From Melioribacter sp. (GTDB lineage: Bacteria; Bacteroidota; Ignavibacteria; Ignavibacteriales; Melioribacteraceae), in NCBI GenBank assembly GCA_012026935.1, contig VEPI01000065.1, positions 1 through 48,394 on the forward strand: a stretch of DNA of 48,394 bases, read 5' to 3'. Shown here piece after piece: positions 1-48,394 of the stretch. A model generated the notes under the pieces. That model saw only the letters and a list, made by a program, of their open reading frames with translations. It did no database searches and was not told where the DNA came from. Made by a program: the position numbers and the translations under genes. How positions within the stretch are numbered: the first letter of the stretch is position 1; every line of letters starts with the position of its first letter.

Positions 1-2
1 TC

Positions 3-172
3 ACTCAATGTTTTAAGTCGGCACGTAGAAAAGTTGGTTTTGATGAAAGAATAGATTTTCATTCCCCTGACATAGTTTCGCGAGTAATTTGGCAAATGCA
101 GGAACGCTGGTCATTGTACTTAGAGGTTTGATTGGTCATGCTGATATAAGAACATTGATTTTCAGTTTTTAA
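3..172 (+). pseudogene. Tyrosine recombinase/integrase C-terminal remnant, frameshifted
   Basis: Translating from base 3 gives ARKVGFDERIDFHS, and a one-base frame change near base 65-71 continues it as HSFASNLANAGT and then LIGHADIRTLIFSF before a stop at 170-172. This is the catalytic C-terminal pattern of XerC/XerD-type recombinases: HxLRHxFAS, then LLGHxxIxTTxIYSH. The Arg of the HxLRH box is lost at the frameshift, and the nucleophilic Tyr position reads Phe. It is therefore a dead fragment cut by the window edge. It marks an old integration event beside the transport island. The 225 bases that follow (173-396) hold no gene, only the promoter region of the next operon. Confidence 0.72.
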
Positions 173-315
173 TAAAGTAAAAATATAGTGTGATGTAGAA
201 ACTATATTAAGTAGAGACAATGACCATTAGTCCCTTCATGGATAGAAAAAATATATACTCATGAAATAATATTTTAATCCTTTTAACAATTAATAACATT
301 TTACTAATTGATTTT

Positions 316-357
316 ACTTGACAAGTGGATGTAGAAAATGTAAGTTGTACCAACAAC
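316..357 (+). promoter_or_regulatory. Candidate sigma70 promoter with overlapping inverted repeats
   Basis: TTGACA at 318-323 and TAAGTT at 341-346 are separated by 17 bases. The -35 hexamer lies inside the perfect dyad ACTTG-A-CAAGT (316-326). A second dyad, GTTGT-ACCA-ACAAC (344-357), overlaps the -10 region. Such placement suits a repressor, and the second gene of the downstream operon encodes a GntR/UTRA regulator that could bind here. Promoter and operator roles are inferred from spacing and symmetry only. I saw no B12-box or other recognisable riboswitch between 173 and 396. Confidence 0.35.
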
Positions 358-396
358 CCAACAAGTTTATTAAAACCTCTTTTCTCGGAGGATAAA

Positions 397-1416
397 ATGA
401 AGTCTCAAAGATTTAAACTCACCTTTTTTATTATTTCATTGTTTTTATTTTGTTCATGTTATGCTCAGAAACAATTTAAGATAGTTTCACTTGCACCGAA
501 CTGGACGAACATTGTTGCTTCAGTAAAAGGAACAGATGATTTAGTGGCAGTTACTAGATACTGCATTTTCCCAGATTCAATTCCAAGATTGGTAAAGGAA
601 GGTAAGCTTGAAATCATCGGCGGTTTTGCAGATATCAATCTTGAAAAAGTCAGATCATTAAAGCCCGATCTGATACTCACCTGTACTGGGATGCAAATAA
701 AGTATAGAGATTTATTCAAGAAAGAAGGGTTCAATGTTATTCACATGGAGGAAACAAGTTTAGATGAAGTTTATAGTAAAATATTGGAATTTGGTAAGGT
801 AATTCAAAAAGATTTAGATGCAGAAAAATTAGTTAACGAGATAAAAATAAATCTTAATAATATTTCATTAAAATATAAAGACGTAAATAAAGTTAGTGTG
901 TATTATGAAATAAATTATTTCTATAAATGTGTCCCGGGCAAGGATTCTTATATAACAGAATTAATAAAAGCTGTTGGAGGGGATCCAATATTCTGTGATC
1001 GCCCTGGAATTGCACCGAAGGTTTCGTGGGATGAAGTAGTAAAAGCTAATCCGGATGTTATTCTAATTCCGATTTGGAATAATGCAGGGGGGCCATACTT
1101 CGAAGGAGAGAAAGTCGGTTGGGGTACAACTACACCTTATGAAATTGCCCATCGTGAAGGAGCTCAAAATGTCAATGCTGTAAAAGCAGGGAAGGTTCGT
1201 TACATAAATTCTGCTAAAACAAAACAAGCCGGACCACAAATACCGATAGCAGCTGATCTATTTGGAAAAACTATTCATGCCCCAGGCGACCTCGATCTGT
1301 TAAAGATGAACACAGTACCCGAGAATATGGAAACAACATTTTCGCAATTACTGGAATACTTACCTCTCTACAATTATGCAGCAATGAATATATACTACAA
1401 TTCTTTCACAAATTAA
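397..1416 (+). CDS. BtuF/FepB-like periplasmic substrate-binding protein
   Basis: A binding protein of the helical-backbone class that captures corrinoids or ferric chelates in the periplasm. The start at 397 is chosen because a strong SD (GGAGGA, 387-392) precedes it; an in-frame ATG at 325 has none. The product has 339 residues. It begins with a signal peptide (hydrophobic to about residue 20) ending FCSCYAQ, which could be a lipobox or a signal peptidase I site. The mature part begins KIVSLAPNWTNIVASVKGTDDLVAVTR, typed here as KIVSLAPNWTNIV...LVAVTRYC, and contains PDLILTC and PDVILIP, the paired lobes of the BtuF/FhuD fold. No BtuC or BtuD gene follows; the only nearby importer is the ECF system downstream. 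The ligand is inferred from two BtuB-like receptors and a CblS-like kinase in the same cluster. Confidence 0.75.
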   Translation: MKSQRFKLTFFIISLFLFCSCYAQKQFKIVSLAPNWTNIVASVKGTDDLVAVTRYCIFPDSIPRLVKEGKLEIIGGFADINLEKVRSLKPDLILTCTGMQIKYRDLFKKEGFNVIHMEETSLDEVYSKILEFGKVIQKDLDAEKLVNEIKINLNNISLKYKDVNKVSVYYEINYFYKCVPGKDSYITELIKAVGGDPIFCDRPGIAPKVSWDEVVKANPDVILIPIWNNAGGPYFEGEKVGWGTTTPYEIAHREGAQNVNAVKAGKVRYINSAKTKQAGPQIPIAADLFGKTIHAPGDLDLLKMNTVPENMETTFSQLLEYLPLYNYAAMNIYYNSFTN

Positions 1417-1432
1417 GATTGGAATTAGCGTT

Positions 1433-2194
1433 ATGGAAATAAATCGAAAAAGTGCTTTGCCCCTCTATTACCAGCTGAAAGAGATAATAAAAGAGGATGT
1501 TGATGTTGGCAAGTACAAACCGGGAGAGAAAATTCCGTCCGAGAATGAATTGTGCGACATTCTAAGTATCAGCAGGAACACTGCTAAACAGGCTATTGCC
1601 GATCTTGTCTCAGAAGGAATATTATATCGAGTTCAAGGCAAAGGAACATTCGTTGCTGAGAAAAAAATCTTTAAAGGTTTAACAGATGCTTTCAGCTTCT
1701 CTTCGGAATTCAAAATGAACGGCAGTAAATTGAAAACCAAAGTGATCTTTGCTGAAAAAATTTCAGAAACAAAAGAGACACTTGAATATCTGAAGCTTAA
1801 AGAAAGTAAAGAGTTGTTCAGGATCCAGAGACTTAGAGTTCTGAATAATGTTCCTGTCGCATTGCAGACTTCTTATATACCAAAGTTCTTTTGTCCAAAT
1901 CTTTTGAAATATGATTTATCGGAAAATTCTTTGTTCGATATTCTCAAAGAGCATTACAATCTATCGTTAAGTTATTTCACCGAAAATCTTACATGTGTAA
2001 GAGCAGACCGTTATGAAGCAGAACTTTTGAAGATCAAAAAAGGATCGCCTTTATTTCTCTTAACAAGAAAAACTTTTAATAAGAATGATGAAATTGTTGA
2101 AGTAGCCCGATCATTTATGCCTGGAGATAGAAGCGAATTTTATTTCCGCCACGGCGAGGGCATGAGCATTGAATTAAATCATATTATGGAATGA
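1433..2194 (+). CDS. GntR family transcriptional regulator with UTRA domain (HutC type)
   Basis: A DNA-binding, ligand-responsive regulator. The N-terminal winged helix (about residues 5-75) shows the GntR pattern: LPLYYQLKEIIKEDV, GEKIPSENELC, SRNTAKQAIADLVSEG and GKGTFVA. The rest (about 85-245) fits the UTRA ligand-binding domain, with LFRIQRLRVLNNVPVALQTS, typed as FRIQRLR and VPVALQTSYIP, and a C-terminal FYFRH. Length 253 is normal for the family. It starts 16 bases after the binding-protein gene and precedes the ECF S component by 7 bases, so it is probably cotranscribed and controls this cluster. The UTRA domain is known to bind small acids, sugars or phosphorylated ligands; here an imported nucleoside or its phosphate is an attractive but unproven effector. 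Confidence 0.88.
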   Translation: MEINRKSALPLYYQLKEIIKEDVDVGKYKPGEKIPSENELCDILSISRNTAKQAIADLVSEGILYRVQGKGTFVAEKKIFKGLTDAFSFSSEFKMNGSKLKTKVIFAEKISETKETLEYLKLKESKELFRIQRLRVLNNVPVALQTSYIPKFFCPNLLKYDLSENSLFDILKEHYNLSLSYFTENLTCVRADRYEAELLKIKKGSPLFLLTRKTFNKNDEIVEVARSFMPGDRSEFYFRHGEGMSIELNHIME

Positions 2195-2201
2195 TTAATA
2201 A

Positions 2202-2729
2202 ATGGCCATCGTTCCAATACCGCCTGAAGAAATAAATATTGATTATCAAAAAATATTTTGGTCATCAAAAAGAATAGCTCGCATGGCAATTTTCATCGCT
2301 TTAAGCTCAGTTGGTGCAATGATAAAAGTACCAAGTCCTACAGGGACAGTAGCACTTGATGCGGCATTTGCATTTTTCTCTGCGATCACTTTCGGCTGGC
2401 GTGAAGGTGCCATCGTTGCAGCACTCGGCCATATGCTAACAGCATTAACGACTGGATTCCCGTTGAGTTTCCCTATTCATCTATATATCGCTGTGCAAAT
2501 GTCGGTATGGGTTTCGGCTTTCGAATTTGTAGCAAAAAAAATTCACCTATGGGTTGGTGCGTTAGTAGCGGTATTTCTTAATGGGCCTGTATCATCTTTA
2601 CTTGTGATGCCGATTGGTGGTGTCGGACTCACGACTGCATTAATAATACCGCTTACTATTGCAGCAAGCATAAATATATTCATAGCAATCACCGCTTATT
2701 TAATCATTAGTAAAAGTAAAATGGTTTAG
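2202..2729 (+). CDS. ECF transporter substrate-specific (S) component, CblT/CbrT-like candidate
   Basis: A 175-residue integral membrane protein with five or six hydrophobic segments starting near residue 28 (ARMAIFIALSSVGAMIKVP). S components bind the vitamin or precursor and dock on an energizing module; that ATPase and T subunit are encoded downstream in the same run. The segment AIVAALGHMLTALTTGFPL, a loop rich in Gly, His and small residues, looks like S components that take up vitamins and their precursors. Placement directly before a CblS-like kinase parallels the cblT-cblS pairing known in Firmicutes for alpha-ribazole uptake. The substrate is an inference from that pairing; the fold assignment is firmer. 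Confidence 0.7.
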   Translation: MAIVPIPPEEINIDYQKIFWSSKRIARMAIFIALSSVGAMIKVPSPTGTVALDAAFAFFSAITFGWREGAIVAALGHMLTALTTGFPLSFPIHLYIAVQMSVWVSAFEFVAKKIHLWVGALVAVFLNGPVSSLLVMPIGGVGLTTALIIPLTIAASINIFIAITAYLIISKSKMV

Positions 2730-2732
2730 TAA

Positions 2733-3551
2733 ATGATTTCAGATCTACTCTTTGAAAAATATATAGCTCTTAAAGAACAAAATAATAGCGAAGCATTTAA
2801 AACGCGGAGTGTTAGAGATCTATTAGTTACCGAACTGACAGAAAACTTTTGGATGGTTATTACTTGCGATTCCGACGGCGGGATCGGCCCTAAGAAACAT
2901 GACACTGTATTTTCGCCGGCTTATGATTTGGGACGTTTAGCTGCCAGGGTCCCAATCATGGAAATGCTTTCATCAGGAGCTCTTCCTGTTTTAGTTGTTG
3001 ATACTCTTTGTGTTGAAATGGATCCCGTTGGTAAAGAAATAATTCGCGGTGTAAGAGATGAAGTCACCGAAGCAGGATTGAATGGCGACCTTGTGGTTAC
3101 AGGAAGTACTGAAGATAATGTTGTTACTTATCAAACCGGGGTTGGTGTAACTGCAGTTGGATTTGTTGAAAAGAAAGATTTTAGACCGGGGAAAAGTTTA
3201 ATAGACGATCTTGTTGTTTGTCTTGGCATCCCCAAATCTGCGCCCGAGCATAAAGTACATTATGCCGATAATGGAATTGCAAACACCAAACTTGTCAAAC
3301 AATTAAATGCATTAGAGTTCATTCATGATATACTACCAGTTGGTTCTAAAGGGATCGCCCATGAGTTTAGAGAGCTTGCGAAGAGTGCCGGTTTTTCTCC
3401 TTTCTGTTATGACGGAATAAATTTAGATGTTACAAAATCCGGCGGACCATCTACATGCTGTATCATTTCCTTACAAAAAAACAGATTGGATCTTTTAAAA
3501 GATAAAATAGATAAACCGATTACAGTAATTGGTGAGTTGAGGAAACATTAA
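2733..3551 (+). CDS. PurM/AIR-synthase-like kinase, probable alpha-ribazole kinase (CblS-like)
   Basis: A 272-residue protein of the PurM-like ATP-binding superfamily. Visible features are the acidic/Gly stretch ITCDSDGGIGPKKHD, the dimer-interface segment YDLGRLAARVPIMEMLSSGA, VTGSTEDN and a C-terminal KSGGPSTCCII. Canonical ThiL, SelD, HypE and PurM members have other signature loops and are mostly longer. In Listeria and Geobacillus, CblS phosphorylates alpha-ribazole to alpha-ribazole phosphate, bypassing CobT, and is paired with the ECF S component CblT. Here the gene sits 3 bases after an S component and directly abuts the ECF ATPase (ATG follows its stop), so import and phosphorylation are probably coupled. 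Another nucleoside or thiamine-like substrate remains possible. Confidence 0.62.
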   Translation: MISDLLFEKYIALKEQNNSEAFKTRSVRDLLVTELTENFWMVITCDSDGGIGPKKHDTVFSPAYDLGRLAARVPIMEMLSSGALPVLVVDTLCVEMDPVGKEIIRGVRDEVTEAGLNGDLVVTGSTEDNVVTYQTGVGVTAVGFVEKKDFRPGKSLIDDLVVCLGIPKSAPEHKVHYADNGIANTKLVKQLNALEFIHDILPVGSKGIAHEFRELAKSAGFSPFCYDGINLDVTKSGGPSTCCIISLQKNRLDLLKDKIDKPITVIGELRKH

Positions 3552-5306
3552 ATGTTTGAAGTACTTGAAAGAGGTTCACTTAAAGTTGATCTCTTACGAT
3601 TTAAATATAAAAATTGTCTTACAGATATTTTTAGCTCTCTCAATTTTAAAATTGAAAAAGGAGAATTTATCGGGCTAATGGGAAGAACTGGAGCAGGAAA
3701 AACTACAACAATGATGCTCTTAAACGGTTTGATCCCGCATTTTCTTGAAGGTGATTTCGAAGGTAATGTAATTGCCAATACTATGAATACCCAGAGATAT
3801 CGTGTCCAAACAATGGCACGTTTTATTGGATTAGTTCTGCAGGATCCCGAAACACAAATTTTTGGGATAACTGTTGAGCAAGATGTTGCATTTGGTCCTT
3901 CCAATCTCGCATTTGAAAAAGAAAAGATACGTAAAGTTGTTGGTAAATCACTAAAAGCAGTTGGGCTTGAAGGTTACGAGAAACGAATGACATCAGAATT
4001 ATCTGGAGGAGAAAAACAAAGACTTGCAATTGCCGGAGTACTTGCAATGGAACCGGAGATTTTAGTTCTTGATGAACCAACTTCCGAGTTAGACCCTGCA
4101 GGGAAAGAAGAAATATATAAACTTTTATCAGGTTTGAAGAAAAAAGGCGACGTAACAATTTTAATCTCCGGTCATGATACTGAAGAGATGTTAGAATACG
4201 CTGATAGGATAATCGTTTTAGACAACGGGCAAAAAATTTGGGAAGGACGACCAACAGTTTTATTTAAGAATGTAGTCCTCACAAAAAAAATCGGTATCCG
4301 TCCTCCTGAAGTTGCTGAAATAGGAAACTGTCTAAAAGAGTGTGGCCTCTTAGACCAAGATTCTGTCTTTACCAATAGAAATGAATTTCTGCAATTCACA
4401 AAGAATAATTTATCGTCTTTCAAAACATCTGATAACGGTTCGGGAAAAGGTCACTCAGTAAGCAATGATTCTATTGCGATCGAAACGAAAGATTTGTCAT
4501 TTAATTATCAGCAAAAAAAATCTGCATTAAATGAATTGAATATAAAAATTCATAAAGGAGAATTTGTTGCATTAATAGGCAAGAACGGCGCCGGTAAAAC
4601 AACTTTTTCAAAACAACTAAACGGATTATTACGACCTACAAAAGGGACTGTTTTTATAAACGGAAACGATATTAGTCAGCTTACAACAGCGCAATTGAGT
4701 AAAGAAGTCGGTTATGTTTTTCAGAATCCGGATCATCAAATTTTTTCAGCGACAGTTTACGAAGAAGTCGAGTTCGGATTGAAGAAAATGAATTTATCAG
4801 AAAAAATAAGATCAACTAGAATAAATAGTGCATTAGAATTTGTCGGATTAGAAAAATTTACAAAACGCCATCCGTTTACGCTTGGAAAAGGAGAAAGACA
4901 AAAATTAGCTTTTGCTACAGTACTTGTAATGGAGCCGAAGATTTTAATTATTGATGAACCGACCACAGGACAAGACTGGGACGGAACAAATAAAATGATG
5001 AGGATGCTTGATAAACTTCATATGAAAGGGCATACAATTTTAATGATCACTCACAACATGATTCTTGCTGCAGAATATGCAGATCGAGTAATAGTTTTTT
5101 CAAACAGTAAAGTTCTGCTCGACGGTCCTCCTGAAAAAGTTTTTTATGAATCTGAAATTTTAAAATCTGCATCAATAACAGCACCCGATTGTGTAATTCT
5201 TGCCGCAGAGTTAAGAGATACTGGTTACAAAAATTATCCTGTTACAATAAATAAATTACAAAATGACTTATTGGAACAATTAGCCTGGAAAGGAAATGTT
5301 AATTGA
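3552..5306 (+). CDS. ECF transporter ATPase, two fused nucleotide-binding domains
   Basis: A cytoplasmic energy-coupling ATPase of 584 residues in which the two A subunits (EcfA1 and EcfA2) are fused. Domain 1 (about 1-245) has Walker A GRTGAGKTT, Q-loop VLQDPETQ, signature LSGGEKQR, Walker B ILVLDEP and H-loop ISGHD. Domain 2 (about 310-545) has Walker A GKNGAGKTT, Q-loop VFQNPDHQ, Walker B ILIIDEP and H-loop ITHN. Its signature motif reads LGKGERQK instead of LSGGERQ, so the second composite site may be weakened. The gene begins on the base after the CblS-like stop and overlaps the T-component gene by 11 bases, indicating translational coupling. Confidence 0.92.
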   Translation: MFEVLERGSLKVDLLRFKYKNCLTDIFSSLNFKIEKGEFIGLMGRTGAGKTTTMMLLNGLIPHFLEGDFEGNVIANTMNTQRYRVQTMARFIGLVLQDPETQIFGITVEQDVAFGPSNLAFEKEKIRKVVGKSLKAVGLEGYEKRMTSELSGGEKQRLAIAGVLAMEPEILVLDEPTSELDPAGKEEIYKLLSGLKKKGDVTILISGHDTEEMLEYADRIIVLDNGQKIWEGRPTVLFKNVVLTKKIGIRPPEVAEIGNCLKECGLLDQDSVFTNRNEFLQFTKNNLSSFKTSDNGSGKGHSVSNDSIAIETKDLSFNYQQKKSALNELNIKIHKGEFVALIGKNGAGKTTFSKQLNGLLRPTKGTVFINGNDISQLTTAQLSKEVGYVFQNPDHQIFSATVYEEVEFGLKKMNLSEKIRSTRINSALEFVGLEKFTKRHPFTLGKGERQKLAFATVLVMEPKILIIDEPTTGQDWDGTNKMMRMLDKLHMKGHTILMITHNMILAAEYADRVIVFSNSKVLLDGPPEKVFYESEILKSASITAPDCVILAAELRDTGYKNYPVTINKLQNDLLEQLAWKGNVN

Positions 5307-6096
5307 GTATTACCCATCGGAAAGTTACGTCCATAAGTTAGATGTTAGGACTAAAGCGTTAGGATTTTTGGTATTTACAATCATATCGTTTGTATTCCTT
5401 TCGCCGGTAATTAATTTATTAATTGTTCTATGCGCTTGCGTAATACTTTTTACCATTGGTACACCATCCACGGGAATAAAAAAAATAATTAAACCGCTTC
5501 TTCCGATTTTTATTTTAATGCTCTTGATTACAGGATTTACTTACCCGGCATCTAATTTCATTTCGGAAGAAAATCAGAGAACACTCTTCTCGTTGTGGTC
5601 AATTCCATTTACACTCGGCGGATTTTTATACGGCATTACTTTAGTTTTAAGAATTTTAATTATGGTAATCACATCCACAATTGTAACATACACAACACCA
5701 ATCGAAGATATTTTACAACTGTTAAAGAAGATAAAGATTCCGCATCAATTCGCTTTTATTATCGCTACCGGAATAAGATTTATCCCTACGATGCAGAAAA
5801 AATCCGAGATGATTCAAGAAGCACAAAAAGCAAGGGGAGCTGAGATCGGAACAGGCGGATTTATTAAAAGCATCGGCTCTTATATAACGGTGCTAATTCC
5901 ATTGATTGTTGATTCGCTAAGAATGTCGGATAATCTTGCAATTGCTATGCTTAATAGAGGGTTTGGTGCAATGAAGACAACAACGGATCTAAATGAAATA
6001 AAAATGAGAGGAAGAGATTATCTGATTTGTTTCGGCGAAGTGATATTAATTGCTTTTGCTTTCTGGCTCAGATCCAAAAACATCGGAGTGTTATAA
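5296..6096 (+). CDS. ECF transporter transmembrane (T) component
   Basis: The scaffold membrane subunit (266 residues) linking the ATPases to the S component. It starts with the family-typical short arm YYPSESYVHKLDVRTKALG and has about five to six transmembrane segments. In the cytoplasmic coupling region, AQKARGAEIG carries the Ala-Arg-Gly motif known to contact the ATPases. It overlaps the preceding ATPase gene by 11 bases, and its stop overlaps the next start (TAATG). With the upstream S and A genes it completes one ECF importer, which may be dedicated or may also serve S components encoded elsewhere. Confidence 0.92.
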   Translation: MLIEYYPSESYVHKLDVRTKALGFLVFTIISFVFLSPVINLLIVLCACVILFTIGTPSTGIKKIIKPLLPIFILMLLITGFTYPASNFISEENQRTLFSLWSIPFTLGGFLYGITLVLRILIMVITSTIVTYTTPIEDILQLLKKIKIPHQFAFIIATGIRFIPTMQKKSEMIQEAQKARGAEIGTGGFIKSIGSYITVLIPLIVDSLRMSDNLAIAMLNRGFGAMKTTTDLNEIKMRGRDYLICFGEVILIAFAFWLRSKNIGVL

Positions 6097-7139
6097 TGAT
6101 AAATGAAACATTACCAAAAGAGGAAATAAGTAAAACAAAACGGCAGATGATTTTCAAAAAAGTTTACGGGACTTTATTGGGTGTTGCTTACGGTGATGCA
6201 ATGGGAATGCCTACTTCTTTAATGAATCCGATCATGATTAGAAAAATGTTTCCCGAAAGAATTACCCAATTACTTCCTGCGCCAATAGGTCATGTAATTC
6301 ATAACGGAATGAAAGCAGGACAAATTACAGACGATACTCAACAAACGTTATTGCTTGTTGATCTTTTTCTTGAAGAGAAAAAATTTACTAAAGAAGGTGT
6401 TGCAAAAAAATTATTGAAGTGGGCTAAAAGCCTAAATGCTTTTGAAACGTTGATTCTAGGACCAAGTTCGTTAAGAGCATTAAAGATGATTGATTCAGGG
6501 GTTTCTATTGATGAAGCAGGCTGGATGGGTGATACCAACGGTGCTGCAATGAAAATATCCCCGGCTGGAATTGTTAATCCAGGAGACTATGACGCAGTTG
6601 TAAAAGATGTTGCAGAGATCTGTATACCGACTCATAATACAAACATAGCAATAGCAGGTGCCTCAGCAGTTGCTTGTGCTGTCTCTGCAGGAATGGTGAG
6701 CGAAAATTTGGAAACTATAATAGACGCATTTATGTACGGCGCGGAAGAAGGAATGAAGTTAGGTAACCAATGGTACGGAGCTTCAATAATAAAACGTGCA
6801 GAGCATGCACTGGGAATTATCCGTTCGGGAAAATCCGAAGAAGAGATATGGCAAGACTTGTATGATTATATCGGTGCAGGCGTAGCAATGTCAGAATCTG
6901 TTCCTTTGGCTTTAGCACTTGTTGTTTATTACGATGGAGATCCGCTGAAGACTATAGAAGCAGCTGCGAATTTAGGCGGTGACTGCGATACAATCGGTGC
7001 TATTGCCGGAAGTATTGCCGGTGCGTTTTCAGGTTCGGATGTTTTTCCAAATGAAATTATTGAGCGTTTGAGCAAAGTTAATAACATTGATCTAAAAAAC
7101 TACGCAGAAAGGTTAACAGAAATATTAGTCAGCAAATAG
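6096..7139 (+). CDS. ADP-ribosylglycohydrolase family protein (DraG/ARH fold)
   Basis: A 347-residue alpha-helical hydrolase with a binuclear Mg centre. The start at 6096 overlaps the T-component stop as TAATG; an upstream in-frame ATG at 6027 would lie deep inside that gene. Metal-binding motifs are complete: GDAMGMP, TDDTQQT near residue 73 and the C-terminal GGDCDTIGAIAGSIAGA. NGAAMKISPAG is the central active-site segment. Known members cleave alpha-N- or O-glycosidic bonds of ADP-ribosyl groups, and some act on other ribosides. Its position in an ECF/CblS-like/TonB cluster with no ADP-ribosyltransferase suggests that it processes an imported nucleoside; since alpha-ribazole is also an alpha-N-riboside, that compound is a testable candidate. 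Confidence 0.85.
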   Translation: MINETLPKEEISKTKRQMIFKKVYGTLLGVAYGDAMGMPTSLMNPIMIRKMFPERITQLLPAPIGHVIHNGMKAGQITDDTQQTLLLVDLFLEEKKFTKEGVAKKLLKWAKSLNAFETLILGPSSLRALKMIDSGVSIDEAGWMGDTNGAAMKISPAGIVNPGDYDAVVKDVAEICIPTHNTNIAIAGASAVACAVSAGMVSENLETIIDAFMYGAEEGMKLGNQWYGASIIKRAEHALGIIRSGKSEEEIWQDLYDYIGAGVAMSESVPLALALVVYYDGDPLKTIEAAANLGGDCDTIGAIAGSIAGAFSGSDVFPNEIIERLSKVNNIDLKNYAERLTEILVSK

Positions 7140-7188
7140 AAACAATTTGTTCAACCAAATATAAATAGTTTACATGGAGACGGATTAT

Positions 7189-8265
7189 ATGTCAACACAG
7201 AAAATCAGTCTTAAAAATTTTCTTTTGGTTATGATTATTTTCATCATTGTCTCCGCATTTGATTTATTCCCGCAAAAAAAAGAAATATTAATTCCTAAAA
7301 CCTCTCAGCAAGTTATTTACGGAAAGATTACAGATCAATACGGTAAACCGTTGATTGCCCAAGTGCAAGTCTGGTATTATCCGTTAACCAAAGTTGTTAT
7401 GCCGTTCGGAGATAAAGTTCAAGGAAGGACGGACAACTTAATTCAAATGGCATATTCTACCAAGGATGGATACTATTCTGTAAAAGTTCCTGCCGATACA
7501 ATTGTTTTAATAATTACGAAGGGACCGGAATGGAGTTTGGTAAAAGAAAAATTTGCCATAAAAGAAAAAGAGTTTAACGGAATCGAATACAATGTTTCAT
7601 TAAAAAAATTATATGACATAAGTAAACTTGGTTGGTTTTCAGGCGACACTCATCATCATAGTATTTACAGCGACGGACATCAGAATCCTTCGGAAATAGC
7701 TCAAGCGATGAAAGGCGTTGGTTTATCATGGGGAATGCTTACAGATCATAACTCGGATACCGGGAAAAAAGAATGGCTCGGAAATAAAACACAAGATTTT
7801 ATTCCTATTGCCGGTTGTGAAATATCTACGGAAGCTTCGATGTCATCTATTGAAAATGGCTACGGACATCTCAACCAAACATTTATTAATAGAATGAACG
7901 GGAAAAATGTTGACAATCCGAATATTTGGGCGCGGGCAATTTTCGACGACAGCAAAGATGTACAAAATATGATTGATCTTACTCATCAACAGAACGGATT
8001 GATAGCGGTGAATCATCCGTTTCAAGCTTGGGACTGGGCAGGAAGATATAAATCATGGGGCAAAATAAAATACTTAGATGCTATTGAAGTATGGAACGGT
8101 GAACCGCCTCATTCATTTACTTATAATGATTGGGATACTGCACATACTAACATAAATACGCTCGCTGTTCATGCGTGGTTCTCATATTTAAATGAGGGGA
8201 ACAAAATTTCCGGAATCGCCGGGTCGGACTGTCATGATATTTATGGAACGACTTCTTATCCCTAA
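7189..8265 (+). CDS. Exported PHP-domain phosphoesterase (CehA/McbA-like), truncated by an in-frame stop
   Basis: The start at 7189 is chosen because GGAGACGG (7175-7182) serves as its SD; the ATG at 7174 overlaps that SD. The product is 358 residues, with a signal peptide (about residues 10-32, ending LFPQ), then a carboxypeptidase-like beta domain (about 40-140) beginning VIYGKITDQYGKPL. A PHP metallo-phosphoesterase domain follows, with GDTHHHSIYSDGH, LTDHNSDTG, NHPFQAWDW and GSDCHD as metal ligands. All PHP motifs lie before TAA 8263-8265. The same frame continues open for 195 more codons with family-like sequence, so the native protein was about 554 residues. An exported phosphodiesterase or phosphatase here could dephosphorylate or cleave a nucleotide before import. 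Confidence 0.75.
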   Translation: MSTQKISLKNFLLVMIIFIIVSAFDLFPQKKEILIPKTSQQVIYGKITDQYGKPLIAQVQVWYYPLTKVVMPFGDKVQGRTDNLIQMAYSTKDGYYSVKVPADTIVLIITKGPEWSLVKEKFAIKEKEFNGIEYNVSLKKLYDISKLGWFSGDTHHHSIYSDGHQNPSEIAQAMKGVGLSWGMLTDHNSDTGKKEWLGNKTQDFIPIAGCEISTEASMSSIENGYGHLNQTFINRMNGKNVDNPNIWARAIFDDSKDVQNMIDLTHQQNGLIAVNHPFQAWDWAGRYKSWGKIKYLDAIEVWNGEPPHSFTYNDWDTAHTNINTLAVHAWFSYLNEGNKISGIAGSDCHDIYGTTSYP

Positions 8266-8853
8266 GGAGAACATTACTGGACAATTACGACTGGTAATCC
8301 AAGAACGTATGCCTATTGCGGAAAATTATCAGAGACAAATATTAAATCTGCAATTAAGAAAGGAAATTTATTTCTTACTTCAAACTTCGGTCCTCTTCTT
8401 TTATTAACTGTAAATGGAAAAATTCCAGGTGATGTAATAAGAACAACGAGTGATGGAAAAATCAAGATCAGTGTTAATGTTTTGGCAAATCAACAACTCT
8501 TAAAAACCGAAGATGGCGTTAGAATAATTTTTAACGGAGAAACAATTAAGAAGTTTACAACAGATGTTTCCTATATCTACAGCGATAGCACCACTATTAT
8601 ATTAGATAAAGACGGCTGGATTCTAGCAGAAGCATTCGGGCAATGGCCGATGTATTCTATAACTAATCCTGTATTTATTGATCTGCCTCCATACGGAGAT
8701 TTTATAAAAACCAAATGGATAGATCCTGCTGAAGCTACAGAGTGGAATCAATTTCGACAGCATCCTGGAATTAATCTCTTAAACGGACCTACAAGCTGGA
8801 AAGACACAAAGGATTCTGCTATTAATATAAAAACTAAACAGCAACCCAACTAA
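8266..8853 (+). pseudogene. 3' remainder of the PHP-domain phosphoesterase gene, after the in-frame stop
   Basis: Codons directly after TAA 8263-8265 stay in the same frame and read GEHYWTITTGNPRTYAYC, then TNIKSAIKKGNLFLTSNFGP, and end at TAA 8851-8853. The pattern SAIKKGNLFLTSNFGPLL is the usual segment after the PHP core in CehA-like proteins, followed by a beta-rich C-terminal domain. A single base substitution in one codon, a sequencing error or stop read-through would explain the arrangement. No convincing start codon with an SD restarts translation; the bases TAAGGAG at the stop look like an SD, but no in-frame ATG follows closely. The next gene starts 20 bases downstream. Confidence 0.7.
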
Positions 8854-8872
8854 ACCAAGACAGGAGGATGTA

Positions 8873-10753
8873 ATGAAAAGTACGAAACTATTTCTAACTT
8901 TTTTACTTGTGGCTTTTGTTTTTGGAGGATTAATATTTGCTCAAGAGACAAAAGAAGAAGTAAAGACTAACAAAGAAGTTGTCTCAGCGCAATCATTATC
9001 CAAAGAAACAAACGCAGAAGATATGGCTGAAGCTCTAAAAGCAATTCCGGGTGTCTATATTCGTTCCGGCCAAATTAATATTCGCGATGCAACTTCGAAC
9101 AAGATTTTAATTTTAATGGATGGGCAAAGAATGAATAATGCTCAAAGCGGCGGATATGATGTTACCACTATTCCAATTGATGCTATTGAGACAGTTGAAG
9201 TTCTACGTGGAGGGAATTCGGCTCGTTACGGCGCTGATGCAGTAGGTGGTGTTGTAAATTTCATAACAAAAAAAGCAAAAGAAGTATCAAAAATGGATAT
9301 TGGTTTAAGAGCTACTTACGGATCATTCAATTCTCAATTTTATAATGTTTATACTTCAAATACAGTGAATGATTTCAATTATTATCTGTCATACAAACGA
9401 AGACAGAGCGACGGAGATTTTAAGTATATTGACTTCTATGGTCTAGAACAAACAAGACAGAATAATTATTCTAAAGGGGACGATGGTCTTGTAAAAGTTG
9501 GTTATAAATTACAAGAAAATTCAAATTTACTTTTCACGGGACAATTAGGACAATCAGAAATTGGTTCCCCTGGCAGTGTAAAAGGACTGAAAAATTTTGC
9601 AAGTGTGACACCTCATGCAATTACCCGAACAAATAATTCATATTTTAATCTTAATTACAGTACGAAAGAAATATTTGGGAAAGCTGATCTTAATGCCAAT
9701 GGTTATTATCAATATTTCAGAACAAGGTATGACGACCCTGATACCTGGGGTGGGCCAACAAAAAGTGATCATAAAGTCAATGCATATGGATTAGAATTAT
9801 CTCAAAATAATTCCCTCAGTGATTTGATTAGCCTAACCTATGGTTATGCATATCGTCATGATAATGCAAACAGCACATCTGTTGGTGATAAAAACCGCAG
9901 TACTCATAGTGCACATCTTTCTACCAACATTGGTTTTAAGAATGTAGAATTCCTTTTCGATAATATTTCTATTGTTCCTGCCGTTCGTTATGATGCTTCT
10001 TCTGATTTCGATAAAGTATTTAGTCCGAAGATTAGTTTTATGCTTGCAAGTACAGATGCTTATGCATTTAATATTAGCACTCACTGGAGTAAATCATACA
10101 GAGCACCAACATTTAATGATTTATGGTGGCCGGAAGATGCATACACTGTCGGAAATCCAAATGTAAAACCAGAATACGGTACAACCATCGAATTAGGTTA
10201 CGGCATTACTTTACCATTTATCAATACGCAGATAAGAATGAATTATTTCAATAGTGATATAACTGATCAAATTATCTGGGCCCCAAGAGCATCGGATAAC
10301 AAATGGATGCCTACAAACGTAGATAGATCACTTACAAGCGGACTTGAGTCATATATTGGAGTAAAATTCTTTGAAAGCAAATTAAAAGTTGAGGTTAATC
10401 ATACCTATATGGATGCTCGGGATAAAAGCGGAAAAACCAATGATGGCAAACTATTAATCTATCGTCCATTTCATAAAATTGATTTTAACACAGCACTCAC
10501 TATAGACATTTTTGAGGTTAATGTTAATTATCAATTCCTCAGTGCTCGTTATGTGAATACAACAAATACTGCGGCTTTACCCGATGTCAGCCGATGGAAT
10601 ATGAATGTTGGAGCTAATCCTAATTTATTTGATTTGAAGTGGATGGTGAGACTGGATGTAAATAATTTATTTAATAAGGATTATCGTTTGAACGATGGTT
10701 ATCCATTACCGGGCAGAGAAATAAGAATGACTATAGGATTAAGCTTGCGGTAA
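8873..10753 (+). CDS. TonB-dependent outer-membrane receptor, BtuB-like
   Basis: A 626-residue receptor with a signal peptide ending LIFAQ and a strong SD (AGGAGG) before the ATG. The plug domain begins almost at once (AEDMAEALKAIPGVYIR) and includes KILILMDGQRMNNAQ, IETVEVLRGGNSARYG and AVGGVVNFITKK. The 22-strand barrel ends with the outer-membrane signal GREIRMTIGLSLR. The plug and extracellular motifs (for example YRAPTFNDLWWPED and GNPNVKPEYG) resemble BtuB/CirA-type receptors. It lacks the carboxypeptidase-like N-terminal domain of its neighbour and I see no clear TonB box. Together with the binding protein and ECF system it would give the outer-membrane step of uptake. Confidence 0.88.
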   Translation: MKSTKLFLTFLLVAFVFGGLIFAQETKEEVKTNKEVVSAQSLSKETNAEDMAEALKAIPGVYIRSGQINIRDATSNKILILMDGQRMNNAQSGGYDVTTIPIDAIETVEVLRGGNSARYGADAVGGVVNFITKKAKEVSKMDIGLRATYGSFNSQFYNVYTSNTVNDFNYYLSYKRRQSDGDFKYIDFYGLEQTRQNNYSKGDDGLVKVGYKLQENSNLLFTGQLGQSEIGSPGSVKGLKNFASVTPHAITRTNNSYFNLNYSTKEIFGKADLNANGYYQYFRTRYDDPDTWGGPTKSDHKVNAYGLELSQNNSLSDLISLTYGYAYRHDNANSTSVGDKNRSTHSAHLSTNIGFKNVEFLFDNISIVPAVRYDASSDFDKVFSPKISFMLASTDAYAFNISTHWSKSYRAPTFNDLWWPEDAYTVGNPNVKPEYGTTIELGYGITLPFINTQIRMNYFNSDITDQIIWAPRASDNKWMPTNVDRSLTSGLESYIGVKFFESKLKVEVNHTYMDARDKSGKTNDGKLLIYRPFHKIDFNTALTIDIFEVNVNYQFLSARYVNTTNTAALPDVSRWNMNVGANPNLFDLKWMVRLDVNNLFNKDYRLNDGYPLPGREIRMTIGLSLR

Positions 10754-10783
10754 CATTAAATATGGTTACAATTTAATTCAACT

Positions 10784-10822
10784 GAAATGCACGGTGAAAT
10801 ATTCCGTGCATTTCTCTTGTTT
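10784..10822 (+). terminator. Rho-independent-type terminator between the two TonB receptor genes
   Basis: GAAATGCACGG (10784-10794) and CCGTGCATTTC (10804-10814) form a perfect 11-bp stem around a 9-base loop, followed by TCTTGTTTTAAT. It sits 31 bases after the first receptor stop and 55 bases before the next start. It probably ends or attenuates transcription of the first half of the island, so the second half may have its own promoter or depend on read-through. Confidence 0.72.
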
Positions 10823-10868
10823 TAATTTACGTTTTATGTAAAATGAAAACTAAGATGAGGAAAAAGAA

Positions 10869-13082
10869 ATGAAAGCCTCAATCATAAAAATCACCATAAT
10901 ATTTTTATCCATTCTTATTTGTAGTCAGTCGCTTGCACAGAATGGTAATTCAATTAGCGGTACAGTCAAGGATGAGAAAACAGGAGAGGTACTTTTAGGT
11001 GCGAATGTTTATCTGAAAGGAACGCATATAGGCAGTGCTGCCAACGAATACGGAACCTACTCGGTAACACAAGTACCTGCCGGTAAATGGACTGTTGTTT
11101 GCAGTATGCTGAATTATGTTAAACAAGAACGTGAAATAAATATTGGTGGAGACACCAATATAACAATTGACTTTTTACTGAAGAATGATGAATTAACTTT
11201 TTCCGAAGTTGTAATTACAGCAACCCGTAATGAAGCGCTCGTCACTTCTATTTCGGTTGCTACCGAAGTATTAACAACAGCAAAACTTGCAGAGTCGAAT
11301 GCAAAAAATGTCGGCGAGGCCCTTTCTTCAATCGGTGGATCATTAATAAAATCTTACGGGGCTTTGGGTTCATTAGAATCTATTTCGCTCCGCGGCTCAA
11401 CCGATTCTCAAGTTTTAGTTTTAATTGATGGTCAACGTTTGAACAATGCCCAACAGGCTTCCGTGGATATGAGTACGATCCCAATTGATTTGATTGAACG
11501 GATTGAAGTTGTTAAAGGCGGTCACGCTGCGTTGTATGGAAGCGATGCTGTAGGAGGAGTAATAAATATTATAACCAAATCTATGGCGAAAAAAAATCTT
11601 CTGAACTACAGGGCAAATGGGACATTCGGTTCATTCAGTACGCGAGTATATGATGCCTCAGTCGGACAGGGTATTGGCAATTTCGATTACTTTGCATCGT
11701 ATAATAGAACTCAATCCGATGGAAATTTTGAATACGTGAATAAGAAGGGAATTAAAACAAATTTGATTAATGCTGATACGAAATCGGATAACATTTTTTT
11801 GAAAGCGGGTTATTCCTTTTATGATCATTCGCGCCTATCGGCATTTCATAAATATCGTGAATCGAATAACGGTTCGCCCGGTTCTGTGGATTATCCTAAT
11901 TTGACAGCGAGAAATAAAATAATCAATAACCATACGAGTCTGACTTATGAAGGACTCACATTTGGTCCCTTTGCTTTCAATCTCAATACTTATTTGATGA
12001 AAGATGAACATTTCTATATTAATCCGGAAGCATATGGTGGTATTGAAGTAAGCATGTATAATAGCCAAGCATTAGGTGCCTTGTTACAAGTATTTACTGA
12101 TCTCAATGAATATGGCCTGCTCTCTTATGGATACGAATTCCGGCAGGATGATCTTCAAAGTAAACGATTGGTTAAGGATATTGAAATACCGTTCATCGGT
12201 AATCATTTACGAAATGTTCACAGTTTTTATTTTCAAAATGATTGGAGTTATAATGTTGATCAGCTATGGAAATTAACCGTTGTGCCGGCTGTGCGTCTTG
12301 ATAGTTATCCCGAATCGGGAATCGGTTCTCAATTTTCTCCTAAAGTAGGAATAACTTTAAGTCGTAACGATGAATGGCGCGGGTCAATTAGAGGAAATAT
12401 CGGAAGAGTCTTCAGAGCCCCTACTTATAATGATCTTTACTGGCCGGAAGATACGTGGACAGTTGGTAATCCGAACTTAAGACCTGAAAAAGGTATTACT
12501 TATGATTTCGGATTTATTGCTCAATTTGTTACAATGGGCAGTTGGAGTATAGAGGCAACATATTTTGCAAGCAAGCTCGAAGATTTAATCCTGTGGGCTT
12601 CAACCACTGCTAAATGGACACCGACAAATGTTGCCAAAGCAAGTATCACCGGTATTGAATCAAAAATTACCTGGAGAGGATTTGATAATGTGTTAAAGAT
12701 TCAAGGATCGTACACTTATATGAGTGCAAAAGATGATAGTGAGAATCTAACAACATCCGGGAAATATTTAATCTACAGACCAAAAGATAAATTCGATTTT
12801 TTATTCAATATAAATTATGGAATAGCTTCTCTAAATCTCTTCTATGATTATGTCGGAAAAAGGTTTCATGATGCCGATAATAAAATTGAAATGGACAGCT
12901 ATAGTTTGATTAATGCAAACATTGGTCTCACTCCAAATCTTTTTGGCGTTAATTTTAATTTCAGGTTGGAGGTGAACAATCTTGGTGACAAAGAATTACA
13001 GATTATCAAAGGATCTCCGGTACCCGGAAGAGAAATTAGATTCTCGGTCGGTCTAGGCGGATCTATTACCGGTCTAAATTAA
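10869..13082 (+). CDS. TonB-dependent receptor with carboxypeptidase-like N-terminal domain, BtuB-like
   Basis: A 737-residue outer-membrane receptor. Order: signal peptide (to SLAQ, about residue 23), a carboxypeptidase-regulatory-like beta domain (about 28-110; ISGTVKDEKTGEVLLGANVY), then plug (EVVITATRNEA, VLVLIDGQRLNNAQQ, IERIEVVKGGHAALYG, AVGGVINIITK) and barrel ending GREIRFSVGLGGS. The barrel is clearly paralogous to the preceding receptor: both carry FRAPTYNDLYWPED/YRAPTFNDLWWPED and VGNPN followed by KPE or RPE. The EVVITATR stretch is the usual TonB-box-like region in Bacteroidota receptors. Two related receptors in one cluster suggest two forms of one ligand or two ligands imported by the same route. 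Confidence 0.9.
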   Translation: MKASIIKITIIFLSILICSQSLAQNGNSISGTVKDEKTGEVLLGANVYLKGTHIGSAANEYGTYSVTQVPAGKWTVVCSMLNYVKQEREINIGGDTNITIDFLLKNDELTFSEVVITATRNEALVTSISVATEVLTTAKLAESNAKNVGEALSSIGGSLIKSYGALGSLESISLRGSTDSQVLVLIDGQRLNNAQQASVDMSTIPIDLIERIEVVKGGHAALYGSDAVGGVINIITKSMAKKNLLNYRANGTFGSFSTRVYDASVGQGIGNFDYFASYNRTQSDGNFEYVNKKGIKTNLINADTKSDNIFLKAGYSFYDHSRLSAFHKYRESNNGSPGSVDYPNLTARNKIINNHTSLTYEGLTFGPFAFNLNTYLMKDEHFYINPEAYGGIEVSMYNSQALGALLQVFTDLNEYGLLSYGYEFRQDDLQSKRLVKDIEIPFIGNHLRNVHSFYFQNDWSYNVDQLWKLTVVPAVRLDSYPESGIGSQFSPKVGITLSRNDEWRGSIRGNIGRVFRAPTYNDLYWPEDTWTVGNPNLRPEKGITYDFGFIAQFVTMGSWSIEATYFASKLEDLILWASTTAKWTPTNVAKASITGIESKITWRGFDNVLKIQGSYTYMSAKDDSENLTTSGKYLIYRPKDKFDFLFNINYGIASLNLFYDYVGKRFHDADNKIEMDSYSLINANIGLTPNLFGVNFNFRLEVNNLGDKELQIIKGSPVPGREIRFSVGLGGSITGLN

Positions 13083-13113
13083 TTTTACTTTTACTGAACT
13101 GAAGGGGATAATT

Positions 13114-14319
13114 ATGGAAAATGATTTTGTTGTACGAGATATTAGTCTTGCTTCGAAAGGAAATCAATTAATAGAATGGGTATCTAAGTGGATGCCCGTT
13201 CTTGATAATTTATATCAGCAGTATAAAACTGAAAATGTTTTTAGGAATAAAAAAGTAGCATTGTGTATCCATCTTGAAGCAAAGACAGCCTATCTAGCAT
13301 TAACAATAAAAAAATTAGGTGCAGAAGTTTGGGTTACCAGCAGCAATCCATTATCAGCAAAAGATGAAGTGGCTGCAGCACTTGCGAAAAACGGGGTTCA
13401 TGTCTATGCAAAACATGCCGCAAGCAAAGATGAGTATTGGTCTTTTCTTGGATCAATACTAAAAAATAATATGGATGTAACGGTTGATGACGGCGGTGAT
13501 ATTTGTGAATATTTACATACTCATCCGGAATACGGCAAAAATCTAAAAGGAATTTGTGAAGAGACAACGACAGGTGTTAACCGTTTAAAAGAATTGGAAA
13601 AATCCGGTAAACTACTTTATCCCTCCATTGCGGTTAATGATGCAAAATCCAAACACCTTTTTGATAACAGGTATGGTACAGGCCAGTCTACGTGGACTGC
13701 AATTACTCAATTAACAAATATGAATATAGCAGGTAAGGCTGTTGTTGTAGCCGGTTACGGATGGGTTGGTCGGGGTGTAGCAGCACGAGCACAGGGCATG
13801 GGGGCAGAAGTAATTATAACTGAAATTGATCCGTGGAAAGCTCTTGAAGCAAGAATGGATGGACATCGTGTAATGACTATGTTAGATGCTTCTTTTTTGG
13901 GAGACTTTTTTGTAACTACAACTGGTTTCAGTAATATTATTAGAATGGAACATATCGAGCGTATGAAGAACGGTGCCTTCTTATCAAATGCAGGCCATTT
14001 CGATTTTGAAATTGATATTCCATCCTTGAAGAAAGAAGCAAAATCATTTAAAGTTGTACGCGATGAAGTTGAAGAATATATTCTGCCTAACGAAAAGAAA
14101 GTTTATGTTCTTGCACGTGGAGGAATAATTAATATTGCCGGAGGACTTGGACATCCTGCAGATATTATGGATCTATCATTCTCAGTACAATTGGGATGTC
14201 TTCATTTTTTACTCTCAACTAAAGATTTGGTGCCAAAGGTTTATAAAGTTCCAACTGAGATTGACAGACTTGTTACTGAAGAAAAATTAAAAGTGGAAGG
14301 GATTACAATAGACAAATAA
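13114..14319 (+). CDS. S-adenosylhomocysteine/S-inosylhomocysteine hydrolase-like protein, short form
   Basis: A 401-residue NAD-dependent hydrolase of the SAHase family. Seen: the substrate-domain block HLEAKTAYLALTIKKLGAEV followed by SSNPLSAKDEVAAAL, then DDGGDI, CEETTTGVNRL, NDAKSKHLFDNRYGTGQST, the NAD site GYGWVGRG, NAGHFDFEID and GHPADIMDLSF. It is shorter than typical bacterial SAHases and ends at VEGITIDK with no C-terminal Lys-Tyr tail, resembling archaeal-type enzymes, some of which prefer S-inosylhomocysteine after deamination. Its partners are a nucleoside transporter (18 bases downstream) and an adenosine-deaminase-family gene, a logical pair for deamination plus hydrolysis of SAH or 5'-modified adenosines. 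The exact substrate cannot be told from sequence. Confidence 0.85.
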   Translation: MENDFVVRDISLASKGNQLIEWVSKWMPVLDNLYQQYKTENVFRNKKVALCIHLEAKTAYLALTIKKLGAEVWVTSSNPLSAKDEVAAALAKNGVHVYAKHAASKDEYWSFLGSILKNNMDVTVDDGGDICEYLHTHPEYGKNLKGICEETTTGVNRLKELEKSGKLLYPSIAVNDAKSKHLFDNRYGTGQSTWTAITQLTNMNIAGKAVVVAGYGWVGRGVAARAQGMGAEVIITEIDPWKALEARMDGHRVMTMLDASFLGDFFVTTTGFSNIIRMEHIERMKNGAFLSNAGHFDFEIDIPSLKKEAKSFKVVRDEVEEYILPNEKKVYVLARGGIINIAGGLGHPADIMDLSFSVQLGCLHFLLSTKDLVPKVYKVPTEIDRLVTEEKLKVEGITIDK

Positions 14320-14337
14320 TCATACAGAGGTTTTGCT

Positions 14338-15648
14338 ATGGACTTATCAAGAGTATTTAACGTTTTGGGAATTCCGATTTTAATGCTGATGGCATGGCTT
14401 GTCTCAACAAATAGAAAAGTTGTTAACTGGCGCGTTATCATTTGGGGTCTTGGAATTGAATTAATCTTTGCATTGTTTGTATTTGTTCTACCGGTTGGCA
14501 CGCAAGCTTTTCTCGTTGTAAATAATATTGTTAATAGTGTTCTTGATAGCGCAACTTACGGGACACAATTTGTATTCGGAAGATTAGCGTTAGGACCGGG
14601 AACAATCTCTCCATCAGGTGAAACCTCCCTTGGTTTTATTTTAGCTTTTCAGGGGCTAGCAGTTATTATTTTCTTTGCCGCTCTTGTTGGTGTACTTTAC
14701 TACACCGGAATTATGAGCAGAATCATCAGACTGTTTTCTTATGTCTTCTCTAAACTGATGAGAATAAGCGGCGCAGAGTCGTTATGTGCATCGTCAAGTG
14801 TATTTGTAGGCGTTGAAGCTGGATTAATAATTAAACCTTACTTAAGTAGAATGACCCGTTCCGAATTAAATACAATTCTTACGGCGGGAATGGCGACTAT
14901 CGCATCAAGTATGTTAGCCGCATACATTATGATTTTGAAAGGCACCTTTCCTACAATTGCAGGACATCTTGTATCGGCATCTATCATGAATATTCCGGCG
15001 GCAATTATCATGTCGAAAATTCTTTGCCCTGAAACCGATACTCCCGAAACAGTCGGACAGCAAGTTAAATTATCATACGAAAGAGAAAGCAGTTTATTTG
15101 AGGCAATCATTAATAATGCTAACTCAGGAGTAAAATTGGTTGTAGGAATTGGAACACTTCTGCTTGCGGTTCTCGGTTTAATGGCATTGGCAGATAAAAT
15201 TTTTGTTTTGGTAGGAACTCAGTTAAATAGTTGGTTCTCAATTAACGTTGATTGGACCTTGAAAGGTTTACTTGGATATTTGTTCTACCCCTTTACTCTT
15301 GTGATTGGAGTTCCATTTAACGATGCAATTCCCGCTGCTAAGTTAATCGGCGAGCGGTTGATTCTTACTGAAGTAACTGCTTTTCAGGATCTGGCAACCC
15401 AATTTTCTTCTGCGACACCAATTTCTCCGCGTGCGGCAGTAATGGTTACTTATGCTTTAACCGGTTTTGCACATGTTGCATCTGTTGCTATCTATGTTGG
15501 CGGTTACATAGCACTTGCACCTAATAAGATGAAAGATATGACTTCACTTGGTTTTCGTGCATTATTGGGTGCAACTCTTGCATGCTTATTAACAGCTTGC
15601 TTTGCCGGTTTATTTTTCAGTAACAATTCGATCTTGTTAGGTCAATAA
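14338..15648 (+). CDS. Concentrative nucleoside transporter (CNT/NupC family)
   Basis: A 436-residue inner-membrane symporter with a repeated hydrophobic architecture of about ten segments. CNT hallmarks are visible: LGFILAFQGLAVIIFFAALVG, typed as the FQGLAVIIFFAALVG segment, then SGAESLCASSSVFVGVEAGL (equivalent to the nucleoside/cation-binding GxxES...QTEAP region, here VEA), and in the second half GVPFNDAIPAAKLIGERL and SSATPISPRAAVMVTYALTGFA, whose SP and tyrosine residues match the C-terminal binding loop. CNTs import nucleosides with Na+ or H+. It lies between the SAHase-like gene and the deaminase and would supply both with nucleoside substrate. Confidence 0.9.
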   Translation: MDLSRVFNVLGIPILMLMAWLVSTNRKVVNWRVIIWGLGIELIFALFVFVLPVGTQAFLVVNNIVNSVLDSATYGTQFVFGRLALGPGTISPSGETSLGFILAFQGLAVIIFFAALVGVLYYTGIMSRIIRLFSYVFSKLMRISGAESLCASSSVFVGVEAGLIIKPYLSRMTRSELNTILTAGMATIASSMLAAYIMILKGTFPTIAGHLVSASIMNIPAAIIMSKILCPETDTPETVGQQVKLSYERESSLFEAIINNANSGVKLVVGIGTLLLAVLGLMALADKIFVLVGTQLNSWFSINVDWTLKGLLGYLFYPFTLVIGVPFNDAIPAAKLIGERLILTEVTAFQDLATQFSSATPISPRAAVMVTYALTGFAHVASVAIYVGGYIALAPNKMKDMTSLGFRALLGATLACLLTACFAGLFFSNNSILLGQ

Positions 15649-15649
15649 A

Positions 15650-16681
15650 TTGAAGAAAGAAAATATTCCGGAAATAATTAGAAGAATGCCTAAGGTAGAA
15701 TTGCATCTTCATTTGGAAGGTGCATTTACCTTTGAATTTTTATTCGGTTTGATAAAAAAATATGATGAACAAGAAGTAAAAAGTATTGATGAACTTAAGC
15801 AGAAATTTATTCTCAAGGACTTTCAGCATTTTATAGAGATGTGGTTTTGGAAAAATAAATTTTTTAGAACAGCCGAAGACTTTGAAGAATCAACTTACCA
15901 AACAATTAAAAACCTTTCTTTACAAAATGTAATCTACTCAGAAGCATTTTTCTCACCATGGGATTTTAAGCTTAGTGGATTAACAGTTGAAGCAATTACT
16001 GAAGCGACAATTTCCGGTATTAGAAGAGCTGAATCTGAATATCCGATCAAATGCGGGTTAATTGTTGACATTGTTCGTGATCACGGCTCAGATACAGCAA
16101 TGAATAGATTGAATCAAATTACACCTTACTTGAATAAAGGAATTATTGGATTAGGATTAGGCGGGAATGAGAGAGACTTTCCTGCTTCCGATTTTAAGGA
16201 AGTTTTTAGAGAAGCCCGAAAACGTGGATTCAGATTAACTGCACATGCGGGTGAAGCTGCCGGTCCGGAATCAGTTTGGTCGGCAATAATAGACTTACAA
16301 GCAGAACGGATCGGGCATGGTGTAAGAGCAGTTGAGGATCCTCATTTAGTAGATTACTTAATTAAAAAAGAAATTCCTTTAGAAATTTGTGTTACTAGTA
16401 ATATTAAAACTAAAGTTTTCCCGTCTATTCAAAATCACCCGTTCAATACTTTTTTTAAGAAAGATGTGAAAGTAACTATCAACTCAGATGACCCGCCGAT
16501 GTTTGGAAGTGATATTACTAACGAACTCGAGTTAATCTGTTCTGAGTATAATTATTCCGACAATGAACTTGAGAAATTAACTTCTACCGCTGTTGATGTG
16601 AGTTTTCTTTCAAATAACGAGAAAAAAAAATATTCCAATTTGATTAAATCGTTTTGGGAAGAAAGGAATATTAGTTTATAA
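15650..16681 (+). CDS. Adenosine deaminase family protein
   Basis: A 343-residue amidohydrolase deaminase. Zinc and catalytic motifs are complete: KVELHLHLEGAF (both His ligands), GLGLGGNE, TAHAGEAAGPESV (His and catalytic Glu), ERIGHG, CVTSNIKT and TINSDDPPMFG (Asp pair). The assigned start is TTG at 15650, two bases after the NupC stop; ATG at 15686 (MPKVELHLH) is an alternative that would still keep the metal motifs. The family includes adenosine, N6-methyl-AMP and 5'-deoxyadenosine/SAH-type deaminases, and the short N-terminus does not decide between them. Context with a SAHase-like enzyme favours an adenosine derivative. It is the last gene of the island; 324 bases without a protein gene follow. 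Confidence 0.88.
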   Translation: MKKENIPEIIRRMPKVELHLHLEGAFTFEFLFGLIKKYDEQEVKSIDELKQKFILKDFQHFIEMWFWKNKFFRTAEDFEESTYQTIKNLSLQNVIYSEAFFSPWDFKLSGLTVEAITEATISGIRRAESEYPIKCGLIVDIVRDHGSDTAMNRLNQITPYLNKGIIGLGLGGNERDFPASDFKEVFREARKRGFRLTAHAGEAAGPESVWSAIIDLQAERIGHGVRAVEDPHLVDYLIKKEIPLEICVTSNIKTKVFPSIQNHPFNTFFKKDVKVTINSDDPPMFGSDITNELELICSEYNYSDNELEKLTSTAVDVSFLSNNEKKKYSNLIKSFWEERNISL

Positions 16682-16870
16682 AGTTGACACTTATTTGATG
16701 TGAATAAAAAAATTAATAAAAGAAAAACTTTTGAATGTATAAAACCCCGGTGACATATAAGCAGTTTTTCCCAACAGATTTTGGAATAAAAAACGCATAA
16801 ATTAAAAATATTTTCTAAATTTATTATAAAACTGTCCAGTTACTGTTCATGCGCATATCATTAATAATTT

Positions 16871-16953
16871 GGTTGAGTATATAGTTTTCTATACTAAGAC
16901 GTGCTCTTTCACTGGATTGGAGAGTTCAGGTTTGATCCCTTAGAGAGCAACTA
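16871..16953 (+). pseudogene. Degenerate tRNA-Glu(UUC)-like sequence
   Basis: The sequence contains CTTTCAC, the anticodon loop of bacterial tRNA-Glu(UUC), preceded by CTAAGAC (compare CTAGGAC in the intact tRNA-Glu of this window) and followed by a T-arm-like AGG-TTTGATC-CCT. Flanking GGTTGAG and AGCAACT pair at five of seven positions, including a G-U first pair like that of the intact gene. The anticodon stem does not pair, the D region is too long and the total length is 83, so I call it a decayed tRNA or an attachment-site copy rather than a functional gene. The bases from 16682 to 16870 are AT-rich with nothing else recognised. Confidence 0.35.
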
Positions 16954-16959
16954 AAATTT

Positions 16960-16996
16960 AAGTCTTGTAATTGAATAAGTTGCAAGACTTTTTTAT
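16960..16996 (+). terminator. Strong hairpin with T-tract, directly before a start codon
   Basis: AAGTCTTGTAA (16960-16970) pairs with TTGCAAGACTT (16980-16990) with one G-U pair around a 9-base loop, followed by TTTTTATT. It has the form of an intrinsic terminator and would end transcription coming from the island or the tRNA-like sequence. It ends only about 10 bases before the ATG at 17006, so transcripts of that gene must start inside or after it, or read through it. Confidence 0.7.
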
Positions 16997-17005
16997 TGTT
17001 GATCC

Positions 17006-18100
17006 ATGATTAAATTATTTAAAATCATTTCTTCAAATTATCAACTAAAGAGCTTTATTATAATTCTTTTCTTAATTGCTCAGTCACAAAATTTCGCTCA
17101 GAACAAAATTCGTTGTGTGTATTGCCAACAAGAAGTAAATAATAAATATATTCTTGTAGATGGTAAGGCCTATCATCCCGAACACTTTTTATGTAAAGAA
17201 TGCAATAGACCAATCAATGGTAATTTTGTGAGAAAAGACGGAAGCTATTATCATCCCGACTGTTATATTATCGCTGAAAGATTAATTTGTGATTATTGTA
17301 AAAAGGCACTTAATGAAGAATATGTTGTAAATGAAAATAAAAAATATCATAAGTCGTGCTATGAAAATTATATTCTTCCTAAGTGTGCCGTATGTAGTAT
17401 GCCATTAAAAGGGGAGTATTATGAAGATATTTATCAAAATAAATATCATCCATACCATAGAAATGAATTGCACCAATGTGATTGTTGTAATAGAATTATT
17501 TGTCAATCCATTACAAATGGCGGTCAAGATTATTCGGATGGCAGACACATTTGTAATAAATGTTATGCAACAGCAGTGTTTGACCCAAAACAGTTGGCAA
17601 AACTTTTGACTAAAGTTTCAGAACGTCTATCAAGTATTGGTATAAAATTTAATTTGAAGAATATAAAAATAGTTGGTCTTGATAGAAATGTTCTCAGGAA
17701 TAAAGCAAAAGACTATAATGAAAACACCCAAGGTTATTGTGATTCAAAATCGTTAAATAAATACATTGATGATAAATTAGTTGCTCAAACGACATATCAC
17801 AACATTTATGTATTAAACGGGATGTCTTCTATTGTTACAGAATCGATTATTGCCCACGAACTAATGCATTCGTGGATTTATGAAAATACTAAGAATAATT
17901 TTTCTCAAAAGATAAATGAAGGCAGTTGTAATTATGCTTCGTACCTTTATCTGAAATCGCTAAATCAAAATTCTGCTTTGGAACAAATTAAGTTGCTTGA
18001 AACTGATCCTGATGCAATTTATGGAAAGGGATTTTTTGAGATTCGTCAAAGATTTGAGAATAAATCAGTATATGATTTTCTAACTTTTCTTAGATACTAA
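17006..18100 (+). CDS. Secreted LIM-domain/DA1-like zinc metallopeptidase
   Basis: A 364-residue protein with a signal peptide (hydrophobic about 16-31, ending NFAQ). It then has two LIM-type double zinc fingers and a further Cys/His cluster (about 37-195): CVYC...H...CKEC, CDYC...H...C and CAVC...H. The C-terminal part (about 200-364) carries HELMHSW (His284, Glu285, His288) and INEGSCNY (Glu305 as probable third ligand), the pattern of the DA1-like peptidase domain that follows LIM domains in plant DA1 proteins. Bacterial homologues exist but are poorly characterised. Here the zinc fingers would be extracytoplasmic. No SD is seen; the start follows a terminator-like hairpin. It stands alone, without obvious partners. 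Confidence 0.8.
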   Translation: MIKLFKIISSNYQLKSFIIILFLIAQSQNFAQNKIRCVYCQQEVNNKYILVDGKAYHPEHFLCKECNRPINGNFVRKDGSYYHPDCYIIAERLICDYCKKALNEEYVVNENKKYHKSCYENYILPKCAVCSMPLKGEYYEDIYQNKYHPYHRNELHQCDCCNRIICQSITNGGQDYSDGRHICNKCYATAVFDPKQLAKLLTKVSERLSSIGIKFNLKNIKIVGLDRNVLRNKAKDYNENTQGYCDSKSLNKYIDDKLVAQTTYHNIYVLNGMSSIVTESIIAHELMHSWIYENTKNNFSQKINEGSCNYASYLYLKSLNQNSALEQIKLLETDPDAIYGKGFFEIRQRFENKSVYDFLTFLRY

Positions 18101-18190
18101 TTTGAATTAATGCTTTTTATGAAGATAAGAAATAATTCTGCACTTTTAATTGTGAATTTCTCCAACGATATTTTATAGGAAGCTGACTTT

Positions 18191-18330
18191 CTATACCGTA
18201 GTTATACTGTAAAAAAACCATTATACTACCATCAATCTCATTAAAAGTTTTCGAAATGACCAATTTTAACATTTTTTTAGTTGGAGGATTCATCAAAACT
18301 CTAAAAGAATTACAGTAGTTCTACTGAGGT
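18191..18330 (+). repeat. Intergenic element copy 1, with two CNGTA-N4-TACTG dyads
   Basis: The 316-base gap after the LIM-DA1 gene holds dyads at 18196-18209 (CCGTAGTTATACTG) and 18313-18326 (CAGTAGTTCTACTG), 117 bases apart. A second copy of the arrangement lies at 21462-21604 (118 bases apart), and the intervening DNA is similar in part: both copies have TCTCAT at 39-40 bases after the first dyad start, followed by an AAGTTT-containing stretch. The element lies about 90 bases upstream of a response-regulator gene. It may be a regulator binding array, a structured leader or a repeat flanking the signalling block. Confidence 0.55.
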
Positions 18331-18416
18331 AGAAGACTGAAAGCTTTGTAAATTTATTATATATGAATCAAACCACAAAAATAATTTATATATAAATTCT
18401 GAATGAAAATTATTTT

Positions 18417-18842
18417 ATGATAAACAAACTTAATTCCTTACCAAAATTATTAATAGTTGAAGATGATTTAGAAAATCAAAAATTTTTATATTATTTCTTA
18501 AAAAAACATTTTCGAATTGAAATTTGTGACTCAGCAGAAATGTGTTATGATTTACTATTTAAGGAACGATCAGAAATAATATTAATGGATATTTCCATTA
18601 GAGGTTACAAAAATGGATTAGATTTAACGAAAGAACTTAAAAATCATCCATTGTTCTCAAAGATCCCGATTGTCTGTTACACTGCTCATGCATATAACGA
18701 AGATAGAATAAATTCTATAGACGCCGGTTGTGATGCATATATCAGCAAACCGACAAATTATAATATTCTGCTTAATACACTTTTAAAGCTGATTCAAGAA
18801 TCGAATGAAAATAAACATTTATCAATATTTGACCATAATTAG
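18417..18842 (+). CDS. Single-domain response regulator (receiver only)
   Basis: A 141-residue CheY/Spo0F-like receiver. Conserved positions: acidic pair in LLIVEDD (about residues 13-19), phospho-acceptor Asp58 in ILMDISIRG, Thr in CYTAHA and Lys in ISKPT. There is no output domain; about 15 residues follow the last helix. It precedes a histidine kinase gene by 177 bases with no recognisable gene between (18843-19019), so it may belong to the same pathway as a phosphate relay or diversion partner. Two dyads lie upstream. I see no SD, as for several genes in this block. Confidence 0.9.
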   Translation: MINKLNSLPKLLIVEDDLENQKFLYYFLKKHFRIEICDSAEMCYDLLFKERSEIILMDISIRGYKNGLDLTKELKNHPLFSKIPIVCYTAHAYNEDRINSIDAGCDAYISKPTNYNILLNTLLKLIQESNENKHLSIFDHN

Positions 18843-19019
18843 CTAACTCTGCTGTCAAAACAAGTATTAAACATTCTCATTTTTTTTCATTATAGATAAT
18901 TTAGAAATGGATTTATTTACTTATAACTATTAGTTTATCAGAAGAATGTCATTGAAAAGTCTGAAGAAGGAATAGGGTATTGTTTTGTCGAAATCCTTAT
19001 ATATTGAATTGAAATCACT

Positions 19020-20171
19020 ATGAATAATCTGGATAATTATATTAATCGATTCTTGACTTTTGAGAATCCGTTTTTTTTTGCGTTGATTTTAAGTGTAAGC
19101 ATTATTGGTGTAATTATTTTAATCTTTTATAAAGTAGTTCTTCCGCTTCAAAAAAAATTCATTATTGAGAACCAAAGATTTTTATTAGAAAAAGCAGAAT
19201 TAATGGCTCTCTTTGCTGAAATGGATCCGGAACCGTTGATTAGAACAGATACATCGGGGAATATTATCCAAACGAATGAAGCATCAAGAAAAATATTTTC
19301 CAATATCGAAGAAAAGGAGACAAAGATTAATGAAATTTTAACGTCTCTTGAAAATGAATCCGTTAACCGTACATTTATAGAAAATATCAACGGGAAAATA
19401 TTCTCTGTTATTGCAAAAGTATATCCTCAACTAGGGTTCACAAATTTTTACCTTCATGATATAACACAATTAAAAAAATATGAATCTGATCTTGAGAATT
19501 ACAAGAATAAATTAAAAAATTTTGCAGATAAACTTGATAAAGACTACGACGAATTGAAAAAGTTTGTTGCCGCCGAATTACATGATGATATTGGGCAAAA
19601 GTTAATAATGATTAAGCTAAAATTATCCAATCTTGAAGATTACGAAAGAGATCTAATCCAAAAAGATTTGGAAACTGTTTATCAAAGAGTAAGAGAATTA
19701 TCAAGAACATTAAAATTATCTGAAGTTACTAACTTAGGTCTTAAAATTAGTATTCAGAGCTTAGTGAATTATATATCTGAAAGTTCCAGGATCAACGGAT
19801 CATTTGAATTTCTAGGCAAAGAGGAAAAACTCAATTCCGAGTTGGAAATATGTATATATCGAGTTATTCAGGAATCATTGAATAATATTATTAAACATTC
19901 CCATGCAAATGAATTTTCTGTGCAGTTAGAGTTAAATGAAAAATTTGTTAATATTATTGTATCAGATAATGGTGTTGGCATTCCCGAAGATTACTTTGAT
20001 GCTCAAGAGTTCAAAAGTACAGGGACAGGTCTCTTTAGTATTAAAGAAAGAATTGAAAAATTACACGGAAAATTAAAAATAAATTCAAATCAAAATGAGG
20101 GGACGGTACTAGTTATTAAACTTCCTAAAGAAGGTGCTGTTCATGCGAAAAATAAGATTGCTGTTAGCTGA
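19020..20171 (+). CDS. Membrane-anchored PAS histidine kinase (HisKA_3/NarX type)
   Basis: A 383-residue sensor kinase. Order: one transmembrane segment (about residues 18-42), a PAS-like domain (about 60-155; PEPLIRTDTSGNIIQTNEAS), a coiled coil (about 158-185), HisKA_3 with His188 in AELHDDIGQK, and a HATPase_c domain with VIQESLNNIIKHSHA (N box), SDNGVGIPEDY (G1) and GTGLFSIKERIEKLHG (G2). This type pairs with NarL/FixJ-family regulators, and the gene for one overlaps its 3' end by 29 bases. The very short N-terminus leaves no extracytoplasmic sensor, so the PAS domain or the membrane is the probable signal site. Confidence 0.92.
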   Translation: MNNLDNYINRFLTFENPFFFALILSVSIIGVIILIFYKVVLPLQKKFIIENQRFLLEKAELMALFAEMDPEPLIRTDTSGNIIQTNEASRKIFSNIEEKETKINEILTSLENESVNRTFIENINGKIFSVIAKVYPQLGFTNFYLHDITQLKKYESDLENYKNKLKNFADKLDKDYDELKKFVAAELHDDIGQKLIMIKLKLSNLEDYERDLIQKDLETVYQRVRELSRTLKLSEVTNLGLKISIQSLVNYISESSRINGSFEFLGKEEKLNSELEICIYRVIQESLNNIIKHSHANEFSVQLELNEKFVNIIVSDNGVGIPEDYFDAQEFKSTGTGLFSIKERIEKLHGKLKINSNQNEGTVLVIKLPKEGAVHAKNKIAVS

Positions 20172-20826
20172 CGATCATAATATTCTAAGACAGGGATTGG
20201 TAAATATATTAGAAAAATATGATGACTTCTGTGTTGTTGCAGAAGCCGAAGACGGATATAGTATGATAAATAAATATTTTAATTTTAGTCCTGATGTAGT
20301 TTTATGTGATATTGAAATGCCAGGAATGAACGGACTTGAAGCCGCACAAGAAATATTGGAAAGAGATACAAATGCAAAGATCATTTTTTTATCCATGCAC
20401 AATACTGATGAATATATTTATAAGATTCTTCAAATTAATGCTTCCGGTTTAATTCCCAAAGAAATAATTAAAAATGAATTAGTAGCTTCTATTCGGGCTG
20501 TAGCCAAAGGTGAAAAATATTTTATGGGGAAGTCAGAACAAGAAGTTGAAAAGATTAAAGCAAGATTCAGCAATTTGAAAGGCGTATATGAAAGTAAAAA
20601 ATCGTTAAACTTAAATTCGTTGGAGGAAAAAATTTTACTGCTTGTAGCAGAAGGCAAAACAAGTCAAGAGATTGCGGATATTTTACATAAAGCTAAGCGA
20701 ACAATTGATTCTTCAAGAGCAATTATTATGGATAAATTAGACCTCGCAACTTTACCACAACTTATTAAGTATGCTGTACAATATTCATTTTCTCGAAAAA
20801 CTAGCGACGGTATTGAGAAGAAGTAA
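20143..20826 (+). CDS. NarL/FixJ family response regulator
   Basis: A 227-residue receiver plus LuxR-type helix-turn-helix. The ATG at 20143 is preferred over a GTG three codons upstream because AAGG at 20131-20134 can act as its SD. Receiver: LLLADDHN, phospho-acceptor Asp56 in VVLCDIEMPG, FLSMHN and IPKEI. The output domain (about 160-225) has LNSLEEKILLLVAEGKTSQ followed by EIADILHKAKRTIDSSRAII, the LuxR HTH. It overlaps the kinase gene by 29 bases, so the two form a cognate pair. The CNGTA-N4-TACTG dyads on both sides of this block are plausible binding sites, as NarL-type dimers bind short inverted repeats; this link is inferred. Confidence 0.92.
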   Translation: MRKIRLLLADDHNILRQGLVNILEKYDDFCVVAEAEDGYSMINKYFNFSPDVVLCDIEMPGMNGLEAAQEILERDTNAKIIFLSMHNTDEYIYKILQINASGLIPKEIIKNELVASIRAVAKGEKYFMGKSEQEVEKIKARFSNLKGVYESKKSLNLNSLEEKILLLVAEGKTSQEIADILHKAKRTIDSSRAIIMDKLDLATLPQLIKYAVQYSFSRKTSDGIEKK

Positions 20827-20844
20827 ACAAATATTTGCTAAATT

Positions 20845-21414
20845 ATGAAAGTTTCTCAAATAATAAATTATCTTTCAATTTTGATTTGGTTAATGCCGCC
20901 GATTAAGCAGTACAAGACACAGTATTTTGCTTTTTTTGTTATTCTTGCTCTTTCCGACCCGATTCTTTTTTCGATTTATTCTGTCTTTGGGATTCAAGCC
21001 GCAAGATTTTATCCGATTTTAATTTCTTTGGTTATTATTTCCTTAAGTAATATTAAAGAACGATTTTTATGGATTGCAACTTCTATACTAATTCTAATAC
21101 TTACTTATGTTTATTACCATAATCAGACAAAACTTTATATTTTTTGCATTATTTTGATTTCAATTGTTTTGTATCAGATTGTTAGTAAACTATTGCATAT
21201 TGTAATTCAAGAAAAGTTATTGAATTTATTTCTAAGCCTATTATTATTTTATATGTTAATAAATGAATTTAAATTCATAGCAATTACCCTTAATTTATAC
21301 CAAGGAAGCATAAGCTTTTCCATAGCTTCATTTACACAATTATTTTTCGGAATTTCTTTTTCTTTCATTACGATTAACACAAAAAATTTTCCGATCCCTC
21401 CAAAATTATTATAA
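20845..21414 (+). CDS. Unknown polytopic membrane protein
   Basis: A 189-residue, very hydrophobic protein with about six predicted transmembrane segments (near 7-17, 24-45, 55-67, 73-88, 97-120 and 125-175), rich in Ile, Leu and Phe, with the short charged linker SLSNIKERF. I recognise no family motif. The gene begins 18 bases after the response regulator and is probably its operon partner or target; no SD is visible. It may be a signal-input or transport protein for the kinase, which itself lacks an outer sensor domain. That role is inferred from position only. Confidence 0.6.
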   Translation: MKVSQIINYLSILIWLMPPIKQYKTQYFAFFVILALSDPILFSIYSVFGIQAARFYPILISLVIISLSNIKERFLWIATSILILILTYVYYHNQTKLYIFCIILISIVLYQIVSKLLHIVIQEKLLNLFLSLLLFYMLINEFKFIAITLNLYQGSISFSIASFTQLFFGISFSFITINTKNFPIPPKLL

Positions 21415-21461
21415 AATGTATTTCCATCTTTTCAGCCCTTGTTAAAGAAATTATTAGTCAC

Positions 21462-21604
21462 TCCGACCGTAATTGTACTGTATTTTTTAGGTAGATTTTA
21501 AAAAATCTCATACAAGTTTATCAGAATCCTGTAAAATTTTGCAAAAAGTAGAAACACCTAATATCTGATTTGAGGAAAAATTTACTGTAGTTATACTGAT
21601 GTAA
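21462..21604 (+). repeat. Intergenic element copy 2, with two CNGTA-N4-TACTG dyads
   Basis: In the 405-base gap after the membrane-protein gene, dyads occur at 21467-21480 (CCGTAATTGTACTG) and 21585-21598 (CTGTAGTTATACTG), 118 bases apart, in the same orientation as copy 1. Between them TCTCAT and an AAGTTT-containing stretch occur at the matching offset. This copy is about 220 bases before the aldo/keto reductase gene. With copy 1 it brackets the receiver, kinase, regulator and membrane-protein genes. Confidence 0.55.
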
Positions 21605-21691
21605 TTTCATCAATTCCTAATTACATTGAATACAAATAATAGATATCTGCTAAGCTTAAATCTAAAATCATATCTTATATAATATATCTTA

Positions 21692-21728
21692 CCCCAGCGG
21701 GGGGGCGGGGTGGATATTTTACACCACC
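21692..21728. other. GC-rich double-hairpin block with a G-run
   Basis: In otherwise AT-rich DNA, CCCC-AGC-GGGG is followed by a run of seven G (21699-21705), then C and GGGG. GGTGG (21709-21713) pairs with CCACC (21724-21728) around a 10-base loop. The block could be a terminator-like structure, a G-quadruplex-prone leader or an assembly homopolymer. It lies 92 bases before the aldo/keto reductase start. The rest of 21605-21819 is AT-rich with no gene. Confidence 0.4.
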
Positions 21729-21819
21729 AAATTCATTTCGTTTAATTAAAAGTCTCAATAAATAGTATTTTCAAAAAATCCTATATTTAATATTAAAATT
21801 AATAAGCTAGAATAAATCT

Positions 21820-22773
21820 ATGCAGAGAAGACAATTGGGTAAAAACGGACCTGAACTTACAAATATTGGTTTTGGTGCATGGGCAATTGGCGGCCCTTGG
21901 CAATTCGGTTGGGGAAAAGTTGATGATGACGTTTCGGTCAAGGCTATTTATGCAGCTATAGATAATGGAATAAATTGGATTGATACTGCAGCTGTTTATG
22001 GGTTCGGTCATTCTGAAGAAGTAGTTGGTATTGCCGTAAAAGGAATGCGTGAAAAAGTTTTTATAGCTACTAAATGCGGTTTGGTAAATGATGGTTCTGG
22101 TAATGCAATTAATAATCTCGATCCAAAAAGTATAAGAAATGAAATTGAAGACAGCTTAAAACGTCTTCAAACGGATTATATAGATCTATATCAAATTCAT
22201 AAACCGGATCCCAAAATACCCGTAGAAGATTCTTGGGGAACTTTGGTCGAATTAAAAAAAGAGGGTAAAACAAAATTTATTGGTGTCAGCACTTATGATG
22301 TTACTCAACTTGAAAAGTGTATGAAGATAGAACAAGTGCAATCCTTACAACCTCCTTATAGTATGCTTAAGCGCGATTATGAAGAATCAGTTCTTCCATA
22401 TTGCTTAAAGAATAATATTGGAGTTGTGGCCTACAGTCCCATGCAAGCAGGTCTTCTTACCGGAAAATTTGATGTTAATAAATTAGCTGAAGACGACTGG
22501 AGGAGAAAAAATTTCTTTTTCAAAGAACCGGTTTTAACTAAAGCATTATCCTTGGTTGAAAAATTAAGACCAATGGCAAACAAATCAGGTAAAACTGTAG
22601 GACAGCTTGCAATCGCTTGGGTATTAAAAAATCCTGCATTAACCTCAGCAATTGTTGGTGCCAGGACTTCAGAACAGTGTAAAGAGAATATTCAAGCCTC
22701 GGGTTATATTTTAAGTGAAGAGGAGATTGAAGAAATAAATAAATACCTCAATGAGTTTAATTTGAAAGACTAA
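21820..22773 (+). CDS. Aldo/keto reductase
   Basis: A 317-residue NAD(P)H-dependent oxidoreductase with a TIM barrel. The catalytic tetrad is visible: Asp in NWIDTAAVYG, Tyr in the same stretch, Lys in ATKCG and His in YQIHKPD. The C-terminal half contains the cofactor site (VAYSPMQAGLLTGKF, then AIVGARTSEQCKENI). N-terminal RRQLGKNGPELTNIGFGAWA is typical of the YdjG/L-glyceraldehyde-3-phosphate reductase branch. It stands alone, with no clear SD. The physiological substrate is unknown; aldehydes or sugars are usual in the family. Confidence 0.9.
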   Translation: MQRRQLGKNGPELTNIGFGAWAIGGPWQFGWGKVDDDVSVKAIYAAIDNGINWIDTAAVYGFGHSEEVVGIAVKGMREKVFIATKCGLVNDGSGNAINNLDPKSIRNEIEDSLKRLQTDYIDLYQIHKPDPKIPVEDSWGTLVELKKEGKTKFIGVSTYDVTQLEKCMKIEQVQSLQPPYSMLKRDYEESVLPYCLKNNIGVVAYSPMQAGLLTGKFDVNKLAEDDWRRKNFFFKEPVLTKALSLVEKLRPMANKSGKTVGQLAIAWVLKNPALTSAIVGARTSEQCKENIQASGYILSEEEIEEINKYLNEFNLKD

Positions 22774-22882
22774 TAGAAATTAAAAAGATACCATAGTTAA
22801 TATTGAACAGAATTATTAAGTGATGAACAAATATTTGTTAATTAACTTCATTAAGTTATTTTTGTATGCAATTTAATTAAAT

Positions 22883-22956
22883 GGCGCGTTCGTCTAGTGG
22901 TCTAGGACGCCGCCCTCTCAAGGCGGAGATCACGGGTTCGACCCCCGTACGCGCTA
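22883..22956 (+). tRNA. tRNA-Glu (anticodon CUC)
   Basis: Complete cloverleaf of 74 bases: acceptor GGCGCGT/ACGCGCT (first pair G-U), TC linker, D arm GTCT...AGGAC, anticodon stem CCGCC/GGCGG with loop CTCTCAA (anticodon CTC), T arm ACGGG-TTCGACC-CCCGT and discriminator A. CCA is not encoded. It reads GAG codons. The gene is followed immediately by a T-rich hairpin. Confidence 0.96.
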
Positions 22957-22957
22957 C

Positions 22958-22986
22958 AAAGGGAAATTATTATTTCCCTTTTTTGT
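22958..22986 (+). terminator. Rho-independent terminator of tRNA-Glu
   Basis: AAAGGGAAAT (22958-22967) pairs perfectly with ATTTCCCTTT (22972-22981) around the loop TATT and runs into further T residues. It begins one base after the tRNA discriminator region and 24 bases before the ferredoxin gene start, so it separates the two transcripts. Confidence 0.85.
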
Positions 22987-23009
22987 GTAAAATATTTTTA
23001 TAAAATCAT

Positions 23010-23345
23010 ATGCCAAGATTTGAAAAACATATTTTTATTTGCGAGAACAAAAGAGAGGCAGGACATCCAAAAGGATGTTGTTCTGAAAAAGGCTCAATGG
23101 GAATTCGTGAATTATTTAAAAAAAGATTAAAGGAACTTGGGCTTGATACAAAAGTCAGAGCAAATAGTTCAGGTTGTTTGGATGCATGTGCATTTGGCCC
23201 GACGGTTGTAATTTATCCGGAACAAATTTGGTACGGGGGAGTGAAAATTGATGATGTGGAAGAAATAATTCAGAAGTATATTATAAATAATGAACCGGTA
23301 GAAAGATTGCAAATTAAAGCCAAGAGATTTTTAAGCAATGGTTGA
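23010..23345 (+). CDS. 2Fe-2S thioredoxin-like ferredoxin
   Basis: A 111-residue electron carrier. Cysteines fit the thioredoxin-like [2Fe-2S] family: Cys11 in IFICEN, Cys23/Cys24 in KGCCSEKG, and Cys56 and Cys60 in SSGCLDACAFGPTVV. The fold ending YGGVKIDDVEEIIQKYI is typical of this group (similar to the NuoE C-terminal domain and clostridial 2Fe-2S proteins). It overlaps the endonuclease III gene by 8 bases and is therefore probably cotranscribed with it. A redox link to the Fe-S enzyme next door is possible but not shown. Confidence 0.88.
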   Translation: MPRFEKHIFICENKREAGHPKGCCSEKGSMGIRELFKKRLKELGLDTKVRANSSGCLDACAFGPTVVIYPEQIWYGGVKIDDVEEIIQKYIINNEPVERLQIKAKRFLSNG

Positions 23346-23985
23346 TAATAAAAATAAATCCCATGCAAAAAAAATATTTGATATTCTTTCTAAAGAGTAC
23401 CCCGGAGTACGTCCTGCGTTAGAATATACATCAGCATTTGAATTATTGATCTCAACAATTTTATCTGCCCAATGTACAGATGCACGAGTAAATATTGTAA
23501 CAATAAAACTTTTCAAAAAATATAAGAAGCCCGAGGATTATCTAAAAGTTTCAGCGAAGGAACTCGAGAAGGATATTTTCTCAACCGGATTTTATAGACA
23601 AAAAGCAAAAAGTATTCGTAGCTGTTGCGCACAGCTTATCAAAAATTATAATGGGAAGGTACCTCAAGACTTTGATGAACTAACAAAATTATCCGGAGTA
23701 GGCAGAAAAACTGCATCTGTTGTTGCCGGTAATGCATTTGGTATTCCCGCAATTGCAGTTGATACTCATGTTAAAAGATTATCTAACTTACTGGGATTCA
23801 TAAAATCAAACGATCCGGAGAAAATTGAATACCGCCTGAAAGAATTATTACCTGAAAGTTATTGGATTAATGCTTCTCACTGGTTGGCATCACATGGAAG
23901 AAATGTTTGTTATGCTAGAAAACCAAAATGTCATGATTGTGTACTTGCGGACAATTGTCCTTCATTTAACCCATCATTAAAATAG
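23338..23985 (+). CDS. nth: Endonuclease III (DNA glycosylase/AP lyase)
   Basis: A 215-residue base-excision repair enzyme acting on oxidised pyrimidines. Seen: the N-terminal helix FELLISTILSAQCTDARVN, the helix-hairpin-helix LSGVGRKTASVVAG with the catalytic Lys, AVDTHVKRLSN with the catalytic Asp, and the C-terminal [4Fe-4S] ligands Cys-x6-Cys-x2-Cys-x5-Cys in CYARKPKCHDCVLADNC. Length is normal. The start overlaps the ferredoxin stop by 8 bases; the HD-domain gene follows after 11 bases with an SD (AAGGAG), so the three form an operon. Confidence 0.97.
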   Translation: MVDNKNKSHAKKIFDILSKEYPGVRPALEYTSAFELLISTILSAQCTDARVNIVTIKLFKKYKKPEDYLKVSAKELEKDIFSTGFYRQKAKSIRSCCAQLIKNYNGKVPQDFDELTKLSGVGRKTASVVAGNAFGIPAIAVDTHVKRLSNLLGFIKSNDPEKIEYRLKELLPESYWINASHWLASHGRNVCYARKPKCHDCVLADNCPSFNPSLK

Positions 23986-23996
23986 AAGGAGTTAAA

Positions 23997-24566
23997 ATGA
24001 GTTCTGATAAAATGAGAGATAGAAATTTCTGCTTATCAATACTCCAAGAATATACTAAGAGTGATAGCTTATTAAAACATGCCTATGCTGTTGAAACTTG
24101 TGTAAGAGCTTATGCCGAGAAATTTGGCGAAGACGTTGAATATTGGGGCTGTGTCGCACTACTTCATGATTTTGATTATGAAATGTTTCCAACTGCAGAA
24201 CAACATCCATATAAAGGATCGGAAATATTAAAGGAAAAAGGATTTGATGAAGAATTTAGAAATGCAATAATGTCCCATGCAGATTACACAAACATTCCGC
24301 GCGGTACACTGCTTCGTAAAACTCTTTTTGCTTGCGATGAATTAGCCGGATTTATAACAGCAGTTACTTACGTAAGACCGAGTAGATCAATTGAAGAAGT
24401 TGAAGTGAAATCAGTAATCAAAAAAATGAAAGATAAAGCATTTGCACGTGCTGTAAGCCGTGAAGACATTACAAAAGGTGCTGAAGCTTTGGGTGTTGCT
24501 TTGGAAGATCATATAGGATTTTGTATTAATGCTATGAAAATAAATAAGGTCTTGCTTGGTTTATAA
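23997..24566 (+). CDS. HD-domain protein (putative phosphohydrolase)
   Basis: A 189-residue protein with an HD domain: His in LLKHAYAVE, then ALLHDFDYE (His-Asp) and the later His in NAIMSHADYTN, a full metal-ligand set. It resembles the standalone HD proteins often annotated as hydrolases in Bacteroidota and Firmicutes. The C-terminal part (from about residue 130, VKSVIKKMKDKAFARAVSRE) is helical. A good SD (AAGGAG) precedes the ATG. Substrate unknown; nucleotides are common for the fold. Confidence 0.85.
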   Translation: MSSDKMRDRNFCLSILQEYTKSDSLLKHAYAVETCVRAYAEKFGEDVEYWGCVALLHDFDYEMFPTAEQHPYKGSEILKEKGFDEEFRNAIMSHADYTNIPRGTLLRKTLFACDELAGFITAVTYVRPSRSIEEVEVKSVIKKMKDKAFARAVSREDITKGAEALGVALEDHIGFCINAMKINKVLLGL

Positions 24567-24656
24567 TAATATTCTTTATACTCTATTGTAATGTCCATAA
24601 GAGTGAGTAAACTCAATATATAAATTGTGATCTGATTTATGTAGTTTTGTTTTGAC

Positions 24657-24685
24657 TTGACATCGTGATATATCTTACCTAAATT
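24657..24685 (+). promoter_or_regulatory. Candidate sigma70 promoter upstream of porU
   Basis: TTGACA (24657-24662) and TAAATT (24680-24685) are 17 bases apart, 105 bases before the PorU start. It lies in a 224-base gap (24567-24790) that otherwise shows no gene or hairpin of note. The match is by consensus and spacing only. Confidence 0.35.
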
Positions 24686-24790
24686 TTGTCCGGAAAATTT
24701 GGAGAAAAACTATATAGAGTTTGTTTACCGCTTTGAATTCTTATACTGAAAAAAAATTTTGAAAACATTATTAAATCATTCAGCAGAGCG

Positions 24791-27700
24791 ATGAAATACA
24801 AATTCTTTTTAGTTATTCTCTTTTTTGTTTTAAATCTGGGCATTAATGCACAGGATTTAAGAGTTTTATCTTCCGATAGATATTCAATTGTTATTGAATA
24901 TCGCCCCATCTATAAAGACACCTTAAGTATTTCAGCTTCCGGTAATTCATTTAAAAAATTAAATCTACTTGGTGGGTATATTGAAAATGTTACTAAATAT
25001 GGACTTCCGCAAATTCCGGTGAGAGAAATTAACATAGGGGTTCCATCAGAATCGGGAAATACAATCCAAATTTTAAGTGCTGATTATTCCACTTTGAGCG
25101 GACAGTATGTACCTGTGCCTCAATTACAGAAAGATTCGCTTTCGTCTGTTGAGAAGTATGTAGTTGGAGATAAGTATTCAAATTTTTCAACACCGGATGT
25201 TGTCGCATTTGGTGAATACGGATTGGTTAGAAACTTGGCGGTACAGACAATTAAAATTCACCCCGTTATTTTTGATGCGTCATCCAATATTATTAAGATT
25301 TACAAAAAAATAATTATTAAGATTTCGTTTGCATCAACTCCTTCTAATAGAGAATTAATACAGGATAATACTTTTCAATCTATAGTTTTGAATTGGGAAA
25401 TTGCTAAGAACTGGGGAATCTCTGAGAAAAAATTACTAAAGACATCCGCTTCGGTCTTAGCTGCAGGTGATTGGTACCGGTTTGAGGCTCCGGAAGAAGG
25501 TATATATAAAATAGATAGAACTTTTTTACAAGCAATTGGAATTGATGTTAATGCAGCAGATTTTAATCCAAAAACAATAAAAATTTATAACAACGGAGGT
25601 TATCCGCTCCCGGAAGATTTGAGCAAATCAAATAATCAAGGTTTGATTGAAAATGCAATTACGGTTATTGGTGAAGAAGATGGAAGATTTGATACAGGAG
25701 ATTATATAATCTTTTATGGAAGACCCCAGGAATTTTGGGAATATAGTCCGACTTTTAAAAATATTATCCGGGTTAAACAACCGTTTTCTAAAAAAAATTA
25801 TTACTGGCTAACTTACGGCGGAACTAATGGTAAGCGTATTTCAAACAAGCAATCCTTGAATATTTCTAGTGCATATCAACAAATATCCACATTAGCTTTT
25901 AAGAGCTTTGACAAAGACAGTGTAAATATTGGTAGAAGCGGAAGGGATTATTTTGGAGACCAATTAGATAATACAACAAAAAGCAGGACATATCTCACAA
26001 CTCTAAACGGTATTGTCCCTTCAAGTGTAATAAGTTATAATTTTCGTGTTGCAAATGCATCAGCTGATGTTTTCTCATACAGCGTTTTAGAAAGCGGGAA
26101 CCAGATATATACTGCATATGTCTCTGGAATTTATGATTATATTTTTGGTATTGAAAATATTGGTACAGCAATCTTTGGCGGACAATTATCCGACGAAAGA
26201 AGTAATCTGAAATTTTTAATTAACACATCTTCTTTAAGTGCAAAATTATATATAGATTATTTTGAAATAGCATACCAAAGACAACTGAAATCTGTTTCGG
26301 ACAACTTCTTGTTATTTTCAAAAGATACAACTGCTACTATGGAATATACAATAAGTAATTTTTCCAACAGTGCAATACAAACATTTGATGTTACAGATTT
26401 TGCTAATGTGAAAATTATTTCGAATGCTATAATTAGCGGTGGACAATTCAAATTTCAATCTGCGGAAACTAAAAACAACGTTCACAGATATCTTGCACTA
26501 ACATCGGCAGCGTATAAAACTCCAGTAAACGCAATTAAGATTGCTAATTCTAACATTCGCGGTAATCTTACAGGCAGTGAAATGATTGTAATAACAGCTA
26601 AAGATTTTAAGACTCAAGCCGAACGGTATGCCGCTTATAGATCAAATCAATCACCTAATAAATTATCTACACAGGTATTTTACGTTGATGAAATATTAAA
26701 TGAATTCTCTTGCGGCTCTTTAGACCCTACAGCCATTAGAGATTTTTTAAAATTTGCCTATGAAAATTGGCAAGTAAAACCTTTTTATGTTTTACTTCTT
26801 GGTGATGGAGATTATGACTATCTCAATATGGAAAAATTAAATAAAAATTTTGTTCCTCTATACGAAACAGTAGAATCATTAGAGGAAATATATTCATATC
26901 CAACAGATGATTTCTATGCCCGTATTTCCGGGAATGATAGACGAAATGATATTGCTATCGGAAGACTTAATATTAATTCTGCTGAAGAAGCTGATACTGT
27001 GGTTAACAAAATAATAAAATATGAGACCGGACTTGAAAAAGGGTTATGGCGGAACAATATCACGCTTGTTGCAGATGATGGACCGCAAAAAGTCGGATGG
27101 AATGATGGTAGTTTACATACTTCACAATCGGAAAATTTAGCCAATCTAAGAATTCCAAAATATTTTGATCTTGATAAAATCTATTTAGTAGCTTATCCGA
27201 CGGTTTTTACAGGGTTAGGCAGAAGAAAACCGGAAGTTAATAAAGCCATTATAAATGCGATTAATGATGGTACACTAATCCTTAATTATATAGGACATGG
27301 GAACCCTGATCTATGGGCACATGAAAATGTTTTCGAAAGATCAGCATCAATACCTCAATTAAAGAATTCAAATTATTTCTTCTTAACTGCCGCTACTTGC
27401 GATTTTGGTAAGTATGATGACCCAACTCGACAGAGTTCAACAGAAATATTAATGAATATGAGTGGGGGAGCGATAGCTGCTTTTTCCGCTTCAAGAGTAG
27501 TTTTTGCGACTGATAATGCTATTATAAATGATTCTCTATACAGTAATCTTTTTCGATCCAGAGAGATTGGGAATCTGCCTATCAGAATCGGCAAGGCTTA
27601 TTTATTTGCAAAACAATTTTTAACGGGGGTAAATGATGAAAAATTTCATCTGTTCGGCGATCCTGCTTTGCGCTTGGATGAACCCCTTAATCCAACATCA

Positions 27701-28747
27701 ATTGATTCGGTTAATGGTAAATCCATAAAATCAGTTGTACAGGTAAATGCATTGGGATCTGTTAGAATAAAAGGAACCGTAAGAAACACTAACGGAACTT
27801 TAGCTCAATATAATGGTGATGCAATTATAAGTATGTACGATTCTGAAAGATCAATTTATTTTAAGGAAATGGATTACACAGTAACAATGCAGGGCGGACT
27901 AGTTTATCGCGGAAAAACTTCTGTTACGAACGGCGATTTTCAAACTGAATTTGTTGTACCAAAAGATATTTCCTATGAAAATAAAAATGGAAAAATTGTC
28001 GCTTATATTGCTAACAATACAACTGATGGTGTCGGCTATTCAACTAATGTATTGGTTGGTGGAACTAATCCGAATGCAGTTAACGATGGTAAAGGACCGG
28101 AAGTTACTATCTATTTTGATGATATCAATAATGAAAGTTCCTACCTCGTTAATCCTGATTTTACATTAATAGTAAAACTTTCCGATCAAACCGGTTTAAA
28201 TACAACAGGAACGGGAATTGGCCATAAGTTGGAAGCGATATTGAATGATGATGAAGCTAATCCAATTGATCTTACAAACAGTTTTATTGGCGATTTGAAT
28301 TCCGGTGGTAAATCGGGGTTGATAAAATATAAATTTACCGGAATGGCAACCGGCGATTACAAAATAAAAATTAAAGCTTGGGATGTGTTCAATAATTTTT
28401 CTTCTCAGGAAGCAAATTTTTCAGTTGTATCAAGTGATAAAGGAATTGTATTACGTGACGTAGTAAACTATCCTAATCCGTTTTCATCGAAGACAACTTT
28501 TACATTCCAGCATAATGTTGCTAGTGCTGTAAATGTGAAAATAAAAATTTATACAATTGCAGGCAGATTGATAAAACAAATAGATCAACCTGATCTACTT
28601 GATAAATTTGTTCGTATTGATTGGGACGGGCGCGATGCTGATGAAAATCAAATTGCAAACGGAACGTATCTTTACAAATTAATTGTAGAATCTGTTGACG
28701 GTAAGTACAAAGATAATGTACTTGGAAAATTGGCTGTAATTAGATAA
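24791..28747 (+). CDS. porU: PorU-like type IX secretion sortase (C25/gingipain-family peptidase)
   Basis: A 1318-residue surface protein with signal peptide (to INAQD). The gingipain-like caspase fold lies at about 595-960: FYVLLLGDGDYDY, IAIGRLNINSAEEAD, the catalytic His836 in NYIGHGNPDLW and Cys870 in TAATCDFG. In T9SS, PorU removes the C-terminal signal of cargo and attaches it to A-LPS in a complex with PorV. The C-terminus (about 1220-1318; NYPNPFSSKTTFTFQ, GTYLYKLIVE) is a sorting/FlgD-like Ig domain. The porV-like gene follows 49 bases later. Size and location agree with PorU. No strong SD. Confidence 0.88.
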   Translation: MKYKFFLVILFFVLNLGINAQDLRVLSSDRYSIVIEYRPIYKDTLSISASGNSFKKLNLLGGYIENVTKYGLPQIPVREINIGVPSESGNTIQILSADYSTLSGQYVPVPQLQKDSLSSVEKYVVGDKYSNFSTPDVVAFGEYGLVRNLAVQTIKIHPVIFDASSNIIKIYKKIIIKISFASTPSNRELIQDNTFQSIVLNWEIAKNWGISEKKLLKTSASVLAAGDWYRFEAPEEGIYKIDRTFLQAIGIDVNAADFNPKTIKIYNNGGYPLPEDLSKSNNQGLIENAITVIGEEDGRFDTGDYIIFYGRPQEFWEYSPTFKNIIRVKQPFSKKNYYWLTYGGTNGKRISNKQSLNISSAYQQISTLAFKSFDKDSVNIGRSGRDYFGDQLDNTTKSRTYLTTLNGIVPSSVISYNFRVANASADVFSYSVLESGNQIYTAYVSGIYDYIFGIENIGTAIFGGQLSDERSNLKFLINTSSLSAKLYIDYFEIAYQRQLKSVSDNFLLFSKDTTATMEYTISNFSNSAIQTFDVTDFANVKIISNAIISGGQFKFQSAETKNNVHRYLALTSAAYKTPVNAIKIANSNIRGNLTGSEMIVITAKDFKTQAERYAAYRSNQSPNKLSTQVFYVDEILNEFSCGSLDPTAIRDFLKFAYENWQVKPFYVLLLGDGDYDYLNMEKLNKNFVPLYETVESLEEIYSYPTDDFYARISGNDRRNDIAIGRLNINSAEEADTVVNKIIKYETGLEKGLWRNNITLVADDGPQKVGWNDGSLHTSQSENLANLRIPKYFDLDKIYLVAYPTVFTGLGRRKPEVNKAIINAINDGTLILNYIGHGNPDLWAHENVFERSASIPQLKNSNYFFLTAATCDFGKYDDPTRQSSTEILMNMSGGAIAAFSASRVVFATDNAIINDSLYSNLFRSREIGNLPIRIGKAYLFAKQFLTGVNDEKFHLFGDPALRLDEPLNPTSIDSVNGKSIKSVVQVNALGSVRIKGTVRNTNGTLAQYNGDAIISMYDSERSIYFKEMDYTVTMQGGLVYRGKTSVTNGDFQTEFVVPKDISYENKNGKIVAYIANNTTDGVGYSTNVLVGGTNPNAVNDGKGPEVTIYFDDINNESSYLVNPDFTLIVKLSDQTGLNTTGTGIGHKLEAILNDDEANPIDLTNSFIGDLNSGGKSGLIKYKFTGMATGDYKIKIKAWDVFNNFSSQEANFSVVSSDKGIVLRDVVNYPNPFSSKTTFTFQHNVASAVNVKIKIYTIAGRLIKQIDQPDLLDKFVRIDWDGRDADENQIANGTYLYKLIVESVDGKYKDNVLGKLAVIR

Positions 28748-28796
28748 AATATAACTTAACGAATCAGAAAAAATATCTTTTTTGGAGGTAGTACAA

Positions 28797-29957
28797 ATGA
28801 AAAAAATATCGATGCTTTTGTTTGTGTGTGCATTGATAATGTCGTTTAACAAGATTTCAGCTCAAGGTGAAGCAGCTGTACCGTTTTTGCTTTTAGCTCC
28901 CGATTCCAGAGCCGGCGGAATTGGTGAATCAGGTTCAGGATTAGCTGATAACTCAGCCGCTATTTTTTGGAACCCGGCAGGCATTGCTTTCTTGACCGGA
29001 TCGGAATTCAGTTTTACTCACAGTAATTGGCTTCCGGCATTCAACCTTGATCTATTTTACGACTATGCAACTTATCGTCAATACATTGAAGATCTTAACG
29101 GCAGTGTAACTGCAAGTGTAACATATATGAACTTTGGTGAATTTGTAAGAACAAGTTCAAACTCACCGGACCCAATTGGAACATTTAAATCTTTCGATGC
29201 AGCATTAACTCTAGGTTATGCCACTAAATTAAGTAGTAACTGGGGACTTGGATTAAACTTCAGGTTGATTCACAGCCGTTTGGCTGATAAACCAACTGAA
29301 GCAGAACAAGGCAAAGGTGTAGCAACCTCAGTAAGCTTTGATGTTGCTGCAATGTGGCGTCCGGAACATTTTGAAATTCCTCTCTTAGGTGATCTTGGAA
29401 ATCAATTTAGTCTTGGAATGAATCTTAGTAATCTTGGGCCTAAAATTTATTATATAGACCAGGCTCAGGCGGATCCGATTCCGACTAATCTCAGAATTGG
29501 ATTAGCTGCAAGAATATTTCAAGATGAATACAATTCGCTGACTTACACTGTGGATTTTAGTAAACTCCTTATCGGAGTTGCAGATAGTTCTGGAAAACGT
29601 CCCGATTTTTACAAAGCGTTATTTACATCCTGGACAGACAGACCTTTCAGTGAAGTAATGAAAGATATTGTTACTTCGATGGGATTGGAATATTGGTATG
29701 GTAATGTTGAAGAAGGATTTCAATTTGCATTACGTGCCGGTTTCTTTTATGAAGATCCTGATCATGGAAATAGAAAATTTGTAACTCTTGGTGCCGGCAT
29801 TCGTTATGAATTATATGGATTCGATTTTAGTTACATAACAACGGATGTATTTAAGGGAACTGAAAATCATCCGCTATCAAATACTCTCCGTTTTACTTTA
29901 TCTATTGGTTGGGGGTCTCAAACAAAAACTACACTTGGTTTCCCTCGCGGAATATAA
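28797..29957 (+). CDS. porV: PorV, T9SS outer-membrane shuttle (FadL-like barrel)
   Basis: The start at 28797 follows a strong SD (GGAGG, 28783-28787); an in-frame ATG at 28782 overlaps it. The product is 386 residues with a signal peptide ending ISAQ. Mature motifs: AAVPFLLLAPDSRAGGIGES, then GLADNSAAIFWNPAGIAF, the hallmark PorV N-terminus, and a 14-strand FadL-type barrel ending in NTLRFTLSIGWG. PorV carries cargo from the translocon to PorU. The two genes are adjacent, and a T9SS-sorted M6-like protein follows after 6 bases, so a single transcript is probable. Confidence 0.9.
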   Translation: MKKISMLLFVCALIMSFNKISAQGEAAVPFLLLAPDSRAGGIGESGSGLADNSAAIFWNPAGIAFLTGSEFSFTHSNWLPAFNLDLFYDYATYRQYIEDLNGSVTASVTYMNFGEFVRTSSNSPDPIGTFKSFDAALTLGYATKLSSNWGLGLNFRLIHSRLADKPTEAEQGKGVATSVSFDVAAMWRPEHFEIPLLGDLGNQFSLGMNLSNLGPKIYYIDQAQADPIPTNLRIGLAARIFQDEYNSLTYTVDFSKLLIGVADSSGKRPDFYKALFTSWTDRPFSEVMKDIVTSMGLEYWYGNVEEGFQFALRAGFFYEDPDHGNRKFVTLGAGIRYELYGFDFSYITTDVFKGTENHPLSNTLRFTLSIGWGSQTKTTLGFPRGI

Positions 29958-29963
29958 ACCAAA

Positions 29964-32957
29964 ATGAAAAATGTTTCTTTGATCATACTTATGATTCTTG
30001 GATTGGGCAGTTTATCTGCCCAAGCTTTTGTAAAACCATATAATTCAGGTTTTAATCCAGACAGATCTGAACTATCCAATGATACTTTGAAGATTCTTGC
30101 AATTATGGTTGATTTCCAGGAAGATAAATACGATGCTACAATTGGTACCGGAAAATTCGGTTCTCATTTTACTCAAGACTATCGGGATACTATTTTAGAT
30201 CCACTTCCTCATAATGCAAATTATTTTTCCGATCATCTTCTCTTTGCAAAAAATTATTATCAAAAAGTATCACGCGGAAAATTAAATTTGAGTTATAAAG
30301 TTTTACCGGATGTAATTACCGTTAGTAAAACTATGAGGGACTACGTTCCTGCTTATCAATCAAGAGATTTTACACCAATCGCAAATTTTGCAAGTGAAGT
30401 TTGGAAGCTTGCTGACGAAAAATATTCTGACATAAAATTCTCCGACTATAATCTCTTTATCATTTTTCACGCTGGTGTAAGCAGCGGATTGGACCTCGGA
30501 ACATTTTCGATAGATCGTAACTTGCCTTCGCTTTATTTAGGATTAAACACTTTTAAAAAAGTTTATGGAAATCAGTTTACAGGAATACCAACACGAAGCG
30601 GCAAGATTGTAAATTCAATAATTCTTCCCGAAACAGAATCAAGAGAACAAACAGCGATTGATAATTCTATATTCTTACAGCAAATTACAATTAACGGTGA
30701 GTTGGTTAATAACATTGGTAACTATCTTGGTCTTCCGGATTTGTATGATACTGAAACGGGGCTTAGTGCTATTGGAAGATTTGGCTTAATGGACGGACAA
30801 GCAATCAGTGCAAACAATGGAATGTTTCCACCTGAACCGTCGGCATGGGAGAAAATGTTTTTAGGCTGGGAACAGCCAACAAAACTTAGTATTAATAATT
30901 CTCATCCGAGTATTACCGCAAGATTAACTGCTTTGGTTCAGGACACAACTTTACTTAAGATCCCAATCAACTCATCAGAATATTTTCTTGTGGAGAATAG
31001 ACAGCAGGATGCAAATAAAGATAGAGTGAAAATTACTTACAAAAAGAACGGCGAAACATTTAATACTATTATACAGCCTGATACAAGCGGGCTATATAGT
31101 ATAACTCCGGATAAAATTGACGGTGGTGTTGTGATTGATGTTGATGAATTCGACGCGGCTGTTCCAGGAAACGGTATTGTTATTTGGCATATTGATGAAA
31201 AAATAATAAATGAAAAAATTGCCGAGAATAAGATCAACAGCGATCCAAATGCAAGAGGTGTTTACGTAGAAGAAGCTGATGGAATTTTTGATATAGGCAA
31301 AAGGTTTAATACAATTTTTGGAATTGCTATTGGAGAAGGAACTAACGAAGATTTTTGGTATGCCGGTAACAAAGCGAAGCTTTTCAAAAACAGATTTGCA
31401 CAGGATACAAAACCAAACACAAAGTCTACCAACGGATCGAATAGTTTGATCACAATGGAAAACTTTACTGCAATTTCAAATAAGATGAGTTTTAGTATTA
31501 ACTACGGTAGTACAAATTTAAACTTGGTTTCCTCGTCAAATCTAAATTTAACCAGCGGACAAAAATATTTATCCGCTGCTGTATTTGCCGGTAAGAATTA
31601 TGTTTATGTAACGGATGACAAAACAACTTACGTCTATGATTATTTTGGGAAAGAATTATCAAGACTTACTAATTTTAGCAGCACAGCGCCTGCGGTGATA
31701 GACCTTAACGGTCAGAATAGGTTTATTGGAACAGACGGTAATATAGTTAAACTTAGAGGCGGTACAGAAGCGGATATTCAGCTATCATCACCAATTAGCG
31801 CAGCTGCTCTTATTGATCAGAATGGTAACAATGCAAAAGCTTATGTAGGAACGTCCGATGGAACTCTTTATGTAAGTAATAATTTAGCAGACGGTTTCAG
31901 CAATTTTAATTTTACGGTTGCATCAAAAATTATAAATGAACCAATCAAACATATAAGTGCTGCGCCAAATTATTATTCTTACATAACTCAAAATTATTTT
32001 GTTGATGCTAATCAGTTGCAGATACATTTATCAAATCCATCTATGAAATTGATTAGCACTCAGAGTAGAGATTTAAACCCTATCAGTATTGTTCTTACAG
32101 AGAAAAATGGTTTTGATATAATTGCAAACAGCAAATTGCAAAAATCATTTGTAGTTAATTCTTCAGTGAGTATTAATAATTTTTCAGTCGCCGATCTTTT
32201 CAACGATGGCCAAAATTACATATTGCTGACAAATGGTAATTCTATTGATGCGTATAATTTGGAAGGCGTAATGGCGAAAAATTTTCCTTTTAAAATTAAA
32301 ACCGGTGAAAATTTTGTTGGCGCACCACTAGCAGTTGATTTGAACAAGCAGGGCTATGCTTCCGTTATTGCAGTTACAGATGCCGGAAACATTTTTGCAG
32401 TTAATCCTTCAACCGGGAATTTAGTTGAAGGATTTCCCATTTCATCCGGTGCGAAATCTTCTACTGCATCGGTCATTTTATCTGAAGAACTTCCAACTAT
32501 GGGTCCTTTACCATCTTACAAACCGGTTCTTATTCTTCTTGATGACACAAATAAATTGTACGTTTGGAATATTGCACCAATCCAAGGTAAAACATTTTGG
32601 AGCGGAGAATTCGGCTCAGCCTTAAACTCTTCTTTTGTTTCAGCGCCTTCGTTAACGCAACAAGTAACAGATTTTTTCCCATTGAGTAAAGCTTACAACT
32701 GGCCTAATCCGGTTTACGGTAGTTCAACAAATATTCGTTATTACGTTTCTGAAGATTCAGATGTGAGAATTAAAATTGTTGATCTTGCCGGGGAATTAGT
32801 TGCTGAACTTAATAATAAAGCAAGAGGTGGATTTGATAACGAAACTGTTTGGGATGTTTCGAAAATTCAAAGCGGTGTTTATTATGCTTATCTAGAAGTA
32901 ACAGGCAGTAACGGGAACTTAGCTAACAAGATCATAAAAATTGCAGTCGTAAAATAA
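29964..32957 (+). CDS. M6-like pseudo-metalloprotease with T9SS C-terminal domain
   Basis: A 997-residue secreted protein with signal peptide (to LSAQ). The N-terminal half resembles immune-inhibitor-A/M6 peptidases (ILAIMVDFQEDKY, YYQKVSRGKLNLSY, IGRFGLMDGQ, AWEKMFLGW). Where active members have HExxHxxGLPDLYD, this one reads NNIGNYLGLPDLYD at residues 249-262, so both His and the Glu are Asn. The protein should not hydrolyse peptides. The middle (about 520-880) is beta-propeller-like repeats, and the end (WPNPVYGSSTNIRYYV, GVYYAYLEV) is a T9SS sorting domain. It starts 6 bases after the porV stop. A scaffold, binding or attachment role is possible. Confidence 0.82.
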   Translation: MKNVSLIILMILGLGSLSAQAFVKPYNSGFNPDRSELSNDTLKILAIMVDFQEDKYDATIGTGKFGSHFTQDYRDTILDPLPHNANYFSDHLLFAKNYYQKVSRGKLNLSYKVLPDVITVSKTMRDYVPAYQSRDFTPIANFASEVWKLADEKYSDIKFSDYNLFIIFHAGVSSGLDLGTFSIDRNLPSLYLGLNTFKKVYGNQFTGIPTRSGKIVNSIILPETESREQTAIDNSIFLQQITINGELVNNIGNYLGLPDLYDTETGLSAIGRFGLMDGQAISANNGMFPPEPSAWEKMFLGWEQPTKLSINNSHPSITARLTALVQDTTLLKIPINSSEYFLVENRQQDANKDRVKITYKKNGETFNTIIQPDTSGLYSITPDKIDGGVVIDVDEFDAAVPGNGIVIWHIDEKIINEKIAENKINSDPNARGVYVEEADGIFDIGKRFNTIFGIAIGEGTNEDFWYAGNKAKLFKNRFAQDTKPNTKSTNGSNSLITMENFTAISNKMSFSINYGSTNLNLVSSSNLNLTSGQKYLSAAVFAGKNYVYVTDDKTTYVYDYFGKELSRLTNFSSTAPAVIDLNGQNRFIGTDGNIVKLRGGTEADIQLSSPISAAALIDQNGNNAKAYVGTSDGTLYVSNNLADGFSNFNFTVASKIINEPIKHISAAPNYYSYITQNYFVDANQLQIHLSNPSMKLISTQSRDLNPISIVLTEKNGFDIIANSKLQKSFVVNSSVSINNFSVADLFNDGQNYILLTNGNSIDAYNLEGVMAKNFPFKIKTGENFVGAPLAVDLNKQGYASVIAVTDAGNIFAVNPSTGNLVEGFPISSGAKSSTASVILSEELPTMGPLPSYKPVLILLDDTNKLYVWNIAPIQGKTFWSGEFGSALNSSFVSAPSLTQQVTDFFPLSKAYNWPNPVYGSSTNIRYYVSEDSDVRIKIVDLAGELVAELNNKARGGFDNETVWDVSKIQSGVYYAYLEVTGSNGNLANKIIKIAVVK

Positions 32958-32962
32958 TTTTG

Positions 32963-35900
32963 ATGAAAAAACTTTTTCTAATATCGCTCTTAGTTTTTTC
33001 CGGAAGTATTCTTGCACAGGTAAGCGAATATAATCCGGACTTTAATTGGTTTACTATAAAAGGCAAACACGTTCGTGTCCATTATCATGAAGAAGCCGAA
33101 CGCACTGCAAAGACAGTTGCAAAAATTGCCGATGAAGTTTGGGGACCGATAACTTCTCTTTACCAATATGAACCTGATGTAATTGACTTCGTAATTAAAG
33201 ACATTGATGATTATTCGAATGGTGCTACATATTTCTTTGATAATAAGATTGAGATCTGGTCTTCATCACTTGATTTTGATTTGCGCGGTACCCACAACTG
33301 GCTGCGTAATGTAATCTCTCATGAGTTCACACACATGGTGCAGATTCAAGCTTCAATGAAATTGTCACGAACTTTTCCGGTACTTTATCTTCAATTTATG
33401 AATTATGAAGACAAGCGCAGACCGGATATACTTTTCGGATTTCCAAATATTATAGCATCTTATCCAATTCCGGGAATAAATGTCCCGGCTTGGTTTGCCG
33501 AAGGAACCGCACAATACATGCGTAAAGAATTCAACTATGATAGTTGGGACACTCACCGTGATATGATTTTGCGCAGTTATGCATTGAGCGATAAAATGTT
33601 AACATGGAATCAAATGGGTGTCTTTGATAAAACCAGTCTTGGTAACGAATCAGTTTATAATTCCGGGTTTGCACTTGTAAGATATATCGCACAAAAATAT
33701 GGAGAGGATAAACTCCGCGAGATCAATAATAAACTTTCTAAGCTGACAAATTTTACAATTGATGCAGCGTTCAAAGATGTACTTGGCAAAGATGGAAATG
33801 AAATCTATGATGAATGGAGTAGATTTATAAAATCCGATTACAAAAAGAGAATTGCCGAAGTTGAAAAAAATCAAGTTGCCGGTGAGATGATCCGTAAAGA
33901 AGGGTTCGGAAATTTCTATCCGGTCTTTTCCAACGATGGTTCAAAACTATTTTACATTTCCAATAAATCGAACGATTATTTCAGCTTATCATCTTTGTAT
34001 ATGCTTGATCTCAAAACAAAAGAAGAAAAAGAAATTACTTCACAGATTCGTTCCAGTGTTAGTGTAGTTCCGGGAACGAATAAAATTATTTACTCCAAGT
34101 TGAGCGATAATAATCCGCGTCTTGTAAATATTCATGATCTGTATATTTATGATCTTGATCAAAGCAAAGAAACTCGTTTAACATTCGGATTACGTGCTAA
34201 TAATCCTTCTGTTTCGAACGACGGCAAAGAAATTGTCTTTATTTTCCAGAATGACGGATCTGTAAATCTTGGCACAGTTGATATAGAAGGTAAAAATTTT
34301 AAAAAATTAACATTCTTTGATAAGGGAGAACAGGTTTTCAATCCAAAATATTCCGTTGACGATTCATTCATTCTGTTTGATTATTCGTATAGTGATAACC
34401 GCGATGTTGCACGAATTAATTCTGATGGTTCAAATTACAAACTAATTACAACATCAAATGCTGATGAACGGAATCCGGTTCAGGCTAAGAACGGGAGAAT
34501 ATATTATTCAAGTGATGAATCCGGCATCTTCAATATTTACTCATTTGATTTGTCCTCCGGAGAGAAACGGCAAATTACAAATGTAACCGGCGGAGCGTTT
34601 ATGCCCGCTGTTAATATTGATGGAGATCTAGTCTATTCCGGTTATAGTGCTGATGGCTTCAAAATATTTTTTCTTCCGAAAGATGATAAACTAAAAATTG
34701 ATTCTGCTAATAAATATGTTTGGATTGGTAACCCACCGTTGGATGAGGATAAACCGAACGGGGACTTGGCTAAATTTAATATTAATGCTTTAAGAAATTT
34801 TGACGATAAAGCATTATCAACTTACACTCCGGAAAAATATTCCGGCTTCTTTTCTAAGATCAGTATTTTACCGTTCATTCGTTTTGATAATTATAACACT
34901 TCAAATTCCGGATTAGATAGAATCAAACCCGGAATTTATGTTGCATCGAGCGACGTGCTAAACCGCTTTGCGATCTTTGGTAGCGCTTCATTGAACAGAA
35001 AAATGGAACGTGATCTTTTTTTACAATTCGAATACAAAAATAAAGTTCCGTTACTCTATAATCTCGGATTAAAACCTACAATGGGTATTGAACTTTACAG
35101 CATAAGTCGTAAAAATAAAATTGATATTCCTTTCGGAATAGATTCTACATTTTATCCACCGAGAATTGATTATAATATTCCTGCCGAAGTAACTTATAAT
35201 TTATTCGAAGTAGATTTTGTTGCAAAGCACAAGATTTTCACGGAAGGGAATAATATTGAAGCGCGTTTTATTTTCAGCCAATACGTTTCAACGCTAAGCA
35301 GTTTTATTTTACCTGAAAGCGGAAATTATTTATATCCCGCCAGTGACGATAAATATTATATCGGAAGAAATATTCAAGTTAAATACACACACGAAGAAAT
35401 AAAACCGCAAATTGATTCGGATATTAATCCGGTTGGACGAAAAGTTGAAATACAATACAACTATGAATTCAATCGCTTTAATAATGAAAGCCGTTATACG
35501 GTTGTTGATGGAATCCTTGAACCGCTTTACAATGATTTTAATTTTCACCGTCTTGAATTGAATTGGAAAGAATATTTTGGTTTGGGATCGGGACAAACAT
35601 TGACTGCTCAATTCCGTGCGGGTTCAATTCTTGGCAAGGCAGTTCCGGACTTTTTCGATTTCTATCTTGGTGGATTAATCGGAATGAAGAGTTATCCTTT
35701 TTATGCTGTCAGCGGTAATAAAGTTGGATGGTTAAATCTTACTTATCGGTTTCCGTTATTCAAAAATATAGATACCCGCATAGGCCAGCTGTACGTTGAT
35801 AAAATTTACTTATCGGTTTATGGAGATTTTGGGAATGCATGGACCGGAGAATTTCCATCGTTAAATAATTTTAAGAAAGGTGCCGGCGCTGAAATAAGAA

Positions 35901-36055
35901 TTAGAATGAATTCATTTTACCTATTCCCAACAAGTTTGTTTTTAAATGCGGCTTATTCATTCGATAAATTTTCCAGAAAGATCTTAGGAGAAAATGTTAC
36001 TTATGGTCATGAATGGAGTTTCTACGGCGGAATACTTTTTGATTTTAGTCTTTAA
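32963..36055 (+). CDS. Gluzincin peptidase fused to a TolB-like propeller and an outer-membrane barrel
   Basis: The ATG at 32963 is preferred over the TTG one codon earlier; 1030 residues. Order: signal peptide (ending ILAQ), an MA-type metallopeptidase domain (about 25-290) with HEFTHMVQ (His120, Glu121, His124) and WFAEGTAQY (Glu180), a WD40/TolB-type propeller (about 300-600) with NDGSKLFYISN, SNDGKEIVFIF and KNGRIYYSSDESG blades, and an Omp85/BamA-like beta barrel (about 640-1030) with GGLIGMKSYPFYAVSG and YGDFGNAW. The predicted product is anchored in the outer membrane with its peptidase and propeller facing one side. It follows the pseudo-M6 gene by 5 bases and is likely cotranscribed. 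Function unknown. Confidence 0.82.
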   Translation: MKKLFLISLLVFSGSILAQVSEYNPDFNWFTIKGKHVRVHYHEEAERTAKTVAKIADEVWGPITSLYQYEPDVIDFVIKDIDDYSNGATYFFDNKIEIWSSSLDFDLRGTHNWLRNVISHEFTHMVQIQASMKLSRTFPVLYLQFMNYEDKRRPDILFGFPNIIASYPIPGINVPAWFAEGTAQYMRKEFNYDSWDTHRDMILRSYALSDKMLTWNQMGVFDKTSLGNESVYNSGFALVRYIAQKYGEDKLREINNKLSKLTNFTIDAAFKDVLGKDGNEIYDEWSRFIKSDYKKRIAEVEKNQVAGEMIRKEGFGNFYPVFSNDGSKLFYISNKSNDYFSLSSLYMLDLKTKEEKEITSQIRSSVSVVPGTNKIIYSKLSDNNPRLVNIHDLYIYDLDQSKETRLTFGLRANNPSVSNDGKEIVFIFQNDGSVNLGTVDIEGKNFKKLTFFDKGEQVFNPKYSVDDSFILFDYSYSDNRDVARINSDGSNYKLITTSNADERNPVQAKNGRIYYSSDESGIFNIYSFDLSSGEKRQITNVTGGAFMPAVNIDGDLVYSGYSADGFKIFFLPKDDKLKIDSANKYVWIGNPPLDEDKPNGDLAKFNINALRNFDDKALSTYTPEKYSGFFSKISILPFIRFDNYNTSNSGLDRIKPGIYVASSDVLNRFAIFGSASLNRKMERDLFLQFEYKNKVPLLYNLGLKPTMGIELYSISRKNKIDIPFGIDSTFYPPRIDYNIPAEVTYNLFEVDFVAKHKIFTEGNNIEARFIFSQYVSTLSSFILPESGNYLYPASDDKYYIGRNIQVKYTHEEIKPQIDSDINPVGRKVEIQYNYEFNRFNNESRYTVVDGILEPLYNDFNFHRLELNWKEYFGLGSGQTLTAQFRAGSILGKAVPDFFDFYLGGLIGMKSYPFYAVSGNKVGWLNLTYRFPLFKNIDTRIGQLYVDKIYLSVYGDFGNAWTGEFPSLNNFKKGAGAEIRIRMNSFYLFPTSLFLNAAYSFDKFSRKILGENVTYGHEWSFYGGILFDFSL

Positions 36056-36071
36056 TTATTTTGGATGAATG

Positions 36072-36977
36072 ATGAGAAAAATATTTTTGTTAATTGTTAT
36101 CAGTTGTCAGTTGTCAGTGATCAGCGGTCAAACGGATTTATCAGGTTCGTTAAGTCTTGATTCGAAAATTTCTTTTGACAAGTCGGAGAAATTTTCAAAA
36201 GATGAGAATATAAATGAAAATAAAAAGTCTCCTTTATTAGCTGGTGTTTTATCATTTGTTGTTCCGGGTGCCGGTGAATTTTATACAGAAAGCTACATCA
36301 AATCTGCTGTGTTTATCGCAATTGAAGCAACTGCAATAACAGTAGGATTGATCTATGATAAAAAGGGGAACGATCAGACTAACTTTTTTCAAAATTATGC
36401 AGATGGGGTTCAAGGATGGTCTGTTCTTAGATACGCCCAATGGACATTGAATCACATTACAGAATTAAATCCTAATCTGAAACTGGCTGACTATCAAAAT
36501 AAAGTTATTCAAAATGGTCAGGTAAATTGGGATGAATTAAATAAACTGGAAAATGATGTCGCTGGGCGCAGCGGGATAGATGGAAATGTTCTAGGAAGTT
36601 ATTATTCCCATCGTTTACCAAAATATGGTGAGCAACAATATTATGAACTTATAGGAAAGTATCCGCAGTTTTATCAAGGTTGGAATGATGCAGATATGTC
36701 ATTGGTATCATATGACGAGATTAAACTGAAACTCGATAGCGGAGGAACAAGATTTACCTACTATTCCGAAGAACGAGGTAAAGCAAATGATTTTTATAAC
36801 GTTGCTTCCAAAGCAGTAATTGTTGTGGTTGTAAATCATATTATAAGTGCAGTAGATGCTGCGTGGTCTGCCCACGGATATAATAGCAGACTTGAAATGC
36901 ATGCGAGCATTGAAAAGTATAACACAGGTTTTAAAACCGTATATTACCCTCAATTAAATTTGCAGTTTAGTTTTTAA
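36072..36977 (+). CDS. Envelope protein of unknown function (DUF5683-like)
   Basis: A 301-residue protein; ATGs at 36069 and 36072 are adjacent and either may serve. It has a signal peptide whose middle is built from a DNA heptad repeat (VISCQLSVISGQ), a hydrophilic stretch, and a membrane-hairpin-like region (about 55-95; LLAGVLSFVVPGAGEFY, then IKSAVFIAIEATAITVG) typical of Bacteroidota proteins with a P-GAGxxY core. A second hydrophobic segment (about 240-262) precedes the C-terminal sheet. I do not recognise a specific family with confidence. It lies between the propeller-barrel gene and der. Confidence 0.7.
   Translation: MRKIFLLIVISCQLSVISGQTDLSGSLSLDSKISFDKSEKFSKDENINENKKSPLLAGVLSFVVPGAGEFYTESYIKSAVFIAIEATAITVGLIYDKKGNDQTNFFQNYADGVQGWSVLRYAQWTLNHITELNPNLKLADYQNKVIQNGQVNWDELNKLENDVAGRSGIDGNVLGSYYSHRLPKYGEQQYYELIGKYPQFYQGWNDADMSLVSYDEIKLKLDSGGTRFTYYSEERGKANDFYNVASKAVIVVVVNHIISAVDAAWSAHGYNSRLEMHASIEKYNTGFKTVYYPQLNLQFSF
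36100..36124 (+). repeat. TCAGTTG-type heptad tandem repeat inside a signal peptide
   Basis: The bases read TCAGTTG twice followed by a degenerate TCAGTGA and TCAG, a short tandem array of 7-base units. It encodes the central residues of the signal peptide of the gene at 36072. Similar heptads are usually intergenic, so its use in coding sequence is worth noting. Confidence 0.6.
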
Positions 36978-36993
36978 CATAGTCTAATCAAAA

Positions 36994-38304
36994 ATGAGCA
37001 CACCTTTAGTTTTAATTGTCGGGAGACCGAATGTTGGTAAATCAACTCTGTTCAACCGTTTAACACACAGCACCACAGCAATTGTTGATGATGTTAGCGG
37101 CGTAACACGGGACAGAATTTACGGCGATGTTGAGTGGAACGGAAAATATTTCCGCGTGATTGATACAGGCGGATACGTGCCAAACTCGGAAGATCTCTTT
37201 GAAACTGCTATTAGAGAACAGATCGAAATTGCAATTGAAGAATGCGATGCAATACTTTTTGTTGTTGATGGTAGGATTGGATTGACCCCCATTGATAAAG
37301 ATGTTACAGATATTTTACGGCGAGCTAACAAACCGGTTTTTCTTCTTGTTAATAAAAGCGATACCCCGAATTATGAAATAACAAAAGCAGATTTTTATTC
37401 TCTCGGGCTAAAACATATTTATGATGTTTCTGCACTCAACGGAAGAAATCTTGGAAATCTTCTCGATGATTTGATGGCTCACCTGCAATTTTCTGATGAG
37501 ATTGATACTGAAACGCGTTTGCGTCTTGCAATTATTGGCAAACCGAATGTAGGTAAATCTTCTCTGGTAAATGCTTTGCTTGGTTATGATAGAACTATTG
37601 TAACAAATATTCCCGGAACAACAAGAGACAGCATAGATTCTATTTTAAAATATTACGGTGAAGAAATTGTGCTTGTTGATACAGCAGGGCTGCGCAAAAA
37701 AACAAAAGTGAAAGAGAATATTGAATTCTTTTCAAATGTGCGGACGTACAAAGCACTTTGGAGCTGTGATGTAGCAGTTCTATTATTAGATTCAATGCTT
37801 GGTGTGGAAAAACAAGATCAGAAAATTATTGATGAAGCGGTCCGTAGAAGGAAAGGATTAATTCTCGCTGTTAACAAGTGGGATCTTCTCGAAAAAGATA
37901 CAGGAACAGCTAAAGTTTATACGGATGCAATTCACGATAAAATGGGCTCTATTGATTATGTGCCGGTAATTTTTATTTCCGCACTAACAAAACAAAGAAT
38001 TTTTAAGCTGATCGAAATTGCAAAAAAAGTTCACGATGAAAGACACAAAAAAATTCCAACCCACGAACTTAATGATGTATTACTGCCGGAGATAGAAAAA
38101 ACTCCGCCGCCGTCTTCACCAACTGGCAAAGAAGTAAAGATTAAATATGTAACTCAAGTTGGCGATCATTATCCCATCTTTATGTTTTTTTGCAATGAAC
38201 ACAGATTCATACCGGATCATTACAAAAGGTTTTTAGAAAAGATGATTCGCAGACATTTTGGTTTTGAAGGCGTACCAATGACCCTTTCGTTCAAAGCAAA
38301 ATAA
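36994..38304 (+). CDS. der: Ribosome-assembly GTPase Der (EngA)
   Basis: A 436-residue double GTPase needed for 50S subunit maturation. First G domain: [28 protein letters not shown] and NKSD. Second: [34 protein letters not shown] and NKWD. The C-terminal KH-like domain (about 350-436) ends [11 protein letters not shown]. All switch and base-recognition motifs are intact and the length is normal. It starts 17 bases after the preceding gene without a clear SD. It is the last + strand gene; the minus-strand genes begin 63 bases later. Confidence 0.98.
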
Positions 38305-38366
38305 TATTTACTTAACGCTAATTAGCTTTTGATAATTTTATTTACTGTGGGTAAATAACTAAATTA

Positions 38367-38816
38367 TTACAAAAATTTTATCCAGACTTTTTGAAGATAA
38401 ACTTGGTAATCCTTCCCGAATTTATCATGCAAATAATTATATTCATCCTTGATAAACACTTGAAACAAAACGAAATTAATTATTACAGATGAAAGTACTA
38501 ACCAAGAATTGAGTATTAAACCTATTCCGGGGATTATTAAAAGTAAGTAAGCAGCATACATAGGATTTCTAAAGTATCTATATAATCCGTCCATCATTAA
38601 TAGCCCCGATTTAAAAGCTTTCCTTAATTTCTTCCCAATATTGGCAACAATGATTACACCGGCGATAATCATTATAATACCAATTGCTAATAAAGTAGAA
38701 TAACTTTCTTCGGTTATTTGAAAAGCCGGTTTGGTCTCATAGTCAATTATTGCTGCAACTATAATATATAGAAATGTAGGAACAGCAATCTTTGGTGCTG
38801 CGCCGGTTATCTTCAT
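38367..38816 (-). CDS. Isoprenylcysteine/phospholipid methyltransferase-like membrane protein
   Basis: A 149-residue integral membrane protein with four hydrophobic segments (about 10-22, 40-60, 88-105 and 107-120). The C-terminal pattern is that of the ICMT/PEMT family: YRYFRNPMYAAYLLLIIPG (the Arg-Asn-Pro-Met-Tyr motif) and KDEYNYLHDKFGKDYQVYLQ (Glu followed by FGxxYxxY) for S-adenosylmethionine and substrate binding. Bacterial members methylate small or lipid substrates that are mostly unknown. It is convergent with der. Confidence 0.82.
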   Translation of the reverse strand: MKITGAAPKIAVPTFLYIIVAAIIDYETKPAFQITEESYSTLLAIGIIMIIAGVIIVANIGKKLRKAFKSGLLMMDGLYRYFRNPMYAAYLLLIIPGIGLILNSWLVLSSVIINFVLFQVFIKDEYNYLHDKFGKDYQVYLQKVWIKFL

Positions 38817-38891
38817 ATATTCTCCAATTAATTATTAATAGAATAATGATTATGAAAATCAATTAAGCAGAATAATTTGCAGATAATAACC

Positions 38892-39623
38892 CTAATTCAT
38901 TTTTCTTACACGCACTTCACAATCTTTCTTATCTTTCAATAGTCTTACTATATCATTCACATTGGTATTCCCATAATGGTACGGATAAAGAATCTTCGGA
39001 TTAAACATTTTAACTGCATCTGCAACCATAGCCGGAGTCATAGTATAAGGTAAGTTCATTGGCAGAAAAGCGATGTCAATTCCTTTAAGGTTTTTCATCT
39101 CCGGAACATTTTCAGTATCTCCTGCTATGTAAACTTTTACATTTGCAAAAGTCAGCACGTAACCATTTCCATTTCCTTTTGGATGGAAAGCTTCTCCGGT
39201 TTCTCTTTTGTTAATGATGTTATAAGCCGGCACAGCTTCAATTTTGATTTCTTTATAAGAAGTTTTCTCACCGTTCTTTAGAACAGTACCTTCAACAGCT
39301 TTTAGAAGAGATGCTTCATTACAGAATAATTTTGTATCAGCCATCGTTATAGACTCAATTGCTTTTGGGTCCAGATGATCGCCATGCTCGTGAGTGATTA
39401 GGATTAAATCGGCTTTTGGCAATTTGGTATAATCAGCAAGTCTGCCGAATGGGTCAACATGAGTAACAACATTTTTAAATTCAAAAATTAAAGTACCATG
39501 CCCGACAAAAGTTATCTTAAGATCACCGTCAGATGTCTTGATGATATCGGTTTGAAAACTATTCTGTGCAATTAGAATATTAACAGTTAATAACAGAATT
39601 ATTATCGAGATTAAATTTTTCAT
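38892..39623 (-). CDS. Exported metallo-beta-lactamase-fold hydrolase (UlaG-like)
   Basis: The start at 39623 follows GGAG; a codon 15 bases upstream is in frame but lacks an SD. The product has 243 residues with a signal peptide (to LIAQN). Metal motifs: GHGTLIFEF, VTHVDPFGR, the hallmark THEHGDHLD, IAGDTENVPEM and YPYHYGNT. The short UlaG/YcbL-like architecture acts on phosphodiesters, lactones or other esters. Located in the periplasm or outside by its signal peptide. Substrate unknown. Confidence 0.85.
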   Translation of the reverse strand: MKNLISIIILLLTVNILIAQNSFQTDIIKTSDGDLKITFVGHGTLIFEFKNVVTHVDPFGRLADYTKLPKADLILITHEHGDHLDPKAIESITMADTKLFCNEASLLKAVEGTVLKNGEKTSYKEIKIEAVPAYNIINKRETGEAFHPKGNGNGYVLTFANVKVYIAGDTENVPEMKNLKGIDIAFLPMNLPYTMTPAMVADAVKMFNPKILYPYHYGNTNVNDIVRLLKDKKDCEVRVRKMN

Positions 39624-39689
39624 TACTGAACTCCACAATTAATTCTTAAAAAATCTTTAATGATGTATAAATTATTTGTGTTCGTCCTT

Positions 39690-40985
39690 TTATTTATAAC
39701 GGCGGCGATTTCGAATCTGCAGATAAATAAATGCCAGGATGCCTGTCAGAATGGAACTCAATGCAAGAATGCCTACAAACGGAAGAATAACAAGCGACAT
39801 TATGAGTGATATCCAGGGCAGCATTCGTTTAATTCCGCGCTCATTAAGCAGCCGAATACCGGCAGCCGAACCAATGATATAAACTAACACCGCCGCACCG
39901 CTGGGAATAAGTAATGCAGTTTGAAGATTGACATCGAAGAAATAATAAACAATTAACATACACATTGACAATCCCGACAACAGCATTAGGCTTCGTATTG
40001 GAGTACCGGTATTGCTATCAACATGATTAAACCATTTTGGTAGACCTTCATCTCTGGCAACCGCAAGTACAACCCGCGACATTCCCGCTGTATAGGCATT
40101 TACTGTAGCAAAAATAATTACCACTGCAAGCAAAGCCGTTCCGATTGCACCATGACTTCCCAGGACGTTGGCAAATATTGCAGCAAATGGTGCAACACTT
40201 CCGCCGGATTTGTAAGCTTGCGTACCAATTGTTACTGTAGCAACAGCTAAGTATAAGCCGCTAATTAGAATTACACTAAGAATTATACTTCTTTGGAAAT
40301 CACGTTTTGGGTTTTCAAATTCCTCTGCAACATTTGATACATTTTCATATCCAAGGAAAGACCAGAAGATAAGTGCTGCCGCAGTTCCGATTGGTAATAA
40401 ACCATTAGGTGAAAACGGAATAAAATTTTGTGCATTCATCGAGCCGGCCGACAAAATTACGGCGGCGAGAAGTAAAACTACTATTGAAACAACAACTGTT
40501 AATTGAATTTTGTTGCTGAAAATAATGCCTAGATAGTTAACGAGAAATGCTAGTAACGTAATTATAGTAGCAACTACGAAGATTTCAAATCTGCTCATCG
40601 GGAAAGCATACGACAAATAGGAAGCTGCAATTAATGTAACGGCAGGACCTCCTGTAACATACCAAAAAATAAAAAGCCATCCGGTTACAACTGCAATCGG
40701 TAAACCAAAACTTTCTTTTGCAAAAGAATATATTCCACCGGATTCAGGATTGCGGGATGAAAGTGAAGCGAAAGTGTATGCAAAAGGATAACTAGAAAGA
40801 GCTAAGATTATCCAGGCAATAAGTGAAGCCGGTCCTGCAATTTGAGCTGTAAGTCCGGGTAATACAAGAATACCGGAGCCGAGAACAGAACTTACATAAA
40901 GCGCCACGGCATGCCGTAACTTGATCGCTTTTTTCAATTTTTGAGTTGTCTCTGTATCAGATGACGAAACAAGTTCCGTGTTCAC
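39690..40985 (-). CDS. APC superfamily amino acid/polyamine permease
   Basis: A 431-residue inner-membrane transporter with about 12 hydrophobic segments. The first helix break GSGILVLPGL and the stretch YPFAYTFASLSSRNPESGGI (typed SSRNPESGGIYSFAKESFG) match APC-family substrate- and cation-site motifs; PKWFNHVDSNTGTPIRS is the usual cytoplasmic loop after helix 8. The assigned start is GTG at 40985 and is uncertain. It stands alone between the MBL hydrolase and the AHSA1 operon. Amino-acid import or exchange is probable; the specific substrate is not evident. Confidence 0.88.
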   Translation of the reverse strand: MNTELVSSSDTETTQKLKKAIKLRHAVALYVSSVLGSGILVLPGLTAQIAGPASLIAWIILALSSYPFAYTFASLSSRNPESGGIYSFAKESFGLPIAVVTGWLFIFWYVTGGPAVTLIAASYLSYAFPMSRFEIFVVATIITLLAFLVNYLGIIFSNKIQLTVVVSIVVLLLAAVILSAGSMNAQNFIPFSPNGLLPIGTAAALIFWSFLGYENVSNVAEEFENPKRDFQRSIILSVILISGLYLAVATVTIGTQAYKSGGSVAPFAAIFANVLGSHGAIGTALLAVVIIFATVNAYTAGMSRVVLAVARDEGLPKWFNHVDSNTGTPIRSLMLLSGLSMCMLIVYYFFDVNLQTALLIPSGAAVLVYIIGSAAGIRLLNERGIKRMLPWISLIMSLVILPFVGILALSSILTGILAFIYLQIRNRRRYK

Positions 40986-41092
40986 TAAACTAATTCCATA
41001 AATTGTAAGATTATTTGTTCTTTGATGATCCGGCCTGTAATAACTTTACAAATGAACGTTAAGAAAAGTTCAAATTAATATCATCAATTCAT

Positions 41093-41521
41093 TTAAGGTT
41101 TTTCAACAAACTCTTTCAACGAAATGCCAACTATATGAGTCCATCCTTCAACAAAATTTTCTTTTCCAAAATCCGGATTGCTTACAGGGAAAGATTCTAA
41201 ACCTTTGTGAGTAAGTATCAATCGAGTTTGATTTCCTTCATTAAATAATTCAAAGGTAACGTACGATATTCCTTCATATCCGTCATAACGCCAACTGTAT
41301 GTAAGTTTTTTGCCAACAACGACTTCAGTAATTCTGCATAGATGTAAGTACTGTCTTTCTTCCTTACCGCCATAGAACTGAAATTCAAATCCTACTTCCG
41401 GTTTAAATTCGGCAAGATCAAAGTACCATTTCTTCATTTCATTTTTATCGCTAATTGCTTTCCACACCTTTGTAGTAGGTGCATTATAAGTTCGTTCGAT
41501 GATGATAGGCTCATTATTCAT
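41093..41521 (-). CDS. SRPBCC/AHSA1-domain protein
   Basis: A 142-residue Bet v1-like (START-fold) protein: IIIERTYNAPTTKVWKAISD, WYFDLAEFKPEVGFEFQFYG, TYSWRYDGYEG-like (typed LTYSWRYDGYE) and GWTHIVGISLKEFVE. AHSA1 domains bind small hydrophobic ligands or activate Hsp90-like partners; many bacterial copies sit next to ArsR regulators. It overlaps the upstream AHSA1 gene by 8 bases and is the last gene of the ArsR-led operon. SD AAAGGA precedes the ATG. Confidence 0.85.
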   Translation of the reverse strand: MNNEPIIIERTYNAPTTKVWKAISDKNEMKKWYFDLAEFKPEVGFEFQFYGGKEERQYLHLCRITEVVVGKKLTYSWRYDGYEGISYVTFELFNEGNQTRLILTHKGLESFPVSNPDFGKENFVEGWTHIVGISLKEFVEKP

Positions 41522-41990
41522 AATGTAATTCCTTTGAAAGATAATTTTGAAGTTTATCTACATTTTGTTTCAATCCTTCATCTGCTTTAAATGTCTTTAC
41601 AACCTGAATAAATTGATCTTTACTTTCAAACAACATATGCCAGCTTAATTCTGTTTGGTTGTTGAGACTTTCAAATTCAATAGTAGCAACAAATTTAGGA
41701 TGTGAAATGTGTTCATAAACAATCTTCTTAAATTTAATAACTTCAGTAAAAATGCTTTTATTCACATAATCAACTCCGTCAGGGCCATGCATTATTAAAT
41801 TCCATTCACCTCCTGGTTTCACTTCCATTTTAGATATCGTGTTTGAGAAACCATTTGGACCCCACCAATTTTTAATATGGTCGGGATTTGTCCAAACATG
41901 CCATACCAATTCAATCGGTGCATTTAATAATCTAGAAATTTTTATTTCTCGGTCTTCAGTATTTGAAACGGATTTATTTTTCTCGCTCAT
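41514..41990 (-). CDS. SRPBCC/AHSA1-domain protein
   Basis: The start at 41990 (MSEKNKSVSNTEDREI) is chosen because the domain begins soon after; an in-frame start at 42080 would overlap the DoxX gene. The product has 158 residues. Motifs: ISRLLNAPIELVWHVWTNPD, IKNWWGPNGFSNTI and GEWNLIMHGPDGVDY, closely like the AHSA1 protein at 43081. The ligand cavity is presumed. It follows DoxX after 56 bases and overlaps the next AHSA1 gene by 8 bases. Confidence 0.86.
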   Translation of the reverse strand: MSEKNKSVSNTEDREIKISRLLNAPIELVWHVWTNPDHIKNWWGPNGFSNTISKMEVKPGGEWNLIMHGPDGVDYVNKSIFTEVIKFKKIVYEHISHPKFVATIEFESLNNQTELSWHMLFESKDQFIQVVKTFKADEGLKQNVDKLQNYLSKELHYE

Positions 41991-42046
41991 GAGTATTCTT
42001 TCATTCAACTTTTTACTATTAATTAAAAATATTTTTTTGAAAATAT

Positions 42047-42490
42047 TTAGACGTTCTTGTGTTGGCGCTTTGCCCGCCATTCATCAATACTCCAAGCTCC
42101 CGGACTTGTAGCCGAAAAATATAGCCAAACAAAACAGTAGACCATAGCGGTTACTCCTCCATTCATTGTAGGCCAAAAACCTTGAGGTGCATGGAATTGA
42201 AAATAGGCTACTGCCATTTCGCCGGATAAAATAAAGGCAACCGGGCGGGTAAAGAGACCAAGCAGAAGTAATGCACCTCCGAACGCCTCGAGAACTCCGC
42301 CAATCCCGATTTGGGATAATAATTTTGCTGTATCACCATTGGGAGGCATTCCTACCGGGAAGGCGAAGAGTTTAGATGTACCTGCAAGAATAAATATGTA
42401 CGCAGCAACGATTCGAAGGATACTTTTCAGATAAGTAGCCCAGCTAATCCACTTGCCAATTATTTTCGATATGTTATTATTGTTTTTCAT
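42047..42490 (-). CDS. DoxX family membrane protein
   Basis: A 147-residue protein with four transmembrane segments: LRIVAAYIFILAGTSKLFAF, GVLEAFGGALLLLGLFTRPV, AFILSGEMAVAYFQFHAPQG and AMVYCFVWLYFSATSPG. These match the DoxX/TQO-subunit family, including the characteristic G-KL and E-GG elements. Members are associated with quinone or thiosulfate redox and with stress responses. It overlaps the VOC gene by 14 bases and belongs to the ArsR operon. Specific role unknown. Confidence 0.88.
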   Translation of the reverse strand: MKNNNNISKIIGKWISWATYLKSILRIVAAYIFILAGTSKLFAFPVGMPPNGDTAKLLSQIGIGGVLEAFGGALLLLGLFTRPVAFILSGEMAVAYFQFHAPQGFWPTMNGGVTAMVYCFVWLYFSATSPGAWSIDEWRAKRQHKNV

Positions 42491-42944
42491 AAGCTTGTCT
42501 TAAAGTTTTGATATCAATTTTATTCATTTGAAGCATTGCATTCATAACTCTTTTAGATTTTTGCGCATCTTTGTCTTGCAATAACTCAAGCAATTTCGAT
42601 GGAATGATTTGCCATGATAAACCGAATTTATCTTTTAACCATCCGCATCTTGATTCTTCTCCTCCTTCTAAAAGTCTTTCCCAATAGTAATCTACTTCTT
42701 CTTGGGTTTCACAATCTACATAGAGTGAAATTGCTTCTGTGAACTTAAAATGAGGACCACCGTTTATTGCCATAAATTTTTGTCCATCGAGTTCGAATGA
42801 AGCTGTCACAACTGGTCCGTCCGGGCCATCTGAAGAGGTTCGAGTAACTTTTCCAATTTTGGAATTTTTAAAAATAGAACCATAGAAATTCATTGCTTCT
42901 TCTAAATTATTATCGAACCATAAGAATGGTGTTATCTTTTGCAT
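42477..42944 (-). CDS. VOC-fold protein (PhnB/glyoxalase-like)
   Basis: A 155-residue vicinal-oxygen-chelate protein. KITPFLWFDNNLEEAMNFYG and FKNSKIGKVTR open the first beta-alpha-beta-beta-beta unit; the second contains SLYVDCETQEEVDYYWERLL and CGWLKDKFGLSWQIIPSKL. The pattern is that of the group often misnamed 3-demethylubiquinone methyltransferase. The metal-binding His is not clear, so enzymatic activity is uncertain. A good SD (AAGGGAA) precedes ATG 42944. It follows the AHSA1 gene by 136 bases; that gap holds a GC-rich imperfect hairpin around 43020-43070. Confidence 0.86.
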   Translation of the reverse strand: MQKITPFLWFDNNLEEAMNFYGSIFKNSKIGKVTRTSSDGPDGPVVTASFELDGQKFMAINGGPHFKFTEAISLYVDCETQEEVDYYWERLLEGGEESRCGWLKDKFGLSWQIIPSKLLELLQDKDAQKSKRVMNAMLQMNKIDIKTLRQAYEKQ

Positions 42945-43080
42945 AGAGTTCCCTTAAAACTTTTGTTTAATTTTTTGTTGATTAGTATATAAACAGTTAA
43001 AACAGTTTTATAGTTGCACTAACCCCCGCGATCCGCTTTGACCGCTGATCGGGCAGGTGAATCACGGGTCTAATTCAGAA

Positions 43081-43587
43081 TTATTTTAAGCTATCAGCTA
43101 GTTTATCAAACGATTCATTCCAACTAGCTCCGGTCATTTCCTTCATCTGTCCGGCGGGGATACCTACATGTGTAAGCGTCATCTTTGTTTTGTTACCAAG
43201 ATCTTCGAATGTTATAGTTACGGTTAATTCCATCGGCCAATCGTCACCGGGCATTCCATAATAAGAAGCGGGGACTGCGTTTCCTTTCTCATCTGCAAAA
43301 CTATCTGTGCAAACGATTCGCTCTAGCGGTATAATTTCTTTGTATGTACCTGTACTCCAATACTCTTGACCTTCAGCTGATTTCATACATGAGTGATATT
43401 TTCCGCCAATTCTGAAATCTATTTTGCACACCGGACAGGTAAAATTTTTGGGTCCCCACCAGCGCATAAGATGTTCCGGTTCGGTCCACGCTTTCCAAAC
43501 AAGTTTCCGTGGTGCATTGAATATTCGAGTTATGATCAACTCTTTATCGGTGAATTTGGTTGTGTTGCTATCTATTTTATTTGACAT
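43081..43587 (-). CDS. SRPBCC/AHSA1-domain protein
   Basis: A 168-residue START-fold protein: LIITRIFNAPRKLVWKAWTE, LMRWWGPKNFTCPVCKID, GGKYHSCMKSAEGQEYWSTG and LTVTITFEDLGNKTKMTLTH. The CPVC element and other Cys near residue 48-52 suggest possible metal or redox binding, not seen in the two downstream paralogues. It overlaps the ArsR gene by 11 bases (SD AAAGGAG), the usual regulator-target layout of this family. Ligand unknown. Confidence 0.88.
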   Translation of the reverse strand: MSNKIDSNTTKFTDKELIITRIFNAPRKLVWKAWTEPEHLMRWWGPKNFTCPVCKIDFRIGGKYHSCMKSAEGQEYWSTGTYKEIIPLERIVCTDSFADEKGNAVPASYYGMPGDDWPMELTVTITFEDLGNKTKMTLTHVGIPAGQMKEMTGASWNESFDKLADSLK

Positions 43588-43909
43588 TTTTTTTCTCCTT
43601 TGCTTGTAACTGAGTTAGATAATTTTCTAATGCATCAAGTTTTTCTTCCCAAATTTTTCTGTATTTCTCAACCCAATCCGAAACTTCATTAAGTTTTTCC
43701 ATCCTAACCTCACAATATCTTTCCCGTCCTTGCTGTTTGATATCAATTAATCCGCACTGTTCTAAAATTTTAATATGCTTTGAAACTGCCGGACGGCTTA
43801 TATCAAATTTTTCAGCTATACCATTAAGTGTTAGCAATTGAGTTGCTAGTAGAGCTAATATTGCTCTCCGGTTTGGATCGGCTATTGCCTGAAAAACATC
43901 TCTTCGCAT
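43577..43909 (-). CDS. ArsR family transcriptional regulator
   Basis: A 110-residue winged-helix repressor. MRRDVFQAIADPNRRAILAL, LNGIAEKFDISRPAVSKHIK (recognition helix) and ILEQCGLIDIKQQGRERYCE (wing) are all typical. No CxC metal site is visible in the recognition helix, so it is likely one of the non-metal, AHSA1-associated ArsR proteins. It heads an operon running to 41093 and lies 8 bases from a perfect 34-bp palindrome that probably serves as its own operator. Confidence 0.92.
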   Translation of the reverse strand: MRRDVFQAIADPNRRAILALLATQLLTLNGIAEKFDISRPAVSKHIKILEQCGLIDIKQQGRERYCEVRMEKLNEVSDWVEKYRKIWEEKLDALENYLTQLQAKEKKNVK

Positions 43910-43917
43910 ATTATTTA

Positions 43918-43951
43918 ATTATATATGTAACCATATGGTTACATATATAAT
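43918..43951. promoter_or_regulatory. Perfect 34-bp palindrome, probable ArsR operator
   Basis: The sequence is self-complementary over all 34 bases with centre CCATATGG (43931-43938) and arms ATATATGTAA/TTACATATAT. It lies 8 bases upstream of the ArsR start codon. On the minus strand a TTGATT and a TATATA are spaced so that the -10 element overlaps the dyad, which fits autorepression. The regulator role is inferred from position and symmetry. Confidence 0.7.
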
Positions 43952-44054
43952 ACATCAAGTCTTAAAAATCAAGTGATTAAAAAAAATTTTTTTGTTTGGT
44001 GGGAATTGTCTCATTAATGAGATGATTAAGAAACTAACTTTTCAACAAAGTGAA

Positions 44055-44330
44055 TTAACCGCCAATCACTACAGTCCAAGGACGGACTTTCCATTCAGTG
44101 ATTAATCCGTTTAGTACGTAGGGATCATTTTTTGCAAACTCTTCTGCTACTGAAGAATTTTCCCCCTTGAAAACTAGAACAGCGCTGTCTGCGGGATCTG
44201 CGAGCGCACCTGCAATAAACAACTCGCCACGTTGATAAGAAGCATTTGCATATGCTAAATGTTTTTCTCTTAGAGGAACGCGTCTCTCTAAATAGTTTTC
44301 AACTGTTTTATAAAATAAGATGTAATACAT
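44055..44330 (-). CDS. YciI-like protein
   Basis: A 91-residue small protein: YYILFYKTVENYLERRVPLR, HLAYANASYQRGELFIAGAL and FAKNDPYVLNGLITEWKVRPW. These match YciI/YCII, including the conserved His (HLAY) and Asp-Pro (NDPYV) that form the presumed active site. Function in bacteria is uncertain (dehydrochlorinase-like fold). It follows a membrane-protein gene by 29 bases and is probably its operon partner. Confidence 0.85.
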   Translation of the reverse strand: MYYILFYKTVENYLERRVPLREKHLAYANASYQRGELFIAGALADPADSAVLVFKGENSSVAEEFAKNDPYVLNGLITEWKVRPWTVVIGG

Positions 44331-44359
44331 TATCTATTCCATTAATAGTTAAAAATATT

Positions 44360-44731
44360 CTATAAAATTGGAATTAAATAAATAATAAATCCAACGGCAA
44401 AAATTATTGTTAGAATGTTGGAACGGGCTTCTTTTATACCAAAAAAAACAATTTGTTCAACAGCTCTTAGAAACCAAAAAAGGAAAGTGGCTGTTAAAAT
44501 TGCTTTGCCAAGTTTTGTAGTAAGCAGTTCGCTTGCATAAAAAATGGATATATAACCTACAGCAACAAAAACAAAAGTAAGACAGAGATTTAATATTTGC
44601 ATAATTGCACGGTTGACAAATGTGAGACTTGCCAAATCTTTTTTCCAATTAAACAATTGCCAAAAAAATAAATGAAACAAGGCAAAGCTAAAATGAAATA
44701 TGCCGCCGATAATAAGTAGAGTGTGGTTCAT
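44360..44731 (-). CDS. Small membrane protein of unknown function
   Basis: A 123-residue protein with four hydrophobic segments (IIGGIFHFSFALFHLFFWQL, IMQILNLCLTFVFVAVGYIS, AILTATFLFWFLRAVEQIVF and ILTIIFAVGFIIYLIPIL). The start at 44731 has an SD (AAAGGAAA) and matches the hydrophobic beginning; an alternative ATG at 44779 would overlap the upstream gene stop as ATGA and add 16 residues. I do not recognise a family with certainty. It lies in a probable operon with the genes at 44776 and 44055. Confidence 0.6.
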   Translation of the reverse strand: MNHTLLIIGGIFHFSFALFHLFFWQLFNWKKDLASLTFVNRAIMQILNLCLTFVFVAVGYISIFYASELLTTKLGKAILTATFLFWFLRAVEQIVFFGIKEARSNILTIIFAVGFIIYLIPIL

Positions 44732-44775
44732 GAAAATTACGTTTCCTTTTTGCATTAATATACTGGAAATGCCAA

Positions 44776-45378
44776 TCATATTTTTCGTATAGCTGCTGAT
44801 GTTATCTTATCAGCATTGCGAATTATATAAACTGCAGAAAACCACATGACAACTGCCAATCCTGCACCGAGATAAGCTTGAGAATATGGTTTTAATATTC
44901 CGGTGAATACAACAAGTGCAAGGACACTTCCTGTTATCCCGGTTACATAGTATGCTTTGACACGAAACAAACGTGCAAGCGGAATAAAATGCACGCTAAC
45001 AATAAAAGCAATCCACGGCCAAATTTGATCCGATGCGTTTGTACTTACAAACAACCACACACCAAGTGCGATAAGAATTGTTTGACCAACTACTATCCAG
45101 ACGAACTTTGCACGAATTTGCCTCGCCTCGCTTCGCAGTTGTTCATCGGCATTCCGGAAATCGGCGGACTTAAATCCCGAATGCCGGCGAAGTTTATATG
45201 CAAACCAAATTAAACCGGCAAGCATACCAACCTGGATAATTGTCGAGAGACACCATAACTTCCAATCGGTATCGGATGTTAACACACTACTGACACCAAG
45301 ACCAAACCAGAATGTACCGGCAATTGCTAAAACGAAAACTCCGCTTGATAAACCCCATAGAAATTGTTTATTAGTCAT
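44776..45378 (-). CDS. Polytopic membrane protein of unknown function
   Basis: A 200-residue integral membrane protein with about six hydrophobic segments: GVFVLAIAGTFWFGLGVSSV, CLSTIIQVGMLAGLIWFAYK, FVWIVVGQTILIALGVWLFV, WPWIAFIVSVHFIPLARLFR, YYVTGITGSVLALVVFTGIL and LAVVMWFSAVYIIRNADKI. A charged cytoplasmic loop (about 63-90) separates helices 2 and 3. SD AAGGAA precedes ATG 45378. The stop overlaps the possible upstream start of the next membrane-protein gene (ATGA). Function unknown. Confidence 0.68.
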   Translation of the reverse strand: MTNKQFLWGLSSGVFVLAIAGTFWFGLGVSSVLTSDTDWKLWCLSTIIQVGMLAGLIWFAYKLRRHSGFKSADFRNADEQLRSEARQIRAKFVWIVVGQTILIALGVWLFVSTNASDQIWPWIAFIVSVHFIPLARLFRVKAYYVTGITGSVLALVVFTGILKPYSQAYLGAGLAVVMWFSAVYIIRNADKITSAAIRKI

Positions 45379-45390
45379 GATTCAATTCCT

Positions 45391-45494
45391 TCTTTGGCGG
45401 TCAAGGTCTACATCTTGACAGAAAATTATATAATTTTTTTTCGTCAAGCTTGCCCACTTGTTGTATTGGTAGGGAATAGTCGTTGACGACAGAG
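45391..45494. repeat. Palindromic intergenic repeat, copy 1 (REP-like)
   Basis: GGCGGTCAAGGTCTACATCT begins the element and TTGACGAC ends it. GTCAAG and CTTGAC pair locally (45400-45419), and outer GGTCAA/GTTGACGAC segments can pair over the whole length. A shorter homologue is at 46971-47040. It lies between the DUF4256 gene and the membrane-protein gene. Confidence 0.6.
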
Positions 45495-45500
45495 GAATAT

Positions 45501-46046
45501 CTAAACACTGAGTAAACCTCTGAACCCTCTTGCACTATAATATGAAGAGGCACCGTTGTGATACACAAAGACATGATCGTAGCGGCGATCACAGTAGAGT
45601 GCGCCGCCAAGATTCCGAATACCGGGTGGTGTTTTAACCCAGCTCGACGTTTTTGTATCAAAGTTTCCAAGCTTCTGCAACTCTCGATATTGTTCTTCTG
45701 TTAGAATCTCAATACCCATTGCGGACGCTGTATCAACAGCATTACCTTCCGGTCTATTTTCTTTCCTTGATTCCAGAGCTTCACGGTCATAGCAAAAACT
45801 TCTTCTATCAGTTGGACTTTCGGCTGAACAATCACAAAATGTATACTCTCCGGTTTTCTTGTTATAACTAATTACATCCGGCTCACCGCCGGTTCTTTCC
45901 ATTTCAAAAAGTGATTGAAGTTTTTCGGAATTAGCTTCCAGCCTTGCTTGTACTTTAGTCCAGTCAAGACCTTTATGGCGGTTCATATTTTTCTCAAAAC
46001 GGTTTTTCAATGTTCTGAGTAGTTCTTCTATTTGTTTTGCTTTCAT
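45501..46046 (-). CDS. DUF4256 family protein
   Basis: A 181-residue cytoplasmic protein: LLRTLKNRFEKNMNRHKGLD (start), GGEPDVISYNKKTGEYTFCD, CSAESPTDRRSFCYDREALE, IEILTEEQYRELQKLGNFDT and NLGGALYCDRRYDHVFVYHN. These fit the DUF4256 family, with conserved Cys, Asp and Arg residues but no known activity. A perfect SD (AAAGGAGG) precedes the ATG. An overlapping minus-strand open frame at 45401-45670 is not a gene. Confidence 0.88.
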   Translation of the reverse strand: MKAKQIEELLRTLKNRFEKNMNRHKGLDWTKVQARLEANSEKLQSLFEMERTGGEPDVISYNKKTGEYTFCDCSAESPTDRRSFCYDREALESRKENRPEGNAVDTASAMGIEILTEEQYRELQKLGNFDTKTSSWVKTPPGIRNLGGALYCDRRYDHVFVYHNGASSYYSARGFRGLLSV

Positions 46047-46167
46047 GTCTTTTCCTCCTTTGAGAAGTTCATCTGCAGTTCTAATCTCTCGATGGCATTT
46101 TAATACTTAAAGCTTTAGTAAATCTAACGGTGTTGACATTCTGCTAATATCTTTACTTCCTTATAAA

Positions 46168-46899
46168 TTAAAAATGAATTGATACTCCCAATGAGAAAAA
46201 GTCTTCCGATGGTCCTTCATGCGTTTTTGCCGATCCGAAATAATCATATTTATCATCACTATATAAATAATCGCGGTACTCGGTTATCTGTGTATAAGCT
46301 GCCATCGGGCGGTATTCGAAATCAAACGATACAAATTTGAACGGCATTATTTTTACGCCGAGTATATAACCGTATCTGAAAAGGTTTAATGATTTAGAAC
46401 CGTTAGCATTAAGAACAAGGGAATTGTCGCCTGTCACCGTATAACTTTGGAATGAACCGCCTAACATAAAACCCAGCGTAAGGGCAACAGGTAAGCTTTC
46501 GGTAGGAACAATGTATAGATCAAAATCGCAGAAGAGCATTGAGTAACTTATATCTTTATAGGTCAAATTTACCGTCGGGTCTTTAGGCAATCTTAGATTA
46601 TTTAATTTTGTAGAACAATAACTTACACCGACATTAAACCCGCCCCAAAAATCTTTAGGCAGTAATGCATAACCAACTCCGTAAGATGCCATCTTCCTGC
46701 TTTGATCAATTAAGATTTCTTCGTGCTCATTATACTGCATCAGCAATGCTTTATTAAAACCGGTATAGCTTCCGCGGGCATAAAACCCGTGCAGCAGATA
46801 TTCGGTTTCTTCTTCTTGTTGAGCTAAGATGTTTCCGCTAAGAAATAAATTAATGATAAGTATTAGTAAATAAAGCGAAGAGCGAAAATGATTTTTCAT
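46168..46899 (-). CDS. Outer-membrane beta-barrel protein
   Basis: A 243-residue exported protein with a signal peptide ending NILAQ. Alternating aromatic/polar strands (LLHGFYARGSYTGFNKALLM, WGGFNVGVSYCS, MLFCDFDLYIVPTESLPVAL, VSFDFEYRPMAAYTQITEYR) and the C-terminus FFSLGVSIHF, with Phe last, are features of a small outer-membrane barrel. SD TAGGAGGAG precedes the ATG. No specific ligand or family is evident. A palindromic repeat lies upstream. Confidence 0.7.
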   Translation of the reverse strand: MKNHFRSSLYLLILIINLFLSGNILAQQEEETEYLLHGFYARGSYTGFNKALLMQYNEHEEILIDQSRKMASYGVGYALLPKDFWGGFNVGVSYCSTKLNNLRLPKDPTVNLTYKDISYSMLFCDFDLYIVPTESLPVALTLGFMLGGSFQSYTVTGDNSLVLNANGSKSLNLFRYGYILGVKIMPFKFVSFDFEYRPMAAYTQITEYRDYLYSDDKYDYFGSAKTHEGPSEDFFSLGVSIHF

Positions 46900-46970
46900 T
46901 AACTCCTCCTAAGATTGCAGTATAATTTATTGATTTTATATGAATATTAGTTTTGTCCTTTCAAATTTTC

Positions 46971-47040
46971 TTCGGCGGTCAAGATACATACCTTGACTGA
47001 ATAATTTAATTTCATCAAGGAGCGGTCTTTGACGACCGAA
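46971..47040. repeat. Palindromic intergenic repeat, copy 2 (REP-like)
   Basis: The element starts TTCGGCGGTCAAG and ends CTTTGACGACCGAA, which can pair along almost their whole length; an inner GTCAAG/CTTGAC pair is also present. It corresponds to 45391-45494 with about 34 bases missing from the middle. It lies 71 bases upstream of the outer-membrane-barrel gene start. The rest of 46900-47130 is AT-rich without a gene. Confidence 0.6.
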
Positions 47041-47130
47041 AATAAAATTAAATATTAAACTCAATATTCAATTAATACTTATAGTCTCCACTATATTAAG
47101 TATACCGGTTTGTGGGTTGATCATAACCCT

Positions 47131-47315
47131 TCACTCTACATTACTCCATAACTTATGCAATGCTTTTAATGTTGATTCTGCATTCACTAAGTTATCAAAC
47201 TCTAAATCAACAATAACGTAGTTTGGATCATCCATTAGACGGAAGATGCGATAACACACCACGTTTCTTTGCCTGTAAGTTTGACTTTACTTATTACTTT
47301 TATTGATTTTCTCAT
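47131..47315 (-). pseudogene. Decayed small gene (cyclase-like, internal deletion and frameshift)
   Basis: From ATG 47313-47315 the minus strand reads MRKSIKVISKVKLTGKETW, then shifts frame. A second frame gives YRIFRLMDDPNYVIVDLEFD and NLVNAESTLKALHKLWSNVE, ending at the stop 47131-47133. The second part has the DDPN...DLEFDxxxxAE pattern of small stress-associated ligand-binding proteins of about 85-100 residues. The 185-base length is not a multiple of three and the middle is about 15-20 residues short, so an internal deletion is likely. Confidence 0.6.
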
Positions 47316-47324
47316 TAATACTTT

Positions 47325-47675
47325 TTACTTCCTTAAAATCTTCTCCATTGGCTTTCCTTTTGCCAATTCATCAACCAGCTTATCTAAATAACGAATCTTT
47401 TGCATTAGTTTGTCTTCTATTTCTTCCACACGATAGCCACAAATTACACCGGTAATTTTTGAAACATTTGGATTGATTTGTGGTGCCAGGGAGAAAAATG
47501 ATTTAAAATCACTTTTATTGTTGATTTGTTGTTGCAATGTTTGCTTATTATATCCTGTCAGCCAAAATATAATCTCATCTACTTCTGCTTTTGTGCGTCC
47601 TTTTCTCTCCGCTTTTTGTATATACAACGGATAGACACTAGCAAAAGTGGTTCTAAATATTCTTGCATTATCCAT
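47325..47675 (-). CDS. DUF2200 family protein
   Basis: A 116-residue protein matching DUF2200 throughout: [60 protein letters not shown] and [20 protein letters not shown]. The family is cytoplasmic and of unknown function; the ending [17 protein letters not shown] is typical and complete. It starts only with a weak SD and is followed by the decayed gene at 47131. Confidence 0.9.
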
Positions 47676-47720
47676 TTTACTTATTACCTAATATTTAAGT
47701 TTTTTTGTCTATTTATTTCC

Positions 47721-47757
47721 TTGCGTCACGGTCATACCATGACAGCAGAATTAATTC
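47721..47757. repeat. Possible truncated third palindromic repeat copy
   Basis: GCGTCACGGTCATACCATGACAG (split at GGTCAT/ATGAC) contains GTCAT-ACC-ATGAC and the downstream AATTAATT seen after the first palindrome of copies 1 and 2 as an AT-rich tract. The match is short, so homology is tentative. Confidence 0.3.
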
Positions 47758-47788
47758 TGAGTATAAATAACAAAATTATTTTTAGCAT

Positions 47789-48322
47789 TTACTTTGTAGT
47801 TTTGCCTTCATACAATTTAGAGAATTCGTGGTCAATTGGTTCCCATAATTCTATTTTGTTGTTTTCGGGATCGAGGATATGAACAAATTTTCCATACTCA
47901 TATGTTTCTATTGAATCAACAATTGTAACGCCATTCTTTTTTAACTCTTTGACAAGGTCTTCAATATTTTCAACGCGATAATTTATCATAAATTCTTTCT
48001 TAGATGGGGCAAAGTATTTTGTATTTTCGTTGAAAGGACTCCATTGCAAATATGCTTTTTGTTCGGGAGAGTCACTTTTCCTGAACTCAAACAATGAGCC
48101 GTATTCATTGGTAACTAATCCGAGATTTTCATTATACCACTCTCTCATTTTTTTAGGATCCTTAGTTTTGAAAAATATTCCCCCAACACCAGTTACTTTC
48201 TTTTTTACATTCATTATGTCCCTCGATTTATTTGCCGATGAATCATTTTGAGCCTTGCTGTTATTAGAGATTAATAGCAGACTTATTGATAAATATAATA
48301 TGATGATCTTGTATTTATGCAT
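47789..48322 (-). CDS. Exported VOC-fold (glyoxalase-like) protein
   Basis: A 177-residue protein with a signal peptide (hydrophobic about 6-22, ending SKAQND), which is unusual for this normally cytosolic fold. The VOC domain (about 40-170): VTGVGGIFFKTKDPKKMREW, YNENLGLVTNEYGSLFEFRK, YRVENIEDLVKELKKNGVTI and YGKFVHILDPENNKIELWEP with the C-terminal metal Glu. The first metal-ligand position reads Gly-Ile rather than His. SD AAAGGAA precedes the ATG. An extracytoplasmic binding or sequestration role is possible. The window ends 72 bases beyond, with no further gene seen. Confidence 0.86.
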   Translation of the reverse strand: MHKYKIIILYLSISLLLISNNSKAQNDSSANKSRDIMNVKKKVTGVGGIFFKTKDPKKMREWYNENLGLVTNEYGSLFEFRKSDSPEQKAYLQWSPFNENTKYFAPSKKEFMINYRVENIEDLVKELKKNGVTIVDSIETYEYGKFVHILDPENNKIELWEPIDHEFSKLYEGKTTK

Positions 48323-48394
48323 ATTTAATTCCTTTTAAGAATTGATTTGATACTGACTCAACTTAGCAGAAAAGGGAATTGTTGTCAATTTTTT

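Follow-up and report, generated by a model that had tools for sequence, protein, structure and literature searches.

A predicted exported LIM-DA1-like zinc metallopeptidase in Melioribacter

The window, a 48,394-nucleotide stretch of Melioribacter sp. DNA, carries a gene for a 364-residue protein in which LIM zinc modules are joined to a DA1-like HExxH peptidase domain. We propose, with a probability of roughly 0.6, that it is an exported (periplasmic or extracellular) DA1-like zinc metallopeptidase that acts without ubiquitin and cuts envelope or scavenged proteins. The domain composition and its conservation carry this proposal, together with an export-type N-terminus and a modelled peptidase fold.

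Domain composition, conservation and modelled fold

The start of the gene is well fixed, because an in-frame TGA lies one codon upstream of the ATG and no other ATG, GTG or TTG occurs before the first CxxC. The features are as follows.

17006..18100, + strand: LIM-DA1 gene, whole open reading frame (ATG start, 364 aa, LIM and DA1-like profile matches)
17006..17098, + strand: signal-peptide-like segment, residues 1-31 (hydrophobic-run rule; Q32 column nearly invariant; putative cleavage)
17114..17263, + strand: canonical LIM domain, C37/C40/H57/H60 and C63/C66/H83/C86 (PF00412, spacing, PDB LIM chains)
17288..17359, + strand: half-LIM, a single zinc module, C95/C98/H115/C118 (second PF00412 stretch, spacing)
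17384..17563, + strand: DA1-type LIM-like domain, C127/C130/H148/H151 and C158/C161/C183/C186 (ligands, spacing, hhalign)
17573..18097, + strand: DA1-like gluzincin peptidase domain, residues 190-364 (PF12315, fold neighbours)
17855..17869, + strand: HELMH motif, residues 284-288 (H284, E285 and H288 invariant in 25/25)
17918..17920, + strand: Glu305, probable third zinc ligand, HExxH-x16-E (invariant and at equal distance in 25/25)
18020..18034, + strand: YGKGF motif, residues 339-343 (Y, G and second G invariant; YGxG[FLY] in 25/25)

Pfam matched the window protein to PF12315 (DA1-like; 49.3 bits against a cut-off of 25, E 5.2e-13, residues 256-322) and to PF00412 (LIM; 49.2 bits against a cut-off of 22.9, E 6.2e-13, two stretches). 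As both matches lie far beyond cut-off and chance, the original prediction of LIM zinc fingers joined to a DA1-type HExxH peptidase was borne out, and His284, Glu285 and His288 were found at the positions given there; the likely third ligand, Glu305, had not been named. The PF12315 match covered only profile positions 71-137 of 213, and those of relatives spanned 37-211. In the window genome this was the only gene that either profile found. The peptidase family M1 profile PF01433 stayed below its curated cut-off in the window protein (16.7 versus 27.7 bits), and the sole NCBIfam match there was flagellinolysin at E 0.094 (25 relatives: best E 0.00069, in 4/25). No DA1 chain occurred among all 31 PDB matches of one listing or among the best 60 of 105 of another. 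Assignment of the Cys/His pairs to a non-LIM fold, or of the C-terminal part to an unrelated zincin, found no support in Pfam, in PDB profile comparisons or in searches by fold, which placed the pairs with LIM and the C-terminal part with DA1-like proteins or gluzincins.

To describe conservation we aligned the window protein with 24 relatives, one per genome, taken from the phylum and genus PF12315 hits (n = 25); the copies were 30-85% identical to that of the window. PF12315 was found in all 25 and LIM in 24 (Pfam, E<=0.01). The invariant columns include H284, E285, H288, W290, E305, G306, Y339, G340, G342 and the eight LIM-like ligands, and the LIM-like spacing C2C-17-H2H-6-C2C-21-C2C was kept in every sequence, always adjoining the peptidase. 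The N-terminal part was more changeable: a LIM with one half-LIM occurred in 15 sequences, a LIM alone in six and a LIM with two half-LIMs in one; among those lacking a full LIM, two had two half-LIMs and one had one half-LIM. In this tally L036 was counted as a full LIM despite an Asp in place of its last His (the script called it a half-LIM), as was L037, which has Asn there. The N-terminal array therefore gains or loses one zinc module at a time, and it often holds an odd number of them. Thus the zinc-finger part of the original prediction held as to LIM, and the actual make-up differs from it: one canonical LIM at residues 37-86, whose spacing C2C-16-H2H-2-C2C-16-H2C is the eight-ligand LIM pattern, one half-LIM and one LIM-like domain.

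The ten zinc pairs of the window protein leave room for five structural zincs, which, with the varying module number, would suit an exported zinc-binding scaffold or zinc store whose peptidase activity is secondary or lost. An unused active site should decay, however, and HExxH, Glu305 and YGxG were kept in 25/25 sequences while the modules varied; we regard the scaffold or store as quite improbable.

The AlphaFold2 model of the window protein had a mean pLDDT of 91.5 and a pTM of 0.76. Foldseek with the whole model gave 25 PDB matches at E<=0.001, every one a LIM protein; paxillin and PINCH, the eukaryotic LIM adaptors, resemble the window protein in LIM sequence and fold, and are intracellular adaptors without a peptidase. 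Model comparison of residues 192-364 gave Z 9.8-10.7 with E. coli PepN and IRAP (rmsd 2.7-2.9, 141-145 residues aligned), Z 10.8 with oligoendopeptidase F (rmsd 3.3, 164 aligned) and Z 9-10 with ACE-type enzymes. We take these neighbours, the M1 aminopeptidases, oligoendopeptidase F and the ACE-type enzymes, to be gluzincins, and the model suggests that the peptidase part belongs among gluzincins such as the M1 aminopeptidases, at a Z near 10, which is moderate. A sequence profile of this part also ranked aminopeptidases first, at E 0.04 or weaker. The likeness to PepN, IRAP and oligoendopeptidase F is one of modelled catalytic fold at 8-17% identity; the window protein is much smaller than the M1 aminopeptidases and other gluzincins and carries LIM modules. 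Folded alone, the LIM-like domain reached a pLDDT of 92.1, and no PDB entry matched its fold at E<=0.001; GATA3 came nearest at 0.017, and LIM chains followed from 0.03 on. Its relation to LIM is suggested by the zinc pairs and by hhalign, which gave 96.7% over 42 columns against the LIM profile LIM1.

Export and comparison with plant DA1

The window protein begins with K3, K6 and K15, a hydrophobic run and the small-residue-plus-Gln sites A25-Q26 and A31-Q32; the first is the site scored by our export rule, and the family alignment favours the second. The rule is a home-made one, asking for a hydrophobic 12-mer and then a small residue plus Gln. It applied to 25/25 family sequences versus 48/243 neighbouring proteins read from the first start codon (54/243 when a Met anywhere within the first 60 residues was allowed as start), a comparison that favours the family somewhat, as the starts of the relatives were picked by script 20-50 residues upstream of the first CxxC. 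A hydrophobic N-terminus of some kind was present in 112 of the 243 neighbouring proteins. Five of six further family genes had a hydrophobic N-terminus, among them L074, where no standard start codon precedes the first CxxC; the sixth (L078/L095) had none. The second gene of genome G615, L094, was signal-bearing by eye. The bacterial signal peptide of the original prediction thus agrees with an export-type N-terminus that is predicted throughout the aligned family. Zinc modules rich in Cys are seldom met with outside the cytoplasm, which counts against export. By its length the hydrophobic segment could serve as an anchor, and one relative, in G615, is signal-less, points that would also suit a membrane-anchored protein with its LIM and peptidase domains facing the cytoplasm; the basic residues before the segment and the kept small-residue-plus-Gln site fit instead a cleaved signal with the domains outside, and such an anchored protein seems highly improbable to us.

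No ubiquitin-interacting motif (UIM) was detected by Pfam in the window protein (E<=1) or in the 25 relatives (E<=0.01), a search in which so short a motif can be missed by profiles. Therefore plant-style activation by ubiquitin is unlikely. A search for E2 (PF00179) matched nothing in the window genome, and the same search matched no control genome either, so that it carries little weight. The original prediction had held that ubiquitin regulation cannot apply to this protein; the 25 relatives free of detected UIMs and the export-type N-terminus make such regulation improbable, as far as can be judged from sequence.

Plant DA1/DAR proteins such as Arabidopsis DA1 share with the window protein a LIM, a LIM-like domain and a HExxH peptidase in equal order. 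In place of the two N-terminal UIMs of plant DA1, the window protein has a signal-like N-terminus, as well as an extra half-LIM and no sign of ubiquitin regulation. The plant motif HEMMHx15EE, as given in the portions of Dong 2017 consulted (PMC5322733), resembles HELMHx15NE of the window protein, and a Glu directly before the ligand Glu was found in 6/25 relatives. According to the same portions, plant DA1 is latent until ubiquitylated, with a role for the LIM-like domain, and the C274Y form, modelled on a change in the third LIM-like Cys pair, is not ubiquitylated and has no peptidase activity (PMC5322733). The corresponding pair in the window protein, C158/C161, is invariant in 25/25. Since the bacterial copies show no UIMs, the LIM-like domain presumably has a role in the catalytic unit itself, in addition to any in ubiquitin regulation.

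The published latency of plant DA1 and role of its LIM-like domain (PMC5322733, as excerpted), and the fact that this domain adjoins the peptidase in all 25 aligned relatives, would also agree with a latent peptidase, in which the LIM array and LIM-like domain close the active site until substrate, zinc or a redox change releases it. The N-terminal array would hardly be such a lock, since several relatives have one that is short or of another make-up, and we consider latency of this kind a possible but unlikely account. For the exported, ubiquitin-free peptidase that we favour, we propose the following course. The signal peptide would carry the protein over the inner membrane. Outside it, the LIM and half-LIM modules, with a structural zinc expected at the core of each, may form a docking surface for protein substrates, and the LIM-like domain would be a structural part of the catalytic unit, as its invariance and the loss of activity in the plant Cys mutant suggest. 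To judge from ligand conservation and the modelled fold, His284, His288 and Glu305 would hold the catalytic zinc, with Glu285 as general base, and the peptidase would cut or trim envelope or scavenged proteins. Ubiquitin would play no part.

The abstract of Burroughs 2011 reportedly presents prokaryotic LIM domains as partners of membrane-associated peptidases. Dong 2017, in the portions consulted, describes plant DA1 as highly similar to proteins predicted from Roseiflexus that carry four CxxC/H pairs, with Burroughs, Iyer and Aravind 2011 as its reference (PMC5322733). Bacterial relatives of DA1 are therefore already in print, the family is not new, and the original statement that such proteins are known mainly from plants is weakened by this 2017 report. 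The Roseiflexus proteins are likewise bacterial, a comparison made by published description only. We found no description of an exported form or of half-LIM variation in the literature searched, which consisted mostly of papers free of subscription and was read as excerpts. The exported form without ubiquitin parts and the changing number of zinc modules, both predicted, may be of some interest beyond the known family.

Distribution and genomic neighbourhood

PF12315 was found in 17/395 genomes sampled from the phylum and in 30/391 sampled from the class, in both cases all in the order of the window (families f1, f2 and f3 in the class sample), and in 0/14 control genomes. When proteins were searched with the signal-less copy as query, 31/391 class genomes matched; the additional genome lies outside the order, and its match to the DA1 peptidase core, in a 443-aa frame, is weak (G474:C3:131860-132096, 19.9 bits, E 4.2e-4, residues 86-159). 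Within the genus 6/12 genomes carry the gene, and three of the six without it are less than 90% complete. A scan of genome contigs with six short patterns gave one match, in a near relative, a Melioribacter sp. MAG. There was no tblastn match in plasmids or phages, and none was confirmed in viral contigs.

The tree had 31 rows; the second G615 gene (L094, a 446-aa frame) was left out, and L078 formed a long branch whose place is unsure. Eleven of the 28 inner branches were well supported; the six genus copies grouped together (95/91), and f1 and f2 were not single groups. Tree and distribution are compatible with an old gene that was lost in places, with a degree of transfer, or with poor resolution. 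The original prediction had offered an ancestral or a transferred form; the 30-85% identity of the aligned copies to that of the window would fit long residence in these bacteria. The restriction of PF12315 to one order of the sampled phylum (17/395) and its patchiness there (6/12 genus members) might also be read as a DA1 gene that these bacteria acquired recently from plants or algae. Against this stand the wide divergence within the order (30-85% identity to the window copy), the genus clade at 95/91, the export signals predicted for nearly every copy, and a relative from Roseiflexus already published (PMC5322733, in the portions consulted), and we think such a transfer very improbable.

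No conserved neighbour hinting at a pathway was found in 21 regions (the window and L041-L060). The commonest neighbour cluster, a MatE transporter, was present in 5/21 and stood beside the gene in four of those five. The orthologue in genome G172 is 86% identical to the window protein, and in both the same downstream genes follow, for a response regulator, a histidine kinase and a LuxR-type regulator. Between its adenosine deaminase and LIM-DA1 genes G172 has about 3.8 kb of DNA (L041 4566-7995), absent from the window, which carries a weakly glycosidase-like open reading frame and a LacI-type regulator.

Just upstream of the window gene, at 16840-17003, we noted a stretch resembling the 3' part of tRNA-Gln, followed by a terminator-like hairpin at 16960-16990. 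The ATG lies about 15 bases past the hairpin in the window (16990-17006) versus about 70 in G172. At the corresponding position G172 has a copy with 82% identity to this element and, 2 kb away, a second one; a weaker partial copy lies at G000:C106:14-154. ARAGORN called a whole tRNA-Gln(CTG) at six of eight pattern loci; in Rfam nothing reached the gathering score for the element. Because it holds the tRNA-Gln-like stretch, a tRNA-derived repeat is likelier than an RNA regulator of the gene.

A signal-less relative and wider meaning

Among the 32 family genes examined only one, in G615, is signal-less. It encodes a LIM-like domain and DA1 peptidase in 244 aa (L096 8536-9270; L078/L095; DA1-like 33.8 bits), and its frame overlaps the next gene (VWA), after which come genes for PP2C, another VWA protein and a protein kinase.

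L096 8536-13531 (G615:C20, about 165.5-170.5 kb): tight operon of signal-less DA1, VWA, PP2C, VWA and kinase

PADLOC matched the kinase alone among ten proteins at this locus. The published excerpts consulted describe a TerY-P triad composed of VWA, PP2C and a kinase with a zinc ribbon or OB-fold, and ascribe antiphage action to TerY-P-like modules (PMC11090510); the G615 operon is likened to the triad by its VWA, PP2C and kinase genes alone. It is thus a candidate TerY-P-like switch with a DA1 peptidase, judged by gene content.

We put forward, as a tentative idea that is more doubtful than not, that LIM-DA1 peptidases are an old, ubiquitin-free bacterial invention in two forms, one exported, with a LIM array that varies by single zinc modules to fit substrates, and one cytosolic, wired to kinase, phosphatase and VWA switches, and that the cytosolic form was later adopted by plants under ubiquitin control. 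In plants, where DA1 sets a limit to the size of seeds and organs, it has been studied under the control of ubiquitin. With an exported bacterial form that stands alone, the LIM-like and peptidase core could be studied without ubiquitin, and such study would show what the LIM-like domain contributes to catalysis. The gain or loss of one zinc module in LIM arrays is relevant to the origin of the two-zinc LIM domain. Should the signal-less form linked to a kinase turn out to be general, it would provide a bacterial parallel to regulated DA1.
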